Assembly (NCBI GenBank): GCA_002862095.1 | Contig: PHSQ01000001.1 | Span: 1,054,001 to 1,118,000, forward strand | Direction: 5' to 3' | DNA length: 64,000 nt | Source: Methylocystis sp. KS32 | GTDB lineage: Bacteria; Pseudomonadota; Alphaproteobacteria; Rhizobiales; Beijerinckiaceae | In this document: positions 1 to 64,000 of the stretch, piece by piece | How the letters are laid out: every line of letters starts with the position of its first letter | How positions within the stretch are numbered: the first letter of the stretch is position 1 | Notes under the pieces: model-generated | Databases searched by the model: none | What the model saw: the letters and a program-made list of their open reading frames with translations, nothing else | What the model was told of the DNA's origin: nothing | Position numbers and translations under genes: made by a program

Positions 1-54
1 CTTCGCACGGACCTTCATTCCATCGACGGTAATGAGAAAGTCCTGATCGCTCAT
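1..54 (-). CDS. hoxU: HoxU-like 2Fe-2S diaphorase subunit, N-terminus only (partial)
   Basis: MSDQDFLITVDGMKVRAK reads off the left edge; start codon overlaps the hoxF stop (ATGA); position and N-terminus typical of the NuoG-N/HoxU family. Confidence 0.5.
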   Translation of the reverse strand, partial: MSDQDFLITVDGMKVRAK

Positions 55-1871
55 CGTTCCTCCACATCGAGCAATCCATGCTCTTGGATGGATTTGGCTT
101 CCGCCGAAGCCTCCAAAACAGAAAAGCGCGGCAGGAATTCTTCCTCTTGCAGGCGCGCTTCATAGGCTTCCGGGAAATTGCGCATCGAGCCGAGTATAGG
201 GTTTGGCGCCGATTGGCCCAGGCCACAACGGCTAGTCCGCGCCACGCTGCGGGCCAGACTTTCGAGCGCACGCACATCCGCCAACGTTCCCCGCCCGCGC
301 AGGATTTTCTCGAGATCTTGTTTAAGCAGAGTGGTGCCGACCCGGCAGGGAACGCACCAGCCGCATGACTCATCGGCGAAGAATTCCGTGAACTGCAAGG
401 CTGTCGCAATGACGTCCCGCTGGGCTGAGAACACCATGATCGAACCGCCGGTCGAGAGGTCCTCGTAAGCGATGCGTCTGCCATAATCTTTCGCACCGAC
501 GCATTGTCCCGAGGGTCCCCCGACTTGAACGAACCTGGCGTCGGACGCGCCGACGAGATCGAGAAGTTCGTTGAGCGTCGTCCCGAAGGGGAGCTCGTAC
601 ACCCCTGGGCGCGGGCAGTCGCCGGATATGCTGAGAAGCTTGGTTCCCGCCGATTCCGCCGTCCCGAAACCACAAAACCAAGCTGCGCCCCGCTCTATTA
701 CTTTGGCGGCGCAGGCGAAGGTTTCCACATTGTCGACCGCCGTTGGATAACCGAGATAACCCCGGTCCGTGGGGAAGGGTGGACGGTCGCGCGGCGCGCC
801 TCTTTTTCCTTCGAGAGATTCCAGGAGCGCGGATTCCTCTCCGCAGATATAGGCGCCTGCCCCGAACTGGATACGAATGTCGAAATCGAAATCATTTACG
901 CCGCCGATATTCGCGCCCAGAAGTCCATCGTTTCGTCGCTTATCGAGCTCGTTTCTCAACGCGGCTTCGAGATAGGCGTATTCCGCGCGTAGGTAAATCA
1001 CGCCCTGTCTGGCTCCGAGAGCCCGGGCCGCAATGGTCATGCCGTCCAGCACGAGGTCCGGCGCCAGCGTGAGAAGCGCGCGATCCTTGAATGTGCCCGG
1101 CTCGCCTTCGTCCGCGTTGCAGACCACATAACGCGTCTCCGCGACCGCCTGCCGGCAAAGCCGCCACTTCAACCCGGTTGGAAAGCCCGCACCGCCGCGC
1201 CCGCGCAGTCTGGCCTTGACGATCTCCTTTACGATCTCCTCCGGCGAGAGTCTCAGAGCCTTTTGTAAGCCGTCGCCGCTGCGTTTATCCCCGAACAGGA
1301 CAGGGCCGGGGCCAAGGAGATTGATAGCGATCCGTGATTGCTTCAGACCCGACGCGTCCGATCCGGGAAAAAGAGGAAGAGCGTTCGTCGTGTCGCGGTT
1401 GCGGCGCAACTCCTCGACCATCGTCCTGACATCGGAAGGCGCCAGAGCGGGGAAAGGCGCGCCATTTATCAGTGCCGAAGGCTCCTGATCCGCCATGCCA
1501 AGATCGGCGGCCCAGTCGAGAGAAAAATCTCCCTCCGCCGAGGTTCCGCCGATTTGCGCGCCAGTCGCCGCGACAAAGGCTCTCGCGACGTCATCCGCGC
1601 CTTTCATCAGGGAGACCGGAGTTCTAGCCAGCCGAATGTGGAACCGTCCCTTCGGGGCGCGATTGAAAAAGGAGTAGAAAGAGGCGGCGTCTTCTATCTC
1701 GGCCGACGGAATGCGAAGACTTGCCGACAAGGCGGAGATCGTCTGTTGTTCGAGACAGCCGAGGCGACGGTGAATTTCCTGAAGAATGTCCATCAGGCGG
1801 TCGCGCGCCCCGCCAAATTTTCCGACTGCGTCTTCGATCGTCGTTGTGTCGACTTGGCCTTCTGGGTCCAT
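51..1871 (-). CDS. hoxF: NAD-reducing hydrogenase diaphorase subunit HoxF (NuoE-NuoF fusion; formate dehydrogenase beta is the alternative)
   Basis: 606 aa; N-terminal NuoE-like domain (DRLMDILQEIHRRLG...AASFYSFF), NuoF motifs (RGRGGAGFPTGLKW, CNADEGEPGTFKDR, GAGAYICGEESALLES, ESCGWCVPCRVG); LLSISGDCPRPGVYELPFGTTLNELL resembles HoxF. Confidence 0.8.
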   Translation of the reverse strand: MDPEGQVDTTTIEDAVGKFGGARDRLMDILQEIHRRLGCLEQQTISALSASLRIPSAEIEDAASFYSFFNRAPKGRFHIRLARTPVSLMKGADDVARAFVAATGAQIGGTSAEGDFSLDWAADLGMADQEPSALINGAPFPALAPSDVRTMVEELRRNRDTTNALPLFPGSDASGLKQSRIAINLLGPGPVLFGDKRSGDGLQKALRLSPEEIVKEIVKARLRGRGGAGFPTGLKWRLCRQAVAETRYVVCNADEGEPGTFKDRALLTLAPDLVLDGMTIAARALGARQGVIYLRAEYAYLEAALRNELDKRRNDGLLGANIGGVNDFDFDIRIQFGAGAYICGEESALLESLEGKRGAPRDRPPFPTDRGYLGYPTAVDNVETFACAAKVIERGAAWFCGFGTAESAGTKLLSISGDCPRPGVYELPFGTTLNELLDLVGASDARFVQVGGPSGQCVGAKDYGRRIAYEDLSTGGSIMVFSAQRDVIATALQFTEFFADESCGWCVPCRVGTTLLKQDLEKILRGRGTLADVRALESLARSVARTSRCGLGQSAPNPILGSMRNFPEAYEARLQEEEFLPRFSVLEASAEAKSIQEHGLLDVEER

Positions 1872-2293
1872 CTCTCTCCAGCCCTCCCGCGCGCCCAGTA
1901 GCCGCGCAAACGAGATGCGCCCGTGGAACCTTCGCGAAGGCGCGCCACAAGGCGCATGTTACAATAAAGCACCCTCTTCCATATGACATAAACAAGAATT
2001 TCGCCGGCGCCGGCATTTTTCGAGGAAGGCTCTCCCGCGCGCATATTCGCAATGCAAATTGCCATTGCCGCGCTGCCGAGAGCGATTGAAGAGAGAGTTC
2101 GCCATCTCTTCAACGCGGCTTAACGTCTCGCTTGCGAAACGCGAAAGGGGCGCCATCTGAGTTGGTGCGCCGCAAGCCTGTTTCCTGCGGCGCAGCTGGA
2201 GATACGCCAGCCTGCTCGGCGTGGAGAGCAAGCCTCGAGCGTTTGCTCCCCGTGTTTGTCGGGCAGGGTTCATTTGAAATGATGGAGGGAAAT

Positions 2294-2812
2294 ATGGCGG
2301 ACAAGGAAAGCAACGTGCCCGTGAAATCGGGCTCTGGGGCGCCTTCGACTTACTCAGACTTCTTCGACTGGCATCCCCTCGGCGCTTTGCGGCGTCAAAT
2401 CAACAGTCTCTTTAACGAGTTCTCGCCTGCAGGGCGGGCCGAGTTCGAGCCGTTCGAGCGATTTTTCTCGGCGGGCTCGACATTGCCGGTCGTGGATGTG
2501 GTGGAAAAGGATAAGGAATTTTCGATTACCGCTGAATTGCCGGGACTCGACGAGAAAAACGTCGAGGTGAAACTCGCCAACGGCAATCTGGTCATTAGCG
2601 GAGAAAAGAAGGGCGAGAGAGAGGAGAAGGACAAAAATTATTATTTCTCGGAGCGCCGCTATGGCTCGTTCCGGCGCGCGTTCAGAATACCCGAAGGTGT
2701 CGACGAGGACAAAATCGAGGCGTCGTTTGATAAAGGCGTTTTGACCGTCCGCCTGCCCAAAACGGAAGCGGCGCAAAAAGCCGAAAAGAAGATCGACATC
2801 AAGGCGAAATAA
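2294..2812 (+). CDS. Hsp20/alpha-crystallin family small heat shock protein
   Basis: VDVVEKDKEFSITAELPGLDEKNVEVKLANGNLVISGEKK...GSFRRAFRIPEGVDEDKIEASFDKGVLTVRLPK is a canonical ACD. Confidence 0.95.
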   Translation: MADKESNVPVKSGSGAPSTYSDFFDWHPLGALRRQINSLFNEFSPAGRAEFEPFERFFSAGSTLPVVDVVEKDKEFSITAELPGLDEKNVEVKLANGNLVISGEKKGEREEKDKNYYFSERRYGSFRRAFRIPEGVDEDKIEASFDKGVLTVRLPKTEAAQKAEKKIDIKAK

Positions 2813-3051
2813 GGGGCGTGAGCCTCATTCGCCCGGCGTGTTGGAGCTGTCGGTTTCCCCCGAGGCGTCTTTGTTGCGCTTCAGGGGAAACACAGCTCAG
2901 GCGTTTTCCGGGAGACCTCGAAACTGCGACAATTTATTGATTGTGGCGGAACCTGCTTCCGGTAAAGTTCATTCCAAAGCAACGAACCCTCTTGGGTTGC
3001 TTATAACGCAGCCAAGGAAACGCGCGTCATATTGGCGCGAACGGAGCGGCC

Positions 3052-5505
3052 ATGAGCACGGCGTCGTCAAACCCGCAGGCCAAGACGGAGAACCGCATCT
3101 CCAATTTCATTCGATTTTTTTCGGAAATCGGCATCGAAGACGTGCCTCTCGTCGGCGGCAAAAACGCGTCTCTTGGCGAGATGTATCGAGAACTCGCCAC
3201 CGCCGGCGTTATGGTGCCGAATGGCTTTGCGATAACAGCCGAGGCCTATCGATACGCGCTCGACCATGCGAATGCCTGGCCCGCGTTGCGCGACTCCTTG
3301 AAAGACCTCGATCCCGGAGACGTTACAGACCTGGCGCGCCGCGCCGCGCTGGCGCGGGACATCATCTACGGCGCCGCGTTGCCTCCTGATCTGGAAAGCC
3401 AGATTCGCGCGGGCTTGAGAAAATTAACTGACGAGTATGGGAGTGATCTAACAGTTGCGGTCAGATCGTCGGCGACCGCCGAAGATCTGCCCAATGCAAG
3501 CTTTGCCGGCCAGCACGAGAGCTATCTGAACATTCATGGCGAGGCGGGCGTTCTGGAGGCGGTGCGTCACTGTTTCGCCAGCCTCTTCACGGATCGGGCG
3601 ATTCGCTATCGAATCGACAATGGTTTCGATCATTTCAAAGTATTTAATTCGGTCGGCGTCATGAAAATGGTGCGATCCGACCTTGCCGCTTCCGGCGTAA
3701 TCTTCACGATCGACACCGAAACGGGCTTCGAAAGCGTGGTTTTCATCACCGGTTCGTTCGGTCTTGGCGAGAACGTCGTTCAGGGGGCCGTGGACCCCGA
3801 CGAGTTTTATGTCTTCAAACCGACATACCGCCTAGGGAAGGGGGCGGTCCTGAAGCGCACGCTCGGCGGGAAGAAAATCAAAATGATTTTCTCTGACGGC
3901 GGGCGCGTCACGACGCGCAATGTCCCAACCGACACCAAGGAAAGAGAGGCGTTCTGCCTCTCCGATGCGGAAGTCGTCGCTTTGGCCGGGCATGCTATGA
4001 AAATCGAGGAACATTACAGCGCAAAGGCCGGCGCCACGAGGCCGATGGACATCGAATGGGCGAAGGACGGACTCGATGGCCGTCTCTATATCGTGCAGGC
4101 CCGGCCTGAAACGGTAGCTTCGCATCGCGATCGCAATGTCATCGAGGACTATAAGATCGAAAATCGTGGTCCAAAAATTGTCGAGGGCAGGGCTGTCGGA
4201 ACCAAGATCGCCATGGGGAAGGCCCGCGTCATCGAACATCTGAGTGAATTGTCGCAATTTCTTCCAGGGGAAATTCTGGTCGCGGACGCCACGTCTCCGG
4301 ATTGGGGGACGGTGATGAAATCCGCGGCGGCTATCATCACAAATCGGGGCGGCCGCACTTGTCACGCGGCGATTGTCGCGCGCGAACTGGGAATTCCCGC
4401 GATCGTCGGCGCCGACTCCGCCACCCGCGCGATCAAAACGGGACAGGTCGTTTCGGTCTGTTGCGCCGAGGGCGATGTCGGGAGGGTTTATGATGGCGAA
4501 ATGAAATTCAGCATAGAGAGAACCAATCTTTCTACCCTGCCGAGGCCGGCGACGCATGTGATGATGAATGTTGGGAATCCAGATGTCGCTTTTTCGCTTG
4601 CCGCGTTGCCAAATGATGGCGTTGGTCTTGCGCGCATGGAGTTCATCATCAGCGAGTCGATCAAGGCTCATCCGATGGCACTGATACATCCAGAACGAGT
4701 TGAGGACGAAAACGAGCGCGCTCAAATTGCCAGGCTCACCAATAACTATTCGAAGCCCTCCGATTTCTTCGTCGAACGTTTGTCCGAGGGCGTCGCGACG
4801 ATCGCCGCCGCCTTTTATCCCAAGCCCGTCATCGTCCGTATGTCGGACTTCAAGACCAATGAATATGCGTCTTTGCTTGGCGGGCGCGCGTTCGAGGTTA
4901 GCGAGGCCAATCCAATGATCGGCTTTCGTGGCGCTTCGAGATATGCGCATCCAGCCTATCGCGAGGGGTTCGCGCTCGAATGCGCGGCGATGAAGCGGGC
5001 GCGTGAGGAGATGGGATTCCAAAATATTCGGTTGATGATCCCGTTCTGTCGCAGAGTGGAGGAGGCGGAAAGAGTCGTCGAGCATATGCGTCGTCTTGGC
5101 CTGGAGCGCGGCAAGAACGGGCTCGAACTTTACATGATGTGCGAGATTCCCAACAACGTCATGCTGATCGACGAGTTCTCGAAATATTTCGACGGCTTCT
5201 CCATTGGCTCCAACGATCTTACGCAATTGACCTTGGGCGTGGATCGCGATTCCGAGATCGTGGCTTTCGATTTCGACGAACGAGACGAGGGCGTCAAGAA
5301 GATGATCCGGCTTGCGGTCGAGGGGGCGCATCGCAACAATCGCCACTGCGGAATCTGCGGCCAGGCGCCTTCGGATTATCCCGAAATCGCGGAATTTTTA
5401 GTCCGCCTTGGAATAGATTCGATCAGCCTCAATCCGGACACGGTGATACGGACGACGACCGATATATTGGCGCTTGAACGCGCCCTGGGACGTCGACGCG
5501 ACTAA
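3052..5505 (+). CDS. ppsA: phosphoenolpyruvate synthase
   Basis: 817 aa; GGKNASLGEMYREL, TNRGGRTCHAAIVARELGIPAIVG, FSIGSNDLTQLTLGVDRDS, CGICGQAPSDYPE. Confidence 0.95.
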   Translation: MSTASSNPQAKTENRISNFIRFFSEIGIEDVPLVGGKNASLGEMYRELATAGVMVPNGFAITAEAYRYALDHANAWPALRDSLKDLDPGDVTDLARRAALARDIIYGAALPPDLESQIRAGLRKLTDEYGSDLTVAVRSSATAEDLPNASFAGQHESYLNIHGEAGVLEAVRHCFASLFTDRAIRYRIDNGFDHFKVFNSVGVMKMVRSDLAASGVIFTIDTETGFESVVFITGSFGLGENVVQGAVDPDEFYVFKPTYRLGKGAVLKRTLGGKKIKMIFSDGGRVTTRNVPTDTKEREAFCLSDAEVVALAGHAMKIEEHYSAKAGATRPMDIEWAKDGLDGRLYIVQARPETVASHRDRNVIEDYKIENRGPKIVEGRAVGTKIAMGKARVIEHLSELSQFLPGEILVADATSPDWGTVMKSAAAIITNRGGRTCHAAIVARELGIPAIVGADSATRAIKTGQVVSVCCAEGDVGRVYDGEMKFSIERTNLSTLPRPATHVMMNVGNPDVAFSLAALPNDGVGLARMEFIISESIKAHPMALIHPERVEDENERAQIARLTNNYSKPSDFFVERLSEGVATIAAAFYPKPVIVRMSDFKTNEYASLLGGRAFEVSEANPMIGFRGASRYAHPAYREGFALECAAMKRAREEMGFQNIRLMIPFCRRVEEAERVVEHMRRLGLERGKNGLELYMMCEIPNNVMLIDEFSKYFDGFSIGSNDLTQLTLGVDRDSEIVAFDFDERDEGVKKMIRLAVEGAHRNNRHCGICGQAPSDYPEIAEFLVRLGIDSISLNPDTVIRTTTDILALERALGRRRD

Positions 5506-5508
5506 GAA

Positions 5509-7371
5509 TCACGACTCGGAGACATAGGTTCCAGGCGCATGGCAAAGTGATTTGGCAATCGACGGGGGAGCGGCAAACTCTCCCGAGCGCGCGTTAAGCC
5601 ATTGCGCCCATTCCGGCCACCAGGAACCCTCTTTTTGCGGCGCGAGTTTGAGCCATTCGTCGGGATCTGAGTAGAGATCCTCCTTGGCTTTCGTCATGAC
5701 CTGGTAGCTGGCCCTGCGATGACCTGGTTCCGAGATGATTCCCGCATTGTGTCCGCCGGTGGTCAAGAGATATGTCACTTCGGTGTCGGTGAGCAGGTGG
5801 ATTTTATGCGTCGATCTCCAAGGAGCCACATGGTCGCGCTGGGCGCCAACGGCAAAAATAGGAACGCGGATGTCGTGCAGCGCAACTGCTCTTCCTTCGG
5901 CTTGCAGGCGTCCTTCGGCAAGATCGTTATCCAGGAAAAGACGCCGCAAATATTCCGAATGCATCCTGTAGGGCATTCGTGTCGCGTCGGCGTTCCAGGC
6001 CATGAGATCGATCAGAGGCTCCCGCTCCCCCAGGAGATAGGCTTTCTGAGCATATGACCAAATAAGATCGTTCGATCTGAGGAGTTGAAAAGCGCCGGCC
6101 ATCTGCTTTGTGTCCAGATAGCCTTGCTCCCACATCAGATCCTCGAGAAAGTGAATCTGGCTCTCATTTATGAAGAGCGTCAGCTCGCCGGCTTCCGTGA
6201 AGTCGGTTTGCGCCGCGAGCAGGGTCAGGGATTGCAACCTGTGGTCTTCGTCGCGCGCCATTGCGGCGGCGGCGATGGCGAGCAAGGTGCCGCCCAGGCA
6301 ATAGCCTACCGCATGAATCTTCGCCTGGGGCGCCGTCTCCGATATGGCGTCCAACGCCGCCATCAGGCCCAGCTTGCGATAGTCTTCCATCCCGATATCC
6401 CGGTCGCCCTGGTCTGGATTCTTCCAGGAAATCATGAAAACCGTGAAGCCTTGGTCGGTGAGATATTTGACCATGGAGTTATGAGGCGAAAGATCGAGAA
6501 TGTAATATTTCATTATCCACGCGGGAACGATGAGGATGGGCTCCGGGCGAACCTTATCCGTCGTCGGCGCATATTGGATGAGTTCAATGAGGCGATTGCG
6601 GAAAACGACTTCGCCAGGAGTGGTGGCGAGATTCTCGCCCAGTCGATAGGCCTCGGCCCCCACGGGCTTCTCGCCGTTGAACGAGCGCTTTAAATCTTCG
6701 ATAAAATTGAGATATCCGCGAACCAGATTGGCGCCTCCTTCCCGGACTGTTCGCTCTTGCGCCTCGGGATTGGTAAGCAAAAAATTTGTCGGCGAAAACA
6801 CGTCGAGCAGCTGACGCGTTACAAAGTCGACGACATTTTCATGCTGCTTGGTTACGCCGCCTACATCCGTCGATGCGCTATGCCATAATTGTTGGTTGAA
6901 CAGGAAGCCTTGGTATAGAAGATTATACGGCCATTGCCGCCAGCTTTCGTGCATGAAGCGCTTGTCCTGCGGAAGCGGCTCGATACATGGCCTGGCTTCG
7001 GGGCTGCGCCATGCCTGGAGGGTGGCGTATTGATTAAAGCTCAGGGCTTTTTGCAGGGCTTTCTCGGTCAGCTGAAGCTGCTTTCCGGGAGACGCGGCTA
7101 GATGGATCGCCCAGTCCCAATAAGCTGCCGCGAGGGCTGCAGGCGACAACCCGCCGGTCAGACGCGCCAGACTGGCGTGCAGAGCGCGGTCGAGCGTCTC
7201 GGCGGGCGGATTGGAGTCAGAGGCGATGTCTTCTTGCTCGCAAGGCGTCAGCGCCCTCGCGGGCGCGACCTGAATTTCGGAAGGCGGCGAGGGAGCGAGC
7301 GCCGCGCTGGTCCGCCCAAGAACGCCGCGAGCTTTCCCAGGCTTGTCACTCGAGAGTTGTTTGTGGCTCAT
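5509..7371 (-). CDS. phaC: class I poly(3-hydroxyalkanoate) synthase
   Basis: PhaC N-domain, lipase-box-like GYCLGG with catalytic Cys, AWNADATRMP, GAQRDHVAPW, TTGGHNAGI; ATG at 7371 preferred over upstream TTG. Confidence 0.93.
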   Translation of the reverse strand: MSHKQLSSDKPGKARGVLGRTSAALAPSPPSEIQVAPARALTPCEQEDIASDSNPPAETLDRALHASLARLTGGLSPAALAAAYWDWAIHLAASPGKQLQLTEKALQKALSFNQYATLQAWRSPEARPCIEPLPQDKRFMHESWRQWPYNLLYQGFLFNQQLWHSASTDVGGVTKQHENVVDFVTRQLLDVFSPTNFLLTNPEAQERTVREGGANLVRGYLNFIEDLKRSFNGEKPVGAEAYRLGENLATTPGEVVFRNRLIELIQYAPTTDKVRPEPILIVPAWIMKYYILDLSPHNSMVKYLTDQGFTVFMISWKNPDQGDRDIGMEDYRKLGLMAALDAISETAPQAKIHAVGYCLGGTLLAIAAAAMARDEDHRLQSLTLLAAQTDFTEAGELTLFINESQIHFLEDLMWEQGYLDTKQMAGAFQLLRSNDLIWSYAQKAYLLGEREPLIDLMAWNADATRMPYRMHSEYLRRLFLDNDLAEGRLQAEGRAVALHDIRVPIFAVGAQRDHVAPWRSTHKIHLLTDTEVTYLLTTGGHNAGIISEPGHRRASYQVMTKAKEDLYSDPDEWLKLAPQKEGSWWPEWAQWLNARSGEFAAPPSIAKSLCHAPGTYVSES

Positions 7372-7582
7372 GAACGTCCTACCGCTAAAGGCGTATCCCG
7401 ATATTAGGGCGAAATTGTTGCGTTGCAATGTATGATTTGAGATCGGTCTCTGCTTCGAGGGGCGCGGCGTCGCTTATTTGGCGGGGACGAGGAAGCGCGT
7501 TATAAACGCATTGTTTTCGATGCGCCTACAAAGTGCATGGACTAAAACTATAGCCACGGGCGGAGCTGGGCGCGTAATCGAC

Positions 7583-8668
7583 ATGACCCCATGGGAATTC
7601 TGGGCTCGGTCTTGGTTGTCGACATTGGACGTGTCGCTGCGCCTGCTGCAACTCACCCCAAGAGAGGGTGCGCAAGCTCTTGGCGCCAAGACGTCGCGAG
7701 CCCAACAAGAGATTGAATGGACAACTCCAAATCGTGAGGTTTTTAATCTGGCGTCCCTTCGTTTGTGGGACTTTTCAGTAAACGGGAAAGCGCGCCGAAA
7801 TATTCTGCTCGTGACTCCATTCGCCTTGCATGACGCCGGCATCGCGGATCTCGCCCCGCGACATAGTCTCGTTCAAACCTTGCTCGACCAAGGATGTTCG
7901 AAGCTTTTTCTGATTGAATGGCGGTCCGCGACGGCTGAAACAAGATTAAACACGATCGACAATCAACTAGCGTCGCTCAATGTCGCCGTGGATGAAATTG
8001 GGCCGCCTGTAGATTTGATTGGCCTGTGCCAAGGCGGGTGGCTTTCGCTGGTCTATGCGGCGCGTTTTCCCGCCAAAGTCAGACGGCTCGTCATGGCTGG
8101 CGCCCCGGTCGATACGCGGGAATCGGCGTCGCTGGCGTTTTCGGGTTCGATTAAACAGGGCGTCGATGCTTTCATAAACGAGTTGACGCGACTGGGCGAC
8201 GGTCTCGTGCTCGGCAGGCATACAAGGAGCCTTTGGCCTGGCGAGGCCGACGATCTTTCTCGATCGGCGAAGGCGCTGGAACTCACTCTCCCCCTCGAAA
8301 GCGACGAGGACCGGCGAACCGTCGAGGCTTTTGCGCGTTGGGATAACAGGTGGCTAGATTTGCCCGGTCCTTATTACCGCGAGGTCTTCACCTGGCTTTA
8401 TCTCGAAAACCGCTTGGCGCAGGGAACGTTTCCTGCATTGGGAAAACTCGTCGATTTAAAAAAACTTCACCATCCGCTGTTCTTGCTCGCCGGCGCGCAA
8501 GATCGGGTTACGCCTCCCGCCTCGGCTTTCTCGGCCGCCGATATCGCGGGCGCGAGCAAATCCGACATAGAAATGGCGCTTGCGCCCTGCGGGCATCACG
8601 CGTTGATCATGGGGAAACGAACGCTGACGAACGAATGGCCTCGCATCGCCGCGTGGCTCAAAGAATGA
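7583..8668 (+). CDS. PhaC-like alpha/beta hydrolase with Cys nucleophile, lacking the PhaC N-terminal domain
   Basis: GLCQGGW, AGAQDRVTPP, CGHHALIMG triad elements; divergent from phaC. Confidence 0.7.
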   Translation: MTPWEFWARSWLSTLDVSLRLLQLTPREGAQALGAKTSRAQQEIEWTTPNREVFNLASLRLWDFSVNGKARRNILLVTPFALHDAGIADLAPRHSLVQTLLDQGCSKLFLIEWRSATAETRLNTIDNQLASLNVAVDEIGPPVDLIGLCQGGWLSLVYAARFPAKVRRLVMAGAPVDTRESASLAFSGSIKQGVDAFINELTRLGDGLVLGRHTRSLWPGEADDLSRSAKALELTLPLESDEDRRTVEAFARWDNRWLDLPGPYYREVFTWLYLENRLAQGTFPALGKLVDLKKLHHPLFLLAGAQDRVTPPASAFSAADIAGASKSDIEMALAPCGHHALIMGKRTLTNEWPRIAAWLKE

Positions 8669-8710
8669 AACCGACCGCGCTGTCGCGGGGAGTAGGAGCC
8701 AGGCCCAACA

Positions 8711-8929
8711 ATGCCATACGCCTCTAACGCCGATCTGCCGCCGAATTTGCAAGAAATTCTACCCGAGCACGCGCAGGATATTTTTCGTGAGGCGTTCAAT
8801 CACGCCTATGCCGCCCATTCGGGCGATTTGCGTCAGGAAGAGATCGCCCATCGCATTGCCTGGGCCGCGGTGAAGCGTAGCTATGAAAAAACGCCGGCCG
8901 GCTGGCGCAGGCGCGATTCCTTGGGCTGA
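8711..8929 (+). CDS. ChaB family protein
   Basis: LPPNLQEILPEHAQDIFREAFNHAYA...EEIAHRIAWAAVKRSYEK. Confidence 0.85.
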   Translation: MPYASNADLPPNLQEILPEHAQDIFREAFNHAYAAHSGDLRQEEIAHRIAWAAVKRSYEKTPAGWRRRDSLG

Positions 8930-8934
8930 TCAAA

Positions 8935-11073
8935 TTAATCGAAAGAGCGGACCCTGACCGAAAGGGCGGTGCTTCGATCGGCCTCGAAGCCGACCAAAAT
9001 CTCGAATTCTCCCGCTTCGCAGCACGTCTCCAGCGCCTTGTCCAAGAACTCGAAGCTTTCCTTGCCGAGGCGAAATCCAATGGTTTTCGTCTCGCCAGGC
9101 GCGAGTTCGGCCTTGGCCCAGTCCTTTAACTCCATTCCCGCGCGCGCCACGCTCGCCACGACGTCGTGGACGAACAGGAATATGGTTTCATGGGCCGGGA
9201 TGCTTCCCGTATTTTTAGCGTCCACCTCCACCATAATCTCGATCTCGTTCGTGACGCTGAACTCTTGCGGGCTTACGCGTAAATTCGCCAGTTCGACCTT
9301 GGCGTAGGAAAGCCCATGTCCGAAGGGGAACAGCGGCTCCGGCGAGAGGTCGATATATTTGCTCGTGAATGGATCGGCGGCTTTGAAGGGTCTCCCCAAC
9401 GAGCGCACAGCATGAAAAATAGGTATTTGACCTGTCTCACGAGGCCAGGTTACGGGGAGTCTGCCCGTGGGGTTAAAGCCTCCGGTCAGAACCTCGGCGA
9501 TAGCCGCGCCGGCCTGGTCTCCCAAGAACCAGGTCGCCACCATCGCTTGCGCCTTTTCCGCGAGCCAGCTCACCATCAAGGGCCGGCCAGAGGACAAAAC
9601 GGCGACGGTCGGAACTCCGGTTGCAAGAACTTGTTCGGCGAACTGGCGCTGGACGCCGGGGAGAGCCGGATTGGCGCGGCTCGAGGCCTCTCCGCTCATG
9701 TTGGCGGCCTCGCCAATGCAGAGCGCCACGGCGCCGGATTTGGCGCATAGCGCAATCGCCTCTTCGAAGCCGCTTCGGTCGTCGTCGTCAACGCCGCAGC
9801 CGGGATGAAAAACGATCTCGGTTTCCGGCAGCGCCCGTTTCAGACCCTCCAGAATCGCGACGCAATTCTCCGGCGCGCCGGCGGCGGACCAGGGGCCGAG
9901 CATTTCGCCGCGCGCATTGGCCAGTGGACCCACGACCGCGAGCCGCCGCAGGCCCCGCGAAAGCGGTAGGACGCCATTATTGGTCAGGAGCGTAACCGCG
10001 CGCCTCGCCACGTCGCGCGCAAGCTCCTCGATCTCCCGCCGCGAAATATCGTTTGGCGCGAGACGTCGGTAGGGATCGTCGAAGAGCCCGAGGTCTTGCT
10101 TGAATCCGAGCACGCGCCGCACGGAGCGATTAATGTCTTCCAAAGCGACCAGGCCGCGCGCTAGCGCCTCTTTGAGGCCGTTGACATAGGCGCCGCTCAC
10201 CATGTCCACATCGACGCCAGCCGCGAGGGCCAGCGCGGCCGCCTCGACGAGGTCGCCGGCGACGCCATGCTGCACGAGTTCGGAGATCGCGGTGTAGTCG
10301 CTGACGAACAGGCCGGCGAAGCCGAGCTTTTCCCGCAGATAGCCGGTCAGCAATTCCCGGTGCATGGTCATGGGAACGCCATTCACGCTATTGAAGGCGG
10401 GCATTATCGCGGCGCAGCCAGATGCGACAGCGGCTTGAAAAGGCGGCAGATAAACTTCGCGCAGGGTTCTTTCCGACACGTCCACCGGCGCATATTCGCG
10501 CCCGGCCAATGTGGCGCCTCCCGCGCAAAAATGTTTCGCCGTGGCGGCGACAGCATTGCGATCGGAAAGCCGCGCGCCCTGAAATCCGCGCACTTTCGCC
10601 TTCGCGAAGACGGCCGCCACAAGGGGGTCCTCCCCCGGCCCTTCCGCGATCCGACCCCAGCGAGGGTCTCGCGCGACGTCGAGCATCGGGGCGAAAGTCA
10701 GATCGAGTCCATCCGCGGCCGCCTCCATCGCAGCGGCGCGCGCGGATCGTTCCCACAACGCGGGATCGAACAAACCGGCCTCCGCGAGCGGAATGGGGAA
10801 TATGGTTTTGTGTCCGTGCAGCACGTCGAAGCCGAAAAATAGCGGAATTCCGAGACGAGTCTCTTCCACCGCGAGCCGCTGCGCCGCGCCGATGTTTTCC
10901 CTCCCCCAAAGGTTGAGGACGCCGCCGATCCGGCCGCCACGAATATTCTCGTCGATGTCGCCATTGCCGATCGGGCCGGTGACAGCCTGCCCCGCCGTGA
11001 CCAAATTGAGCTGGCCGATTTTCTCGTCGAGCGTCATCTCTTCGAGAAGTTGATCTATGGTTCGCGTCGCCAT
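8935..11073 (-). CDS. bglX: glycoside hydrolase family 3 beta-glucosidase
   Basis: MTLDEKIGQLN, LFFGFDVLHGHKTIFPIPLAEA, GLFVSDYTAISEL, fibronectin III-like C-terminus. Confidence 0.93.
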   Translation of the reverse strand: MATRTIDQLLEEMTLDEKIGQLNLVTAGQAVTGPIGNGDIDENIRGGRIGGVLNLWGRENIGAAQRLAVEETRLGIPLFFGFDVLHGHKTIFPIPLAEAGLFDPALWERSARAAAMEAAADGLDLTFAPMLDVARDPRWGRIAEGPGEDPLVAAVFAKAKVRGFQGARLSDRNAVAATAKHFCAGGATLAGREYAPVDVSERTLREVYLPPFQAAVASGCAAIMPAFNSVNGVPMTMHRELLTGYLREKLGFAGLFVSDYTAISELVQHGVAGDLVEAAALALAAGVDVDMVSGAYVNGLKEALARGLVALEDINRSVRRVLGFKQDLGLFDDPYRRLAPNDISRREIEELARDVARRAVTLLTNNGVLPLSRGLRRLAVVGPLANARGEMLGPWSAAGAPENCVAILEGLKRALPETEIVFHPGCGVDDDDRSGFEEAIALCAKSGAVALCIGEAANMSGEASSRANPALPGVQRQFAEQVLATGVPTVAVLSSGRPLMVSWLAEKAQAMVATWFLGDQAGAAIAEVLTGGFNPTGRLPVTWPRETGQIPIFHAVRSLGRPFKAADPFTSKYIDLSPEPLFPFGHGLSYAKVELANLRVSPQEFSVTNEIEIMVEVDAKNTGSIPAHETIFLFVHDVVASVARAGMELKDWAKAELAPGETKTIGFRLGKESFEFLDKALETCCEAGEFEILVGFEADRSTALSVRVRSFD

Positions 11074-11335
11074 GCCGTCACTATGCTCGCCTTGCCCGCC
11101 GGCGCCGATAAAAGCTGTCGTCCTCGCCAACGCGACAGCGGCCCTATGCTGGAACCGAAATAGAAACGCCAGCCGCCGACGGCGAGGATTACTAAAAAAA
11201 ATTTACAGCAAGAGGGCGAATAAATTATTGTCGGCGGGCCTATGTCAAGAGCATCATGAAGCAACCTCCCGCGCGCCGCATGGCGCGACCATTCGCAAGT
11301 CTCATTCTGGCGCAAGCCGCGAAGGGCGAGAAAAA

Positions 11336-13069
11336 ATGAAGCTGCGCAAGCTCTCTCTCTTTGTGGAAGTTAAAGTCATGCTGCGCGTATTGCGCGGATC
11401 TTCCCAACGCTCCTTCCTGCTCTCGTTGGATGCCGCGCTTTTTCTTGTCATCGGCGCCACCGCCTATGCCCAAATCAGATTAAACGCCTGGAACAAACCA
11501 TTTTACGACTCGTTGTCGGCCCGCGACCTGGAAGGGTTTGTCGCTCAGCTGGAGGTTTTCGCGGTTTTGGCCTCGGTTCTGTTGATTCTAAACGTCGGTC
11601 AGACCTGGCTCAATCAAATGATGCGGATGAAGCTGAGAGAGGCCTTGACCCGCGATCTGTTCGAACAGTGGCTGGCGCCGAAGCGGGCTTTCATGATCGC
11701 GGGAGCGGGCGATATCGGGGTCAATCCCGACCAGCGTATTCATGAAGACGCGCTCCACCTGTCCGATCTGACGACCGATCTCGGCGTGGGACTCCTTCAG
11801 GCGATCTTGCTCCTCGGCAGCTTCGTCGGGGTTTTGTGGTTCTTGTCCGCAGGAGTGGTTTTTCGTTTGGATGGCGGCAGCTTTGTCATTCCCGGATATA
11901 TGGTCTGGTGCGCCCTCTTCTACGCGGGCCTAGCATCCCTCGCCAGTTGGCGGGTTGGCCACCCGCTGATGCAACTCGATGCGGAACATTATGCGCGCGA
12001 GTCCGATCTGCGCTTCGCGCTCGTCCACGTCAACGAAAACGCGGAAGGCATTGCGGTCTATCGTGGCGAGGCGGAGGAGAAAGCGCGCCTCGACCTCGAA
12101 CTTGACCGCGTATTGGCGATCCTTCGCCGTCTCGTGAGCGCAATCACAAATCTTACATGGATTACCGCGGGTTATGGTTGGTTCACCATCGTCGCGCCCA
12201 TCGTCGTCGCCGCCCCCGCTTATTTTAGCGGTGGGCTGACGTTCGGCGGCCTATTGATGAGCGTGGGGGCCTTCACCCAGGTGCAACAATCATTGAGATG
12301 GTTCATCGACAACGCTGGCGTGATCGCCGACTGGCGCGCGACCCTGCATCGCGTCATCGGTTTCAGGCAGGCGCTGCTGGAAATGGACCACGTCGGGGAG
12401 GAGAAGAGCAGGATAGTCCTCGCCGAAAATGGAGATCGGTTCATTATTGATCGTCTTTGCATCCTTTTGCCGCCCGGATGCAGCGCGCTGGACGAAGATC
12501 ACCTCGAGATCGACCCGGGGGAACATGTCTTGATCGTCGGGGCGCCGGGTTCCGGAAAGACATGTCTGTTCCGCGCGATCGCCGGATTATGGCCATGGGG
12601 CAAGGGGTCCATCAAAACGCCTCGCGGCGGCATGATGTTCATGCCCAAACGATCGTTCATTCCAGACGGTTCCTTGCGCGAGGTTCTGGCCTATCCGGCC
12701 CCGCCGGAAAACTTCACCGAGCAGCAATATGTCGCGGCGCTCGCGCGCATGGGATTTACTCAGCTCTCGCCAATGCTGGACCGGCGGACCCGCTGGGACC
12801 GGAATTTGACCGAACGCGAGCAACAGGGCGTCGCATTCGCGCGGCTTCTCCTGCATAAGCCGTGCGCCGTGGTGGTGGATGCAGCCGTTGGCGCGCTGCC
12901 GGCGGATATGAGGAAAACCCTTTTCGAGATTCTCGCCAAGGAACTCGAAAGCACTTCGCTGCTGTGCATCGACGGCCCTCAGGCGGAGCCATCGCTCTTC
13001 GATCGCGTTATTCATCTGAGCCTCGATCGCGAGGGAGAGCGGGGGAAGGAAGAGGCGGCCGCGACCTGA
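11336..13069 (+). CDS. SbmA/BacA/YddA-like ABC transporter (fused TMD-NBD) with degenerate NBD motifs
   Basis: NAWNKPFYDSLSARDLEGFVAQL membrane domain, Walker A GAPGSGKTCLFRAIAGLWPWG; signature and Walker B divergent. Confidence 0.85.
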   Translation: MKLRKLSLFVEVKVMLRVLRGSSQRSFLLSLDAALFLVIGATAYAQIRLNAWNKPFYDSLSARDLEGFVAQLEVFAVLASVLLILNVGQTWLNQMMRMKLREALTRDLFEQWLAPKRAFMIAGAGDIGVNPDQRIHEDALHLSDLTTDLGVGLLQAILLLGSFVGVLWFLSAGVVFRLDGGSFVIPGYMVWCALFYAGLASLASWRVGHPLMQLDAEHYARESDLRFALVHVNENAEGIAVYRGEAEEKARLDLELDRVLAILRRLVSAITNLTWITAGYGWFTIVAPIVVAAPAYFSGGLTFGGLLMSVGAFTQVQQSLRWFIDNAGVIADWRATLHRVIGFRQALLEMDHVGEEKSRIVLAENGDRFIIDRLCILLPPGCSALDEDHLEIDPGEHVLIVGAPGSGKTCLFRAIAGLWPWGKGSIKTPRGGMMFMPKRSFIPDGSLREVLAYPAPPENFTEQQYVAALARMGFTQLSPMLDRRTRWDRNLTEREQQGVAFARLLLHKPCAVVVDAAVGALPADMRKTLFEILAKELESTSLLCIDGPQAEPSLFDRVIHLSLDREGERGKEEAAAT

Positions 13070-13090
13070 GTGGATGGAGCGAGACCCGAC

Positions 13091-14380
13091 ATGACTTCCA
13101 GGCGAAGGACGCTTTTGTCCAACACGGCGCTGATAGATTTGGCGCAAAAGGCGAGTTTTCTCTACTTCTGGGACGGCGCTCACTCTTCATATGGTCTTTC
13201 TCGCGACCGCATCGGCGTCGTGAAAGACCCGACCGACGACGCGACAGCCATCGGCGCGTCTGGTTTCGGTTTCATGGCCATTGTCGTGGCCGTGGCGAGA
13301 GGCTGGGTGAAGCGCGAGGCGGCGGTTGAGCGACTGACGCTCATGCTTGACGGTCTTGAGCGCGCGACCAGTTACCACGGCGTTTTCGCTCATTTCGTCG
13401 ATGGACGAAGCGGCGCCACCGTTCCCTTCAGCCGCAAGGACGACGGCGGCGACCTCGTCGAGACCTCATTGTTGTGTCAGGGACTGCTATGCGCAAGGAG
13501 GTATTTCGATAAGCTCGCGCCCGCGGAAAAAAAATTGAGGGAGCGCATCACCAACCTCTGGGGGGAAGTCGAATGGAGTTGGCATTTGCGGGAAGGAGCC
13601 CGCGCTCTCACCTGGCATTGGAGTCCCAACAACGGGTTCAGCCTCGGGCACGAAATCAGGGGTTGGAACGAATGTCTGCTGACCTATGTGCTGGCGGCCG
13701 GCGCGCCCCGATTTTATGTTGATCCCATTTGCTACCACGAGGGATGGGTCCAGAGCCGGAGTTTCTCGAATGGGCTTGATTATTACGGCGTCGAGCTTCC
13801 GCTCGGTCCTCCCTTTGGCGGTCCTCTCTTCTTTAGTCACTATTCCTTTTGCGGGCTGGACCCGCGCGGCCTTGGCGACAAATATGCGGATTACTGGCGT
13901 CAGAACACGGCGCATGTGCGGATACAACTCGAACATTGCCGGCGTAATCCCGGCGGTCATAAAGGATATGGGCCGGATTGCTGGGGTCTGACCTCGAGCG
14001 ACGATCCGGGAGGGTATCGGGAACATTCGGCCGGGGAAGACAATGGAGTCATCGCGCCCACCGCCGCATTGTCGAGTTTTCCTTATGCGCCGGAAGCGGC
14101 GCTCGCCGCGCTGCGGAGCTTCCATGATCGGATGGGAGACAGGCTTTGGGGCCGGTTCGGATTCGTCGACGCTTTTCAGGAAAGTTCCGCCTGGGTATCG
14201 GAAGTCTACATCGGCATCGATCAGGGGCCAATCGTCGCGATGATGGAGAATTACCGCTCGGGCCTGATTTGGAGTCTCTTCATGGGCGATCCCGACGTGC
14301 AGCGCGGCTTGCGGAGACTGGGTTTCGAGAGCCCCCATTTGCGACGAGATGGGGTCTCACAAATGGAGAGCGTTGGATGA
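13091..14380 (+). CDS. glycoamylase-like domain protein (PF10091 type)
   Basis: ASFLYFWDGAHSSYGLSRDR...ASGFGFMAIVVAVARGWV...GWNECLLTYVLAAGAP...DQGPIVAMMENYRSGLIWSLFM. Confidence 0.88.
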   Translation: MTSRRRTLLSNTALIDLAQKASFLYFWDGAHSSYGLSRDRIGVVKDPTDDATAIGASGFGFMAIVVAVARGWVKREAAVERLTLMLDGLERATSYHGVFAHFVDGRSGATVPFSRKDDGGDLVETSLLCQGLLCARRYFDKLAPAEKKLRERITNLWGEVEWSWHLREGARALTWHWSPNNGFSLGHEIRGWNECLLTYVLAAGAPRFYVDPICYHEGWVQSRSFSNGLDYYGVELPLGPPFGGPLFFSHYSFCGLDPRGLGDKYADYWRQNTAHVRIQLEHCRRNPGGHKGYGPDCWGLTSSDDPGGYREHSAGEDNGVIAPTAALSSFPYAPEAALAALRSFHDRMGDRLWGRFGFVDAFQESSAWVSEVYIGIDQGPIVAMMENYRSGLIWSLFMGDPDVQRGLRRLGFESPHLRRDGVSQMESVG

Positions 14381-15873
14381 GCGAGAATCTGGACGCCTTG
14401 CAAGGCTGGATGGATCGGCAATACCGCTTCTCGGCCGAGGCGATGTTACGCGCCGTCTCCGCGACGGGGCTTGTGAAGGAGCGGTCGCAACTGGGGCAGA
14501 CGATCAGGCCAGCGCGAGGCTCGGTGTTGGCCTCGCCCGGAACCGCGTCTTACGATCCCAATCCCGACTATTTTTTTCATTGGCTGCGGGATTCGGCGAT
14601 TGTCATCGACGCTCTGCGAACGTTGATCGAAGAGAATATCCTTGGGCAGGACGCTCTGCAATATCTCGACGATTTCGTCGAATTCAGCCTTGGGCTCTGT
14701 CGCCTGAATGGCCCGGAGTTTCTGGCTCACGGCGACTTTCGCGCCAAGGCGGCGCCGGGCGGGCTGAAGATTCTTCGTTCGAACGAAGAACTCGCTCAAA
14801 TCACCGGCGACCGCGCGCTCGGAGAGGTGCGCTATAATCCCGATGGGACGCTCGATCTGATAAAATGGTCGAGACCGCAGAACGATGGTCCGGCTTTGCG
14901 GGCGCTGACGACGATGCGCTTCGAAGGAATACCTGCTTTTCGTGAGCCGCGCCGCGAAGATCGGGTGCGGGCGCTGCTTGAATACGATCTGGAATATACT
15001 CTGGCCCATTGGCGCGAACCCTGTTTCGATCTTTGGGAGGAGGTTTCGGGGAACCACTACTATACCCGCCTTGTGCAATATGCGGCGCTTTCGGATGGCG
15101 CCGATTGGCTTGCAAAGAGAGGCGATGCGGCGCGCGCGCAAAAATGCCGGACAACCGCGCAAGAATTGCTCAAATTTCTCGACGGCCATTTCGATCCGGT
15201 CGAAGGCGTTTACCTCAGTCGCCTCCCCGACGCCGCGTCGCGCCCGTCAGACGCGCCCGCGCGTCGTCTCGACATCGCGACGCCGCTCGCGGTGGTCCAT
15301 TCCCATCGCGGTGAGGGAGCGCATAGCGTCGCCGACCCCAAGGCGCTCGCGACGCTCGCGCGCATAGAGGAGATGTTCGAGCGCGAGTATCGCATCAATC
15401 GCGATCGTCCGGCGGGCCACGCGCCAGCGCTGGGGCGATATTCGGGGGATGTGTATTACAGCGGCGGCGCCTATTATTTCTCGACACTCGGCGCGGCGGA
15501 GTTTTATTTTCGTTTCGCCGAGGCGATAGCGAACGGCGCCCCTGTTCCTGTCACAAAGGAAAATCGCGCTCTGCTTTCCGCGATGCTGCGCGAGTCGGCG
15601 GACGCGCTCGCTGTGGATTTTATCGCTGACGAACGGCGGGCAAGGCTCTTCAAGGCAATGTTGGATCGCGGCGACGCCTTTATGGCGACGGTGTGCAAAT
15701 TTACTCCTGCGAGCGGCGAATTGGCGGAGCAATTCAGTCAGGAGGACGGAACCCAGACCTCCGCGAGGAATTTGGCGTGGAGCTATGCCTGCTTCATCAC
15801 GGCTTGCGCAAGCCGAATAGCCGCATGTCGACAGGCTCGGATGATGTCCCGAATTGAAAAAGCGAAGCCATGA
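14377..15873 (+). CDS. glycoside hydrolase family 15 glucoamylase
   Basis: PNPDYFFHWLRDSAIVIDAL, DLWEEVSGNHYYTRL, ATVCKFTPASGELAEQFSQEDG; ATGA overlap with preceding gene. Confidence 0.9.
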   Translation: MSENLDALQGWMDRQYRFSAEAMLRAVSATGLVKERSQLGQTIRPARGSVLASPGTASYDPNPDYFFHWLRDSAIVIDALRTLIEENILGQDALQYLDDFVEFSLGLCRLNGPEFLAHGDFRAKAAPGGLKILRSNEELAQITGDRALGEVRYNPDGTLDLIKWSRPQNDGPALRALTTMRFEGIPAFREPRREDRVRALLEYDLEYTLAHWREPCFDLWEEVSGNHYYTRLVQYAALSDGADWLAKRGDAARAQKCRTTAQELLKFLDGHFDPVEGVYLSRLPDAASRPSDAPARRLDIATPLAVVHSHRGEGAHSVADPKALATLARIEEMFEREYRINRDRPAGHAPALGRYSGDVYYSGGAYYFSTLGAAEFYFRFAEAIANGAPVPVTKENRALLSAMLRESADALAVDFIADERRARLFKAMLDRGDAFMATVCKFTPASGELAEQFSQEDGTQTSARNLAWSYACFITACASRIAACRQARMMSRIEKAKP

Positions 15874-16820
15874 TTAATATGGGCGCGGGGCTGGTCGCGG
15901 ACATTGGCGGCACCCATATCCGCTTCGCCTTGGTCGAACCCGACGGCGCCTTGGCGCACCCGTGGCGGCGCAGGGTGCAAGAATACGCCTCGCTGGCGGA
16001 GGCGATCGAGGCTTATCTCTCTCATGCTGGCGCGCCGCCGCCGCGCCGGGCCGCTCTGGCGGTCGCGGCCCCGGTCGTCGGCGACGTGGTGACGATGACC
16101 AATCACCCCTGGTCGTTCTCCATCGAGACGCTTTCCGAAAGATTCGGTTTTGAACGTCTGCGGGTGGTCAACGACTTTGTGGCGAATGCTCTGGCCATAC
16201 CCCGTCTCGCGGAGGAGGATCGAGAGCAGATAGGCTCCGGCTCGCCGGTTCCCGACTGCGACATCGGCGTAATTGGCCCCGGCAGCGGGCTTGGCGTCAG
16301 CGCGTTGATTCACTCGCCGGCCGGACCAACGCCGATTGAAGGCGAAGGCGGACATGTGACCATGTGTCCCGCGGACGAGAGAGAAGGGGTCGTTCTCGAT
16401 ATATTGCGCCGGCGCTATGGTCATGTTTCGGCGGAGCGCGTTCTGTCGGGTCCGGGCCTCGTCAATCTCTATCGAGCCCTGTGCGAGGCCTCAAACGCCC
16501 CGGCGCGCGAATATTCTCCTGAAGAGGTCGCCGATTCTTCGATTCGCGAAACGGACGCTTGCGCTTCCGAAGCGCTGGCGATGTTCTGCGCGATGCTCGG
16601 GACCGTCGCGGGCAATCTCGCTTTGACGCTCGGCGCGCGCGGCGGAGTTTATATAGCGGGCGGCATCGTTCCTAAGCTTGGCGCTTACTTCCCGCGATCT
16701 GGTTTTCGAACGCGCTTCGAGAGCAAGGGCCGGTTCGAGGTATATTTGAAGAATATTCCGACTTACGTGATCACTCATCGGACGGCGGCGTTACTCGGCG
16801 CCGCCTCATTGCTGAACTGA
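15870..16820 (+). CDS. glk: glucokinase
   Basis: LVADIGGTHIRFAL, VNDFVANALAIP, VIGPGSGLGVSAL, EGEGGHVTM, GGVYIAGGIVPKL. Confidence 0.93.
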   Translation: MINMGAGLVADIGGTHIRFALVEPDGALAHPWRRRVQEYASLAEAIEAYLSHAGAPPPRRAALAVAAPVVGDVVTMTNHPWSFSIETLSERFGFERLRVVNDFVANALAIPRLAEEDREQIGSGSPVPDCDIGVIGPGSGLGVSALIHSPAGPTPIEGEGGHVTMCPADEREGVVLDILRRRYGHVSAERVLSGPGLVNLYRALCEASNAPAREYSPEEVADSSIRETDACASEALAMFCAMLGTVAGNLALTLGARGGVYIAGGIVPKLGAYFPRSGFRTRFESKGRFEVYLKNIPTYVITHRTAALLGAASLLN

Positions 16821-16841
16821 GTTGCAATGAGATGGACGACT

Positions 16842-18667
16842 TCAAGACGTGAACGATGCGCGCGCTCGCACCGCGTCCCGTATCGGCGCAAGATCCGCTT
16901 CCGAGAAGGTTTCCTTTTCCAAGAGGCGAACGGCTGTTTCGTCGTGGATGGTCGCGCAGTTCGTGAGAATGTTTGTCGCGCGCTCGAAGGCTTTTTGGAC
17001 GAGCGCTCTTACGGCGGCGTCGATTTGGGCGTTCGTCTGCTCGCTCGCCAATGGCTGCTGCGGGACCATCCCCGGCGCGTCGAGGTAGCGAGGTCGTTCG
17101 GCGGAATAGGTCGCCTGACCGAGTTCGGGCTCCATGCCGAAGCGCGAGACCATGGAGCGAGCCATCTCGGTTGCGCGCTGCAGATCGTCGGCGGCTCCCG
17201 TGGTTGGCTCCTTGAACACCCTCACCTCCGCGGCGCGACCGCCGAGCAATACGGTGATCCGGTCCAGCAACTCGCTGCGCGTCATGAGATAGCGATCTTC
17301 GGTCGGCATTTGCATCGTATAGCCGAGCGCGCCCATGCCTCTTGGGATAATCGAAACCTTTTTGATCGGGTCCATTTTCGGCAAGGCCATGGCGACGATC
17401 GCGTGGCCCATCTCGTGGAAGGCGACGATGCGCCTTTCCTCAGGGTTGATCAGTCTCTTGCGCTTCTCGGGACCCGCGATCACACGCTCGACAGCGGCGG
17501 TGAAATCATCCAGCGAAACGGATTGCGCCTGTCTGCGCGTCGCGAGCATTGCGGCCTCGTTCACGAGATTGGCGAGGTCCGCGCCGGAGAAGCCAGGCGT
17601 GAGAGCGGCGATTTGCCCCGCGTCGGCGTCTGGGCTCAATGTTATCTTTCGTAAATGCACCTTCAGGATGGCGGCGCGGCCGTTTTTGTCCGGTCTGTCG
17701 ACGGAGATTTGGCGATCGAAACGTCCCGCCCTCAACAGCGCCGGATCCAATACTTCGGGACGATTGGTCGCCGCGAGCAGCACGACGCCGATTGTCGGAT
17801 CGAAACCATCGAGTTCGCTGAGAAGCTGATTGAGAGTCTGCTCCTTTTCGTCGCCGCCGCCGGTGAAGCCGGACAGCCCCCGGGCGCGGCCCAGAGCGTC
17901 GAGTTCGTCGATGAAAATAATGCAAGGCGCGCTCGATCGCGCCTGCGCAAACAAATCCCTGACGCGCGCGGCTCCGACGCCAACGAACATTTCGACGAAT
18001 TCGGAGCCGTTGATCGAGAAGAATGGGACGCCCGCTTCTCCCGCGACCGCGCGCGCGAGCAAGGTCTTGCCGGTTCCTGGCGGTCCGACGAGCAGAATAC
18101 CCTTTGGCATCCGCGCGCCGAGACGCATATGAGTGACAGGGTCCTTCAGAAAGGCGACGATTTCCTGCAATTCCTCCTTGGCCTCGTCGACGCCGGCTAC
18201 ATCGGCGAAGCCTGTCTTGGTGTCTTTTTCCGCGAAGACCCTGGCCTTGCTCTGGCCGACGGACATGAGCGAGCCAATCCCGCCTCCAGTCCGGCGGGCG
18301 AAAAGGCTCCAGATAAAAAAGAAAATGGCCGTTGGGACGACCCAGGAAAGAAGGGTTGTGAACCAGCCTTGTTCCGCGACGCCTGAGAACTTCACCTTGG
18401 CGGTTTCGAGCTCCTGAGCGACATTGGGGTCGACACGAACCGAGACCACTTCCTTGCGGCCGTCCTTGAGCGGTTCTTTCAATTTTGCCCGGACATATTG
18501 GTCTGAAATCTCGACTTCGGAGATTTTGTCGTCGACCAGAAGCTTGTAATATTCGCTATAGGGCACGACGTCCGTCTGCTGGGCGCTTGTCCAAAGCTGC
18601 TGCAACAGCAAGGCCCCGAAAACAAAAAACAACACGACGCCCAGATTGGCGTACCAATTCTTTCCCA
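16842..18667 (-). CDS. ftsH: ATP-dependent zinc metalloprotease FtsH
   Basis: [47 protein letters not shown] zinc site. Confidence 0.95.
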
Positions 18668-18840
18668 TCGCGCGGCCCCCTTTGCGATCGAAGATACATT
18701 TCTCGGAGGATTTTAAAAGTGCGACGGGACCTTGTCCGGGAACCTTTGGCCAGAGGCCCTTGATTTGCGTGGCGAGACCATATCGGTAGTGATGGATTGA
18801 CCCGCATCTCGCGGCGCCGGCGCCATAATGGTCGACAGCC

Positions 18841-19797
18841 ATGCCAGCTGAGTTTCGCATCGCGACGTTCAACCTCGAAAATCTCGAATGGGCGCCGACG
18901 CGGGAAGAGGTCTTCGCTCGGCGAAGAGGGGCGCTTGCGCCTATATTATGCGAACTGAATGCGGACGTTCTTTGCTTGCAAGAGATTGGCGCGCGTCGGC
19001 CGGGGGCTCACGCTCCCCGTCGTTTCTTTGCTCTGGACAAGCTGCTTTCGGGCGGTCCTTTCGAAAACTATCACCGCGCAACCAGCACCCGGCCTGGCGG
19101 CGTCTTTCCCGCGGACGTTCATAATCTGGCGATACTCAGTCGTTTTCCTATCATCGAGGAACGGCAAATTCATCATGATTTAGTGCCGAAATGGCGTTGG
19201 CGGCCGCCTCATGAAGAAGGGGTGGAGCCGGCGTCCGTCGAGATCATCTTCGACCGGCCGCTCCTTTACGCCTGTGTTTCCTTGCCGAACGGGTTACTCC
19301 TTCATGTCGTCAATCTTCACCTTCGCGCTCCGAGACCAGCGCCATTGCCTGACGCCGCCGGAACCAGAGCCGTCGCGGAGGGCCAGTTCCTTTCGGCGCA
19401 AAAACGCGAAGGGCAGGCGCTCGAGGCGCGTCTTTTTGTCGAGAACCTGTTCGACCGCGACCCCGATGCGCGCATCGCCATTTGTGGCGATTTCAACGCC
19501 GACGAACACGACGCTCCCACAAGGATTTTGGAAGGGGAGGGAAAAGACGGAGCCCGCCTGCTCGAGGACTTAGGAGAGCGGGTTCCCCCGGGGCGGCGCT
19601 TCAGCGTGATACATGCAGGTAGGCCCAAGCTTATCGATCATCTGCTCGCTTCCCCCGCGCTGGCGCGGAATTTCGCGAGCGCTACAATTTTGAACGAGGG
19701 ATTGCAGGACGAGGTTTTCGCGCCCGAGCCCATAGAGGGGTCGTTGCATGCGCCCCTCGCCGCGTCCTTCCGTCTTGAAAATGGAAACGGGGGGTAA
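18841..19797 (+). CDS. endonuclease/exonuclease/phosphatase family protein
   Basis: FRIATFNLENLEW, ADVLCLQEIG, AICGDFNADE, LIDHLLAS. Confidence 0.88.
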   Translation: MPAEFRIATFNLENLEWAPTREEVFARRRGALAPILCELNADVLCLQEIGARRPGAHAPRRFFALDKLLSGGPFENYHRATSTRPGGVFPADVHNLAILSRFPIIEERQIHHDLVPKWRWRPPHEEGVEPASVEIIFDRPLLYACVSLPNGLLLHVVNLHLRAPRPAPLPDAAGTRAVAEGQFLSAQKREGQALEARLFVENLFDRDPDARIAICGDFNADEHDAPTRILEGEGKDGARLLEDLGERVPPGRRFSVIHAGRPKLIDHLLASPALARNFASATILNEGLQDEVFAPEPIEGSLHAPLAASFRLENGNGG

Positions 19798-19800
19798 TTC

Positions 19801-20005
19801 TACTGCGTCGCAAAGCAGAAATCGGAGCGGTAAAGGGGCGCCATTGCGAGCGAAACAATCCATTGGCGGCGCCAGTCCCTCTCGCCTTGTCCGTGCTCGC
19901 AAGAATGCTCGAAACCATTCGGCCTCGACCCTGCGGCTCCGGATTGCTTCGCTCGCAATGTCGACTCCGCCGCCGGACCCGTTTACGACGTGGTGGAAGT
20001 CGAAG
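19801..20005 (+). repeat. dispersed palindromic repeat family 1, copy A
   Basis: cattgcgagcgaaacaatccattgg...ccggattgcttcgctcgcaatgtcgac; shares flanks (actgcgtc, cggagcggtaa, agtcc.ctcgcctt, cccgtttacgacg) with copies at 52.6 and 59.1 kb. Confidence 0.8.
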
Positions 20006-20178
20006 CATGAAAATGGAGCGACAACTCGGCCGCGAGCAGGCCGCGCGGGCCGGGTTATCGGATTCGAACGATGGAAAGTAATTGATAATGTTTATATTTA
20101 ATTTTGTGACCATCGCCGGAGCCGTCTTCACAAGAAGGGCTTGCGGGAACCGCTAATCGGCGCCATGTTTGAGCGAAT

Positions 20179-20466
20179 ATGACTGACTCACATGAATCCA
20201 AGCTGGTCGAAGCGCTGAGGAAGGTCGATGTCCACGGGGACATTGCTCCAGCTCACGTTCAAGACCCCATGACAATGGTTCTGCGCCAGACCGCCATACA
20301 GGCGGATCTCATGCGCTGGGACGACAGTCGCGGCCATTATGTGCTGACAGGCACGGGCCGCATTCGTATAACGGCGCGCAACCGGGCGCCAGGCTCGGTG
20401 CTCCGCTTCAGGAAGCGCGAGGAAATCGAGGAAGCCGCTAAACAGCAGCAGCGCCTTGCCGATTAA
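20179..20466 (+). CDS. hypothetical protein, 95 aa
   Basis: Intact ORF; ends 4 bp into the convergent helicase gene. Confidence 0.65.
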   Translation: MTDSHESKLVEALRKVDVHGDIAPAHVQDPMTMVLRQTAIQADLMRWDDSRGHYVLTGTGRIRITARNRAPGSVLRFRKREEIEEAAKQQQRLAD

Positions 20467-22232
20467 GGCTTTTCCTTGCCCTTTCGTCCGGGGGAAGAGC
20501 GACCAGCGGCGTGGCGACGCTCATGAGTCTGACCGCTAGGACTTTTCAGCCGTTCGATCTTTATTGGTTCGCCTCCCGGACGGGCAATGTTTGCGCGAAA
20601 GCGGTCCGCCACGCTCTGCGCCACCTCGAACTGCGTTTCGTGCTCGAAAATGCGAATGGCGCCGATGTCCTGCCGCTTGATGTCGCCTTTTCGGCAAAGC
20701 ATGGGAAGCAGCCACTTCGGGTCAGCGTTCTTTTTTCGCCCGATATCGAGCTTGAACCAGACCGATGCTTCGGGGAAGCGGGAGGCAGGGGCATGGTTGC
20801 GGGGGGACGGGGTGTCGTTGCGGCGCGGTTCACGTGATCGCTGCTGTCGTTCCTCGCCGGGGTCGCAAACATCCTCAACCGCGGGCAGGCGCGAATAATA
20901 GAGCTTTATGAGCGCCGCGGCGAGCCGCTCGGGCGTACTGCCTTTCAGGAGAAGGCGACCAAGTGCGAGTTCTTGTTCCGTGGGGGCGTCCGAAAGCAAA
21001 GGATCCTTGAGCAGGCGTTCCTGATCCAGTTTGCGAATTTCGTCGGCGGTCGGCGGCCCGCCCCAAATAGCGCGCACGCCGGCTTCCTTGAGCAAAATTT
21101 CGAGGCGACGCCGACGCGACGCCGACGCCAGCAAGACGCTCACTCCCTTGCGGCCCGCTCGCCCGGTTCGGCCGCTACGATGTTGCAGAGTCTCCGCGTC
21201 GCTCGGCAGTTCAGCGTGGATCACGAGGCCGAGATTCGGCAGGTCAATGCCGCGCGCGGCGACGTCGGTCGCCACGCAGACGCGAGCGCGTCCGTCTCGC
21301 AATGCCTGCATGGACTGATTGCGCTCGTGCTGGCTGAGTTCTCCCGACAAAAGCACGGCGGCGAAGCCCCGTTCAATGAGGGTGGCGTGCAGGTGTCGCA
21401 CCGATTCCCGGGTATTGCAAAATACGATGGCCGTCGGCGCTTCGGTGAAGCGAAGCAGATTGACCACCGCAAGCTCGATTTCGTTGGGCGCGACCCGGAT
21501 CGCGCGATATTCGATGTCCGCATGCCCGCTCTCGCCGCCCTCAACCTCGATGCGTAATGGATTTTGTTGATAGCGCCGGGCCAGCGCCGCGATGGATTTC
21601 GGCATGGTGGCGGAGAACAACAGCGTCCGTCGCTCCGCCGGCGTCGCCTCCAGGATGAATTCGAGATCTTCCCGAAAGCCCATGTCGAGCATTTCGTCGG
21701 CTTCGTCGAGGGCTACGACCTTGAGGGAGGAGGCGTTCAGGGCGCCGCGCTCGATGTGATCGCGCAGACGACCGGGGGTTCCCACGACAATATGCCCCCC
21801 ATCGGCCAGTTGGCGCCGCTCGAAATGAGGGTTCATTCCGCCGACGCAGGCGACGACGCGGGCCTGGGCGTAACCGTAGAGCCATTCCAGCTCGCGCTGG
21901 ACTTGCTGCGCCAGTTCTCTCGTCGGAGCAATGACGAGTGCGAGCGGGATCCCTGCGGGCGGCAGCGTTTCGGCGTCGCCGAGGAGAGTGGAAGCCATGG
22001 CGAGGCCAAAGGCGACCGTCTTCCCAGAACCGGTTTGCGCGGACACCAGAATGTCTCGTCCCGCGGCCTCGGGCGTGAGCACCGCAGACTGGACGGGGGT
22101 TAGGTCATTGTAGTTGCGCTCCTTGAGAGCGCGGGCCAGCAGGGGGCTGGTGAGCGGAAATGTCACTTGAGTTTCGCCTTTATGGAATGCGGCTAAGTTT
22201 ATGCGTCGGCTCGCTGCGAGATCGGCGAGCAA
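20463..22232 (-). CDS. DEAD-box RNA helicase with DbpA-type RNA-binding domain
   Basis: SAQTGSGKTVAFGLAMA, VVALDEADEMLDMGF, LLFSATMPK, HRSGRTGRAGRKG; C-terminal VWFKLDIGRKKNADPKWLLPMLCRKGDIKRQDIGAI. Confidence 0.93.
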   Translation of the reverse strand: MLADLAASRRINLAAFHKGETQVTFPLTSPLLARALKERNYNDLTPVQSAVLTPEAAGRDILVSAQTGSGKTVAFGLAMASTLLGDAETLPPAGIPLALVIAPTRELAQQVQRELEWLYGYAQARVVACVGGMNPHFERRQLADGGHIVVGTPGRLRDHIERGALNASSLKVVALDEADEMLDMGFREDLEFILEATPAERRTLLFSATMPKSIAALARRYQQNPLRIEVEGGESGHADIEYRAIRVAPNEIELAVVNLLRFTEAPTAIVFCNTRESVRHLHATLIERGFAAVLLSGELSQHERNQSMQALRDGRARVCVATDVAARGIDLPNLGLVIHAELPSDAETLQHRSGRTGRAGRKGVSVLLASASRRRRLEILLKEAGVRAIWGGPPTADEIRKLDQERLLKDPLLSDAPTEQELALGRLLLKGSTPERLAAALIKLYYSRLPAVEDVCDPGEERQQRSREPRRNDTPSPRNHAPASRFPEASVWFKLDIGRKKNADPKWLLPMLCRKGDIKRQDIGAIRIFEHETQFEVAQSVADRFRANIARPGGEPIKIERLKSPSGQTHERRHAAGRSSPGRKGKEKP

Positions 22233-22541
22233 TCAAGACTCGAGCATTGGCGCGTAGGTCCGCTTGATCGCATCCCAGTTGCGGGCGTCCCTGATATTGT
22301 CCGCAAGCGCCAGGCCCTTCGGGGTTAGTTTTCGGAATAGCCAGGCGTTCTGGTAAGGCCCGGGGCCGTCGATGAAACCTTGCGCGAGCAACAGGTCCAG
22401 ATGCGCGCCGATTATCTCGGGAGCTTGCCCGATGCGTTCGGCGAAGTGGTCGAGTTCAAGAAAAATCGGTTCGGGCGGCGAGCGCTCGATTGGTTCGAGC
22501 GCCAGCATCAAATACCTGAGCAGATCGACGTCGCGGCGCAT
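22233..22541 (-). CDS. DUF2513-like small protein
   Basis: MRRDVDLLRYLMLALEPIE...HLDLLLAQGFIDG...LTPKGLALADNIRD. Confidence 0.55.
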   Translation of the reverse strand: MRRDVDLLRYLMLALEPIERSPPEPIFLELDHFAERIGQAPEIIGAHLDLLLAQGFIDGPGPYQNAWLFRKLTPKGLALADNIRDARNWDAIKRTYAPMLES

Positions 22542-22552
22542 TCAATCGCCTA

Positions 22553-22587
22553 GCGTGATAAGGATACCTTGGGTAAGCTTATCACGC
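22553..22587. promoter_or_regulatory. inverted repeat in fabI-DUF2513 gap
   Basis: GCGTGATAAG - 15 nt - CTTATCACGC, perfect 10-bp arms, 12 bp upstream of the DUF2513-like start. Confidence 0.6.
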
Positions 22588-22613
22588 GGACCAGCAAATT
22601 GCTCGTCCGACAA

Positions 22614-23480
22614 TTACTTTTCGGCGGGCAGCAAGGCCAGCAGATCGGCCATTTTCGAGGCGGCCGAGGGGTTCATCATGCCGACGACGTGATAACCCGC
22701 GTCGACATGGAGAACTTCGCCCGATACGCCGCGAGACATCGGAGACAACAGATAAACCGCCGTTTCGCCGACTTCCTCGATGGTGACGATGCGGCGCAGC
22801 GGCGAGTTGTACTCGTTCCACCTCAGAATATAGCGGAAGTCGCCGATGCCGGAGGCCGCCAGCGTCTTGATTGGTCCGGCTGATATGGCGTTGACGCGTA
22901 TATTCTTAACGCCGAGATCGGCCGCGAGATAGCGAACCGACGCCTCCAGCGCCGCCTTCGCCACGCCCATGACGTTGTAATGCGGCATCCACTTCTCGGC
23001 GCCATAGTAGGTCAAAGTGAGGAGAGAGCCTCCGTCCTTTAGCAATTTTTCGGCGCGTTGCGCGATGGCGGTGAAGGAATAACATGAGATGGCGAGAGAT
23101 TGAGTGAAGTTATCGAGCGTCGTATCGACATAGCGGCCGTCGAGCTGATCCTTGTCCGAATAAGCGAGACAATGGACGACGAAATCGAGCTTACCCCAAA
23201 GTCTTTCAACCTCCGCGAAAACGGCGTCGATAGTGTCTGCTTCGGAGACGTCGCAGCGGCCGACGACCGTAGCCCCAAGCTCCATGGCGAGGGGCCGAAC
23301 GCGCTTTTCCAAAGCCTCGACCTGATAAGTCAGCGCCAGCTCCGCGCCCGCGTCCCGCGCCGCCTTGGCGATGCCCCATGCGATGGAGCGGTTGTTGGCG
23401 ACGCCGAGAATGAGGCCTTTTTTGCCGGCCAGCACACCACTGAAACCCGCGGGAGTTGATGGCGATCCTTGTTCAGTCAT
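22614..23480 (-). CDS. fabI: enoyl-[acyl-carrier-protein] reductase (NADH)
   Basis: GKKGLILGVANNRSIAWGIAKA, LTYYGAEKWMPHYNVMGVAKAALEASVRYLAADLG. Confidence 0.95.
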   Translation of the reverse strand: MTEQGSPSTPAGFSGVLAGKKGLILGVANNRSIAWGIAKAARDAGAELALTYQVEALEKRVRPLAMELGATVVGRCDVSEADTIDAVFAEVERLWGKLDFVVHCLAYSDKDQLDGRYVDTTLDNFTQSLAISCYSFTAIAQRAEKLLKDGGSLLTLTYYGAEKWMPHYNVMGVAKAALEASVRYLAADLGVKNIRVNAISAGPIKTLAASGIGDFRYILRWNEYNSPLRRIVTIEEVGETAVYLLSPMSRGVSGEVLHVDAGYHVVGMMNPSAASKMADLLALLPAEK

Positions 23481-23568
23481 CTAAAATTCCGTTTTTTCGC
23501 AGAGTTCCGCCGCTTCTTGCGACGTGGGCCGTTTAGCGCGGTTTTGGTGGGAAGGGAACCCTTACGGA

Positions 23569-23802
23569 TTAACCCATCATTCTCAGCGCAAGAATGAAAA
23601 GGCCGAACAGCGCAGCCGAGACCACTGTCGTAAGCGCGGCCTTTTTAAGCAGCATCGGCGCCATGGGGGCGCCGGGGTCGGAGCCAGGCGGCGTTTCGCC
23701 TTCTTCATGCAGCGAACGAACGCCGAGCGGTAGAATGGCGAAGAGGACGATCCACCACATCGTGAAATAGACCGCCACCGCGACAGAGGTTTGGATGGGC
23801 AT
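23569..23802 (-). CDS. DUF1467 family membrane protein
   Basis: YFTMWWIVLFAILPLGVRSLHEEGETPPGSDPGAP. Confidence 0.85.
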   Translation of the reverse strand: MPIQTSVAVAVYFTMWWIVLFAILPLGVRSLHEEGETPPGSDPGAPMAPMLLKKAALTTVVSAALFGLFILALRMMG

Positions 23803-23824
23803 GGGAGCGCCTTCCCGAAGCGGC

Positions 23825-24229
23825 TTACGCTTGTTCGAGTTCCACAAGCGTGCCGCAGAAGTCCTTTGGATGAAGAAAAAGAACCGGCTTTCCGTGGGCG
23901 CCGATCTTGGGTGACCCGTCCCCCAGCACGCGAGCTCCTTCTCTCTTCAGATGGTCGCGCGTCTTGATGATATCGTCGACCTCATAGCAGACGTGGTGAA
24001 TTCCGCCCGCGGGGTTCTTTTCGACGAAGCCTGCGATCGGAGAGTTTTCGCCATAAGGCTCCATTAGTTCGATCTTGGTGTTCGGCAGTTCCACAAAAAC
24101 GACCTTCACGCCATGCTCCGCCACGACCTCCGGCGGCTTTACTTTGGCGCCGAGCGTCGAGGCGTAGATTTTCGAGGCCTGTTCGACGTCAGCGACGGCT
24201 ATGGCGACGTGATTGAGGCGTCCGATCAT
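23825..24229 (-). CDS. mce: methylmalonyl-CoA epimerase
   Basis: LNHVAIAVADVEQASKIYASTLGAKV...IHHVCYEVDDI...GKPVLFLHPKDFCGTLVELEQ. Confidence 0.93.
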   Translation of the reverse strand: MIGRLNHVAIAVADVEQASKIYASTLGAKVKPPEVVAEHGVKVVFVELPNTKIELMEPYGENSPIAGFVEKNPAGGIHHVCYEVDDIIKTRDHLKREGARVLGDGSPKIGAHGKPVLFLHPKDFCGTLVELEQA

Positions 24230-24411
24230 TTTCCAATGCTCCTCCCCGGAACGATTAACCGACCTGTAGGCGAAAATGCGTCCCTATGAAAGGCCCGCGC
24301 ACGGTTTCGACGCTATCAGCGGACCCCGCAAAAAGAAAGGAAGCGGCGGACGCCGCTTCCTCCTCGGGGCGATCGATGAAGCCGTTCGCCCGGCTGTTTC
24401 TACTAACGGTC

Positions 24412-25278
24412 TTAGCGGACCGGGGGCAACTTGCTGGGGTTAGGCGGGTTGAGGCAGGTCGGATGTCCCCAGCCGCCGGCGCTTACGCCATTGCCGCCGA
24501 CCGTTCCGCCAATATTAGCGGGAATGTCGAAAACAATGTTGTCGGGACGATTGACGTCCCCGGAGACGCCGCCAATTCCCCCGGTTTTGAGATAATCGAA
24601 GCCCAGATTATGGCGCACTTGCCAGGCGATCATGTGATCGGTGCAGGAAGTATCGCCGCTCACGCCGAGGGCGCCGACCTTTTTGCCGGCGCCGTCATAA
24701 AGGGCGAGGCCGCCGCCGAAGACATTGATTCCGCCGATCGGCCGGCCAACCAGCGGATCGGAAGGAGTGCCGAAAAGCGTGGCGTTAGGCGTCGATCCAT
24801 CCGGATTGTGATAGGCGCCGTTGGTGTCGACTGGATTGCTGAACTGGAGCCCCATCAGGCTGCCGCCATCGCGGACGGCGGAAAAAAGATTTGCGGTAGA
24901 CAGCGCAAGCTTGCCGTTCGAGCTGGCTGCTCCTGCTCCTGGCGCGCCAAGACTAAGGCTGTTGGCCGTGGCGGCTTTCTGAGCCGAAATTATTCTACTG
25001 GCGAGCCATTGATCAGTGTAACCGACGCCCGAGTAAGCGACTGCGCAGACGGTGCCGTCGTTGGCCACGCCAGTCGCCCACATGTTGAAGCCCAGGCCGC
25101 CGTTGATGCCCGACTGAACGGCCGTCACGAGCGCGGCCTTGAGGACGGAATTGTATGTCGCATATTGGCTCGGCGACAGATTTGCGCATGTCTGCGGCAG
25201 AGTGGCCGCTACGGCCGACTGAGCCATCGAACTCGCGCTGATCGTCGCGATAGCGGCGATAACCAGTTTTTTCCACAT
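24412..25278 (-). CDS. secreted GlcG/HbpS-like heme-binding family protein
   Basis: Signal peptide; GGLALYDGAGKKVGALGVSGDTSCTDHMIAWQVRHNLG. Confidence 0.75.
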   Translation of the reverse strand: MWKKLVIAAIATISASSMAQSAVAATLPQTCANLSPSQYATYNSVLKAALVTAVQSGINGGLGFNMWATGVANDGTVCAVAYSGVGYTDQWLASRIISAQKAATANSLSLGAPGAGAASSNGKLALSTANLFSAVRDGGSLMGLQFSNPVDTNGAYHNPDGSTPNATLFGTPSDPLVGRPIGGINVFGGGLALYDGAGKKVGALGVSGDTSCTDHMIAWQVRHNLGFDYLKTGGIGGVSGDVNRPDNIVFDIPANIGGTVGGNGVSAGGWGHPTCLNPPNPSKLPPVR

Positions 25279-25666
25279 GAAGCATTCCCCTGTGTAAGAA
25301 AATCTCGTTTGCTGTTTGATGGCGACCGCGCTGCCAGCGGCTCATGAACAGAATGACTTTTTTTTTATGAATCTGACGGCTAGCGCCGCCTATTAGACTG
25401 TCGTTTCCGCTGTGACGCTCGAATCGCCTCGTAACTTTGCGACAAGTCTAGTTAATTTACAAGGATACCAAGAATTATTGTTCAATATTTGCACGCACGG
25501 CAAGTTTTGATCGTGATGCGATTTAATTCCACGTAATATTGAATAAGTTATTGATTTGTAGGGCAGATAAAATCAAGGAGAAATATTCGAATGGTGATGC
25601 CAAAAATTACTTAATGGCTGAAATTGCTATATGTTCTCTTGGCTCCAAGGGGGGTAGGTTCTTGAA

Positions 25667-27088
25667 CTACGCGCGCCTGACCACTCGAGCCGCGAAAAAT
25701 CCGTCTACTCCCGCGAGGCGAGGCTCCGGATCGGGCAGCATGGTTGGGACAGTGCGCAAATCGCCCTCATTGGTCACGAATTCGGCCGGGATCATCTCGT
25801 CCTTCGGATCGAGAGGGTCGCGCCTGAAATCGGGGTTGCGGCGCAGGAAGGATGCGATTTGCAGTTCCCCTTCCTCCGGCTCCAGCGAGCAGGTGCAGTA
25901 AACAATTCTGCCTCCCGCCTTCGTCAGCGCGGCCGCGCGCTCGAGCATTTTCGCCTGGATCGCCGCCAGGCCCTCGATATCGCCGGGCTTCTTGGTCCAG
26001 GGCACGTCGGGGTGACGCCGGATGGTGCCAGTGGCGGAGCATGGAGCGTCAAGCAGGATCGCGTCGAAAGGGGCCGCCGAAAAGCTTGTCGCGTCCGCTA
26101 CTGCGACCTCGGCGTGAAGTTTCAAGCGATTCAGGTTTCCCGCCAACACCTTGAGCCTCTCCGCCGAACGGTCGAGGGCCACGACGTGAGCGCCGGATAG
26201 GGCGAGTTGGGCGGTTTTGCCGCCCGGCGCGGCGCACATGTCGAGGACACGCTCTTCGGGCTTTGCGTGCAGGAAGCGCGCCGGCAATGCGGCGGCTGCG
26301 TCCTGCACCCACCATTCGCCCGCCGCATAGCCTTCGAGGTTAACGATTGGCGTGCGCTCGACGAGGCGAACAGAACCCGTGGGCAACAAGACTCCGTTCA
26401 ATCGCGTCGCCCACGACGTCGCATCGGTCTTGATCGAGAGATCGAGCGGAGGCTCCAGCATATGAATGGCGCAAATCGCCTTCGACGCGGCCTCTCCGTA
26501 GAACTTGCGCCAGCGCTGGGCGAGCCAGGGCGGAGCGTCATATGCTCCGCTCGTCGCCAAACCCAGAAATTCTTCGCGGCGGCGCTGAAGATTTCGAAGC
26601 ACCGCATTGACCAGGCCCGCGAACCCAGCGCTCTTGGGCTCCAACCGCACCGCGCGAACGGCGAGATCGACCGCTGCGTGATCGGCGGCGTCGAGGAAGA
26701 GAATTTGGGCGGCGGCCGCGATCAGGGGCCATTCCAGTCGCGCCGCTTGCCTTGGCAAGCCTTTCTCCATCAGAATGGAGAGCGCCTTTCGGATGACGCC
26801 TAGCCGACGCAGGGCGGTCGTGGCGATCGAACGCACGAGGGCGACGTCGCGCGCGTCGAGGCCGGTCAGACGCGCGGGAACCGCGAGCGGCGAAAAACAT
26901 TCGTCCAGGCGGTGGCCGCCATGCACGATGTCCGCGATGATATGGGCGGCGGCGATGCGCGCCGGCAGGCCCGGCACTTTCATGGCTTCGGCCTCGCGCG
27001 CCGCATCGGCGGGGATGAAGCCTGGCCGGTTGGCCGCTCGGTTTATGGGGTTGGCTCGCCTCGCGAATGGTTTAGAATTATCGCTCAC
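25667..27088 (-). CDS. rsmB: RsmB/NOP family 16S rRNA m5C methyltransferase
   Basis: NusB-like N-domain; VLDMCAAPGGKTAQLA, AILLDAPCSATGTIRRHPD, YCTCSLEPEEGE. Confidence 0.92.
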   Translation of the reverse strand: MSDNSKPFARRANPINRAANRPGFIPADAAREAEAMKVPGLPARIAAAHIIADIVHGGHRLDECFSPLAVPARLTGLDARDVALVRSIATTALRRLGVIRKALSILMEKGLPRQAARLEWPLIAAAAQILFLDAADHAAVDLAVRAVRLEPKSAGFAGLVNAVLRNLQRRREEFLGLATSGAYDAPPWLAQRWRKFYGEAASKAICAIHMLEPPLDLSIKTDATSWATRLNGVLLPTGSVRLVERTPIVNLEGYAAGEWWVQDAAAALPARFLHAKPEERVLDMCAAPGGKTAQLALSGAHVVALDRSAERLKVLAGNLNRLKLHAEVAVADATSFSAAPFDAILLDAPCSATGTIRRHPDVPWTKKPGDIEGLAAIQAKMLERAAALTKAGGRIVYCTCSLEPEEGELQIASFLRRNPDFRRDPLDPKDEMIPAEFVTNEGDLRTVPTMLPDPEPRLAGVDGFFAARVVRRA

Positions 27089-27147
27089 TCGTATCCGCTC
27101 CGGCCCGAAAACGCCGAATCATAGCACAGGCCGGCCGTGCGCGGGTC

Positions 27148-27396
27148 ATGAAAGGGCAACATATGTGTGACGCCTCCGCGCCAGCGCCTGAAGATGAAAC
27201 AAAATATCCCGAATTGAAAGGCGTTGCGGGGACGCGGCGCCTCACCCCCGAGGCGGAGCGCGCCCTGGAGGAGGCTGCGCGGCGCCGGCGGCCCGCCGCA
27301 CCGTCCGCCCAACCGGAGGAAATCGGCGGCCGCAGCGGTTGGGATCCGGCGCGCTACGGCGATTGGGAGGTGAAAGGAATCGCCAGCGATTTTTGA
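27148..27396 (+). CDS. DUF1674 / succinate dehydrogenase assembly factor 4-like
   Basis: C-terminal GGRSGWDPARYGDWEVKGIASDF. Confidence 0.85.
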   Translation: MKGQHMCDASAPAPEDETKYPELKGVAGTRRLTPEAERALEEAARRRRPAAPSAQPEEIGGRSGWDPARYGDWEVKGIASDF

Positions 27397-27397
27397 T

Positions 27398-28198
27398 TCA
27401 CGCCACGCCCTGCGCGCGCAAGAAGGTCAGCGTTCGACGCCATGCGTCCCGAGCCGCCTCCGGCCGATAACTCTCGCGGTAATCAGCGAAGAATGCATGG
27501 GGCGCTCCGGGGTAGACGATGATTTCAGCAGGCGCGTCGACGTCGCGAAGCCTTGCTCGCATTTCTTCAACCTGGGCCAGGGGAATTGAGGGGTCGGCGC
27601 CGCCGTAAAGGCCGAGGACCGGCGTTTTTATCTCCTTGGCGACGTCAAGCGGCCAAAATGGCTGGTTTCCGGTTTTGTCGCCATCGAGTCGGCCGTACCA
27701 TGGGATCGCCGCTCGCAAATCGGGGTTGTGTCGCGCATACAGCCAGGTCATCCGGCCGCCCCAGCAAAAGCCCGTCATCGCCGTTCGTGAAGAGTCTCCT
27801 CCCGAGGCGGAGGCGAAAGTCAAGGTCGCGTCAAAGTCGTACATCACGTCCAAGTCTCGCGCTTTAAGAATGATTTCCCGGATCGCGGGGATGTCGGGCG
27901 CGCTCAAGGGATCGCCGACGCGGAAGAAATAGTCTGGGGCAATGGCGAGATAACCAAGAGAGGCGAAGCGGCGCGCGATATCGCGAATGTGTTCGTGCAG
28001 CCCAAATATTTCTTGTGCAATCAGTATGATCGGTAGAGTTGACGCGCCGGCCGGCTTGGCGAGATAGGCCGGCATTTCACCCGTGCGGGTCGCGATGTGA
28101 ACCACGTTGGCTTCAAGTCCCCCATCCGGGGTGACAATCCGCTGCGGCGAGATCGCGCCGACTGCTTTGGCGTAATCGGAGGGCGGGTTCCGGTTCAT
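27398..28198 (-). CDS. dienelactone hydrolase family protein
   Basis: IILIAQEIFGLHEHIRDIARRFA, MTGFCWGGRMTWLYA, YPGAPHAFFADYRESY. Confidence 0.92.
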   Translation of the reverse strand: MNRNPPSDYAKAVGAISPQRIVTPDGGLEANVVHIATRTGEMPAYLAKPAGASTLPIILIAQEIFGLHEHIRDIARRFASLGYLAIAPDYFFRVGDPLSAPDIPAIREIILKARDLDVMYDFDATLTFASASGGDSSRTAMTGFCWGGRMTWLYARHNPDLRAAIPWYGRLDGDKTGNQPFWPLDVAKEIKTPVLGLYGGADPSIPLAQVEEMRARLRDVDAPAEIIVYPGAPHAFFADYRESYRPEAARDAWRRTLTFLRAQGVA

Positions 28199-28536
28199 GG
28201 GTGACGCTCCGTAAGTAGGCAATAGTTAGAGCAGGAGATGATTTAAGCGTTCTTTGTGGGCTAAACCGGATCGCGCCGCTTCTCAAGCCGACAAAAGAAG
28301 CGTATATGCCGCCGCCGAACGTGAACTGAGCGCCTGGCCAAAACCTGGTTTCCAAGAACAGGCGCAAGCGAGAGAGGCCGGTCCGGAATAGCAGGCCGCT
28401 CGGCGGCTGGGAAAAACGCTCAAGCGCTTTTTGCGGAAAGGGCGGCCAAAGGCGGTCGCGAGGTCTTCGCACAGGGTCCAACAATCAGCGCCGACCCCCG
28501 TTCATATTCAGCTGAAGCAAATCATAAGGAACCTTC

Positions 28537-30471
28537 ATGACCGAGAAGCCGAGCACGGATGCCGCGCGCCCCGGCGGTGAAGTCGCCGCATCGGATACCC
28601 ACGCGCTTCCTCAAGTCCGTGTCGCGTTTCCAGCCTTGCTGATCGGTTCGATTGGCGTCGTCTACGGCGATATCGGCACCAGTCCGCTCTATGCTCTTCG
28701 CGAGTCACTTTCTCACGCCGCAAAGGCGGACCTCCTTACCGAGGAAGCGGTCATCGGCGCGACGTCGCTGCTGCTTTACGCCTTGATTTTCACGGTTACG
28801 GCCAAATACGTCCTTTTTCTCATGCGCGCCGACAACCGTGGCGAGGGCGGCATTCTGTCCTTGATGGCTCTAGCCCAATCCGCCTTGGGGAGGCGCGCCA
28901 ACACGGTGTTCCTGCTGGGCGTCGCCGGCGCGGCTCTGTTCTCAGGCGACGCGATCATCACGCCAGCGATTTCGGTGCTGTCCGCCGTCGAGGGCTTGGA
29001 CCTCGTGACGCACAGTTTCAATGAGTATGTGATCCCGATCACGATTGCGATTCTGGTGACGCTCTTTTGGGTCCAGAGCCACGGCACCGCGAGGGTCGCG
29101 GCCCTCTTCGGCCCGATTATGACCGTCTTTTTCCTCACTATCGGACTGCTTGGGGCGACGCATATTTCGGATGCGCCCGAGATCCTGCTCGCTTTCGATC
29201 CTCTGAAGGGGCTGGCATTCCTGACCCGGCACGGTTGGATGGGATTCGCGGTCTTGGGTTCGGTCTTTCTCGGCGTCACCGGAGCCGAAGCGCTTTACGC
29301 CGACATGGGCCACTTCGGCCGCCTTCCCATTCAGGTCGCCTGGACATTCTTTGTTCTGCCGGCGCTCTTGCTCAATTATCTGGGGCAGGGCGCTCTAATA
29401 CTGTCCAAGCCAGAGGCCATCGACAATCCTTTTTTCCTGTTGGCGCCCGACTGGGGACTTCTGCCGCTGGTCATTCTCTCGACCGTTGCGACCGTGATCG
29501 CCAGTCAGGCGGTCGTGACCGGGGCTTTCTCGCTGGTGCGCCAGGCCATTCAGCTTGGCCTTCTGCCCCGACTGGAAATCACGCACACCTCGGAGATGCA
29601 AGAAGGCCAAATCTACATCGGCCGCGTCAACCGCCTGCTGTTGATCGGGGTAATTATCCTTGTGATCGTGTTCAAGAATTCGTCGGCGCTCGCCTCGGCC
29701 TACGGCATAGCCGTAACTGGCACCATGGTGACCACGACCGCGCTGGCCTTCGTGGTTGTGTGGAAAAAATGGCGCTGGCCGCTCTGGGCGTCCGTGTCGC
29801 TTATCTCCGCTTTCCTGTCCATCGACACCGCCTTTCTCGCGGCCAATCTGATGAAGGTGGTGGATGGCGGCTGGGCGCCTCTGCTGCTCGGGGTCTGTTC
29901 GATGATCGTGGTGTGGACCTGGGTGCGTGGCACTCACCTCCTCGCGGTTAAGACCCATCGCGACTCGATTCCGATCATGGATTTGATCGCTATGCTCGAG
30001 AAATCCAAGCCGACGCGGGTTCCTGGCACGGCGATCTTTCTGACCAGCGATCCAAATGTGGCGCCGACAGCCCTGATGCATAATCTAAAACATAACAAAG
30101 TGTTACATGAACGTGTTCTGGTGATCTGCGTGATTACCGAGGATCTGCCTCGCGTCGCCCCCGAAAAAAGATTTGAGATCGAAAAGCTTTCGAACGGCTT
30201 TAGTCGCGCGACATTGCATTTTGGCTTTATGGAGAGTCCTCGGGTTCCAGCCGCCCTCGCCGCCATGCGTAAGGCGGGGCTTAAATATGATATTATGACG
30301 ACGTCGTTTTTCCTTGGCCGAAGGTCGATAGTGGAAAGTCCAACCTCCGAGATGCCGACATGGCAAGACAAGCTTTACGTCGCATTGACCAAACAATCCG
30401 CCAATGCGACGGACTTTTTCTCCATCCCCACCGACAGGGTGGTGGAACTGGGCGCCCGGGTCACTATCTGA
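28537..30471 (+). CDS. kup: KUP-family potassium uptake protein
   Basis: GVVYGDIGTSPLYALRES, GDAIITPAISVLSAVEGL, GAEALYADMGHFGR. Confidence 0.95.
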   Translation: MTEKPSTDAARPGGEVAASDTHALPQVRVAFPALLIGSIGVVYGDIGTSPLYALRESLSHAAKADLLTEEAVIGATSLLLYALIFTVTAKYVLFLMRADNRGEGGILSLMALAQSALGRRANTVFLLGVAGAALFSGDAIITPAISVLSAVEGLDLVTHSFNEYVIPITIAILVTLFWVQSHGTARVAALFGPIMTVFFLTIGLLGATHISDAPEILLAFDPLKGLAFLTRHGWMGFAVLGSVFLGVTGAEALYADMGHFGRLPIQVAWTFFVLPALLLNYLGQGALILSKPEAIDNPFFLLAPDWGLLPLVILSTVATVIASQAVVTGAFSLVRQAIQLGLLPRLEITHTSEMQEGQIYIGRVNRLLLIGVIILVIVFKNSSALASAYGIAVTGTMVTTTALAFVVVWKKWRWPLWASVSLISAFLSIDTAFLAANLMKVVDGGWAPLLLGVCSMIVVWTWVRGTHLLAVKTHRDSIPIMDLIAMLEKSKPTRVPGTAIFLTSDPNVAPTALMHNLKHNKVLHERVLVICVITEDLPRVAPEKRFEIEKLSNGFSRATLHFGFMESPRVPAALAAMRKAGLKYDIMTTSFFLGRRSIVESPTSEMPTWQDKLYVALTKQSANATDFFSIPTDRVVELGARVTI

Positions 30472-30596
30472 GCCCGCGCGAGGACTGATCGGAAAGATGT
30501 AGACGCAGGGCGCCGCAGCGACTAAGCAGCGACGAGACGGGGGCTGGTCGTTGTTCGAACGGGCGGCTTCAGAGATTCAAGGACACGCAAAAACCC

Positions 30597-31481
30597 ATGC
30601 CAACCCGCATTGACGCCCGTTTTGCCGCTCTGCGCGCCGAGGGGCGCGCGGCTCTCATTACTTTCGTGATGGCCGGCGATCCCGATCTTCAGACGTCGCT
30701 GGAAATTTTGAAGGCTCTTCCCGGAGCTGGCGCCGATCTCATCGAAGTCGGGATGCCCTTCACCGATCCGATGGCGGATGGACCGGCAATTCAGGCGGCG
30801 GGATTGCGCGCCCTAAAGGCGGGAACGACGCTGAGGAAGACATTGAATTTGGTCGCGCAATTTCGTGCTTGCGATCAAACAACGCCTATCGTTCTCATGG
30901 GATACTACAATCCCATTTATGTCCATGGCGTCGAGGCCTTCCTTGCCGCGGCCCTGGAGGCGGGCGTCGACGGGTTGATTGTGGTCGATCTGCCGCCGGA
31001 GGAAGACGCCGAGCTTTGCCTCCCGGCGCGCGCCGCTGGATTGAACTTTATCAGGCTCGCGACGCCCACCACAGACGACAAGCGTTTGCCGAAGGTTCTC
31101 GAAAACACCAGCGGCTTTGTATATTATGTCTCCCTCACGGGGATCACCGGCGCGGCGCTGGCGGATTACTCAGGGGTGGCCGCTGCGGTGAAGCGCATCA
31201 AGAGTCACACGGATTTGCCTGTCGCGGTAGGCTTTGGCGTGAAAAACGCCGCCAACGCCCAGGCCGTGGCCGCCGCCGCCGATGGCGTCGTGGTGGGCTC
31301 GGCGCTGGTTTCCGCCGTGAAAGACTCCCTGGACACGGAGAATCGCGCGGGAGCCGACACCGTTGACGCGGTGACGCGCCTTGTGACCGAAATTGCTCGA
31401 GGGATGCGCCGCGCCCGCTCGGCCGAGAACGCCTCGCCGCTGAAAAGACTGTTCGGCGCCTTTGCGAAGGTGTGGTCATGA
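30597..31481 (+). CDS. trpA: tryptophan synthase alpha subunit
   Basis: [58 protein letters not shown]. Confidence 0.97.
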
Positions 31482-32350
31482 ACTGGTATTCGAACGTCGT
31501 CCCCCCGAAAATAAAGGCGATCCTCAAGCGCGAGGCGCCCGAGAATCTTTGGGTCAAGTGCCCCGAGAGCGGTCAGCTCGTTTTCCACAAGGACATCGAG
31601 GCCAATTTATACGTCGTGCCGAGTTCAGGCTATCACATGCGCTTTCCGGTGGAAGCGCGTCTCGCCAGTCTTTTCGATGACGGCGAGTGCGAATTGATGA
31701 CGACCCCCGAGCCGCCGACCGATCCGCTGAAGTTCCGGGACATCAAGCGCTATTTGGACAAGCTGAAGGAATATCGCGTCAAAACCGGGCGTCCCGACGC
31801 GGTCACCGTCGCGATCGGCCGATTGAAGGAAATTCCTGTGACCGTCGCGGTTCAGGATTTCGAATTCATGGGCGGGTCGCTGGGCATGGCGGCGGGCGAA
31901 GCCATCATCGCCGCCGCGACTTACGCACTCGAAAAACGCACGCCTTTCATCATCTTCACCGCGTCCGGCGGTGCGCGTATGCAGGAGGGAATGTTCTCGC
32001 TCATGCAAATGCCGCGAACAACCATTGCCGTGCAGAGGTTGCGTAAGGCGCGCTTGCCCTACATCGTTGTCCTTACCAATCCCACTACGGGCGGCGTGAC
32101 CGCCTCTTACGCTATGCTGGGAGACATCCATATCGCCGAGCCCGGCGCCATTATCGGTTTCGCCGGAGCACGGGTTATCGAGCAGACAATTCGCGAAAAA
32201 TTGCCGGAGGGCTTTCAGCGCGCGGAATATTTGAGAGATCACGGGATGGTCGATATGGTGACGCCGCGTTCCGAGATGCGGGACACCTTGGCGCGGCTTT
32301 GCGGTTTGTTAACGAAGGCCCCAGCCTCGCGCCGATCGTCGGCGGCCTGA
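31478..32350 (+). CDS. accD: acetyl-CoA carboxylase carboxyltransferase subunit beta
   Basis: [57 protein letters not shown]. Confidence 0.96.
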
Positions 32351-32367
32351 ATTGGAGAACGCCCCGC

Positions 32368-33684
32368 ATGGATCAGCGTGACGCGATCCTATCGCGATTG
32401 CTCGACCTTCATCCCAAGAAGATCGACCTTTCGTTGGGACGTATCGAAAGACTGCTGGAGGCGATCGGACGGCCCGATCTCACGCTCCCGCCGGTCATTC
32501 ATGTCGCTGGCACCAATGGGAAAGGTTCGACGCTCGCCTTCATGCGGGCGATATTGGAGGCGGCCGGCGCGCGGGTTCATGTTTACACCTCCCCGCATTT
32601 GCTGCGATTTAACGAGCGCATCCGCCTTGCCGCGCCGGGCGGTGGAAAGCTAGTCGACGACAAGACCCTGACGCAGGTGCTGGAGCTTTGCGAACGCGCC
32701 AATGGCGCTCAACCGGTGACCTTCTTTGAAATCACCACGGCGGCGGCGTTTCATCTGTTCGCCAGCACGCCGGCCGATTGGCTGCTGCTGGAGACGGGGC
32801 TTGGCGGCCGTTTCGACGCGACCAATGTAATTTCTTCGCCCAAGGCGACGGTGATCACTTCCGTTTCTCTCGATCACCAGGAATTTCTCGGCGAAACCGT
32901 CGAAAAGATCGCCTTTGAAAAAGCAGGGATATTCAAGCGGGGCGCGCCTGCGGTCATCGGCTTTCAATCGGGCGGCGCGAAGCGCATACTCGAGCGGGAA
33001 GCCCGGCGCGTCGGGGCGCCGCGGATCGTCGCTGGGGAAGATTTTCAGATTTTCGAGGAAAACGGCAGGCTGGTGTTCGAGGACGCGCGGGGATTGCTCG
33101 ACCTGCCCGCCCCGCGCCTGCCCGGACGCCACCAGCACCAGAACGCCGCAGGCGCGATCGCTGCGCTGAGGGCGGCGATCCCCGAAATTTCGATCGACGC
33201 CATCGAGGCGGGGCTGCGCAAGGCGGAATGGCCGGCGCGACTCCAGCGTCTATCTATTGGTCATGTGCTTGATTTGGCGCCGGTTGGAGCCGAGTTCTGG
33301 ATCGACGGCGGCCACAATGAAGACGGCGGGCGGGTGTTGGCCGAGGCCATGGCCGAGTTCGAGGAGAAAAATCCGCGCCCGCTGGTGTTGATCTGCGGCG
33401 CCCAGACCACGAAGGACATCACTGCGCTGCTTCGGCATTTCGTCGGTCTCGTCCGCACGGTGGTCGCTGTGCCGGTGGAAGGCGAGCACAAGAGTTGGGC
33501 GCCCGAGGACGTGGCGTCTGCGGCGCGCTCTCAAGGCATGGAAGCGCGGGCGGCGGCGGGCGTCGAGGAGGCTCTGGCCCTTGTGCGCGAGGCCGCTCTT
33601 GGCCAGAGCCCGCGCATTCTGGTCGCCGGTTCGCTCTACCTTGCGGCGAGCGTGCTGGCCTTGAATGGTTCACGAATCGAATGA
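32368..33684 (+). CDS. folC: folylpolyglutamate/dihydrofolate synthase
   Basis: HVAGTNGKGSTLAFMRAILEAAG, YTSPHLLRFNERIR, LLETGLGGRFDATNV. Confidence 0.95.
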   Translation: MDQRDAILSRLLDLHPKKIDLSLGRIERLLEAIGRPDLTLPPVIHVAGTNGKGSTLAFMRAILEAAGARVHVYTSPHLLRFNERIRLAAPGGGKLVDDKTLTQVLELCERANGAQPVTFFEITTAAAFHLFASTPADWLLLETGLGGRFDATNVISSPKATVITSVSLDHQEFLGETVEKIAFEKAGIFKRGAPAVIGFQSGGAKRILEREARRVGAPRIVAGEDFQIFEENGRLVFEDARGLLDLPAPRLPGRHQHQNAAGAIAALRAAIPEISIDAIEAGLRKAEWPARLQRLSIGHVLDLAPVGAEFWIDGGHNEDGGRVLAEAMAEFEEKNPRPLVLICGAQTTKDITALLRHFVGLVRTVVAVPVEGEHKSWAPEDVASAARSQGMEARAAAGVEEALALVREAALGQSPRILVAGSLYLAASVLALNGSRIE

Positions 33685-33797
33685 GAAGGCGCAGGCCTTG
33701 CCGCCTGCTTTTGGGGCGGGATAGGGCGAGGCAGGCCACGCCATTCCCTGACGAGGCCGAGCGCGGGAAGTCGGCGCGGCGTGCGGGAGCAAATGCG

Positions 33798-34910
33798 ATG
33801 ACCTTGATGTTGGCGAGCGTAATGTCGCCCGCGGAGGCGGCAATAGCCATCGAGCGGGGAGCGGACATTATCGATTGCAAGGATCCCTCGCGGGGAGCGC
33901 TTGGCGCATTGCCGCTGACCGAAGTCACGAGAATCGTCGACGCCGTGAATGGACGCCGTCAGGTCAGTACTGTGGTCGATTTGCCCCATGACGTCGCCCA
34001 CGCCCGAGCGGCTATCGAGGCCGCCGCCGCGACGGGCGCCGAATTCGTAAAATTCGCCTTGCCGTTGACGCCGGACGCCCAGGAGATCATTGACGAATTG
34101 GCGCCTTTGGCGGCGCGGCGTCGTCTCGTGGCCGTATTGTTCGCCGATCTCGGTCCGGACTTCGATGTTCTGGAACGATTGGCGGAAGCGGGGTTCGAAG
34201 GCGCGATGCTCGACACCGCCCATAAGGGAAAGGGTCGCCTGCTCGACGCGATGAGCGTTGGCGCCCTGGCGGAATTTGTCGGGCGATGCCGAGCTTTAAA
34301 GCTCGTCGCCGGATTGGCGGGTTCTCTGGAATCGCCGGATGTCCCCCGTCTGCTGGTGATGGCGCCGGATCTCCTGGGGTTCCGCGGCGCTCTATGCGCC
34401 AATGGCGAGCGTCGAAACACGCTCGACGCGAAGGCCGTCACTCTAATCCGCGGTCTCATTCCGCGTGCTTCGCGGTCTTCCGATCATATCGCCGACCAAA
34501 GCGACGAAGTGGATCATGTCTTCGTCCGTGACCTCGTGATGCCGATGGAGATCGGCGCCTATGGTTTCGAGCGCGGCCATACTCAGCGCGTCCGCTTCAG
34601 CGTGGAAGTCGAGGTTTCGCGGACAAACGGTCCCGACGACATGCGCGTGGCGTTTTCTTACGACGTCATCATGGACGCTATAAAAATCATACTCGCGACC
34701 GGCCATATCGAACTCGTCGAAACGATAGCCGAGCGCCTGGCCGAGCGCATATTGTTGCACGAACGTTCGCGCGCGGTGAGCATCGAGGTCGAGAAGCTTG
34801 ATGTCGCGCCGCCGGGTTCGGTGGGGGTGCGCATACGTCGGGCGCGACCGGCGCCTCTTTCGCTCAACCCGACCATTATCGCCAGAGCTTGGGCGGTTTC
34901 CTCGCCGTGA
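33798..34910 (+). CDS. fusion of (5-formylfuran-3-yl)methyl phosphate synthase-like (MfnB/DUF556) and dihydroneopterin aldolase-like (FolB) domains
   Basis: N-domain MLASVMSPAEAAIAIERGADIIDCKDPSRGALGALP; C-domain IGAYGFERGHTQRVRFSVEVEV...ELVETIAERLAERIL...VSIEVEKLD. Confidence 0.85.
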   Translation: MTLMLASVMSPAEAAIAIERGADIIDCKDPSRGALGALPLTEVTRIVDAVNGRRQVSTVVDLPHDVAHARAAIEAAAATGAEFVKFALPLTPDAQEIIDELAPLAARRRLVAVLFADLGPDFDVLERLAEAGFEGAMLDTAHKGKGRLLDAMSVGALAEFVGRCRALKLVAGLAGSLESPDVPRLLVMAPDLLGFRGALCANGERRNTLDAKAVTLIRGLIPRASRSSDHIADQSDEVDHVFVRDLVMPMEIGAYGFERGHTQRVRFSVEVEVSRTNGPDDMRVAFSYDVIMDAIKIILATGHIELVETIAERLAERILLHERSRAVSIEVEKLDVAPPGSVGVRIRRARPAPLSLNPTIIARAWAVSSP

Positions 34911-35536
34911 ATTCGGATGGAAAGCGCCCACTTGTCGCGAAATTGGGGGGCAGCCTATGGCGCTCGCCAAATCTGGCCGGTTGGGTTTCGATCCTGGGGG
35001 GCGCTGGTCTTCCCATTACATTGGTTCCAGGCGGAGGCCCCTTTGCCGACGCTGTTCGCGCAGCGCAACAGGTGATGGGTTTTTCAAACGACTGCGCGCA
35101 CCTGATGGCGATGTTGGCGATGGAACAATATGGCATAGCGCTCGCGGATAAATTCAGCGGCCTTGGGCTCGCGTCCACGCCGGAAGAAGCTCGCGCTTTA
35201 CATGCGCGCGGCATGATCGCCGTTTGGCGGCCCACCGAAATGGTCCGCGATGCGCAAGTGCCGCCAAGCTGGGACGTCACCTCCGACAGTCTCGCAGCCT
35301 TTTACGCTCGTCGTAGCGGAACCGACAGACTGCTCCTGATTAAAAGCGTCGACGTGGAAACGGCGCCTGACTTGCACGGCCTCGTTGACGCATCCTTTGG
35401 TCGCTTCTCTGATGGGCTTGAAGTATTTATTGCTGGCCCCAATGCGCTTGCGGCGGCGTCCCAATCATTCGCGCGGAGCGGCATGGCTGGCGTTCGCGTT
35501 GATTTCGCTCACGCGCCACGAAAGAATGAAACATGA
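34907..35536 (+). CDS. amino-acid-kinase-family protein, MfnE-like
   Basis: VAKLGGSLWRS, ILGGAGLPITLVPGGGPFADAVRAAQ; GTGA overlap with preceding stop. Confidence 0.75.
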   Translation: MNSDGKRPLVAKLGGSLWRSPNLAGWVSILGGAGLPITLVPGGGPFADAVRAAQQVMGFSNDCAHLMAMLAMEQYGIALADKFSGLGLASTPEEARALHARGMIAVWRPTEMVRDAQVPPSWDVTSDSLAAFYARRSGTDRLLLIKSVDVETAPDLHGLVDASFGRFSDGLEVFIAGPNALAAASQSFARSGMAGVRVDFAHAPRKNET

Positions 35537-36084
35537 AGAAGGTTCCGACGCCCCGTTGGGGCTGGGCTTTGACAGGCTCCGGCCATTTTTTCACCGAGTG
35601 TCTCGACATGATTCGCACGCTCGACCATGTGGACCTTTTTGTCAGCAAGGCCGCCGCGGAAGTCGTCCGAATGTACAAGCATGATCTCGCGTTGCCCACG
35701 AACATTCGCATTTTCAAGGACACCACCGCGAGCGCGGCGCCGGTGGGGAATTTTTACTACGGCGTTTATCATACCCTCGTCGTCGCGCCCGCCACCTCGA
35801 ACACGGTCGCGAAATGCGTGTTCGGCGTTTCCGATAATCTTGCGACCAATGTGTTCGCGCAGGCGGGCAAATGCCGCGTCCCGACCATCGTTTTCGCCTG
35901 CGACACGGCGCCGGAACTGGAGACTCGCGCGCCCAAGGGCATGGTGAAAGTCTATCCCCGCCGCATTGACCTTGAAAACACCGATCGGCTCAAGAGCTTC
36001 GAGGCCACGCAGGTCGTCGAAAGCCTCGCGGCGCTCAACGAAGCGGTGGAGCGTCGGCGTCGAGAACTGGTCGTCGATGTCTGA
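35533..36084 (+). CDS. flavoprotein, dihydromethanopterin reductase/archaeoflavoprotein-like
   Basis: WGWALTGSGHFFTECL, VSKAAAEVVRMY, LVVAPATSNTVAKCVFGVSDNLATN. Confidence 0.8.
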   Translation: MKKVPTPRWGWALTGSGHFFTECLDMIRTLDHVDLFVSKAAAEVVRMYKHDLALPTNIRIFKDTTASAAPVGNFYYGVYHTLVVAPATSNTVAKCVFGVSDNLATNVFAQAGKCRVPTIVFACDTAPELETRAPKGMVKVYPRRIDLENTDRLKSFEATQVVESLAALNEAVERRRRELVVDV

Positions 36085-37492
36085 GCGCTTGCTGCTTCTC
36101 ACCGGCCATCTCGCCTATCCGCGCCTCGAGCGGATGGTGGCGAGTTTTGGCTTGGCTGCGAAGGATTGGCGCATTCACGATATTGGCGTCAAAGTCGCGG
36201 CGCTTATGACCCAGGAGATCATTTTGCGCCGGCTGCCACGTCCCGTCGAAGCGGATCGGGTCATTCTGCCCGGACGCTGCCGCGCGGATCTTGCCGTCCT
36301 CGCCCGAGAATTCGGTGTTCCATTCGAACGTGGCCCGGAGGAAATCGCGGATCTTCCGGTCTATTTGGGGCGCAGCGGCGGACAGCCAGATCTGTCGCGC
36401 TTCGACATGCGCATTTTCGCGGAAATTGTCGACGCCTCCACCCTGACGGTTTCGGATGTCGTCGCCCGCGCGAAAAAACTATCCATGGCGGGAGCGGACG
36501 TCATTGATCTTGGTTGTTTGCCCGACACCACCTTCGATCATATGGAAGCGACCATCGCGGCGCTTCACGCCGAAGGTCTGAAAGTCAGCGTCGATTCGGC
36601 GAATTTTCAAGAGTTGGAACGCGCGGTCCGCGCCAACGCCGACCACTTGCTGAGCCTCGACGAAAACAGCCTGAGCATTTTGCCGGACGGCTCCAAACTC
36701 ACGCCCGTCCTCGTTCCTTCGCCGCACGGCGATCTCGACTCGTTGCAGCGCGCCGCCGCGAAAGCGCGCGCGAAAAACATCGACTTCATCCTCGATCCGA
36801 TCCTCGATCCGATTCACTTCGGCTTCGCCGATTCCGTCGCCCGTTATGTCGAGCTTCGACGCCGGGAGCCCGACGCCGAGATCATGATGGGCACGGGCAA
36901 TCTGACGGAACTGACCGACGCGGATTCTTCCGGCGTAACCGCCATTTTGCTCGGATTGTGTTCCGAACTGAAAATTCGACACATTCTCACCGTGCAGGTA
37001 AGTCCGCATACCCGTCGAACCATCGAGGAGCATGACGCCGCGCGCCGCATGTTGTTCGCGGCGCGAGCGGACGCCGCACTGCCGAAAGGCTATTCCGACG
37101 CCTTGTTGCAGGTGCACGACAAGCGCCCATTCGGCTCGACGCCGGATGAAATCGCCGAACTCGCGAAGGACTTGAGGGACGCCAATTTTCGCATTGAAAC
37201 AGCGCAGGATGGCATTCACGTATACGCCCGCGATTTCCATTGCCTCGCGACAGACGCCATGTCGTTGTTCGCTTCTCTTGGCGTCGAGAAAGATGGCGCG
37301 CATGCTTTTTATCTCGGAACCGAATTGATGAAGGCGGAAATCGCCTTTTCTCTCGGCAAGCGCTACCGGCAGGACGAGCCGCTGGCTTTTGGAGCGGCCG
37401 TGGACAAAAGCGCGGAAGACGAGGCGCGCTTCAAGGAAATGGGCCACACGATGCGAAAATCTGGCGAGAAGACCGATGCCGCTGATACGTGA
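36077..37492 (+). CDS. dihydropteroate synthase-related protein (DUF6513) of H4MPT biosynthesis clusters
   Basis: LLLLTGHLAYPRLERM; DHPS-like barrel AGADVIDLGCLPDTTFDHMEATIAALHAEGLKVSVDSANFQELERAV. Confidence 0.82.
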   Translation: MSERLLLLTGHLAYPRLERMVASFGLAAKDWRIHDIGVKVAALMTQEIILRRLPRPVEADRVILPGRCRADLAVLAREFGVPFERGPEEIADLPVYLGRSGGQPDLSRFDMRIFAEIVDASTLTVSDVVARAKKLSMAGADVIDLGCLPDTTFDHMEATIAALHAEGLKVSVDSANFQELERAVRANADHLLSLDENSLSILPDGSKLTPVLVPSPHGDLDSLQRAAAKARAKNIDFILDPILDPIHFGFADSVARYVELRRREPDAEIMMGTGNLTELTDADSSGVTAILLGLCSELKIRHILTVQVSPHTRRTIEEHDAARRMLFAARADAALPKGYSDALLQVHDKRPFGSTPDEIAELAKDLRDANFRIETAQDGIHVYARDFHCLATDAMSLFASLGVEKDGAHAFYLGTELMKAEIAFSLGKRYRQDEPLAFGAAVDKSAEDEARFKEMGHTMRKSGEKTDAADT

Positions 37493-38045
37493 GTGCATCG
37501 TTTCGACCCTAAACCCCGCAGGCGAGCCACACCTCGCTCCGCTGGGGCTGATCGAGGAAGGCGAGCGCTGGATCATCGCGCCTTTCCGGCCTTCGACGAC
37601 GCTCAGGAATCTGGAGCTTTCATCGCGGGCGACCGCAAGTTTCATCGACGACGCCGAGATTTTCGCCGGCTTCGTCACCGGCAAGAGGGACTGGCCGACC
37701 GTTTCATTGCCCCAATGGCCCGTTCCGCGTCTCGAGCCCGCGCTTGCTCACGCCGAACTCGAGGTCGAGCGCGTTGAGGACGATGAACAACGACCGCGTT
37801 TTTATTGCATCGTGCGGCGGATTGAAACGCACCGCCCATTCCTTGGGATGAATCGGGCGAGGGCGGCGGTGTTGGAGGCGGCGGTGCTGGCGACGCGCCT
37901 CAACATGCTTCCACGCCAGAAGATCGACAGCGAGATCGCCTATCTCAAAATCGCCATCGAAAAAACAGCCGGACCATCGGAGAAAGCCGCGTGGGAGCGT
38001 TTGATGGCTAGGATAAACGCGCATCGAACTGAAAGCGGCGGTTGA
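37476..38045 (+). CDS. DUF447 family protein associated with H4MPT clusters
   Basis: IRECIVSTLNPAGEPHLAPLGLIEEGERWIIAPFRPSTTLRNL. Confidence 0.8.
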   Translation: MPLIRECIVSTLNPAGEPHLAPLGLIEEGERWIIAPFRPSTTLRNLELSSRATASFIDDAEIFAGFVTGKRDWPTVSLPQWPVPRLEPALAHAELEVERVEDDEQRPRFYCIVRRIETHRPFLGMNRARAAVLEAAVLATRLNMLPRQKIDSEIAYLKIAIEKTAGPSEKAAWERLMARINAHRTESGG

Positions 38046-38056
38046 AGGCGGACTCG

Positions 38057-39844
38057 TCACTTTCTTCCGAATAGTTTCTCGATGTCGGCGAGTTTCAGCT
38101 CCACATAGGTGGGTCTGCCGTGGTTGCATTGGCCCGAGCCCGGAGTCGTCTCCATTTCCCGCAGCAGCGCGTTCATTTCCTGCGGCGCGAGACGGCGGCC
38201 GGCGCGCACGGACTGGTGGCAGGCGCAGGTGGCGAGAACATGATCGAGCCGGCGGGACAATGCGCGGGCGTCCCCCTCCTCGGCGCGGATATCGGCAATG
38301 TCGGCGACGAGCCTCGGGACGTCGATTCCTTTAAAAATCGCCGGCGTTTCGCGCACGAGAACGGCGCCAGAACCAAAAGCTTCGACAATCAGGCCCAGTT
38401 CGGCGAGTTCAGTCAGGGCTGGGGCAAGCGCCTCCATGCGCGCGCGATCGAGCTCGACAACGATTGGGATCAGTAAAATTTGACGCTCGACGCCGCTGGT
38501 TTCGCGTTGCTGTTTCAGCTTTTCGTATACCAGCCGTTCGTGAGCGGCGTGTTGATCGACGATGACGAGCCCGTCGCGGGTCTGCGCAATGATGTAGGTT
38601 TCGTGAATCTGGGCGCGCGCCGCGCCCAACGGCGCTTCAAGATCGCAGGCTGCCGCTGGCGCCTCCTGCGCGCGGGCGTCGGCGACGGGAGGCCCAGGAA
38701 CAAACCGCGCTTGTGGGCTCTCTTCAAATCCTCCCGGCGCATTTGGCGACTGCCGCAGGTCCCAGTTCGCCGGTTGGGCGGGCCGCCAACTCGTTCGCGC
38801 GCCGATCATCCGCAAGGCTTTGGCGGCGTTGCTGTCCGAGCCGCGATGTCGCGCGCCCGCGAGCGCCTGCTTTAGCGCACCGACAACGAGGCCACGAACG
38901 AGGCCGGGATCGCGGAAACGCACCTCCGCTTTCGCGGGGTGCACATTGACGTCCACTTCGGGGTAATCGCATTCGAGAAACAAGACGGCGACCGGATGCC
39001 GGTCGTGCGACAAAAAGTCGAGATAAGCGCCCCGGATCGCGCCGGCGAAAAGCTTATCGCGGACCGGCCGTCCGTTTACATAGACATACTGCATTTGCGC
39101 GTTGGCGCGATTGAACGTCGGGAGACCGGCGAGGCCGGAGAGCCGGAAACCTTCGCGAGTGGCGTCGATGGGGATCGCGTTGTCGGGAAATTCCTGGCCA
39201 AGAGCCTGAGCCATTCGGCGGGAACGTCCCCTCTCGTCGTCTTTGCATGCGTCATAGTCGATCAGGGCGCCGCCATTGGCGGCGAGGCTGAAACGCACGC
39301 CAGGATGAGCAATTGCAAGACGCTTCACAACATCGGCGACGGCGGTCGTCTCGGCTCGATCGGTCCGCAGGAATTTCAGCCGCGCGGGCGTCGCGGCGAA
39401 GAGATCGCGCGCCTCGATCCTTGTGCCTTGTGGCCAGCTGCTCGCCCGCAGACCGCGCATGTGGCCTGCTTCCACTCGGATCGAAACGCCATGAGGCGCG
39501 CCTCCCGCGCGCGTATCGATGGTAAGATCGCTCACCGCGGCAATAGACGGCAGCGCTTCCCCGCGAAAGCCGAGCGTCGCGATTTTGGTCAGGTCGCCTT
39601 CGGGGATTTTCGATGTGGCGTGACGTTCGACGGCGAGGGTAAGGTCGTTTTCGTCCATGCCCCGGCCATCGTCGATCACGCGAATGAGCTTGCGTCCGCC
39701 ATCCTCGACAGCGACGTCGATGCGTCGCGCATCGGCGTCGAGCGCGTTCTCGACCAATTCCTTAACTGCGGCGCTCGGTCGCTCTATGACCTCGCCAGCC
39801 GCGATGCGATCGATGAGAATGGGGTCAAGGCGGCGAACGGGCAT
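38057..39844 (-). CDS. mutL: DNA mismatch repair protein MutL
   Basis: IAAGEVIERPSAAVKELVENALDA, FRGEALPSIAAVSDL, C-terminal VDQHAAHERL, ACHQSVRAGRRL. Confidence 0.96.
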   Translation of the reverse strand: MPVRRLDPILIDRIAAGEVIERPSAAVKELVENALDADARRIDVAVEDGGRKLIRVIDDGRGMDENDLTLAVERHATSKIPEGDLTKIATLGFRGEALPSIAAVSDLTIDTRAGGAPHGVSIRVEAGHMRGLRASSWPQGTRIEARDLFAATPARLKFLRTDRAETTAVADVVKRLAIAHPGVRFSLAANGGALIDYDACKDDERGRSRRMAQALGQEFPDNAIPIDATREGFRLSGLAGLPTFNRANAQMQYVYVNGRPVRDKLFAGAIRGAYLDFLSHDRHPVAVLFLECDYPEVDVNVHPAKAEVRFRDPGLVRGLVVGALKQALAGARHRGSDSNAAKALRMIGARTSWRPAQPANWDLRQSPNAPGGFEESPQARFVPGPPVADARAQEAPAAACDLEAPLGAARAQIHETYIIAQTRDGLVIVDQHAAHERLVYEKLKQQRETSGVERQILLIPIVVELDRARMEALAPALTELAELGLIVEAFGSGAVLVRETPAIFKGIDVPRLVADIADIRAEEGDARALSRRLDHVLATCACHQSVRAGRRLAPQEMNALLREMETTPGSGQCNHGRPTYVELKLADIEKLFGRK

Positions 39845-40002
39845 GAATGGTTTTTCGTTATCGGAGCGCGGTCGAACGACGGGCTTAAACCGGAACCGGG
39901 CGTTTGGATTTTCCGCTGGCCGGTCTGACATCGAAGCGCCAAACTTTCGGCGTCGATTCTCTTGAGTGGACACAGACGGTAAAACCATAGTCGAGAAAGA
40001 TC

Positions 40003-40800
40003 ATGGAGTCATTCGCATATCTCGTCCAGCGCTATCCCTTCCAGGCGGGGGTGGGGGTCGTCGCAATTCTTCTGATCCTGTCCGGTATTCGGATCGCCAA
40101 CCAATATGAGCGCGCGGTCGTGTTTTTTCTTGGGCGCTATGTGCGCATCGCGGGTCCTGGGCCTTATTTCCTGACGCCTTTTTTCGAGTGGCGGAGCATC
40201 GTCGACATACGCACCATGACGACCTCCGTCGATCAACTGGAGACCATCACTCGCGATAACGTGCCGGTCAAGATAAGCGCGGTCGTCTGGCGGCGCGTCG
40301 TGGAACCCGCGCGTTCGCTGATCGCGGTGACGGATGTCGCCGACGCCGTGACGCAAGTGGCGATCACGTCCTTGAGGGGCATTATTGGGCAACACTCCCT
40401 GGATGAGGTGCTGAAGGCGCAGGAGACCGTTTCGGAAGCGTTGCAGACCAATATCGACAAGGTCACCGAGCCTTGGGGCGTAAAGGTCGAGCGCGTTCAA
40501 ATGAAGAATGTCGAGATTCCGGAGACGATGCAGCGCGCGATGGCCCAGGAGGCCGAGGCGTTGCGCGAAAAGCGGGCTCGTCAAATAAAGGCGGAGGCGG
40601 AACTCGAGGCCGCCGGCCTTTTGAAGAAAGCCGCCGAAACGATCATGGAGAGTCCGGCTAGTCTCGAATTGCGGCGCATGCAGATGATCACTGAAGTCGG
40701 CGCCGAACAGAACACGATGACCATTATCATGATGCCGAGCGAATTCGTCGAAATGGCGCGCGCCATCGGCGCTCGTGAAACCGATCGGGACAAACGCTGA
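40003..40800 (+). CDS. slipin/stomatin-like SPFH protein
   Basis: RIANQYERAVVFFLGRYVRIAGPGPYFLTPF, IIGQHSLDEVLKAQETVSEALQ. Confidence 0.92.
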   Translation: MESFAYLVQRYPFQAGVGVVAILLILSGIRIANQYERAVVFFLGRYVRIAGPGPYFLTPFFEWRSIVDIRTMTTSVDQLETITRDNVPVKISAVVWRRVVEPARSLIAVTDVADAVTQVAITSLRGIIGQHSLDEVLKAQETVSEALQTNIDKVTEPWGVKVERVQMKNVEIPETMQRAMAQEAEALREKRARQIKAEAELEAAGLLKKAAETIMESPASLELRRMQMITEVGAEQNTMTIIMMPSEFVEMARAIGARETDRDKR

Positions 40801-40812
40801 AGTGAAAGGGGT

Positions 40813-41895
40813 TCAGGCGACGCTTGTCGCCAGATTGGTTTGAGAAGCCATCGAAATGGTCACCGCCGCGCCCTTCGTTGAAATCGTGATGATAGGGCAT
40901 GAAACGGGGAGCGCATGTGCGATCTTGGTTTCCCCCAATTCGCCGATCGCTGAGCAAGACAGCACCGCGCCGTTGTCGAGCAATCCGGATCGCCTAAGGT
41001 CGGGCAGGATAGCGGCCGGCGCCACGAGGCGAACAGGACCGATTGAATCCAGCAACCGCAGGAAGACCGCGGCCTTGAAGGGGGCCAGAAAATGCAGCTC
41101 CGCCCCCGAGAGAAGCGCGGCGAGCGGCCCCGCGATCAAGCCGCCAAAGGAGCCCGGAGAAACCAGAGAGACAATTGGCGCCGCGCCGCCGCGTCGGGTT
41201 TTTCGAACAAGGTCGAGGCTGTGTCCTTGGAGCGCGCTTTGGGAAAGGAAAACCGTCGCGCCCTGCTTGTCCGCGACGCCAATGCTCAAACGATCGCCCA
41301 ATCCCCAATTCTCCGGCGTCGGCGGTTTCGAGCCCCCAGATAAGGCCGAAAGAGAAAAATCCGCGGCGCCGTCAAAGGGATTGGGCGTGAGAGAGCCCAA
41401 AAATCGTATGCTTGGCGCGTTCGCCGCGACGGTCAGCAATTTGTCCTCGAAATCGAGCTGGGCGAAGCTGGCCGGCGCGATCAGGGCCTCGGCGTCGACC
41501 GCCGACGCCGCCTTGATCAGCGCGGCATGGGAGGCTTGCAGCGGCGCGAGCACGGGCTCGAAACCCGCCGCCACGATGGCCGTGATGGCGATGAGACTGT
41601 ATCCGCGCGGCGGACAGCACAGGATAATGCGCGCGCCCGCCGTAAGACCGAATTCCCGCAGACGGGCCGCGAAAACTCTGGCCGCGGCATCCAATTCCGT
41701 GAAACGCACCTCTTCGTCGCCACTTTCGCCGTGGTCATGGAGCGCCGTTGTATCCGGACGAAGCCTTGCGCAAGCGGAGACTAATGCGTCGACGCCGAAC
41801 ATGGTGAGCGGATGAGCGCGGGCGAGTTCCTGGTTCTTTTCCCGCGCTTCCGCGGGAGGGGGGCCGTCTTGCATCAAGGGGCGTCCTTCCACCAA
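40813..41895 (-). CDS. AMP-binding (adenylate-forming) family N-domain-like protein, degenerate and C-terminally short
   Basis: RFTELDAAARVFAARLREFGLTAGARIILCCPPRGYSLIAITAIVAAGFEPV; canonical T-S-G-T-T-G-x-P-K-G motif and C-terminal domain absent. Confidence 0.65.
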   Translation of the reverse strand: MVEGRPLMQDGPPPAEAREKNQELARAHPLTMFGVDALVSACARLRPDTTALHDHGESGDEEVRFTELDAAARVFAARLREFGLTAGARIILCCPPRGYSLIAITAIVAAGFEPVLAPLQASHAALIKAASAVDAEALIAPASFAQLDFEDKLLTVAANAPSIRFLGSLTPNPFDGAADFSLSALSGGSKPPTPENWGLGDRLSIGVADKQGATVFLSQSALQGHSLDLVRKTRRGGAAPIVSLVSPGSFGGLIAGPLAALLSGAELHFLAPFKAAVFLRLLDSIGPVRLVAPAAILPDLRRSGLLDNGAVLSCSAIGELGETKIAHALPVSCPIITISTKGAAVTISMASQTNLATSVA

Positions 41896-43754
41896 CTATC
41901 GAGGGTTGGACCGAAGATCGGAGTCGCATAGCGGGGAAGATGTTCCGGCCGCTTGAGATCCGAGCTGTGAGCGATCCATTGATTTGGGGCGTGATAAAAT
42001 GGAACGATATAGAAGCCCGACAGCAATACGCGGTCGAAAGCGCGCACCGCGGTCACGAAGTCCCCGTGGCTTTTCGCCGAGAGCAGCGCGGCGATCATGG
42101 CGTCGATGGCCGGCGAGGCCGCGCCCGCGAGATTGAATGAGGCCTCCTGCGTGGCGCTCGCGGAGCCCCATCGCATGCGCTGTTCATTGCCTGGCGAGGC
42201 CGATGCGATCCATTGACCGGGCATCATGTCGAAGTCGAACTTTTGCCGGCGCCGTTGGTATTGCACTTCATCGACAAGACGGACGCTGGCGGTGACGCCG
42301 ATGCGTTTCAGAGAATCGGAATAATTGAGCGCCAGCCGTTCCTCGCTGCGGTCCTTGACCATGATCTCGAAGGCGACGGGTACGCCGTCCTTCTTGAGGG
42401 CGTCGCCGTCGAGGCGGTAGCCCGCATCCTCCAGCAGGGTAAGCGCTTTTTTCGCCATCTCGCGGTCGCGGCCGGTCCCGTCATTGACGGGAGGCCGCCA
42501 GCGTCCTTCCATGATGTCCTCGCGGACGACGCCGGGAAAGGGAGAGAGTAGGGCGCGTTCGGCAGCGCTGGCGGGACGGCCGGAAGAGGCAAGCTCCGAC
42601 TGATCGAAGAAGCTCTTGGTGCGCGTATACAGGCCGGAAAAAAGATTTGCGTTGATCCACTCGAAGTCGAACATCATGCCTAGCGCTTCGCGCAGGCGAA
42701 TATCCTGAAAGACTGGGCGCCGCAGATTAAAGGCGAAGCCCTCCATTCCTTTGGGGCTGTCGTTATGCAACTCCTCCCGGACGATCCGGCCTTCGCGGGC
42801 GGCGGGGAAATCGTAGCCGTCGGCCCAGCGAGTTGGACTGGTCTCCTCGCGATAGTCGATCAAACCGGCTTTGAACGCCTCGAATAAGGCATTGCCGTCA
42901 CGAAAATATTCGATCTCTATCTGGTCGAAATTATAGAGACCTCGTTGGCTGGGAACATCGTTACCCCAATAATTTGGGTTCCGCTCCAGAACGAGGCGGG
43001 TTCCAGGCTTCGCCTCCGTAACGACATAGGGGCCAGAGCCGAGCGGTTTCGCCAGCGTCGCATCCTGGAAATGGGCCGTGTCCGTCGCGTGTTTGGGCAA
43101 TACAGGCATCAGCGCGAGAATGAGTGGCAGTTCGCGGTCGCCCGCGCCCGAAATGTCGTATCGCACCGTGAGTTCGTCAGGCGCGTCGATCGATTTCACG
43201 AGAGAATAGGCGACCCTTTGTTGTGGGCGGCCCTTGGTCTTGAGTAGGTCGAAGGTGAAAAGAACGTCCGCCGCTGTAACTGGCGCGCCGTCGGAAAAAC
43301 GCGCGCGGGGATCGAGGTGAAACGTGACATGCGTGCGCCCAGAGTCGATATCGATGGATTTGGCGATGAGGCCGTAGAAAGTGAATGGTTCGTCCAACGA
43401 GCGGGCCATGAGCGTCTGGAAAACATTGCCGACGAGGCCTTGCGCCGTCGAGCCGGCTTTCAGGTTAAACGGATTTAGGCTGTCGAACGTGCCGGCGAGG
43501 CCGACACGAAGGCGGCCGCCCTTCTTGGCGGCCGGATTGGCGTAAGGGAAATGGTCGAAATCGGGAGGCAGGGCGGGGGCGCCGTGCATGGCGACGCCGT
43601 GGGTCGGCTCCTGGGCTTCAATCTGACGAGAATGAATCGACGGCGCCTCGGCGCGGCTATAAAATGGCGAAAGACTCGCGAGCGCGGCGATCAGGATGAT
43701 CGCAAAACGTCGCGCGGGCGCTCGAATGAAGCGGCGAATCATTTTTTCCGTCAT
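41874..43754 (-). CDS. extracellular solute-binding protein family 5 (YejA-like)
   Basis: Signal peptide; LNPFNLKAGSTAQG, DPRARFSDGAPVTAADVLFTFDLLK, LERNPNYWGNDVPSQRGLYNFDQIEIEYFRD. Confidence 0.92.
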   Translation of the reverse strand: MTEKMIRRFIRAPARRFAIILIAALASLSPFYSRAEAPSIHSRQIEAQEPTHGVAMHGAPALPPDFDHFPYANPAAKKGGRLRVGLAGTFDSLNPFNLKAGSTAQGLVGNVFQTLMARSLDEPFTFYGLIAKSIDIDSGRTHVTFHLDPRARFSDGAPVTAADVLFTFDLLKTKGRPQQRVAYSLVKSIDAPDELTVRYDISGAGDRELPLILALMPVLPKHATDTAHFQDATLAKPLGSGPYVVTEAKPGTRLVLERNPNYWGNDVPSQRGLYNFDQIEIEYFRDGNALFEAFKAGLIDYREETSPTRWADGYDFPAAREGRIVREELHNDSPKGMEGFAFNLRRPVFQDIRLREALGMMFDFEWINANLFSGLYTRTKSFFDQSELASSGRPASAAERALLSPFPGVVREDIMEGRWRPPVNDGTGRDREMAKKALTLLEDAGYRLDGDALKKDGVPVAFEIMVKDRSEERLALNYSDSLKRIGVTASVRLVDEVQYQRRRQKFDFDMMPGQWIASASPGNEQRMRWGSASATQEASFNLAGAASPAIDAMIAALLSAKSHGDFVTAVRAFDRVLLSGFYIVPFYHAPNQWIAHSSDLKRPEHLPRYATPIFGPTLDSWWKDAP

Positions 43755-44153
43755 TCCTCGACAATATGCCATGAGAGCACAGCATAAAGGGCGGAGCGCG
43801 GCGAAGGGCGGTTTTTTCGCCGCTCCGCGCGACGGCGGACCTTTTTGCCTGGAAGCTGAGTAGAGCCGTGGTTTATCGGCTAACGTCTGGAATTTGCCGC
43901 GCCGACCATGTAATAGCGATGCCGTGAGCTTGTCGCCGGACCGCAAGGGAAGGCGGTGGTTCGGCGCGCGCCGGAATTCTCGCAGGCGACCTTCTGCGGC
44001 ATTTTCGACGAAAATTGTTCCGCGCGAAGATTTCCCGCTGCGCGAAAATTGCGCGCCGGGCGAAATTTAGTCGCCATCCACGGTCGAGCGGCCTTTGGCT
44101 GTCCGCCTGGGATGCGGTGAGGCAATCAAGAAGACAGTCGAAAGGGACTTCCG

Positions 44154-44849
44154 ATGTCTAAGAATTTTGTGCGGTTCGGCGTTTTCGCCTCGGTTTTGTT
44201 GGCGGGCGGACCGGTTCTCGCTCAGCAGGCTCAGGCGCCGGCGCCTGCCGCGCCAGCGCCTGCCGCGCCAGCGCAGCAGCAACAACCCCAGGGTCCGGTC
44301 AAGGCCGATCTCGTTCCGGTCCAACCCGATTGGACCAAAGTTTGCGGCAGCGATCCGCAAACCCACAAGGAGGTCTGCTATACGACGCGAGATTTCGGCG
44401 TCCAGGCGGATCAACCGATTTTGGCGCTCGCGGTTTACGATCCAAAGGGCGCGGACCTGAAGGTTGTTCGTCTCCTTCTGCCGCCTGGACTCCTCCTCAA
44501 GCCGGGATTTCGCTTTGCGGTCGACAAGAACCCTCAGGAAGCCGGGGCCTTCGAAATCTGCTTCCCCAATGGCTGCTTCGCTGAAGCCAAGGTCAAGCCC
44601 GCCGTCGTCGACAGCATGAAGAAGGGCGAGAAACTCACGGTCATTGTCAAAAACCAAGTGAACAATGAAGTGACCTTCATCATTCCTCTTGCCGGGTTCG
44701 GCAAGTCCTTCGATGGACCCGCCGTGGATCCAAAAGTGCTCGAAGAACAGCAGAAGAGATTGCAGGATGAACTGCAGAAGAAGGCTGGGGAAGAGCGCAA
44801 GAAATTGGAAAGCAAGGGCGGCGCTCCGGCGACTCCGGCCGGTAAGTGA
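44154..44849 (+). CDS. invasion-associated locus B (IalB) family protein
   Basis: Signal peptide, Ala/Pro/Gln linker, WTKVCGSDPQTHKEVCYTTRDFG, FEICFPNGCFAEAKV. Confidence 0.88.
   Translation: MSKNFVRFGVFASVLLAGGPVLAQQAQAPAPAAPAPAAPAQQQQPQGPVKADLVPVQPDWTKVCGSDPQTHKEVCYTTRDFGVQADQPILALAVYDPKGADLKVVRLLLPPGLLLKPGFRFAVDKNPQEAGAFEICFPNGCFAEAKVKPAVVDSMKKGEKLTVIVKNQVNNEVTFIIPLAGFGKSFDGPAVDPKVLEEQQKRLQDELQKKAGEERKKLESKGGAPATPAGK
44233..44282 (+). repeat. GC-rich 15-bp tandem repeat encoding APAAPA linker
   Basis: gcgccagcgcctgcc repeated; encodes QAPAPAAPAPAAPAQQQQ. Confidence 0.7.
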
Positions 44850-44874
44850 TTTTCCAGGCTTGGTAGCCAAGGAG

Positions 44875-44903
44875 AATGCCCGCGCTCTCGCGGGCATTTT
44901 TTT
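44875..44903 (+). terminator. rho-independent terminator after IalB gene
   Basis: AATGCCCGCG ctct CGCGGGCATT followed by TTTTT. Confidence 0.85.
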
Positions 44904-44984
44904 GCGGAATTTAAGCGATGAGAGAAATCCTTTCACCGTCCGTGGGTGAAAAGAAGCGCCCAGAATGCCTCTTTTGAGGATAAA

Positions 44985-45317
44985 TCAATGGAGATTGGGC
45001 GCTTTCACCCGATAGCCGCCGTCATCTGATCGGACGAAGGTCTCGTCGACCTGGGGATGGCGCACGGGATCGCCCGACGTGTCGACGACGAGGTTTTGTT
45101 CCGAGACATAGGCCAGATATTCGGTGTCGGCGTTTTCCGCGAAGAGGTGATAGAACGGCTGATCTTTCCTCGGCCTCACGTCCTCGGGAATAGCGAGCCA
45201 CCACTCCTCGGAGTTTGAGAACACCGGATCAACGTCGTAGATGACGCCGCGAAAAGGATAAACGCGGTGCTTCACGACTTGGCCAATCGCGAATTTTGCG
45301 ACGTTGTGTCTGGGCAT
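44985..45317 (-). CDS. hspQ: heat shock protein HspQ
   Basis: AKFAIGQVVKHRVYPFRGVIYDVDPVFSNSEEWW...QPFYHLFAEN...AYVSEQNL. Confidence 0.93.
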   Translation of the reverse strand: MPRHNVAKFAIGQVVKHRVYPFRGVIYDVDPVFSNSEEWWLAIPEDVRPRKDQPFYHLFAENADTEYLAYVSEQNLVVDTSGDPVRHPQVDETFVRSDDGGYRVKAPNLH

Positions 45318-45408
45318 TACTCTCGACGCCGATCAACTGACTATTACTGCGACGAATTGGTAACGCGCGCCGATAGAACCGTCAATCATTCGCGCGCGCC
45401 TCTCTTCC

Positions 45409-45987
45409 TCAGCGGGTGGCGCCAGGTTTCCAGAGCACATCTCCTTTCAGCCGGTTTGCGAATCGCGAAGCGACAAAGAGGAAATCGGACAGGCGATTAA
45501 TATAGGCCTGGGCCGTCGGTTCGACATGTTCCTCGGGCATATTGGCGAGTGTCACCACCACGCGCTCGGTCCGCCTCGCTATCGTGCGCGCCAAATGGAG
45601 ATGGGCCGCGACGGCCGTTCCTCCCGGAAGCACGAATGATTTAAGGGGCTCGAGCGAAGCGTTCAACTGATCGATCTCCTTTTCGATGCGGTCGATCTGG
45701 GACTGCACGATCGAAAGCCCGTTCCCCGTTTCGGGCGCTTTTTTCGTCGGTGTCGCCAGTTCGGCGCCAAGGTCGAATAATTCGTTCTGGATACGCTCAA
45801 GCATGGCGTCGAGGAGCTTGTCTTCCGGCTCGATGGCGAGACGCGCCAGTCCGATCGCCGCGTTTGTTTCGTCGACGGCTCCGTATGCCTCCACGCGAAT
45901 GTCGTCCTTGCGTCGGCGGGTTCCGCCGATGAGAGACGTCGCTCCCGCATCTCCCCCACGGGTATATATTTTGTCGAGACGAACCAT
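45409..45987 (-). CDS. PduO-type cob(I)yrinic acid a,c-diamide adenosyltransferase
   Basis: VRLDKIYTRGGDAGATSLIGGTRRRKDDIRVEAYGAVDETNAAIGLA. Confidence 0.94.
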   Translation of the reverse strand: MVRLDKIYTRGGDAGATSLIGGTRRRKDDIRVEAYGAVDETNAAIGLARLAIEPEDKLLDAMLERIQNELFDLGAELATPTKKAPETGNGLSIVQSQIDRIEKEIDQLNASLEPLKSFVLPGGTAVAAHLHLARTIARRTERVVVTLANMPEEHVEPTAQAYINRLSDFLFVASRFANRLKGDVLWKPGATR

Positions 45988-46014
45988 TTCGCTTTCCCAG
46001 CCGGCTTTGGAAGG

Positions 46015-46203
46015 TCAGTGGCGGAAGAAGAGGATGCCCATGACGATCAGCAAGGCCACGAACTGCAATCCCACCCGCCAACGCATCAGGGTTTGAGACC
46101 GTGAAGGATTGCCGCCGCGAATCATATTGGCGATTCCCGCGAGCAAGACCAAAGTCACGGCCGCCAACGCGCCAATCAGGAGAATATTAGACAACTGCGT
46201 CAT
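46015..46203 (-). CDS. twin transmembrane (HIG1-like) protein
   Basis: 62 aa, two hydrophobic helices, SQTLMRWRVGLQFVALLIVMGILF. Confidence 0.75.
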   Translation of the reverse strand: MTQLSNILLIGALAAVTLVLLAGIANMIRGGNPSRSQTLMRWRVGLQFVALLIVMGILFFRH

Positions 46204-46333
46204 AGAGGCGCCCTCGTTGGGGAAAATCCTCCACGTGAGTACTGCGCTGCCGCACAAGCCGCAAGATAGATTAGGAGCGAGCCGTAAAGGTTATTGCGAG
46301 GAGAATGCGCCCTAACGGATGCGGCGCAACCGT

Positions 46334-46765
46334 CTAGCCCCGATCATTCTGCATCAGGATGTCATGGAGCCGTGACTTTATCGTGCGCCAGTTCGGCGGC
46401 GGCAGACGCTCCTCCCGGCAACGACGACCGATTTCATGAACCAATTCGCTGAATTTTGGCCGCAAAGGCTTTAGGTAGAAGGCGCGGATCGCATCGTGAA
46501 TTAGAAACTCGCGCTTGGGGTCCAGAACCCGCGCGCCTTTCGGGCGTCCCACCGGACGGGTCGAAGGCGCGATGACGGCGCCGCAAGTCCGGAAAGTTTT
46601 GATCATACGGTAGGCGGTCGCGCGGCTGACGCCCAAGTCCTTCTTGAGTTCCTCAATAGCGTCCTGAGACAGTTTGCCCTCGTTGCGGCCGAGCAGAGCG
46701 CGAACCGCTGCTTCGCGCTTTTGCTGGAGCTGAACACGGGGATTGTTGATGTCTTTTTCACGCAT
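46334..46765 (-). CDS. TniA/TnsB-type transposase N-terminal HTH domain, catalytic domain missing (remnant or stand-alone)
   Basis: DLGVSRATAYRMIKTFRTCGAVIAPSTRPVGRPKGARVLDPKREFLIHDAIRAFYLKPLRPKFSELVHEIGRRCREERLPPPNWRTIKSRL then stop. Confidence 0.6.
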   Translation of the reverse strand: MREKDINNPRVQLQQKREAAVRALLGRNEGKLSQDAIEELKKDLGVSRATAYRMIKTFRTCGAVIAPSTRPVGRPKGARVLDPKREFLIHDAIRAFYLKPLRPKFSELVHEIGRRCREERLPPPNWRTIKSRLHDILMQNDRG

Positions 46766-47337
46766 CTTTTATTATACTTGCCAGATGTTATTGGTGTCGT
46801 TTGAATTCAGACGCCTTCACTCAAGAGCGGCCTGGAGGCGAAGCCGCCGCTCTCGGAAAAGCAGGTCGGTCTCTTTCCTTCGCGCCGGGCTGTTTTTTCT
46901 CATGATTTCAAAATGCAAGACAATGGCCATTTTTGTCGCCTCCCGCCTCCCGCTTCGCCGAAAGAGGGGCGGAGTCTCAATCGATCGCAATATGGGAGAT
47001 TTGCGGTGCACCGCACAATTGCTTGTAATTGCACCGTGTTCAAATATAGAAATCGTGATTGGAATAGTTCAAAAAACATATTTTGCTGCAATGAGAATGA
47101 CCAATACATGGGCTGCTACATTTTGTCGCGCCATTTAATGCGCGGCGGTTGTATCTTTGCGTCGAGGATTTCAGCAGCGCTGGCGCATGGGCCGCGCCGC
47201 GGCGTTGTTCTCGCGCGCGAAACGCGTCCGCGCACGAAAAAAATCATAATCAACTTGTTAAAAGGCGTTCTGGGGTTGCGGCGCTAGGGCGTATTAGAGG
47301 CCTGCCTCATTAACCATCGCCCTTCGCGCGCGGCCGT

Positions 47338-47787
47338 TCAAACCGAGAGCGCCGCCTTCACGAGGGCGCTGGCTTTGGCGAAATCCATCCGCCCGGCGTA
47401 TTTGGCCTTCAAAGTCGCGACGACCTTGCCCATGTCCTTGATCGAGGCGGCGCCCGTTTCGCCAATGGCCAGTCTAACCGCCTCGGCCGCTTCGTCTTCG
47501 CTCAGTTGCTGGGGCAAATAGCTGGAAATGACGGCGATTTCGCCGCGCTCCTTCTCGGCGAGATCGGGCCGATTGTTCTTTTCGTATATTTCGAGGGACT
47601 CCTGCCGACTTTTTATCATTTTTTGGAGCAGCGCGAGAACATCGTCGTTCGTCACGGTCTTGCCGGCTCCGCGCGCCTCGATGTCCTTGTCCTTGAGAGC
47701 GGCGTTGATGAGCCTGAGCGCATCGACCTTTCGGCGGTCGCCGCTTTTCATCGCCTCCTTGAGGTCCGCAGTCATCTTTTCGCGCAT
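47338..47787 (-). CDS. GatB/YqeY domain protein
   Basis: KEAMKSGDRRKVDALRLINAALKDKDIEARG...SYLPQQLSEDE...GKVVATLKAKYAGRMDFAKAS. Confidence 0.95.
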   Translation of the reverse strand: MREKMTADLKEAMKSGDRRKVDALRLINAALKDKDIEARGAGKTVTNDDVLALLQKMIKSRQESLEIYEKNNRPDLAEKERGEIAVISSYLPQQLSEDEAAEAVRLAIGETGAASIKDMGKVVATLKAKYAGRMDFAKASALVKAALSV

Positions 47788-47819
47788 TCCGTTTCCCCTT
47801 TGGCGACAAATATATTAGA

Positions 47820-47853
47820 CCATCACTGCGGCTCTGGCGCGCCGCAGTGATGG
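47820..47853. promoter_or_regulatory. perfect 12-bp-arm inverted repeat between yqeY and carA
   Basis: CCATCACTGCGG-ctctggcgcg-CCGCAGTGATGG in the 79-bp divergent intergenic. Confidence 0.75.
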
Positions 47854-47866
47854 GCATAGAGCGGAC

Positions 47867-49063
47867 ATGAGCGTGGATCAAGACAAAGCGGCAGGTTGGG
47901 CGGCGCCTTTGCATACCGGGGTATTGGTTCTGGCTTCCGGCGAAGTCATCGAGGGGTTTGGCGCGGGAGCCGTTGGCGAAGCGACCGGAGAAGTTTGTTT
48001 CAATACGGCGATGACCGGATATGAGGAAATTTTGACGGATCCCTCATATGCCGGGCAGATCGTGACCTTCACTTTCCCCCACATCGGCAATGTCGGCGCG
48101 AACGACGAGGACGTCGAGACCGTCGACATCGAGAGAAGCGCGGGGGCCCTCGGAGCCATCTTCGCCGCGCCCTTGAGCGCTCCCTCGAGCCATCGCGCTC
48201 AAGGACATCTCGCCGATTGGCTCGCGGCCCGGGGAATTATCGGACTCCATGGCGTCGACACGCGGGCTTTAACAGCGCTGATTCGTGAAAAGGGCATGCC
48301 CAATGCGGTCATCGCCCATTCTCCGGAGGGAAAATTCGATCTCGAAGCCCTGCGCGCCAAGGCGCGGGAGTGGCCCGGAATCGCCGGCATGGATCTCGTG
48401 CCGACGGTGGGGACGAAGCAGAGCTTCGATTGGCGGCAGACTCCATGGCGCTTGGGCGCCGGCTATGGCGAGCGCGCCGGCCCCGCGAAATTCCGGGTCG
48501 TGGCCATCGATTATGGCGTAAAACGGAACATTCTTCGCCTTCTCGCCGAGGCGGGCTGTGAAGTCGTGGTTGCTCCGGCGACGATGCCGGCGACGGAAAT
48601 CCTGGCGCTCAAGCCGGATGGGGTGTTTTTGTCGAACGGCCCGGGCGACCCAGCCGAGACCGGCAAATACGCCGTGCCTGTGATCCGCGCGTTGTTGGAA
48701 CGCATGATTCCCATGTTCGGCATTTGCCTGGGACATCAGATGATGGCGCTGGCTGTTGGCGCGAAAACCCGGAAAATGCCGCAAGGCCATCATGGAGCCA
48801 ACCATCCGGTGAAAGACTTTATGACCGGAAAGGTTGGGATTGTTTCTATGAATCATGGTTTCGCCGTCGATCGCGACAGTCTTCCAGCCAACGCGCGCGA
48901 GACTCACCGTTCGCTCTTCGATGGGTCCAACTGCGGCATCGCTCTGAACGACCGGCCCGCGTTTTCGGTGCAGCATCATCCTGAGGCTTCGCCCGGCCCC
49001 CAAGACAGCCATTATCTCTTCGCGCGTTTCGTCGAATTGATGGCGAAAGCAAAGGCAGCCTGA
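47867..49063 (+). CDS. carA: carbamoyl-phosphate synthase small subunit
   Basis: NTAMTGYEEILTDPSYAGQIVTFTFPHIGNVG, FLSNGPGDP, MFGICLGHQMMALAVGAKT, VQHHPEASPGPQD. Confidence 0.97.
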   Translation: MSVDQDKAAGWAAPLHTGVLVLASGEVIEGFGAGAVGEATGEVCFNTAMTGYEEILTDPSYAGQIVTFTFPHIGNVGANDEDVETVDIERSAGALGAIFAAPLSAPSSHRAQGHLADWLAARGIIGLHGVDTRALTALIREKGMPNAVIAHSPEGKFDLEALRAKAREWPGIAGMDLVPTVGTKQSFDWRQTPWRLGAGYGERAGPAKFRVVAIDYGVKRNILRLLAEAGCEVVVAPATMPATEILALKPDGVFLSNGPGDPAETGKYAVPVIRALLERMIPMFGICLGHQMMALAVGAKTRKMPQGHHGANHPVKDFMTGKVGIVSMNHGFAVDRDSLPANARETHRSLFDGSNCGIALNDRPAFSVQHHPEASPGPQDSHYLFARFVELMAKAKAA

Positions 49064-49268
49064 GACGATCTCCAGTCAAGCAAAAGGCCGCCCAAAGGCG
49101 GTATCGCTAGTTTATCGCCGAAAATTCTCGCTGCTCCGAACGCCGAGTGGCGCAAGTAAATTCATAGGCTTGGGCAGCGTCGCGGATCCTCTCGCGACCT
49201 TGGCCGCTCCAGTCGGATCGGCGACGCCTTCCCGATAAACTTGACTGGCTTGGTCCGAGGAGCCTCGC

Positions 49269-49520
49269 CTACTTCATGTATTGGGCTCCATGCTCGGCGC
49301 AGCCGCATTTCTCGAAGCAGGCGGCAGCTTCCTGCTTGAGCTTGTCTACATTAGAGCCGTAATGCTGCTTGCCGCTGGTAAATGCGTCTTCGCATTTCTC
49401 CGAGCAGGCCGTCTGCTTGTCTGTATCGCGATCCCCTTTGTGGGTGTCGCATTCCGCGAAAGCCGCGCTAGACATGCTGACGAACATCGCAGCGGCGGCG
49501 ACAAGGGCGTAATGCTTCAT
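49269..49520 (-). CDS. small secreted Cys-rich protein (83 aa)
   Basis: Signal peptide MKHYALVAAAAMFVSMSSAAFA then six Cys: C..CSEKC..CFEKCGC. Confidence 0.7.
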   Translation of the reverse strand: MKHYALVAAAAMFVSMSSAAFAECDTHKGDRDTDKQTACSEKCEDAFTSGKQHYGSNVDKLKQEAAACFEKCGCAEHGAQYMK

Positions 49521-49789
49521 CGAGTTTCTCTCCTCTGTAGTTTAATTTTACTTGTTCAAGCCGGTGCTTTAGCCCGTGCTTGGGGCCGCGACACAGACAA
49601 CCCGAAGGACTTAATTTCCGTCCGCCCGCACCTTACACGATCTCTCTAAGCTATGGCCAGTCGGTTTTAAAGTAGGACTCCTCTTGTCGCCGCGCGATTG
49701 TTGCGGATTAAACAAGCCAGTCTAAACGCTGATCGCGACCTGCCGACGCGCTACATTTGAGATGATGACGATTCGAAAGAGGAACCTCG

Positions 49790-51520
49790 ATGTCCTACCA
49801 TGCGCCGCTCGACGACATGCTTTTCTCGCTCCGGCTCGCCGCTGGCGAGGGGGCTTTCGAAAAGGGCGGCCTTTACGAGGATCTTGGCGGTGGCGTCCTC
49901 GAATCGACGCTGAGCGAGGCCGCGAAACTCGCCGCCGAGCAATTGCTGCCGCTCGACAAGATCGGCGATAGCGTGGGCGCGCGTTACTTCGACGGCCACG
50001 TAACCACCGCTCCCGGCTGGCGCGAGGCTTACGCCCAATGGATCGCCGGCGGATGGAACTCTCTCGCGGCGTCGCCGGAATATGGCGGCCTTGGCCTGCC
50101 GGGGCTGCTCGGCGCCGCCTGTATGGAAATATGGAACGGCGCGAACATGGCTTTCGCGCTTTGCCCGCTGCTCGGTCAGGGAGCGATCGAGGCGATCGAG
50201 GCGCACGCCAGCGACGCGCTGAAACAGGCTTATCTGCATAAAATTGTCTCGGGCGAGTGGACCGCGACGATGAATTTGACCGAGCCGCAGGCCGGCTCCG
50301 ATCTGTCGATGGTGCGCGCCAGCGCCGTGCGTGTGGAAGACGGCTCCTACCGCCTAAGGGGGCAAAAAATCTTCATTACTTATGGCGAGCACGATCTTTC
50401 GGACAATATCGTGCATCTGGTGCTTGCGCGCTTGCCCGCAGCCCCGGCCGGCACGCGCGGCATCTCGCTATTTTTGGTTCCCAAATTCCTCCCCGGCGAT
50501 AACGGCCGTTTTATTCGGCCGAACGATCTGCGCTGCGCCGGCATCGAGCGCAAGCTCGGCGTTCACGCCTCGCCCACCTGCACGATGATTTATGGCGACG
50601 CCGGTGGTGCAACGGCTTGGCTGGTCGGCGAGGAGCACAAGGGCCTCGCCTGCATGTTCACCATGATGAACAACGCGCGGCTGGCGGTGGGTTTGCAGGG
50701 AGTCGCGCTCGCCGAGCGGGCTGCCCAAATGGCCCATGCATACGCTCTGGAGCGCCGCCAGGGGCGCGGCGGCGCGTCCCACGGCCAAGCCGCCGCCCGC
50801 ATCGTCGAGCATCCCGATGTCAAGCGCATGGTTTTGACCATGAAAGCTTTGACGCAGGCGGCGCGAGCGATCTGCTACGAGACCGCGGTCTCGATGGATC
50901 GCGCGCGCCGCGATGGCGATCGCTGTCGCGCCCGCGAGGCGAATGAGCGCGCGGGTCTGCTCACCCCGGTGGCGAAGGCGTTTTCGACGGACATCGGCAA
51001 CGAGGTTGCGTCTCTCGGAGTGCAAATCTTCGGCGGGATGGGTTTCATCGAGGAAACAGGGGCCGCGCAACTCATGCGGGATGCGCGCATTTTGCCGATC
51101 TATGAGGGCACAAACGGCATACAGGCCGTTGATCTTGTGGGGCGAAAGCTGCGCTTCGACAACGGCGCCGCGCTCCGCCGCGAATTGGCGGATATGTGGC
51201 GCATCGTGGAAATAGGAGCCGATTTCGCAGCCATCGACGCCGTGCGTGAGGCCGTGAACGCTCTCGATGCGGCAAGCCAGTTTCTGCTCGACGCTGATCC
51301 CTCCCTGGCGCTGGCGGGAGCCACACCTTATCTTAGGCTCTTCGCTCTGGCGCGCGGCGCGACCCTGCTCCTTAAAGGCGCTCTGGCAGGAGATCGGCAG
51401 CGCGCAGCCTTGGCGCGCTTTTTTGCCGATAATATTGCGATCGCAGCGCCTTCTCTCGCTCGGACGGTCATTAAGGGCGGCCCTTCGCTGCTCGAGGCCG
51501 GCGCCATGCTCGACGCTTAG
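49790..51520 (+). CDS. acyl-CoA dehydrogenase
   Basis: MNLTEPQAGSDLSMVRASAV, GQKIFITYGEHDL, GFIEETGAAQLMRDARILPIYEGTNGIQAVDLVGRKL. Confidence 0.94.
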   Translation: MSYHAPLDDMLFSLRLAAGEGAFEKGGLYEDLGGGVLESTLSEAAKLAAEQLLPLDKIGDSVGARYFDGHVTTAPGWREAYAQWIAGGWNSLAASPEYGGLGLPGLLGAACMEIWNGANMAFALCPLLGQGAIEAIEAHASDALKQAYLHKIVSGEWTATMNLTEPQAGSDLSMVRASAVRVEDGSYRLRGQKIFITYGEHDLSDNIVHLVLARLPAAPAGTRGISLFLVPKFLPGDNGRFIRPNDLRCAGIERKLGVHASPTCTMIYGDAGGATAWLVGEEHKGLACMFTMMNNARLAVGLQGVALAERAAQMAHAYALERRQGRGGASHGQAAARIVEHPDVKRMVLTMKALTQAARAICYETAVSMDRARRDGDRCRAREANERAGLLTPVAKAFSTDIGNEVASLGVQIFGGMGFIEETGAAQLMRDARILPIYEGTNGIQAVDLVGRKLRFDNGAALRRELADMWRIVEIGADFAAIDAVREAVNALDAASQFLLDADPSLALAGATPYLRLFALARGATLLLKGALAGDRQRAALARFFADNIAIAAPSLARTVIKGGPSLLEAGAMLDA

Positions 51521-52506
51521 AGCAAAATCCGAAAAAGTTGATAGACTTTTTCGATCGGCTTGCGAATACGCAGGCTGGTCTTGTCGCCCTCGCTGGCCGA
51601 TACTTCCGGCGGAACCGCCGTCTTGCGGGCCTTGCCGGTCTTGCTCACTGTTCCGTTGATCGCCACATGCGGCTCGATCTTGCGGGCCTTCAAGTCCTCG
51701 ACAAAGTCTTCGACATCGTAGCCCTTGTCGGCCCCCAGCGTCGCGCCTTCGGGCAGGTCTGCGGTCAATTCCGTCGCCGCCTCGCGCTCCGCCGTTCCGC
51801 TCGCACGCGTCGCGGTCGCGCCGACGACGAGACCGTTACGGTTCTCCATCAGCGCATGGCCCAGATAAGCGAGCTTGCTCTCCTTGCCCTTGCCCTTGCC
51901 CTTGCGATACAGCCGCGCATCCTTGTCGGTAGTCGAGGCGTGGGTTTCGTTCCAACGCTTTTCGGTCTTGAAGTCGCGCTCGCCGTTGCGCCCCGGAGCC
52001 GGCGGCTCGCCCGAGCCGTCCTTCGGGCGAAAACTCTTCATCGACGCGAAGGCTTTCAGCATTGTTCCATCGACGGAAAAATGCTCGGCGGAGAGCAGCT
52101 TCTTCACCTGCGGCAGCGCCAGCAGCCTCGACAGGAATTCCTGTGCGATGTCCGCGTTCAGCAGACGCTCGCGGTTCTTGGAAAAGGACGAGGCGTCGAA
52201 AACCGCCTCGTCAATCGACAGTCCCACAAACCAGCGGAACAGAAGATCGAACTCCAGCCGCTCCACCAGCTGACGCTCCGAGCGCAGCGTGTAGAGCATC
52301 TGCAACAGCGTCGCCCGCAGCAGTCGCTCCGGCGGGATCGAGGGACGACCGCCCAATTTGTAGAGCGCTTCAAAACGCGCATCCATCGCGGCGAGCGAGG
52401 CGTTGACGATCTCGCGCATCGCCCGAAGCGGATGCGCCTTCGGGACCCGCGCCCCCATGTCGACATAGGAAAAAAGAGACCCGCTCGTGCGATCCGACCC
52501 GCGCAT
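51517..52506 (-). pseudogene. IS5-group transposase, C-terminally truncated and closed by repeat-derived sequence
   Basis: PLRAMREIVNASLAAMDARF, PSIPPERLLRATLLQMLYTLRSERQLVERLEFDLLFRWFVGL, VDGTMLKAFASMKSF, LGADKGYD; ends RIRKPIEKVYQLFRILL instead of a normal C-terminus. Confidence 0.85.
51519..51560 (+). repeat. dispersed repeat family 2, truncated copy 1
   Basis: agagcaaaatccgaaaaagttgatagactttttcgat, identical core to copies at 54.66 and 56.11 kb. Confidence 0.85.
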
Positions 52507-52582
52507 GAAATCCCCCCGCCGCGACCAAGCAAGAGAATCACAAATTCCCCCAGCCGGTAGTGGGTTTTTCAGCAGCCTGCTA
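51558..52582 (-). mobile_element. IS5-group insertion sequence remnant
   Basis: Transposase ORF plus right-end gggtttttcagcagcctgctag; left end missing at the repeat junction. Confidence 0.7.
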
Positions 52583-52611
52583 GAGCGCTTATCGTTCGAA
52601 CGTCAGGAAAT

Positions 52612-52775
52612 CGCTCGAATAAACCAGTCCGGCGGCGGGTTCGTCATTGCGAGGAACGAAGCGACGAAGCAATCCAGGGGCCGGAGGCTGGATCGTTATG
52701 AGCATTCTCGCGAGCGCGGCAAGGCGAAATGGACTGTGGCGGCTCCCTGGATTGCTTCGCTCGCAATGACGTTTT
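52612..52775 (-). repeat. dispersed palindromic repeat family 1, copy B (inverted)
   Basis: gtcattgcgaggaacgaagcgacgaagcaatccagg...ccctggattgcttcgctcgcaatgacg; reverse complement aligns to copies A and C. Confidence 0.85.
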
Positions 52776-52808
52776 TCCGGCCGGCCCATGGCTTGCGAGG
52801 CGGTAGAA

Positions 52809-53792
52809 CTAGGGCGCGGCTTCGACAGCGGGACTCTGGGCCTGGGACGAGCTTTCATCCTTGCCGACGATTTCCACTTCCGCATCCTTGGTCGATTGGA
52901 CCTTAAATGTGTTCTGGTATGTTTTGCCGTCGTGGCGGGCGATGGCGACATATTCGCCTTCGGCGAGCACAAGGGACGGAAAAGCGCCGATCAGTTCACG
53001 AATCACGTCGCCGCCGGGCGTCAACACCGAGAACGAAGTGTTCGCAAGGGCTTCGCTCCCCGGTGAATTGACAAGTTTGAGAGTTATCGTGGCGGCGTGG
53101 TGTCTCAAAGTCGCCTCGATCAACTTACCGGCCGGAACCTTGAGATCTGCCGTCACCGTGGAGTTTGTCGCATTGCTGCCGCCTTGGGTTCCCTGGATCG
53201 TATCGAGCAGCGCCGAAACGATATGATAGGAGCCTTCGGGCAAGGCGATAGTCTCTCCTCCTCGCGCATTGGCGAGCACGAGCTTGGCTTCCGAGTTGCC
53301 GCGCTCGGGCACGTAAATCGAGATCGAAAGACGTTGCGGCGGTATCTTGGCTTCGCCAAGGACGTCGATAAGTTTCAGCCCGCCTGCATTGAGGACGACG
53401 CGCTCCGAAATCATCCGGCCGTCGATGGTGACTCTGCGGGTCGCGCCCGCCAACCCGAAAGCCGCATGAATGACATAGGTCCCATCAGGCAGGCGTATCG
53501 TCGGCGTCGCCTCATGGGACTCGGCGACAAGTTTGTGTTTGCCGTCGGGCTCGACCCGCTCGTCGAAAACGCGCCAAGCGATGCCCGATTTAACGCCTTG
53601 CTGGTCGGCGGGGGATAAAGCGGCGGCAAGATGAACGCCGCCGGCCGAGGAATTCTCTTTTTCGGCCTGGGTCGGCGCCGGCGCGTCGACCCTCGGCGCA
53701 TGTCCGCTTTTTTGGGCGATTTGCGCAAAGGCGGAGGAATTATAAGAAATCAGGGCCGCCAACAGCAGGCCCACGGTGGAAGCTCGGATCAT
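52809..53792 (-). CDS. secreted hypothetical protein
   Basis: Signal peptide MIRASTVGLLLAALISYNSSAFA; repeated PEGA/carboxypeptidase-regulatory-like beta segments (LPDGTYVIHAAFGLAG, LPEGSYHIVSALLD, LAEGEYVAIARHDGK). Confidence 0.65.
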   Translation of the reverse strand: MIRASTVGLLLAALISYNSSAFAQIAQKSGHAPRVDAPAPTQAEKENSSAGGVHLAAALSPADQQGVKSGIAWRVFDERVEPDGKHKLVAESHEATPTIRLPDGTYVIHAAFGLAGATRRVTIDGRMISERVVLNAGGLKLIDVLGEAKIPPQRLSISIYVPERGNSEAKLVLANARGGETIALPEGSYHIVSALLDTIQGTQGGSNATNSTVTADLKVPAGKLIEATLRHHAATITLKLVNSPGSEALANTSFSVLTPGGDVIRELIGAFPSLVLAEGEYVAIARHDGKTYQNTFKVQSTKDAEVEIVGKDESSSQAQSPAVEAAP

Positions 53793-53918
53793 GGTCTGAG
53801 GTATGACGCAAATTGGGGCGATTTGTCGACACAGCCACTGGAGCATGTCCTTAAAAAAGCAGAGCGACTAAGATCGGGACAGGCTCCAACTCCTTGCACT
53901 GGAGCGTTTCCTTGTTGA

Positions 53919-54638
53919 TCACGTGAGTCCGCGCGATCGGGAAGCGCTAAAGACGCTTTGCTTTGCGAACATCTTGTTGATGACGGAGATTTCCTCGCGC
54001 CGGGCCGTCCCCAAGCCGCCAAATCCTTCGCTGCGCGCTTCAAGGCACCGGGTTTGCGCGGGCATATCGCCGCGAAACGCCATATCGATAGCGGGGATTC
54101 CCGCCGCCGCGGCGCCGAGTATCAATAGACTTTTCGCGGTCGTCACCGGCGCTGAAAGCGGATCGAGCGCCAGCGATTCCGCTAACGACTGGGCATCGAA
54201 CGCCAGCGCCCTGAGACGGGGCGAACAACCGGCGTAATCCCCGAGCGCAAAAACCGCTTCCGGGCTTTGCGCGGCCAGGGCGACGATCGTGGTCGCTCCG
54301 TCTTGCAGGCCCGCCTCCGCTTCGAAAACCGCCAGTTTGGCTCCCAGGCGCTCGACGCTGGGTCTGCCCGTAGCCCTGTCGAGAAACACTCCGTCGGGCG
54401 GCGCGTCCTTCAAATGTCCGAGGCAGGAGTCCGCGTCCTCGATTCCCTCGATCCAGACAAATATTTCCGGCCGGTTTTTCTTTTGTCGAGCAGTAAGCAG
54501 GAAACGCAGCGCGTTTCCCCAGGATTCGCGATTGTCGGCCCGCAGGTCGAGCGTCAGGGCGTCCGCGCCGCAATCGAGAAGCGATTCCGCGTGCGCGGTC
54601 GGGTCTTCAGACAAGATCAGGTAGGATCGCGCATTCAT
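53919..54638 (-). CDS. HpcH/HpaI/CitE-like CoA ester lyase family protein
   Basis: RSYLILSEDPTAHAESLLDCGADALTLDLR; barrel-like organisation; short (239 aa). Confidence 0.65.
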   Translation of the reverse strand: MNARSYLILSEDPTAHAESLLDCGADALTLDLRADNRESWGNALRFLLTARQKKNRPEIFVWIEGIEDADSCLGHLKDAPPDGVFLDRATGRPSVERLGAKLAVFEAEAGLQDGATTIVALAAQSPEAVFALGDYAGCSPRLRALAFDAQSLAESLALDPLSAPVTTAKSLLILGAAAAGIPAIDMAFRGDMPAQTRCLEARSEGFGGLGTARREEISVINKMFAKQSVFSASRSRGLT

Positions 54639-54659
54639 CGCACAAGCTCGATTACATTA

Positions 54660-54774
54660 GAGTGAAATCCGAAAAAGTTGATAGACTTTTTCGATTAGAT
54701 TTTGCTCTATCGTTTTGAAAATGGAGCGATTTCTTATCGACCAGACGCTTCCGTCTGGTCGGAAAGCGCTCTAA
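54660..54774 (+). repeat. dispersed repeat family 2, copy 2
   Basis: gaaatccgaaaaagttgatagactttttcgattagatt...gagcgatttcttatcgaccagacgcttccgtctggtcggaaagcgctcta. Confidence 0.9.
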
Positions 54775-54852
54775 AGGCTAGTAGCGCCATTAAGGCGGAA
54801 TTTACCATAATCGACGATTGTTTTTAAATGAACTCTCCCAGGCCTCGAGAGG

Positions 54853-56082
54853 ATGGATCGTCCAATGATCGTGCGTAATTTTCTGCAGTGGGCGCAGACG
54901 GCCTCGGCGGCGCAACGAGCGGAAGGCGCGGGGGCGTTGGCCCGCGCTTATTTGTATTCGCAGATGGACGAGCGCGAACGCCGCGACGCCGAAATTGCAT
55001 TGATGTCGTTCCTCGACGACCCTTCGCCCCTTGTTCGTCGCGCTCTCGCCGAAAGTTTCGCCAGCGCCGCGGATGCGCCGCATTCGCTCGTTTCGGCGCT
55101 GGCAAACGATCAATCCGCCATCGCCGCCCCGGTGTTATCCCGATCTCCTCTGCTCATGGACGCGGAGCTCATAGATTGCGCGGCGATCGGCGACGCTTTC
55201 GCTCAGAGCGCCATCGCGCTTCGGGCGCGCGTGCCTGTCGCCGTGAGCGCCGCCCTTGCCGAGGTTGGGGTCAGAGAAGCCGCGATTTCCCTGGCCGTGA
55301 ACCCCGGCGCCGAACTGGCGGAATTTTCCATGCGCCGCATGGTCGAACGTTTTGGCGACGACGGCGAAATGCGTGAGGCTTTGTTGTCCCGGCCCTGGTT
55401 GCCCGCGACTGTTCGCAGCGAACTCGTGGCCGCCGCCGCGGCGAGTCTGACCGCCTTCGTCGTCGATTGCTCATGGCTGTCGGCCGAGCGCGCGGAACGC
55501 CTGTCGCGAGAGGCGCGCGATAAGGCCAATGTCATGATTGTCGCCGATGTGGCGATCCAGGATGGCCGCGCCGGAGTTCGCGAGCTCGTGGCTTATTTGC
55601 GCGAGTCCGGCCAGCTCACGCCCAGTCTCGTCCTTCGCGCCCTGCTTTCTCGCAACCGCGATCTTTTCGAAGCGGCGCTCGTGGAACTCACGGGAGTGCG
55701 CGAAGATCGCGTCTCGGGACAATTGCGCGACTTTCGCGGCGCGGGTTTCTCGGCTCTCTATGCCAAGGCAGGCTTGCCGATGAAGCTTCTGCCGGCGTTC
55801 AGAGCCGCTTTGGAGGCGCAACGCGAGTTCGGCGCGGTGGAAGACGGAGACGCGCGTCTCTCTCTGGTGATGGTCGAGCGTGTCTTGACCGCCTGCGAGG
55901 AATTGAACGGCGGCGAACTCGACAGATTGATGGCTTTGCTGCGCCGATTCGAAATGGAGGCGGCGCTGGAACAGGCGCGAGCCGCGGCGCCTTTGCTTTT
56001 CGAGAGCAACGCCGAGCCGGACATGAAAACGCCGCTGATCGATATGGAGGCGCTGGAAGCCGCTATGGCGGAGGCCGCGTGA
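54853..56082 (+). CDS. DUF2336 family protein
   Basis: MSFLDDPSPLVRRALAESFASAADAPHSLVSALANDQSAIAAPVLSRSPLLMDAELID. Confidence 0.88.
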   Translation: MDRPMIVRNFLQWAQTASAAQRAEGAGALARAYLYSQMDERERRDAEIALMSFLDDPSPLVRRALAESFASAADAPHSLVSALANDQSAIAAPVLSRSPLLMDAELIDCAAIGDAFAQSAIALRARVPVAVSAALAEVGVREAAISLAVNPGAELAEFSMRRMVERFGDDGEMREALLSRPWLPATVRSELVAAAAASLTAFVVDCSWLSAERAERLSREARDKANVMIVADVAIQDGRAGVRELVAYLRESGQLTPSLVLRALLSRNRDLFEAALVELTGVREDRVSGQLRDFRGAGFSALYAKAGLPMKLLPAFRAALEAQREFGAVEDGDARLSLVMVERVLTACEELNGGELDRLMALLRRFEMEAALEQARAAAPLLFESNAEPDMKTPLIDMEALEAAMAEAA

Positions 56083-56111
56083 CAATTTCTAGTTACGGCG
56101 GATTTCTCTGC

Positions 56112-56229
56112 TAGAGCAAGATCCGAAAAAGTTGATAGACTTTTTCGATTAGATTTAGCTCGAGCTTTTTGAATCTGGAGCGATTTCTTAATCTACCAGA
56201 CGATTCCATCTGGTCGGAAGGCGCTAGAA
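56112..56229 (+). repeat. dispersed repeat family 2, copy 3
   Basis: tagagcaagatccgaaaaagttgatagactttttcgattagatt...gagcgatttcttaatctaccagacgattccatctggtcggaaggcgctaga. Confidence 0.9.
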
Positions 56230-58776
56230 CGCGCCTGGGGGTTGGTCCTCGCCGTAGGATTTTTCCTCGATCAGGCGAGAACCGAACAGCAAATTGATCC
56301 GCCTCTTCAAGCGCGCGCGATGATCGTTTTCCTTGTAGACGTTGCGCGCGAGGCGAATGAAATCTGGTCCGAAGTCGCCCGCTTTTTCGAGAAGTCTTAT
56401 CGAGTCTTCGATATCCCACAGCCTTTGGTTCACCTCTTTCAGCGAATGTTCCAGTTCGTTCAAGCGCGGGTCATGAAGCGCATGTGTGCTTCGGGCTTCC
56501 TCCAAAAGCGACAATTCGCGCGCGACATTGGCATGTTTCGTCCGGTTTGAAATCCGCTCAAGCTTTATTTGCAATATCGTCAGCCGGTCGATCAGCTCGC
56601 CAGCGGAACCCGGCAGGAGAATTGGCGATTTGGTCTGCTGCGTCGATCGAGCAACAATGTCCTCAAGCGCTTTCGCCATAATGGAAAATAGTTCGCTCCA
56701 ATCCCCTTTGCGCTGCTGGCGAAAGAGGCGCGCCGTTGGGTACCAGGGGCTGTCCGGTCGCTCCAACAGCCAACGCCATTCGGGCGCGCGCTTCAGCGCT
56801 ATCCAGACGTTTTTGCCGAGCGCGCCGGAGAGATGCGCGATGGAGGTGTCGATCGAGATCACCAGATCCAGATTGGCGATGATGGCGGCGGTGTCGACGA
56901 AGGCGCGACCGTCGGCATCCATATCTTTGTCCAATGTTTCGAGCCACTGCGCGCCGCGATCGTGAAGGGTTTCCACCTCCTCCACGCCGGCGTTTTTCTG
57001 CAGACTGATCAACCTTACGCCCGCGACGGACGCGAGCGGCGCGAGCGACGCCAGAGGAGCCGCGCGCGAATTATCCGAGTTCGCGTGGGAACTGCCTCGC
57101 CATGCCACCCCGACCTTGAAGCCATGGTCGCCAATGCGCCGCCGCCAAAGTTCAATGCGTTCGGGGTCTGCGTGAAGATATGATTTTGGCGCGGGGATCG
57201 TTTCGAGTTGCGTCCCGAACGAATAGGGCAAGGTGCATAAGGACACGCAGAAGTCATACGAGGCGTCGGCCTCGGGTCGTTCGATGATGGAAACGCTCTC
57301 GCCAAGGCTGTTGAGCAGTGCGTGCATGGACGCGCGGCAGGCGAAATCCACTATTGCTCCATTGCGCGCCAGCAATGGCAGATATCGGCAATATTGAATA
57401 ACGTCTCCGAGCCCCGCCTCGTCTGTCACCAGCAGCCGTTTTCCCCAAAGGGATTCGCCTTTCCACTCGGGCCAGGGCCGAGCCAACTCGATCTTCGTCT
57501 TCTCGCCTCGAATCCATCGGTATTCGAATAGCGGCAGGCCCTCCTCGTATTGACCGAGAAGAAGGCGCAGCGCGCCGAGATTCGCTTTTGTTTCTATGTG
57601 GTTGGGATCGACCGCCAGAGCCGCGTCGAAACTCTCCAAAGCTTCGCCGAACCGCGAGAGTTCCTTGAGCGCAATCGCGCGGCCGCACCAAAGGTCGGCG
57701 TCGCGCGGCGTGGCTTGCAGGGCGCGGTCAAACGACGCCAAGGCTTCCGCGTCCCTCGCCAGCCGTAACTGCGCCGTCGCGAGGCAACGCAGCGCTGGCG
57801 TATATTCGGGAGCGAGCCGAAGCGCTTGAGCGGCCGCGGTCAGAGCTTCTTCGAACGCCCCGGACTGTAGCAGCGTCATGCCGCGATTGACCGCTAGGAC
57901 GAGGTCATCCGGATTTTTCTCCAGCGCTTCCTCGTACAGCAAAAGGGCTTCACGGAAGCGCTTAAGATCATGCAGCGCATTTGCTTTAATTAATTTCGTC
58001 GCCTTGTGATCCGGCGCCAGCGCCAAGGCTCGGTCGCACAGCGCGACCGCGTCCGCGAAGCGCTTCAGTCGTGAAAGGATGAAACTCGCGCCCTCAAGGG
58101 CTGCGACATAGCGAGAGTCCAGCTCCAGCGCCGTGAGGAAACAGGCGAGTGCAGGCTCAGGCTCATCGAGTGCGGCGAAACTCGCGCCCTGATTGTGCCA
58201 GAGCGTTTTGTCGAACGGCGCCGCCTCCAGCGCCTTTTCAAATATGGCGCAAGCTTCCCGATGGCGTTGCAAAGCGTGGAGAGTAAGAGCTTTTCCAGCG
58301 AGAGCGGAAACGTTTCCCTCATCCAGCAGCAGCGCCGCGGAATAGGCGGACAAGGCCGAGTCATAAGCGCCCGCCTGATATTGCGAGGCTCCCAAAAGCC
58401 GCCATGCGGCGGGATTTCTTTCCTCGATCCGCGCGAGCGCTTCGCTCGCCGCGACAGCTTCATGGTGGCGCCCCATATTTTGCAAGGCGATGGCGCGCGC
58501 CTCCAGCGCCCGAGCGTTTAGGGGATTGATGACGAGCGTGGCCTCGAAATGTTCACAGGCTTTCGCTGGATTCCCATGAGCCGCGCAAACGAGCCCGGCG
58601 ACATAGCTCGCCGTTTCGTCCAAATCGATAGACCTCCTCTCGCTTTCAATAAGTTCAAGCGCCCGCGCCAACTGACCGCGACGCAGATGAGAGATCAACT
58701 CCGAAAGCGCTCCGACCGCACCATTGGACGCTTCCGCCGGTTTCCGCGCGAAATTGGCGCGGTCTCTGCTTGACAT
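56224..58776 (-). CDS. TPR repeat protein with GT9-like glycosyltransferase and C-terminal DUF6165-like domain
   Basis: About 10 TPR-like repeats, FEYRWIRGEKTKIELARPWPEWKGESLWGKRLLVTDEAGLGDVIQYCRYLPLL, C-terminal LPGSAGELIDRLTILQIKLERI. Confidence 0.85.
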   Translation of the reverse strand: MSSRDRANFARKPAEASNGAVGALSELISHLRRGQLARALELIESERRSIDLDETASYVAGLVCAAHGNPAKACEHFEATLVINPLNARALEARAIALQNMGRHHEAVAASEALARIEERNPAAWRLLGASQYQAGAYDSALSAYSAALLLDEGNVSALAGKALTLHALQRHREACAIFEKALEAAPFDKTLWHNQGASFAALDEPEPALACFLTALELDSRYVAALEGASFILSRLKRFADAVALCDRALALAPDHKATKLIKANALHDLKRFREALLLYEEALEKNPDDLVLAVNRGMTLLQSGAFEEALTAAAQALRLAPEYTPALRCLATAQLRLARDAEALASFDRALQATPRDADLWCGRAIALKELSRFGEALESFDAALAVDPNHIETKANLGALRLLLGQYEEGLPLFEYRWIRGEKTKIELARPWPEWKGESLWGKRLLVTDEAGLGDVIQYCRYLPLLARNGAIVDFACRASMHALLNSLGESVSIIERPEADASYDFCVSLCTLPYSFGTQLETIPAPKSYLHADPERIELWRRRIGDHGFKVGVAWRGSSHANSDNSRAAPLASLAPLASVAGVRLISLQKNAGVEEVETLHDRGAQWLETLDKDMDADGRAFVDTAAIIANLDLVISIDTSIAHLSGALGKNVWIALKRAPEWRWLLERPDSPWYPTARLFRQQRKGDWSELFSIMAKALEDIVARSTQQTKSPILLPGSAGELIDRLTILQIKLERISNRTKHANVARELSLLEEARSTHALHDPRLNELEHSLKEVNQRLWDIEDSIRLLEKAGDFGPDFIRLARNVYKENDHRARLKRRINLLFGSRLIEEKSYGEDQPPGAF

Positions 58777-59039
58777 GTCGACGTCTCTGTTTTGCCCTAT
58801 TTATCCGCAAGCACTAAGCTGACTGACTTATCCAGGACTGGCGTCGCGATGTGGTTGGGTGAGACGCCGAACCCACATCAGGAAATCGGGAGGGCGTTCA
58901 GAGCCCGAGGGAGGTCGGGGAGCATTGCAAATGTTTGGCGTAGATGCGTCGCCATCGCCGATGTCACGAAGATGTTTCGCCGCGAGCGGCGTCCGGCTTG
59001 GCGGTCTGGAGATTTCATCTATTTTCCGTATTGCGGTAT

Positions 59040-59256
59040 TCGTTCCACTGCGTCACTAATCAGAAACCGGAGCGGTAAGGGGGACGTCATTGCGAGCGCG
59101 ATCCGAAGCAATCGAGGGGCGACGCCAGTCCATTTTGCCTTGCTGTGCTCGCGAGGATGCCTCAAACGATTCAGTCTCCGACCATGGCTCCTGGATTGCT
59201 TTGGAACTCACTTTCCTCGCAATGACGAAGCCGCCGTCAAACTCGTTTATGACGCA
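59040..59256 (+). repeat. dispersed palindromic repeat family 1, copy C
   Basis: actgcgtcactaatcagaaaccggagcggtaagggggacgtcattgcgag...tcctcgcaatgacgaagccgccgtcaaactcgtttatgacg. Confidence 0.85.
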
Positions 59257-59296
59257 GAGGAATTAGGCGTTTCACTGGTCGATCGGTCGAGGAGTC

Positions 59297-60415
59297 ATGG
59301 AGCAGTTACGTAAGGAAAAAATGGCGCTCGTCCTTCAGGGTGGCGGCGCGCTGGGCTCTTATCAAGCCGGGGCCTACGAGGCGCTGCGCGAGGGCGCTCT
59401 CAACTTCGACTGGGTGGCCGGCATTTCGATCGGCGCGATCAATGGCGCCATAATTTGCGGCAACCCGCCTGGACGCCGGGTCGCGCGACTAAGGGAGTTT
59501 TGGGCTCAGACATCGAGCAATCTCCTCGCGCGGCCTTTGTCGAACGACGAAGCTACGCGCAGACTGTTCAACGAAGCCAGCGCGGCTATGACGGCGGCGT
59601 TTGGCGTTCCCGGCTTCTTCGCCCCACGTTCGTCGCCTCAGCTTTTCGGCCTGCCGTGCAAGACGTCCGAACTTGGCGTTTATGATACGAGGGGTCTGCG
59701 GGAGACGCTCGTCTCCCTGGTGGATTTCGATCTGCTGAACGCGAGCGAGACACGTTACAGCATCGGGGCGGTGAACGCGAGGACGGGAAATTTTCAGTAT
59801 TTCGACACCAATTATCATAAAATTGGGCCCGATCATGTCATGGCGAGCGGCGCCCTGCCCCCAGGATTCCCGCCGATTGAAATCGAAGGAGAGTACTATT
59901 GGGATGGAGGCATCGTTTCCAATTCTCCCCTTCAATATGTGCTCGACTTCGAGGGAACAGACGACGACTACTGCGTCTTTCAGCTCGATCTTTTCAGCGC
60001 TCGCGGCGAACTGCCGAAGACGCTTTTCGACGTGGCTCAGCGCGAGAAAGACATCCGTTATTCCAGCCGGACACGGTTGAACACCGATATGCTGCGCGAA
60101 AAGCGCGGGTTGCGGTCGGCGATCAAGAGGCTTTGCGCCAAGCTGCCGGCCGAGTTGCGCGAGGACCCCGATTGGTGTTCCCTGATGGAGAAGGGAACGG
60201 AGGCGGCGACCACAATCGTGCATCTCATCCATCGGCGCGCCGTCTATGAGACCGCATCGCGTGATTATGAATTCTCCCGCCATACCATGGAGCAGAATTG
60301 GGCGGATGGCCGAAATGACGTCGAGAGGACGTTGAGCCATCCCGCCTGGGTTCATCGTAAGCGCCTTGCCGGCGGCGTGCAGGTGTTTGATCTAGGCCAT
60401 GAGGCGAGAATTTGA
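59297..60415 (+). CDS. patatin-like phospholipase family protein
   Basis: [59 protein letters not shown] (Ser-Asp dyad). Confidence 0.94.
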
Positions 60416-60437
60416 TCCGCCCGCTGGAGACTACAAA

Positions 60438-61178
60438 ATGAAAATCGATGAAGTTCGCCGCCGGGCTTTCGCCATGCCATTGACGAGCCCGGCCTTTCCG
60501 AAGGGACCCTACCGTTTCTACGATCGGGAATATTTCATCGTGACTTATCGCACCGATCGCGAGGCGCTTGAACGGGTCGTTCCCGAACCGCTGACTTTCG
60601 ACGAGCCTCTGGTAAAATACGAATTTATCAGGATGCCGAATTCGACTGGATTCGGCGATTACACCGAATCCGGGCAGGTGATCCCGGTAAAATTCAACGG
60701 GGTGGCCGGCGGCTATACGCACGCCATGTTTCTGAATGACGGGCCTCCCATCCTTGGCGGCCGCGAATTGTGGGGGTTCCCCAAGAAATATGCGCAGCCT
60801 TGCTTGTTCACGAACACCGACACGCTTTTGGGGACGCTGGACTATGGTTCCGTGCGCGTCGCTACTGGCGCCATGGGTTTCAAATATGAAGCGCTCGACA
60901 ACGCGGCAATTGCTCGATCCTTGTCCTCGCCAAATTACTTATTGAAGATCATCCCGCACGTCGACGGCTCGCCAAGAATTCTGGAACTGGTCGATTACCG
61001 ATTGGAAGATGTGATCATAAAGGGCGCTTGGTCGGGACCAGCCTCGCTTGAATTGCATCCCCATGCGCTTGCTCCCGTCGCCGATTTGCCGGTGCGGGAA
61101 ATCGTTTCCGCGATCCATGTCATCGCGGACCTCACCTTGGGTCTCGGCAAGGTCGTGCATGACTATCTTGCGGAATAA
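60438..61178 (+). CDS. adc: acetoacetate decarboxylase
   Basis: [39 protein letters not shown] (Schiff-base Lys). Confidence 0.93.
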
Positions 61179-61189
61179 AGGAGTTTTTC

Positions 61190-61966
61190 ATGGAGCTTGA
61201 TGGCAAGGTTTCGTTCATCACCGGCGCTGCGAGCGGCATCGGTCTTGGCATAGCGAAAAGATTTGTCGCGGCGGGCGGTCGCGTTGTTGTCGCGGATTTG
61301 AAGATGGACGCGGCGAAAGCCGCGGCTGCGGAACTGGGGGGCGACGCCACCGCTTTCCCGGTCGCGATGGACGTCTCAAACGAGAGCGAGGTTAATGTTG
61401 GCGTTGACCTCGCCGCCAAGCATTTTGGAACGATCGACATACTTGTGTCGAACGCCGGCATTCAGATCGTTCATCCAATCGAGGAGTTCCCATTCGCCGA
61501 TTGGAAAAAACTGCTCGCGATTCATCTTGACGGCGCCTTTCTCACGACCAAGGCCTGCCTGAAATACATGTACCCGCAGAAATCCGGGGCCTTGATTTAC
61601 ATGGGTTCCGTGCATAGCCATGAGGCCTCGCCCTTGAAATCCGCCTATGTCACGGCGAAACATGGTTTGTTGGGCTTCGCGAGGACGATGGCCAAGGAGG
61701 GCGCGAAATACAATGTCCGCGCCAATATCATTTGCCCCGGCTTCGTGATGACGCCTCTGGTCGAGAAGCAGATTCCCCAGCAAGCTGAGGAACTTGGCAT
61801 CACGGAAGAGCGGGTGGTCAAGGAGGTGATGCTTGGCGAGACCGTCGACAAGCAGTTCACCATGATAAGCGATGTCGCCGAGGTCGCTTTGACGCTCGCC
61901 GCTTTCAAGACCAACGCGCTGACCGGAGAGTCCATTATCGTCAGCCATGGCTGGCACATGAACTAA
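61190..61966 (+). CDS. bdhA: 3-hydroxybutyrate dehydrogenase (SDR)
   Basis: [88 protein letters not shown]. Confidence 0.93.
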
Positions 61967-61982
61967 ATCCGCGAACGGCGTC

Positions 61983-63569
61983 TCAAAATTGCAGCGCGGT
62001 CGCTTGTTGGACGCCCGTCAGCTTGCAGATCGCCGAGATAGTCGGGGCGGGAGCGGCGCCGTCTATCGCGACGAGCGCCACGGCCTCGCCGTTCGGCCGA
62101 TCCCGTCCCAGCGCGAAAGTCGCGATATTCACATTCGCCTCGCCGAGCAGCCCCGCGAAGCGGCTGATGAAGCCCGGCTTGTCTTCATTAGTCAGATAAA
62201 TCATCGAGGGTGAGAACTCCGACTCGACCGCGATTTGGCCGATGCGAACGATGCGCGGCTTTCCGTCGTGAAACACGGTCCCCGAAATCGCGATTTCGCC
62301 TTCGGGAGTGGATGCGCGCAAGGTCACCAGCGACTCATAGTCGCTTTCCAACTCTCGCGTCACTTCCTCGACGCCGACTCCCCGTTCTTTCGCTATCATG
62401 GGCGCGGAAACGGCGTTCACCTCGGTCAAAATAGGCCGCAGCAATCCGCATAACGCCGCCGCCGTTATGGCCTTGGTCTTTTGGCTCGCGACCGCGCCTT
62501 CGTAGACGATCGAAAATTTCTCGACCCCCGCGCGCGCGACTTGTCCCACGAATAGCCCAAGCTTTTCGCCGAGTTCGATGAAGGGGCGTAGCCGTGGCGC
62601 TTCCTCGGCGGTTATCGAGGGAAAATTCACCGCATTGGCGATAGCGCCCCGTGTCAGATAGTCGGCCATTTGTTCGGCGACCTGAAGAGCGACCTTCTCT
62701 TGCGCCTCGGCGGTCGATGCGCCGAGATGGGGGGTGCAAACGACGTTGGCGCGCCCGAACAGTGGGCTAGACACCGCCGGCTCGACATTGAAAACATCCA
62801 ACGCCGCTCCGGCGACATGCCCGCTGTCGAGGGCTTTGCACAAAGCATCTTCGTCGATGAGTCCGCCGCGCGCGCAATTAATGACGCGAACGCCCTTGCG
62901 GGTCTTCGCCAGGTTCTCGGCGCAGAGAATGTCCCGCGTTTGATGCGTGAGCGGCGTATGCAGAGTGATGAAGTCGGAGCGGGCAAGAAGATCGTCCAGC
63001 TCGATTTTTTCAACCCCGAGAGTTTTGGCGCGCTCCGCCGAGAGGAAAGGGTCGAAGGCGACGACGCGCATCTTGAGTCCCAACGCGCGAATGGCGACAT
63101 TGGAGCCGATGTTGCCGCATCCGATGACGCCGAGCGTTTTTCCGGCGATCTCCACGCCCATGAAGCGGTTCTTCTCCCATTTCCCCGCCTTGGTCGAAGC
63201 GTCGGCGGCCGGAATTTCCCGCGCGAGCGCGAACATGAGCGCGATCGCGTGCTCCGCCGTGGTGATCGAATTGCCAAACGGCGTGTTCATGACGATGACG
63301 CCACGCGCCGTTGCGGCTGCAACGTCGACATTGTCGACGCCGATGCCGGCGCGGCCGATGACCTTTAGTCGTGGGCTACGGGCCAATAGATCGGCCGTGA
63401 CCTTGGTCGCGGATCTGATGGCGAGACCGTCATAGTCGCCGATAAGAGCGGCGAGTCTGTCTTTGTCCTTGCCGAGCGTGGGTTGGAAATCGGCTTCGAT
63501 GCCGCGGAGTTCGAGGATCTGGATCGCGGCGTGAGAAAGCTGGTCGGAAATCAGGACGCGCATCGGCAT
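61983..63569 (-). CDS. serA: D-3-phosphoglycerate dehydrogenase
   Basis: LGVIGCGNIGSNVAIRALGLKM, NCARGGLIDEDAL, TPHLGASTAEAQEKVA, ASB and ACT domains. Confidence 0.96.
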   Translation of the reverse strand: MPMRVLISDQLSHAAIQILELRGIEADFQPTLGKDKDRLAALIGDYDGLAIRSATKVTADLLARSPRLKVIGRAGIGVDNVDVAAATARGVIVMNTPFGNSITTAEHAIALMFALAREIPAADASTKAGKWEKNRFMGVEIAGKTLGVIGCGNIGSNVAIRALGLKMRVVAFDPFLSAERAKTLGVEKIELDDLLARSDFITLHTPLTHQTRDILCAENLAKTRKGVRVINCARGGLIDEDALCKALDSGHVAGAALDVFNVEPAVSSPLFGRANVVCTPHLGASTAEAQEKVALQVAEQMADYLTRGAIANAVNFPSITAEEAPRLRPFIELGEKLGLFVGQVARAGVEKFSIVYEGAVASQKTKAITAAALCGLLRPILTEVNAVSAPMIAKERGVGVEEVTRELESDYESLVTLRASTPEGEIAISGTVFHDGKPRIVRIGQIAVESEFSPSMIYLTNEDKPGFISRFAGLLGEANVNIATFALGRDRPNGEAVALVAIDGAAPAPTISAICKLTGVQQATALQF

Positions 63570-63606
63570 TGGAGAGTCCTAGGCGAGGGCGATACGAGGA
63601 AGATGC

Positions 63607-64000
63607 TCAGATTATGGTCGGCTCGGTCTCGGCGGCCTCGAGATAAGCCCATTCTAACCATTGCGTCAGTATGGCGAGGTCGGCGGCTTCGACCGTGGCG
63701 CCGCACCAGATGCGCAGCCCCGGCGGCGCGTCGCGATAGGCTGCGAAATCGAAACCAGCGCCTTCTTGTTCGACAAGGGAAACCATTCTCTTGGCCAGCG
63801 CCTTTCGACGCTCGGCCGGCGTCTTCGCGACTTCTGGATCAGCGAATTGCAAGCACACGCTCGTGTTCGACCGGGCAGCCGGATCCTTTGCGAGAAAACT
63901 CAGCCAGGACGTTTTCTCGACCCAAGCGCCGACGACCGCGGCGTTTCGGTCCGTCCGGGCCATCAATTCGTCGAGCCCGCCGATGCTCTTCGCCCAATTC
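63607..64000 (-). CDS. serC: phosphoserine aminotransferase, C-terminal part (runs off right edge)
   Basis: NWAKSIGGLDELMARTDRNAAVV...TSVCLQFADPEV...AYRDAPPGLRIWCGATVEAADL. Confidence 0.9.
   Translation of the reverse strand, partial: NWAKSIGGLDELMARTDRNAAVVGAWVEKTSWLSFLAKDPAARSNTSVCLQFADPEVAKTPAERRKALAKRMVSLVEQEGAGFDFAAYRDAPPGLRIWCGATVEAADLAILTQWLEWAYLEAAETEPTII

Follow-up and report, generated by a model that had tools for sequence, protein, structure and literature searches.

A fused MfnB-FolB protein in an alphaproteobacterium of the Methylocystis group, with a predicted role in both folate and tetrahydromethanopterin synthesis

In an alphaproteobacterium of the Methylocystis group, MfnB and FolB are encoded as one polypeptide by a single gene, whose FolB half is the only FolB found in the genome. 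The aligned active-site residues of both halves are intact, the host's folP and folK genes have no folB between them, and in nearly all sampled fused proteins from relatives that lack the tetrahydromethanopterin (H4MPT) pathway the MfnB half has decayed, with the FolB residues retained. Comparison of these sequences makes it likely that the protein is bifunctional, that its FolB half provides the sole dihydroneopterin aldolase of the cell, supplying folate as well as H4MPT, and that the gene arose by the history proposed below. The gene lies in a window of 64,000 nucleotides, i.e., the whole stretch of DNA that was analysed, and coordinates refer to this window unless a contig is named.

The fusion gene and its two domains

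The gene is a single open frame that translates into 370 amino acids and a stop, with no internal stop codons. We annotated the following features.

33798..34910, + strand: mfnB-folB fusion gene (orf22-folB); one frame, two Pfam domains, start MTLMLAS conserved in relatives
33784..33788, + strand: GGGAG, 8 nt upstream of the ATG of the fusion gene and probably its ribosome-binding site (GGGAG, CAAATGCG, ATG)
33807..34442, + strand: MfnB / 4-HFC-P synthase domain, aa 4-215, a TIM barrel (PF04476)
34443..34517, + strand: variable linker, aa 216-240 (alignment gaps, low identity, pLDDT)
34518..34835, + strand: FolB / dihydroneopterin aldolase domain, aa 241-346 (PF02152, TIGR00526, structure match 3v9o)

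In Pfam searches, the N-terminal half matches PF04476 at 203.1 bits (cut-off 22.4, E = 6.6e-60), covering positions 1-225 of the 228 in the profile, and the C-terminal half matches PF02152 at 64.8 bits (cut-off 31.8, E = 1.3e-17). No other family was matched at E <= 0.1, and hence no archaeal-type MptD. The FolB half also passes TIGR00526 (48.6 versus a cut-off of 45.05), but its score against the folB equivalog TIGR00525 is 45.6 bits, below the cut-off of 72.15, and we therefore class it as a FolB-domain protein rather than as a member of TIGR00525. Among the PRK02227-series models of NCBIfam, which describe single-domain subfamilies, the best is NF002576 (265 versus a cut-off of 297).

An AF2 model of the protein has a mean pLDDT of 90.0, with values below 50 confined to aa 226-233 of the linker. 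Among PDB structures, each half of the model matches members of the family to which it was assigned: the MfnB half superimposes on MJ1099 (4u9p) with a TM-score of 0.87 on the target, and on 4rc1_C with 0.86, while the FolB half gives 0.82 on the target for 3v9o and approximately 0.8 for FolB structures.

We compared the residues of each half with those of solved homologs, and located these candidate active-site positions.

33873..33881, + strand: MfnB D26 and K28, equivalent to D25 and K27 of MJ1099 (alignment to MJ1099)
34050..34052, + strand: MfnB K85, equivalent to K85 of MJ1099 (alignment to MJ1099)
34212..34226, + strand: MfnB D139 and K143, equivalent to D151 and K155 of MJ1099 (alignment to MJ1099)
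34569..34571, + strand: FolB active-site E258, aligned with the Glu of two solved FolB chains
34659..34661, + strand: FolB active-site Y288 (alignment; structure matches include the Tyr53Phe mutant 7su4)
34719..34721, + strand: FolB pterin-anchoring E308 (alignment)
34794..34796, + strand: FolB active-site K333, in IEVEKLD (alignment; structure matches include the Lys98Ala mutant 7su6)

We take D25, K27, K85 and D151 of MJ1099 to be active-site residues alongside Lys155, with K27 presumably being the Schiff-base lysine. Lys155 itself is catalytic (PMC11365854). All five positions are occupied by the same residues in the fusion protein (D26, K28, K85, D139 and K143). The FolB tetrad (E258, Y288, E308 and K333) aligns with that of 3v9o and 3r2e. 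Given these residues, we predict both activities, i.e., that the protein is a bifunctional 4-HFC-P synthase and dihydroneopterin aldolase.

The initial annotation had proposed a fusion of MfnB and FolB on one polypeptide, and this is borne out by the uninterrupted frame and the two complete Pfam domains. The domain search that it suggested, for PF04476 and PF02152, gave scores above both curated cut-offs, with the C-terminal half fitting the dihydroneopterin aldolase profile. It had also named two FolB-like motifs. The Glu in YGFERG is present; the Lys is present too, as K333, but the surrounding motif, given as VEVEKLD, actually reads IEVEKLD (aa 329-335). The archaeal setting in which the fusion had been discussed does not apply to this bacterial genome, whose nearest named genomes belong to Methylocystaceae and Methylocystis. 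Specifically, the closest named relatives of the fusion protein are found in a Methylocystaceae MAG (79% identity) and in Methylocystis genomes (63-67%).

Gene neighbourhood

The fusion gene is preceded by trpA, accD and folC, as identified in profile searches, and is followed by genes for C1 cofactors.

32299..33684, + strand: folC (dihydrofolate/folylpolyglutamate synthase), directly upstream (TIGR01499, 363.9 bits, cut-off 162.65; start estimated from the ORF list)
34907..35536, + strand: mfnE-like kinase gene, orf21 (PF00696; MfnE model NF040622 below its equivalog cut-off)
35533..36084, + strand: afpA/dmrA-like flavoprotein gene (PF02441; TIGR02700 and TIGR02699 below cut-off)
36077..37492, + strand: DUF6513 / dihydropteroate-synthase-like gene, orf19/orf20 region (PF20123, TIGR00284; start estimated)
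37476..38045, + strand: DUF447 gene, orf19/orf20 region (PF04289, PF20766; start estimated)

The probable GTG start of mfnE shares 4 nt (GTGA) with the TGA of the fusion gene (CCGTGAATTC), and the two genes are thus probably translationally coupled. The gene order around the fusion is repeated in relatives. The adjoining mfnE, afpA/dmrA, DUF6513 and DUF447 genes place the fusion in a C1-cofactor gene cluster, in agreement with the initial annotation. With mch elsewhere in the genome (contig C3, 285903-286835), the locus has what is expected of an archaeal-like H4MPT/MYFR cluster. A matching island, orf19-orf20-afpA-orf21-orf22, is known from Methylosinus trichosporium OB3b (PMC3615186), and Orf22 is an MfnB homologue and Orf21 is MfnE (PMC8141765).

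Distribution of fused and separate genes

We searched samples of 61 relatives, 248 genomes of the family (at least 90% complete) and 387 genomes of the class. Across the genus, PF04476 and PF02152 share one frame wherever both are detected among the 61 relatives. PF04476 is present in 98 of the 248 family genomes, and the fusion ORF was checked in at least one genome of each of 15 genera of the GTDB family (g1, g26, g27, g30, g32, g36, g39, g43, g47, g49, g57, g60, g62, g64 and g65). It also occurs in G040, which belongs to another family of the same order. In G080 (genus g45), the FolB ORF has 429 aa and an N-terminal PF04476 match of 16.4 bits, below the cut-off. The exception is genus g31, probably Methylobacterium, where mfnB is separate; G226 of this genus has a folP-folB-folK operon approximately 28 kb away.

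Outside the family, the matches listed in a tblastn search of the 387 class genomes always cover a single domain, never both. In Hyphomicrobium and in G037, mfnB and folB are neighbouring but unfused, and three loci that we read (L067, L069 and L075) show a 4-nt overlap of the two genes (ATGA). In gammaproteobacterial loci, mfnB stands without folB, and a canonical FolB is encoded elsewhere. In G046, from another family of the order, a folP-folB-folK operon is followed by mfnB and the remaining C1 cluster (L130), which is linkage without fusion.

It had been suggested that a frameshift or stop between the domains would argue against a real fusion. None is present, and fused homologues with 42-79% identity occur in many independent assemblies, so that neither a frameshift nor a chimera can account for the fusion; similarly, occurrence in 15 genera is not compatible with an assembly error. 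An artefact or non-functional hybrid could still be imagined, given that the Hyphomicrobium genes are separate overlapping ORFs that a one-base error could join. However, the fusion recurs in dozens of independent assemblies with both catalytic sets conserved, and the probability of such an artefact is negligible.

Some candidates were discarded. Proteins of the alphaproteobacterial family f44 (G318, G430, G510, G578 and G640) initially resembled further decayed fusions, but their FolB is N-terminal and their C-terminal extension is unrelated. This extension (L217, L218, L219, L231 and L232) is uncharacterised, has approximately 160 aa and contains a conserved TRTELDWAMKxG. Other long FolB frames are spurious high-GC ORFs, and in G194 a weak PF04476 match and FolB lie on different contigs.

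The fused FolB as the sole FolB of the genome

The fused domain is the one FolB of the host genome. With the assembly at 92.8% completeness, another FolB might sit in a gap, but complete relatives speak against this: 36 of the 37 genomes in the genus sample, complete genomes included, have at most one FolB, the exception being G003 with an additional, divergent copy. Nearly all relatives bearing the fusion have no FolB besides the fused one, and every Hyphomicrobium genome searched has one FolB, namely that linked to mfnB. The host's folP (contig C6, 915019-915723) and folK (C6, 915822-916202) are approximately 100 bp apart, and a search of the interval between them for FolB gave no match; G226, by contrast, has folB at this place.

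In a FolB tree, the fused, decayed and adjacent types form one group of 46 rows (SH-aLRT 92), two of them class-level outliers, and the folB of the G226 folP-folB-folK operon falls outside it. The tree is based on only 118 columns and does not resolve the finer order. Stand-alone FolB proteins of another, highly divergent type were seen beside the fusion in G003 (L169) and in place of the fusion in genus g55 (L122, L107, L108 and L110).

Decay of the MfnB half in relatives without Mch

We used Mch (methenyl-H4MPT cyclohydrolase, PF02289) as a marker for the H4MPT pathway. Of the 19 fused proteins from Mch-positive genomes, 18 have an intact MfnB pentad, versus 1 of 15 from Mch-negative genomes. 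All 34 proteins retain the complete FolB tetrad, regardless of Mch. A Fisher test of the pentad against Mch gives p = 1.5e-7 when kinship is ignored; independent pairs provide 4 supported contrasts (2 agree, 2 tie, 0 contrary), which are too few for significance. On well-supported branches, at least 4 changes in Mch status are needed. There are two exceptions to the pattern: G179 is Mch-positive with K155 replaced by Thr, and G133 is Mch-negative with every residue intact.

In the Mch-negative loci that we read, the C1 neighbours are absent. In five such genomes (G062, G092, G127, G140 and G080) the fused gene is near folP(-folK) on the same strand, and in G146 it is in the vicinity of folP(-folK). 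Relatives that gave up methylotrophy retain the fused protein, apparently to make folate.

In G102, which we take to be probably Beijerinckia indica, the decayed fusion is followed by a gene for pterin-4a-carbinolamine dehydratase (L116, 10261-10674). Because pcbD is a member of methylotroph H4MPT islands (PMC3615186), this gene may be a relic.

Conservation of the last third of the barrel

Loss of the MfnB residues has not affected all parts of the MfnB domain equally. Between genera, identity in decayed versus active proteins is 0.29-0.31 versus 0.54 for aa 1-74 and 0.23-0.28 versus 0.50 for aa 75-148, while it is 0.39-0.44 versus 0.56 for aa 149-222 and 0.50-0.51 versus 0.54 for the FolB half. 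The conserved region is as follows.

34242..34463, + strand: aa 149-222, forming the final third of the MfnB barrel (regional conservation, also in relatives without the MfnB catalytic residues)

Within it, all 22 rows of the alignment share G175, P180, D181, R184, L185 and P190. An AF2 model of the G102 protein retains the barrel, and its best N-terminal match is MJ1099 with a TM-score of 0.76.

The conservation of aa 149-222 in decayed proteins suggests a supporting role for part of the barrel, perhaps in the stability or assembly of FolB, although the barrel-less FolB of G088 described below speaks against this. We tentatively propose, as a possibility that is not the more probable one, that the barrel is a structural or regulatory subunit needed by FolB, such that the decayed half is a working pseudoenzyme with aa 149-222 under constraint. 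Alternatively, the decayed halves might have gained a new catalytic or ligand-binding role. The retained barrel of G102 and the conservation of aa 149-222 across separate losses would fit such a role, but we consider it unlikely, as identity between genera falls to about 23-31% over aa 1-148, and as G088 has a FolB of 152 aa (L121, contig C377) that groups with a fused FolB in the tree and has no barrel. Possibly, the MfnB half has been lost completely in G088.

Proposed function and history

We propose that the N-terminal barrel would condense glyceraldehyde-3-phosphate into 4-HFC-P, from which the furan of methylofuran derives, and that the C-terminal domain would produce 6-hydroxymethyl-7,8-dihydropterin. 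Both folate and H4MPT use this pterin. From this branch point, one route would lead to folate via FolK and FolP, encoded elsewhere in the genome, and the other to H4MPT via the DUF6513/DHPS-like gene of the operon. That the fused protein is the sole FolB, that it is kept in Mch-negative relatives and that its FolB residues are intact make this dual supply the most likely role of the FolB half.

The initial annotation had assigned the FolB domain to methanopterin rather than folate, in which case another enzyme would provide the folate pterin. The position of the gene within a C1-cofactor operon is consistent with that assignment, as is a PTPS-family gene in the host genome, since PTPS-III enzymes can bypass FolB in some organisms. 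However, this divergent gene (L212, contig C7 of the host G000, 876199-876552, - strand), which encodes the sole PTPS/QueD-family protein, has the motif KYRNLHGH, with Tyr at the Cys of the QueD motif CxxxHGH (the same holds in G002 and G010), and lacks the Glu of the PTPS-III kind. If, as we assume, the Cys marks QueD and the Glu marks PTPS-III, a bypass of FolB is unlikely. The assignment is also contradicted by the single FolB in the genome, by the host folP-folK pair without folB, and by the Mch-negative relatives that keep the fused gene, in several cases beside folP(-folK), and whose FolB active site does not vary. We therefore regard a FolB half dedicated to H4MPT as very improbable. 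The converse, in which FolB serves folate only, the fusion to MfnB merely couples expression in methylotrophs and the H4MPT pterin comes from elsewhere, draws on the folC gene directly upstream and on the decayed relatives, which have no H4MPT pathway but use the protein. Yet both cofactors need the same pterin and another FolB is absent, and the unfused folB of Hyphomicrobium is likewise locked into the C1 cluster, so this explanation is also very unlikely.

For the dual role that we favour, the following history can be envisaged. An ancestral C1 cluster would have had mfnB beside a divergent folB, as in Hyphomicrobium, where some loci have the ATGA overlap. In an ancestor of the family, this stop/start overlap would have been lost, giving one protein. 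With no folB left between folP and folK, folate synthesis would have come to depend on the fused protein. In lineages that lost the H4MPT pathway, the fused protein would have been indispensable; MfnB catalytic residues would have been lost and FolB kept, and in several such genomes the fused gene would then have come to lie beside folP(-folK). The direction and order of these events are our inference; Hyphomicrobium already has only the linked FolB, and the loss of folB may therefore have preceded the fusion.

A scaffolding role had also been suggested for the fusion. The reactions of 4-HFC-P synthase and dihydroneopterin aldolase have no common intermediate, and channelling is therefore not indicated; what may stand of this suggestion is that FolB depends structurally on a portion of the MfnB barrel.

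The fusion would place folate synthesis and the synthesis of methylotrophy cofactors on one polypeptide. With FolB fused to a C1 enzyme, the folate aldolase of these methanotrophs would have no gene of its own and be annotated merely as the tail of a C1 enzyme. Our reading would also correct the assumption that H4MPT producers require a pterin enzyme distinct from that of folate. In addition, the state of the MfnB half can serve as a record of the loss of methylotrophy, indicating whether a lineage, e.g., G102, once made methylofuran. Finally, the relatives form a natural series of decay from enzyme to pseudoenzyme with a fused partner that the cell has to keep, and it becomes testable whether structural reasons preserve a dead barrel.

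Comparison with known systems

Both halves of the protein belong to known families. In the open-access literature searched, we found no description of an MfnB-FolB fusion, although subscription papers, which lay outside this search, may contain an earlier mention. The MfnB half shares its fold and five aligned active-site residues with MJ1099 (4rc1, 4u9p) and with the Orf22 of methylotrophs, and the neighbourhood of the fusion is the same as that of the orf19-orf20-afpA-orf21-orf22 island of M. trichosporium OB3b (PMC3615186). Unlike the fusion, the known MfnB structures are single-domain, and the papers on Orf22 that we found name it as an MfnB homologue (PMC8141765) and make no mention of a FolB domain.

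The FolB half has the fold and aligned E/Y/E/K site of FolB (3v9o, 7su7), but differs in being fused C-terminally to MfnB and in scoring below the TIGR00525 cut-off. It is also set apart in the tree from the FolB of the folP-folB-folK operon in the Methylobacterium-like G226. In methanogens, archaeal MptD, a different dihydroneopterin aldolase family, is the proposed source of the same pterin for methanopterin; the FolB half has the same proposed product but is a bacterial FolB (PF02152). Known FolB fusions likewise have FolB and another enzyme on one polypeptide, but they join consecutive steps of one pathway, whereas the MfnB partner serves a different cofactor and shares no intermediate with FolB. 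Such known cases are the FolB-FolK-FolP fusion of eukaryotes (PMC4224340) and, in Bifidobacterium longum, a FolK duplication with FolB (PMC1971073).
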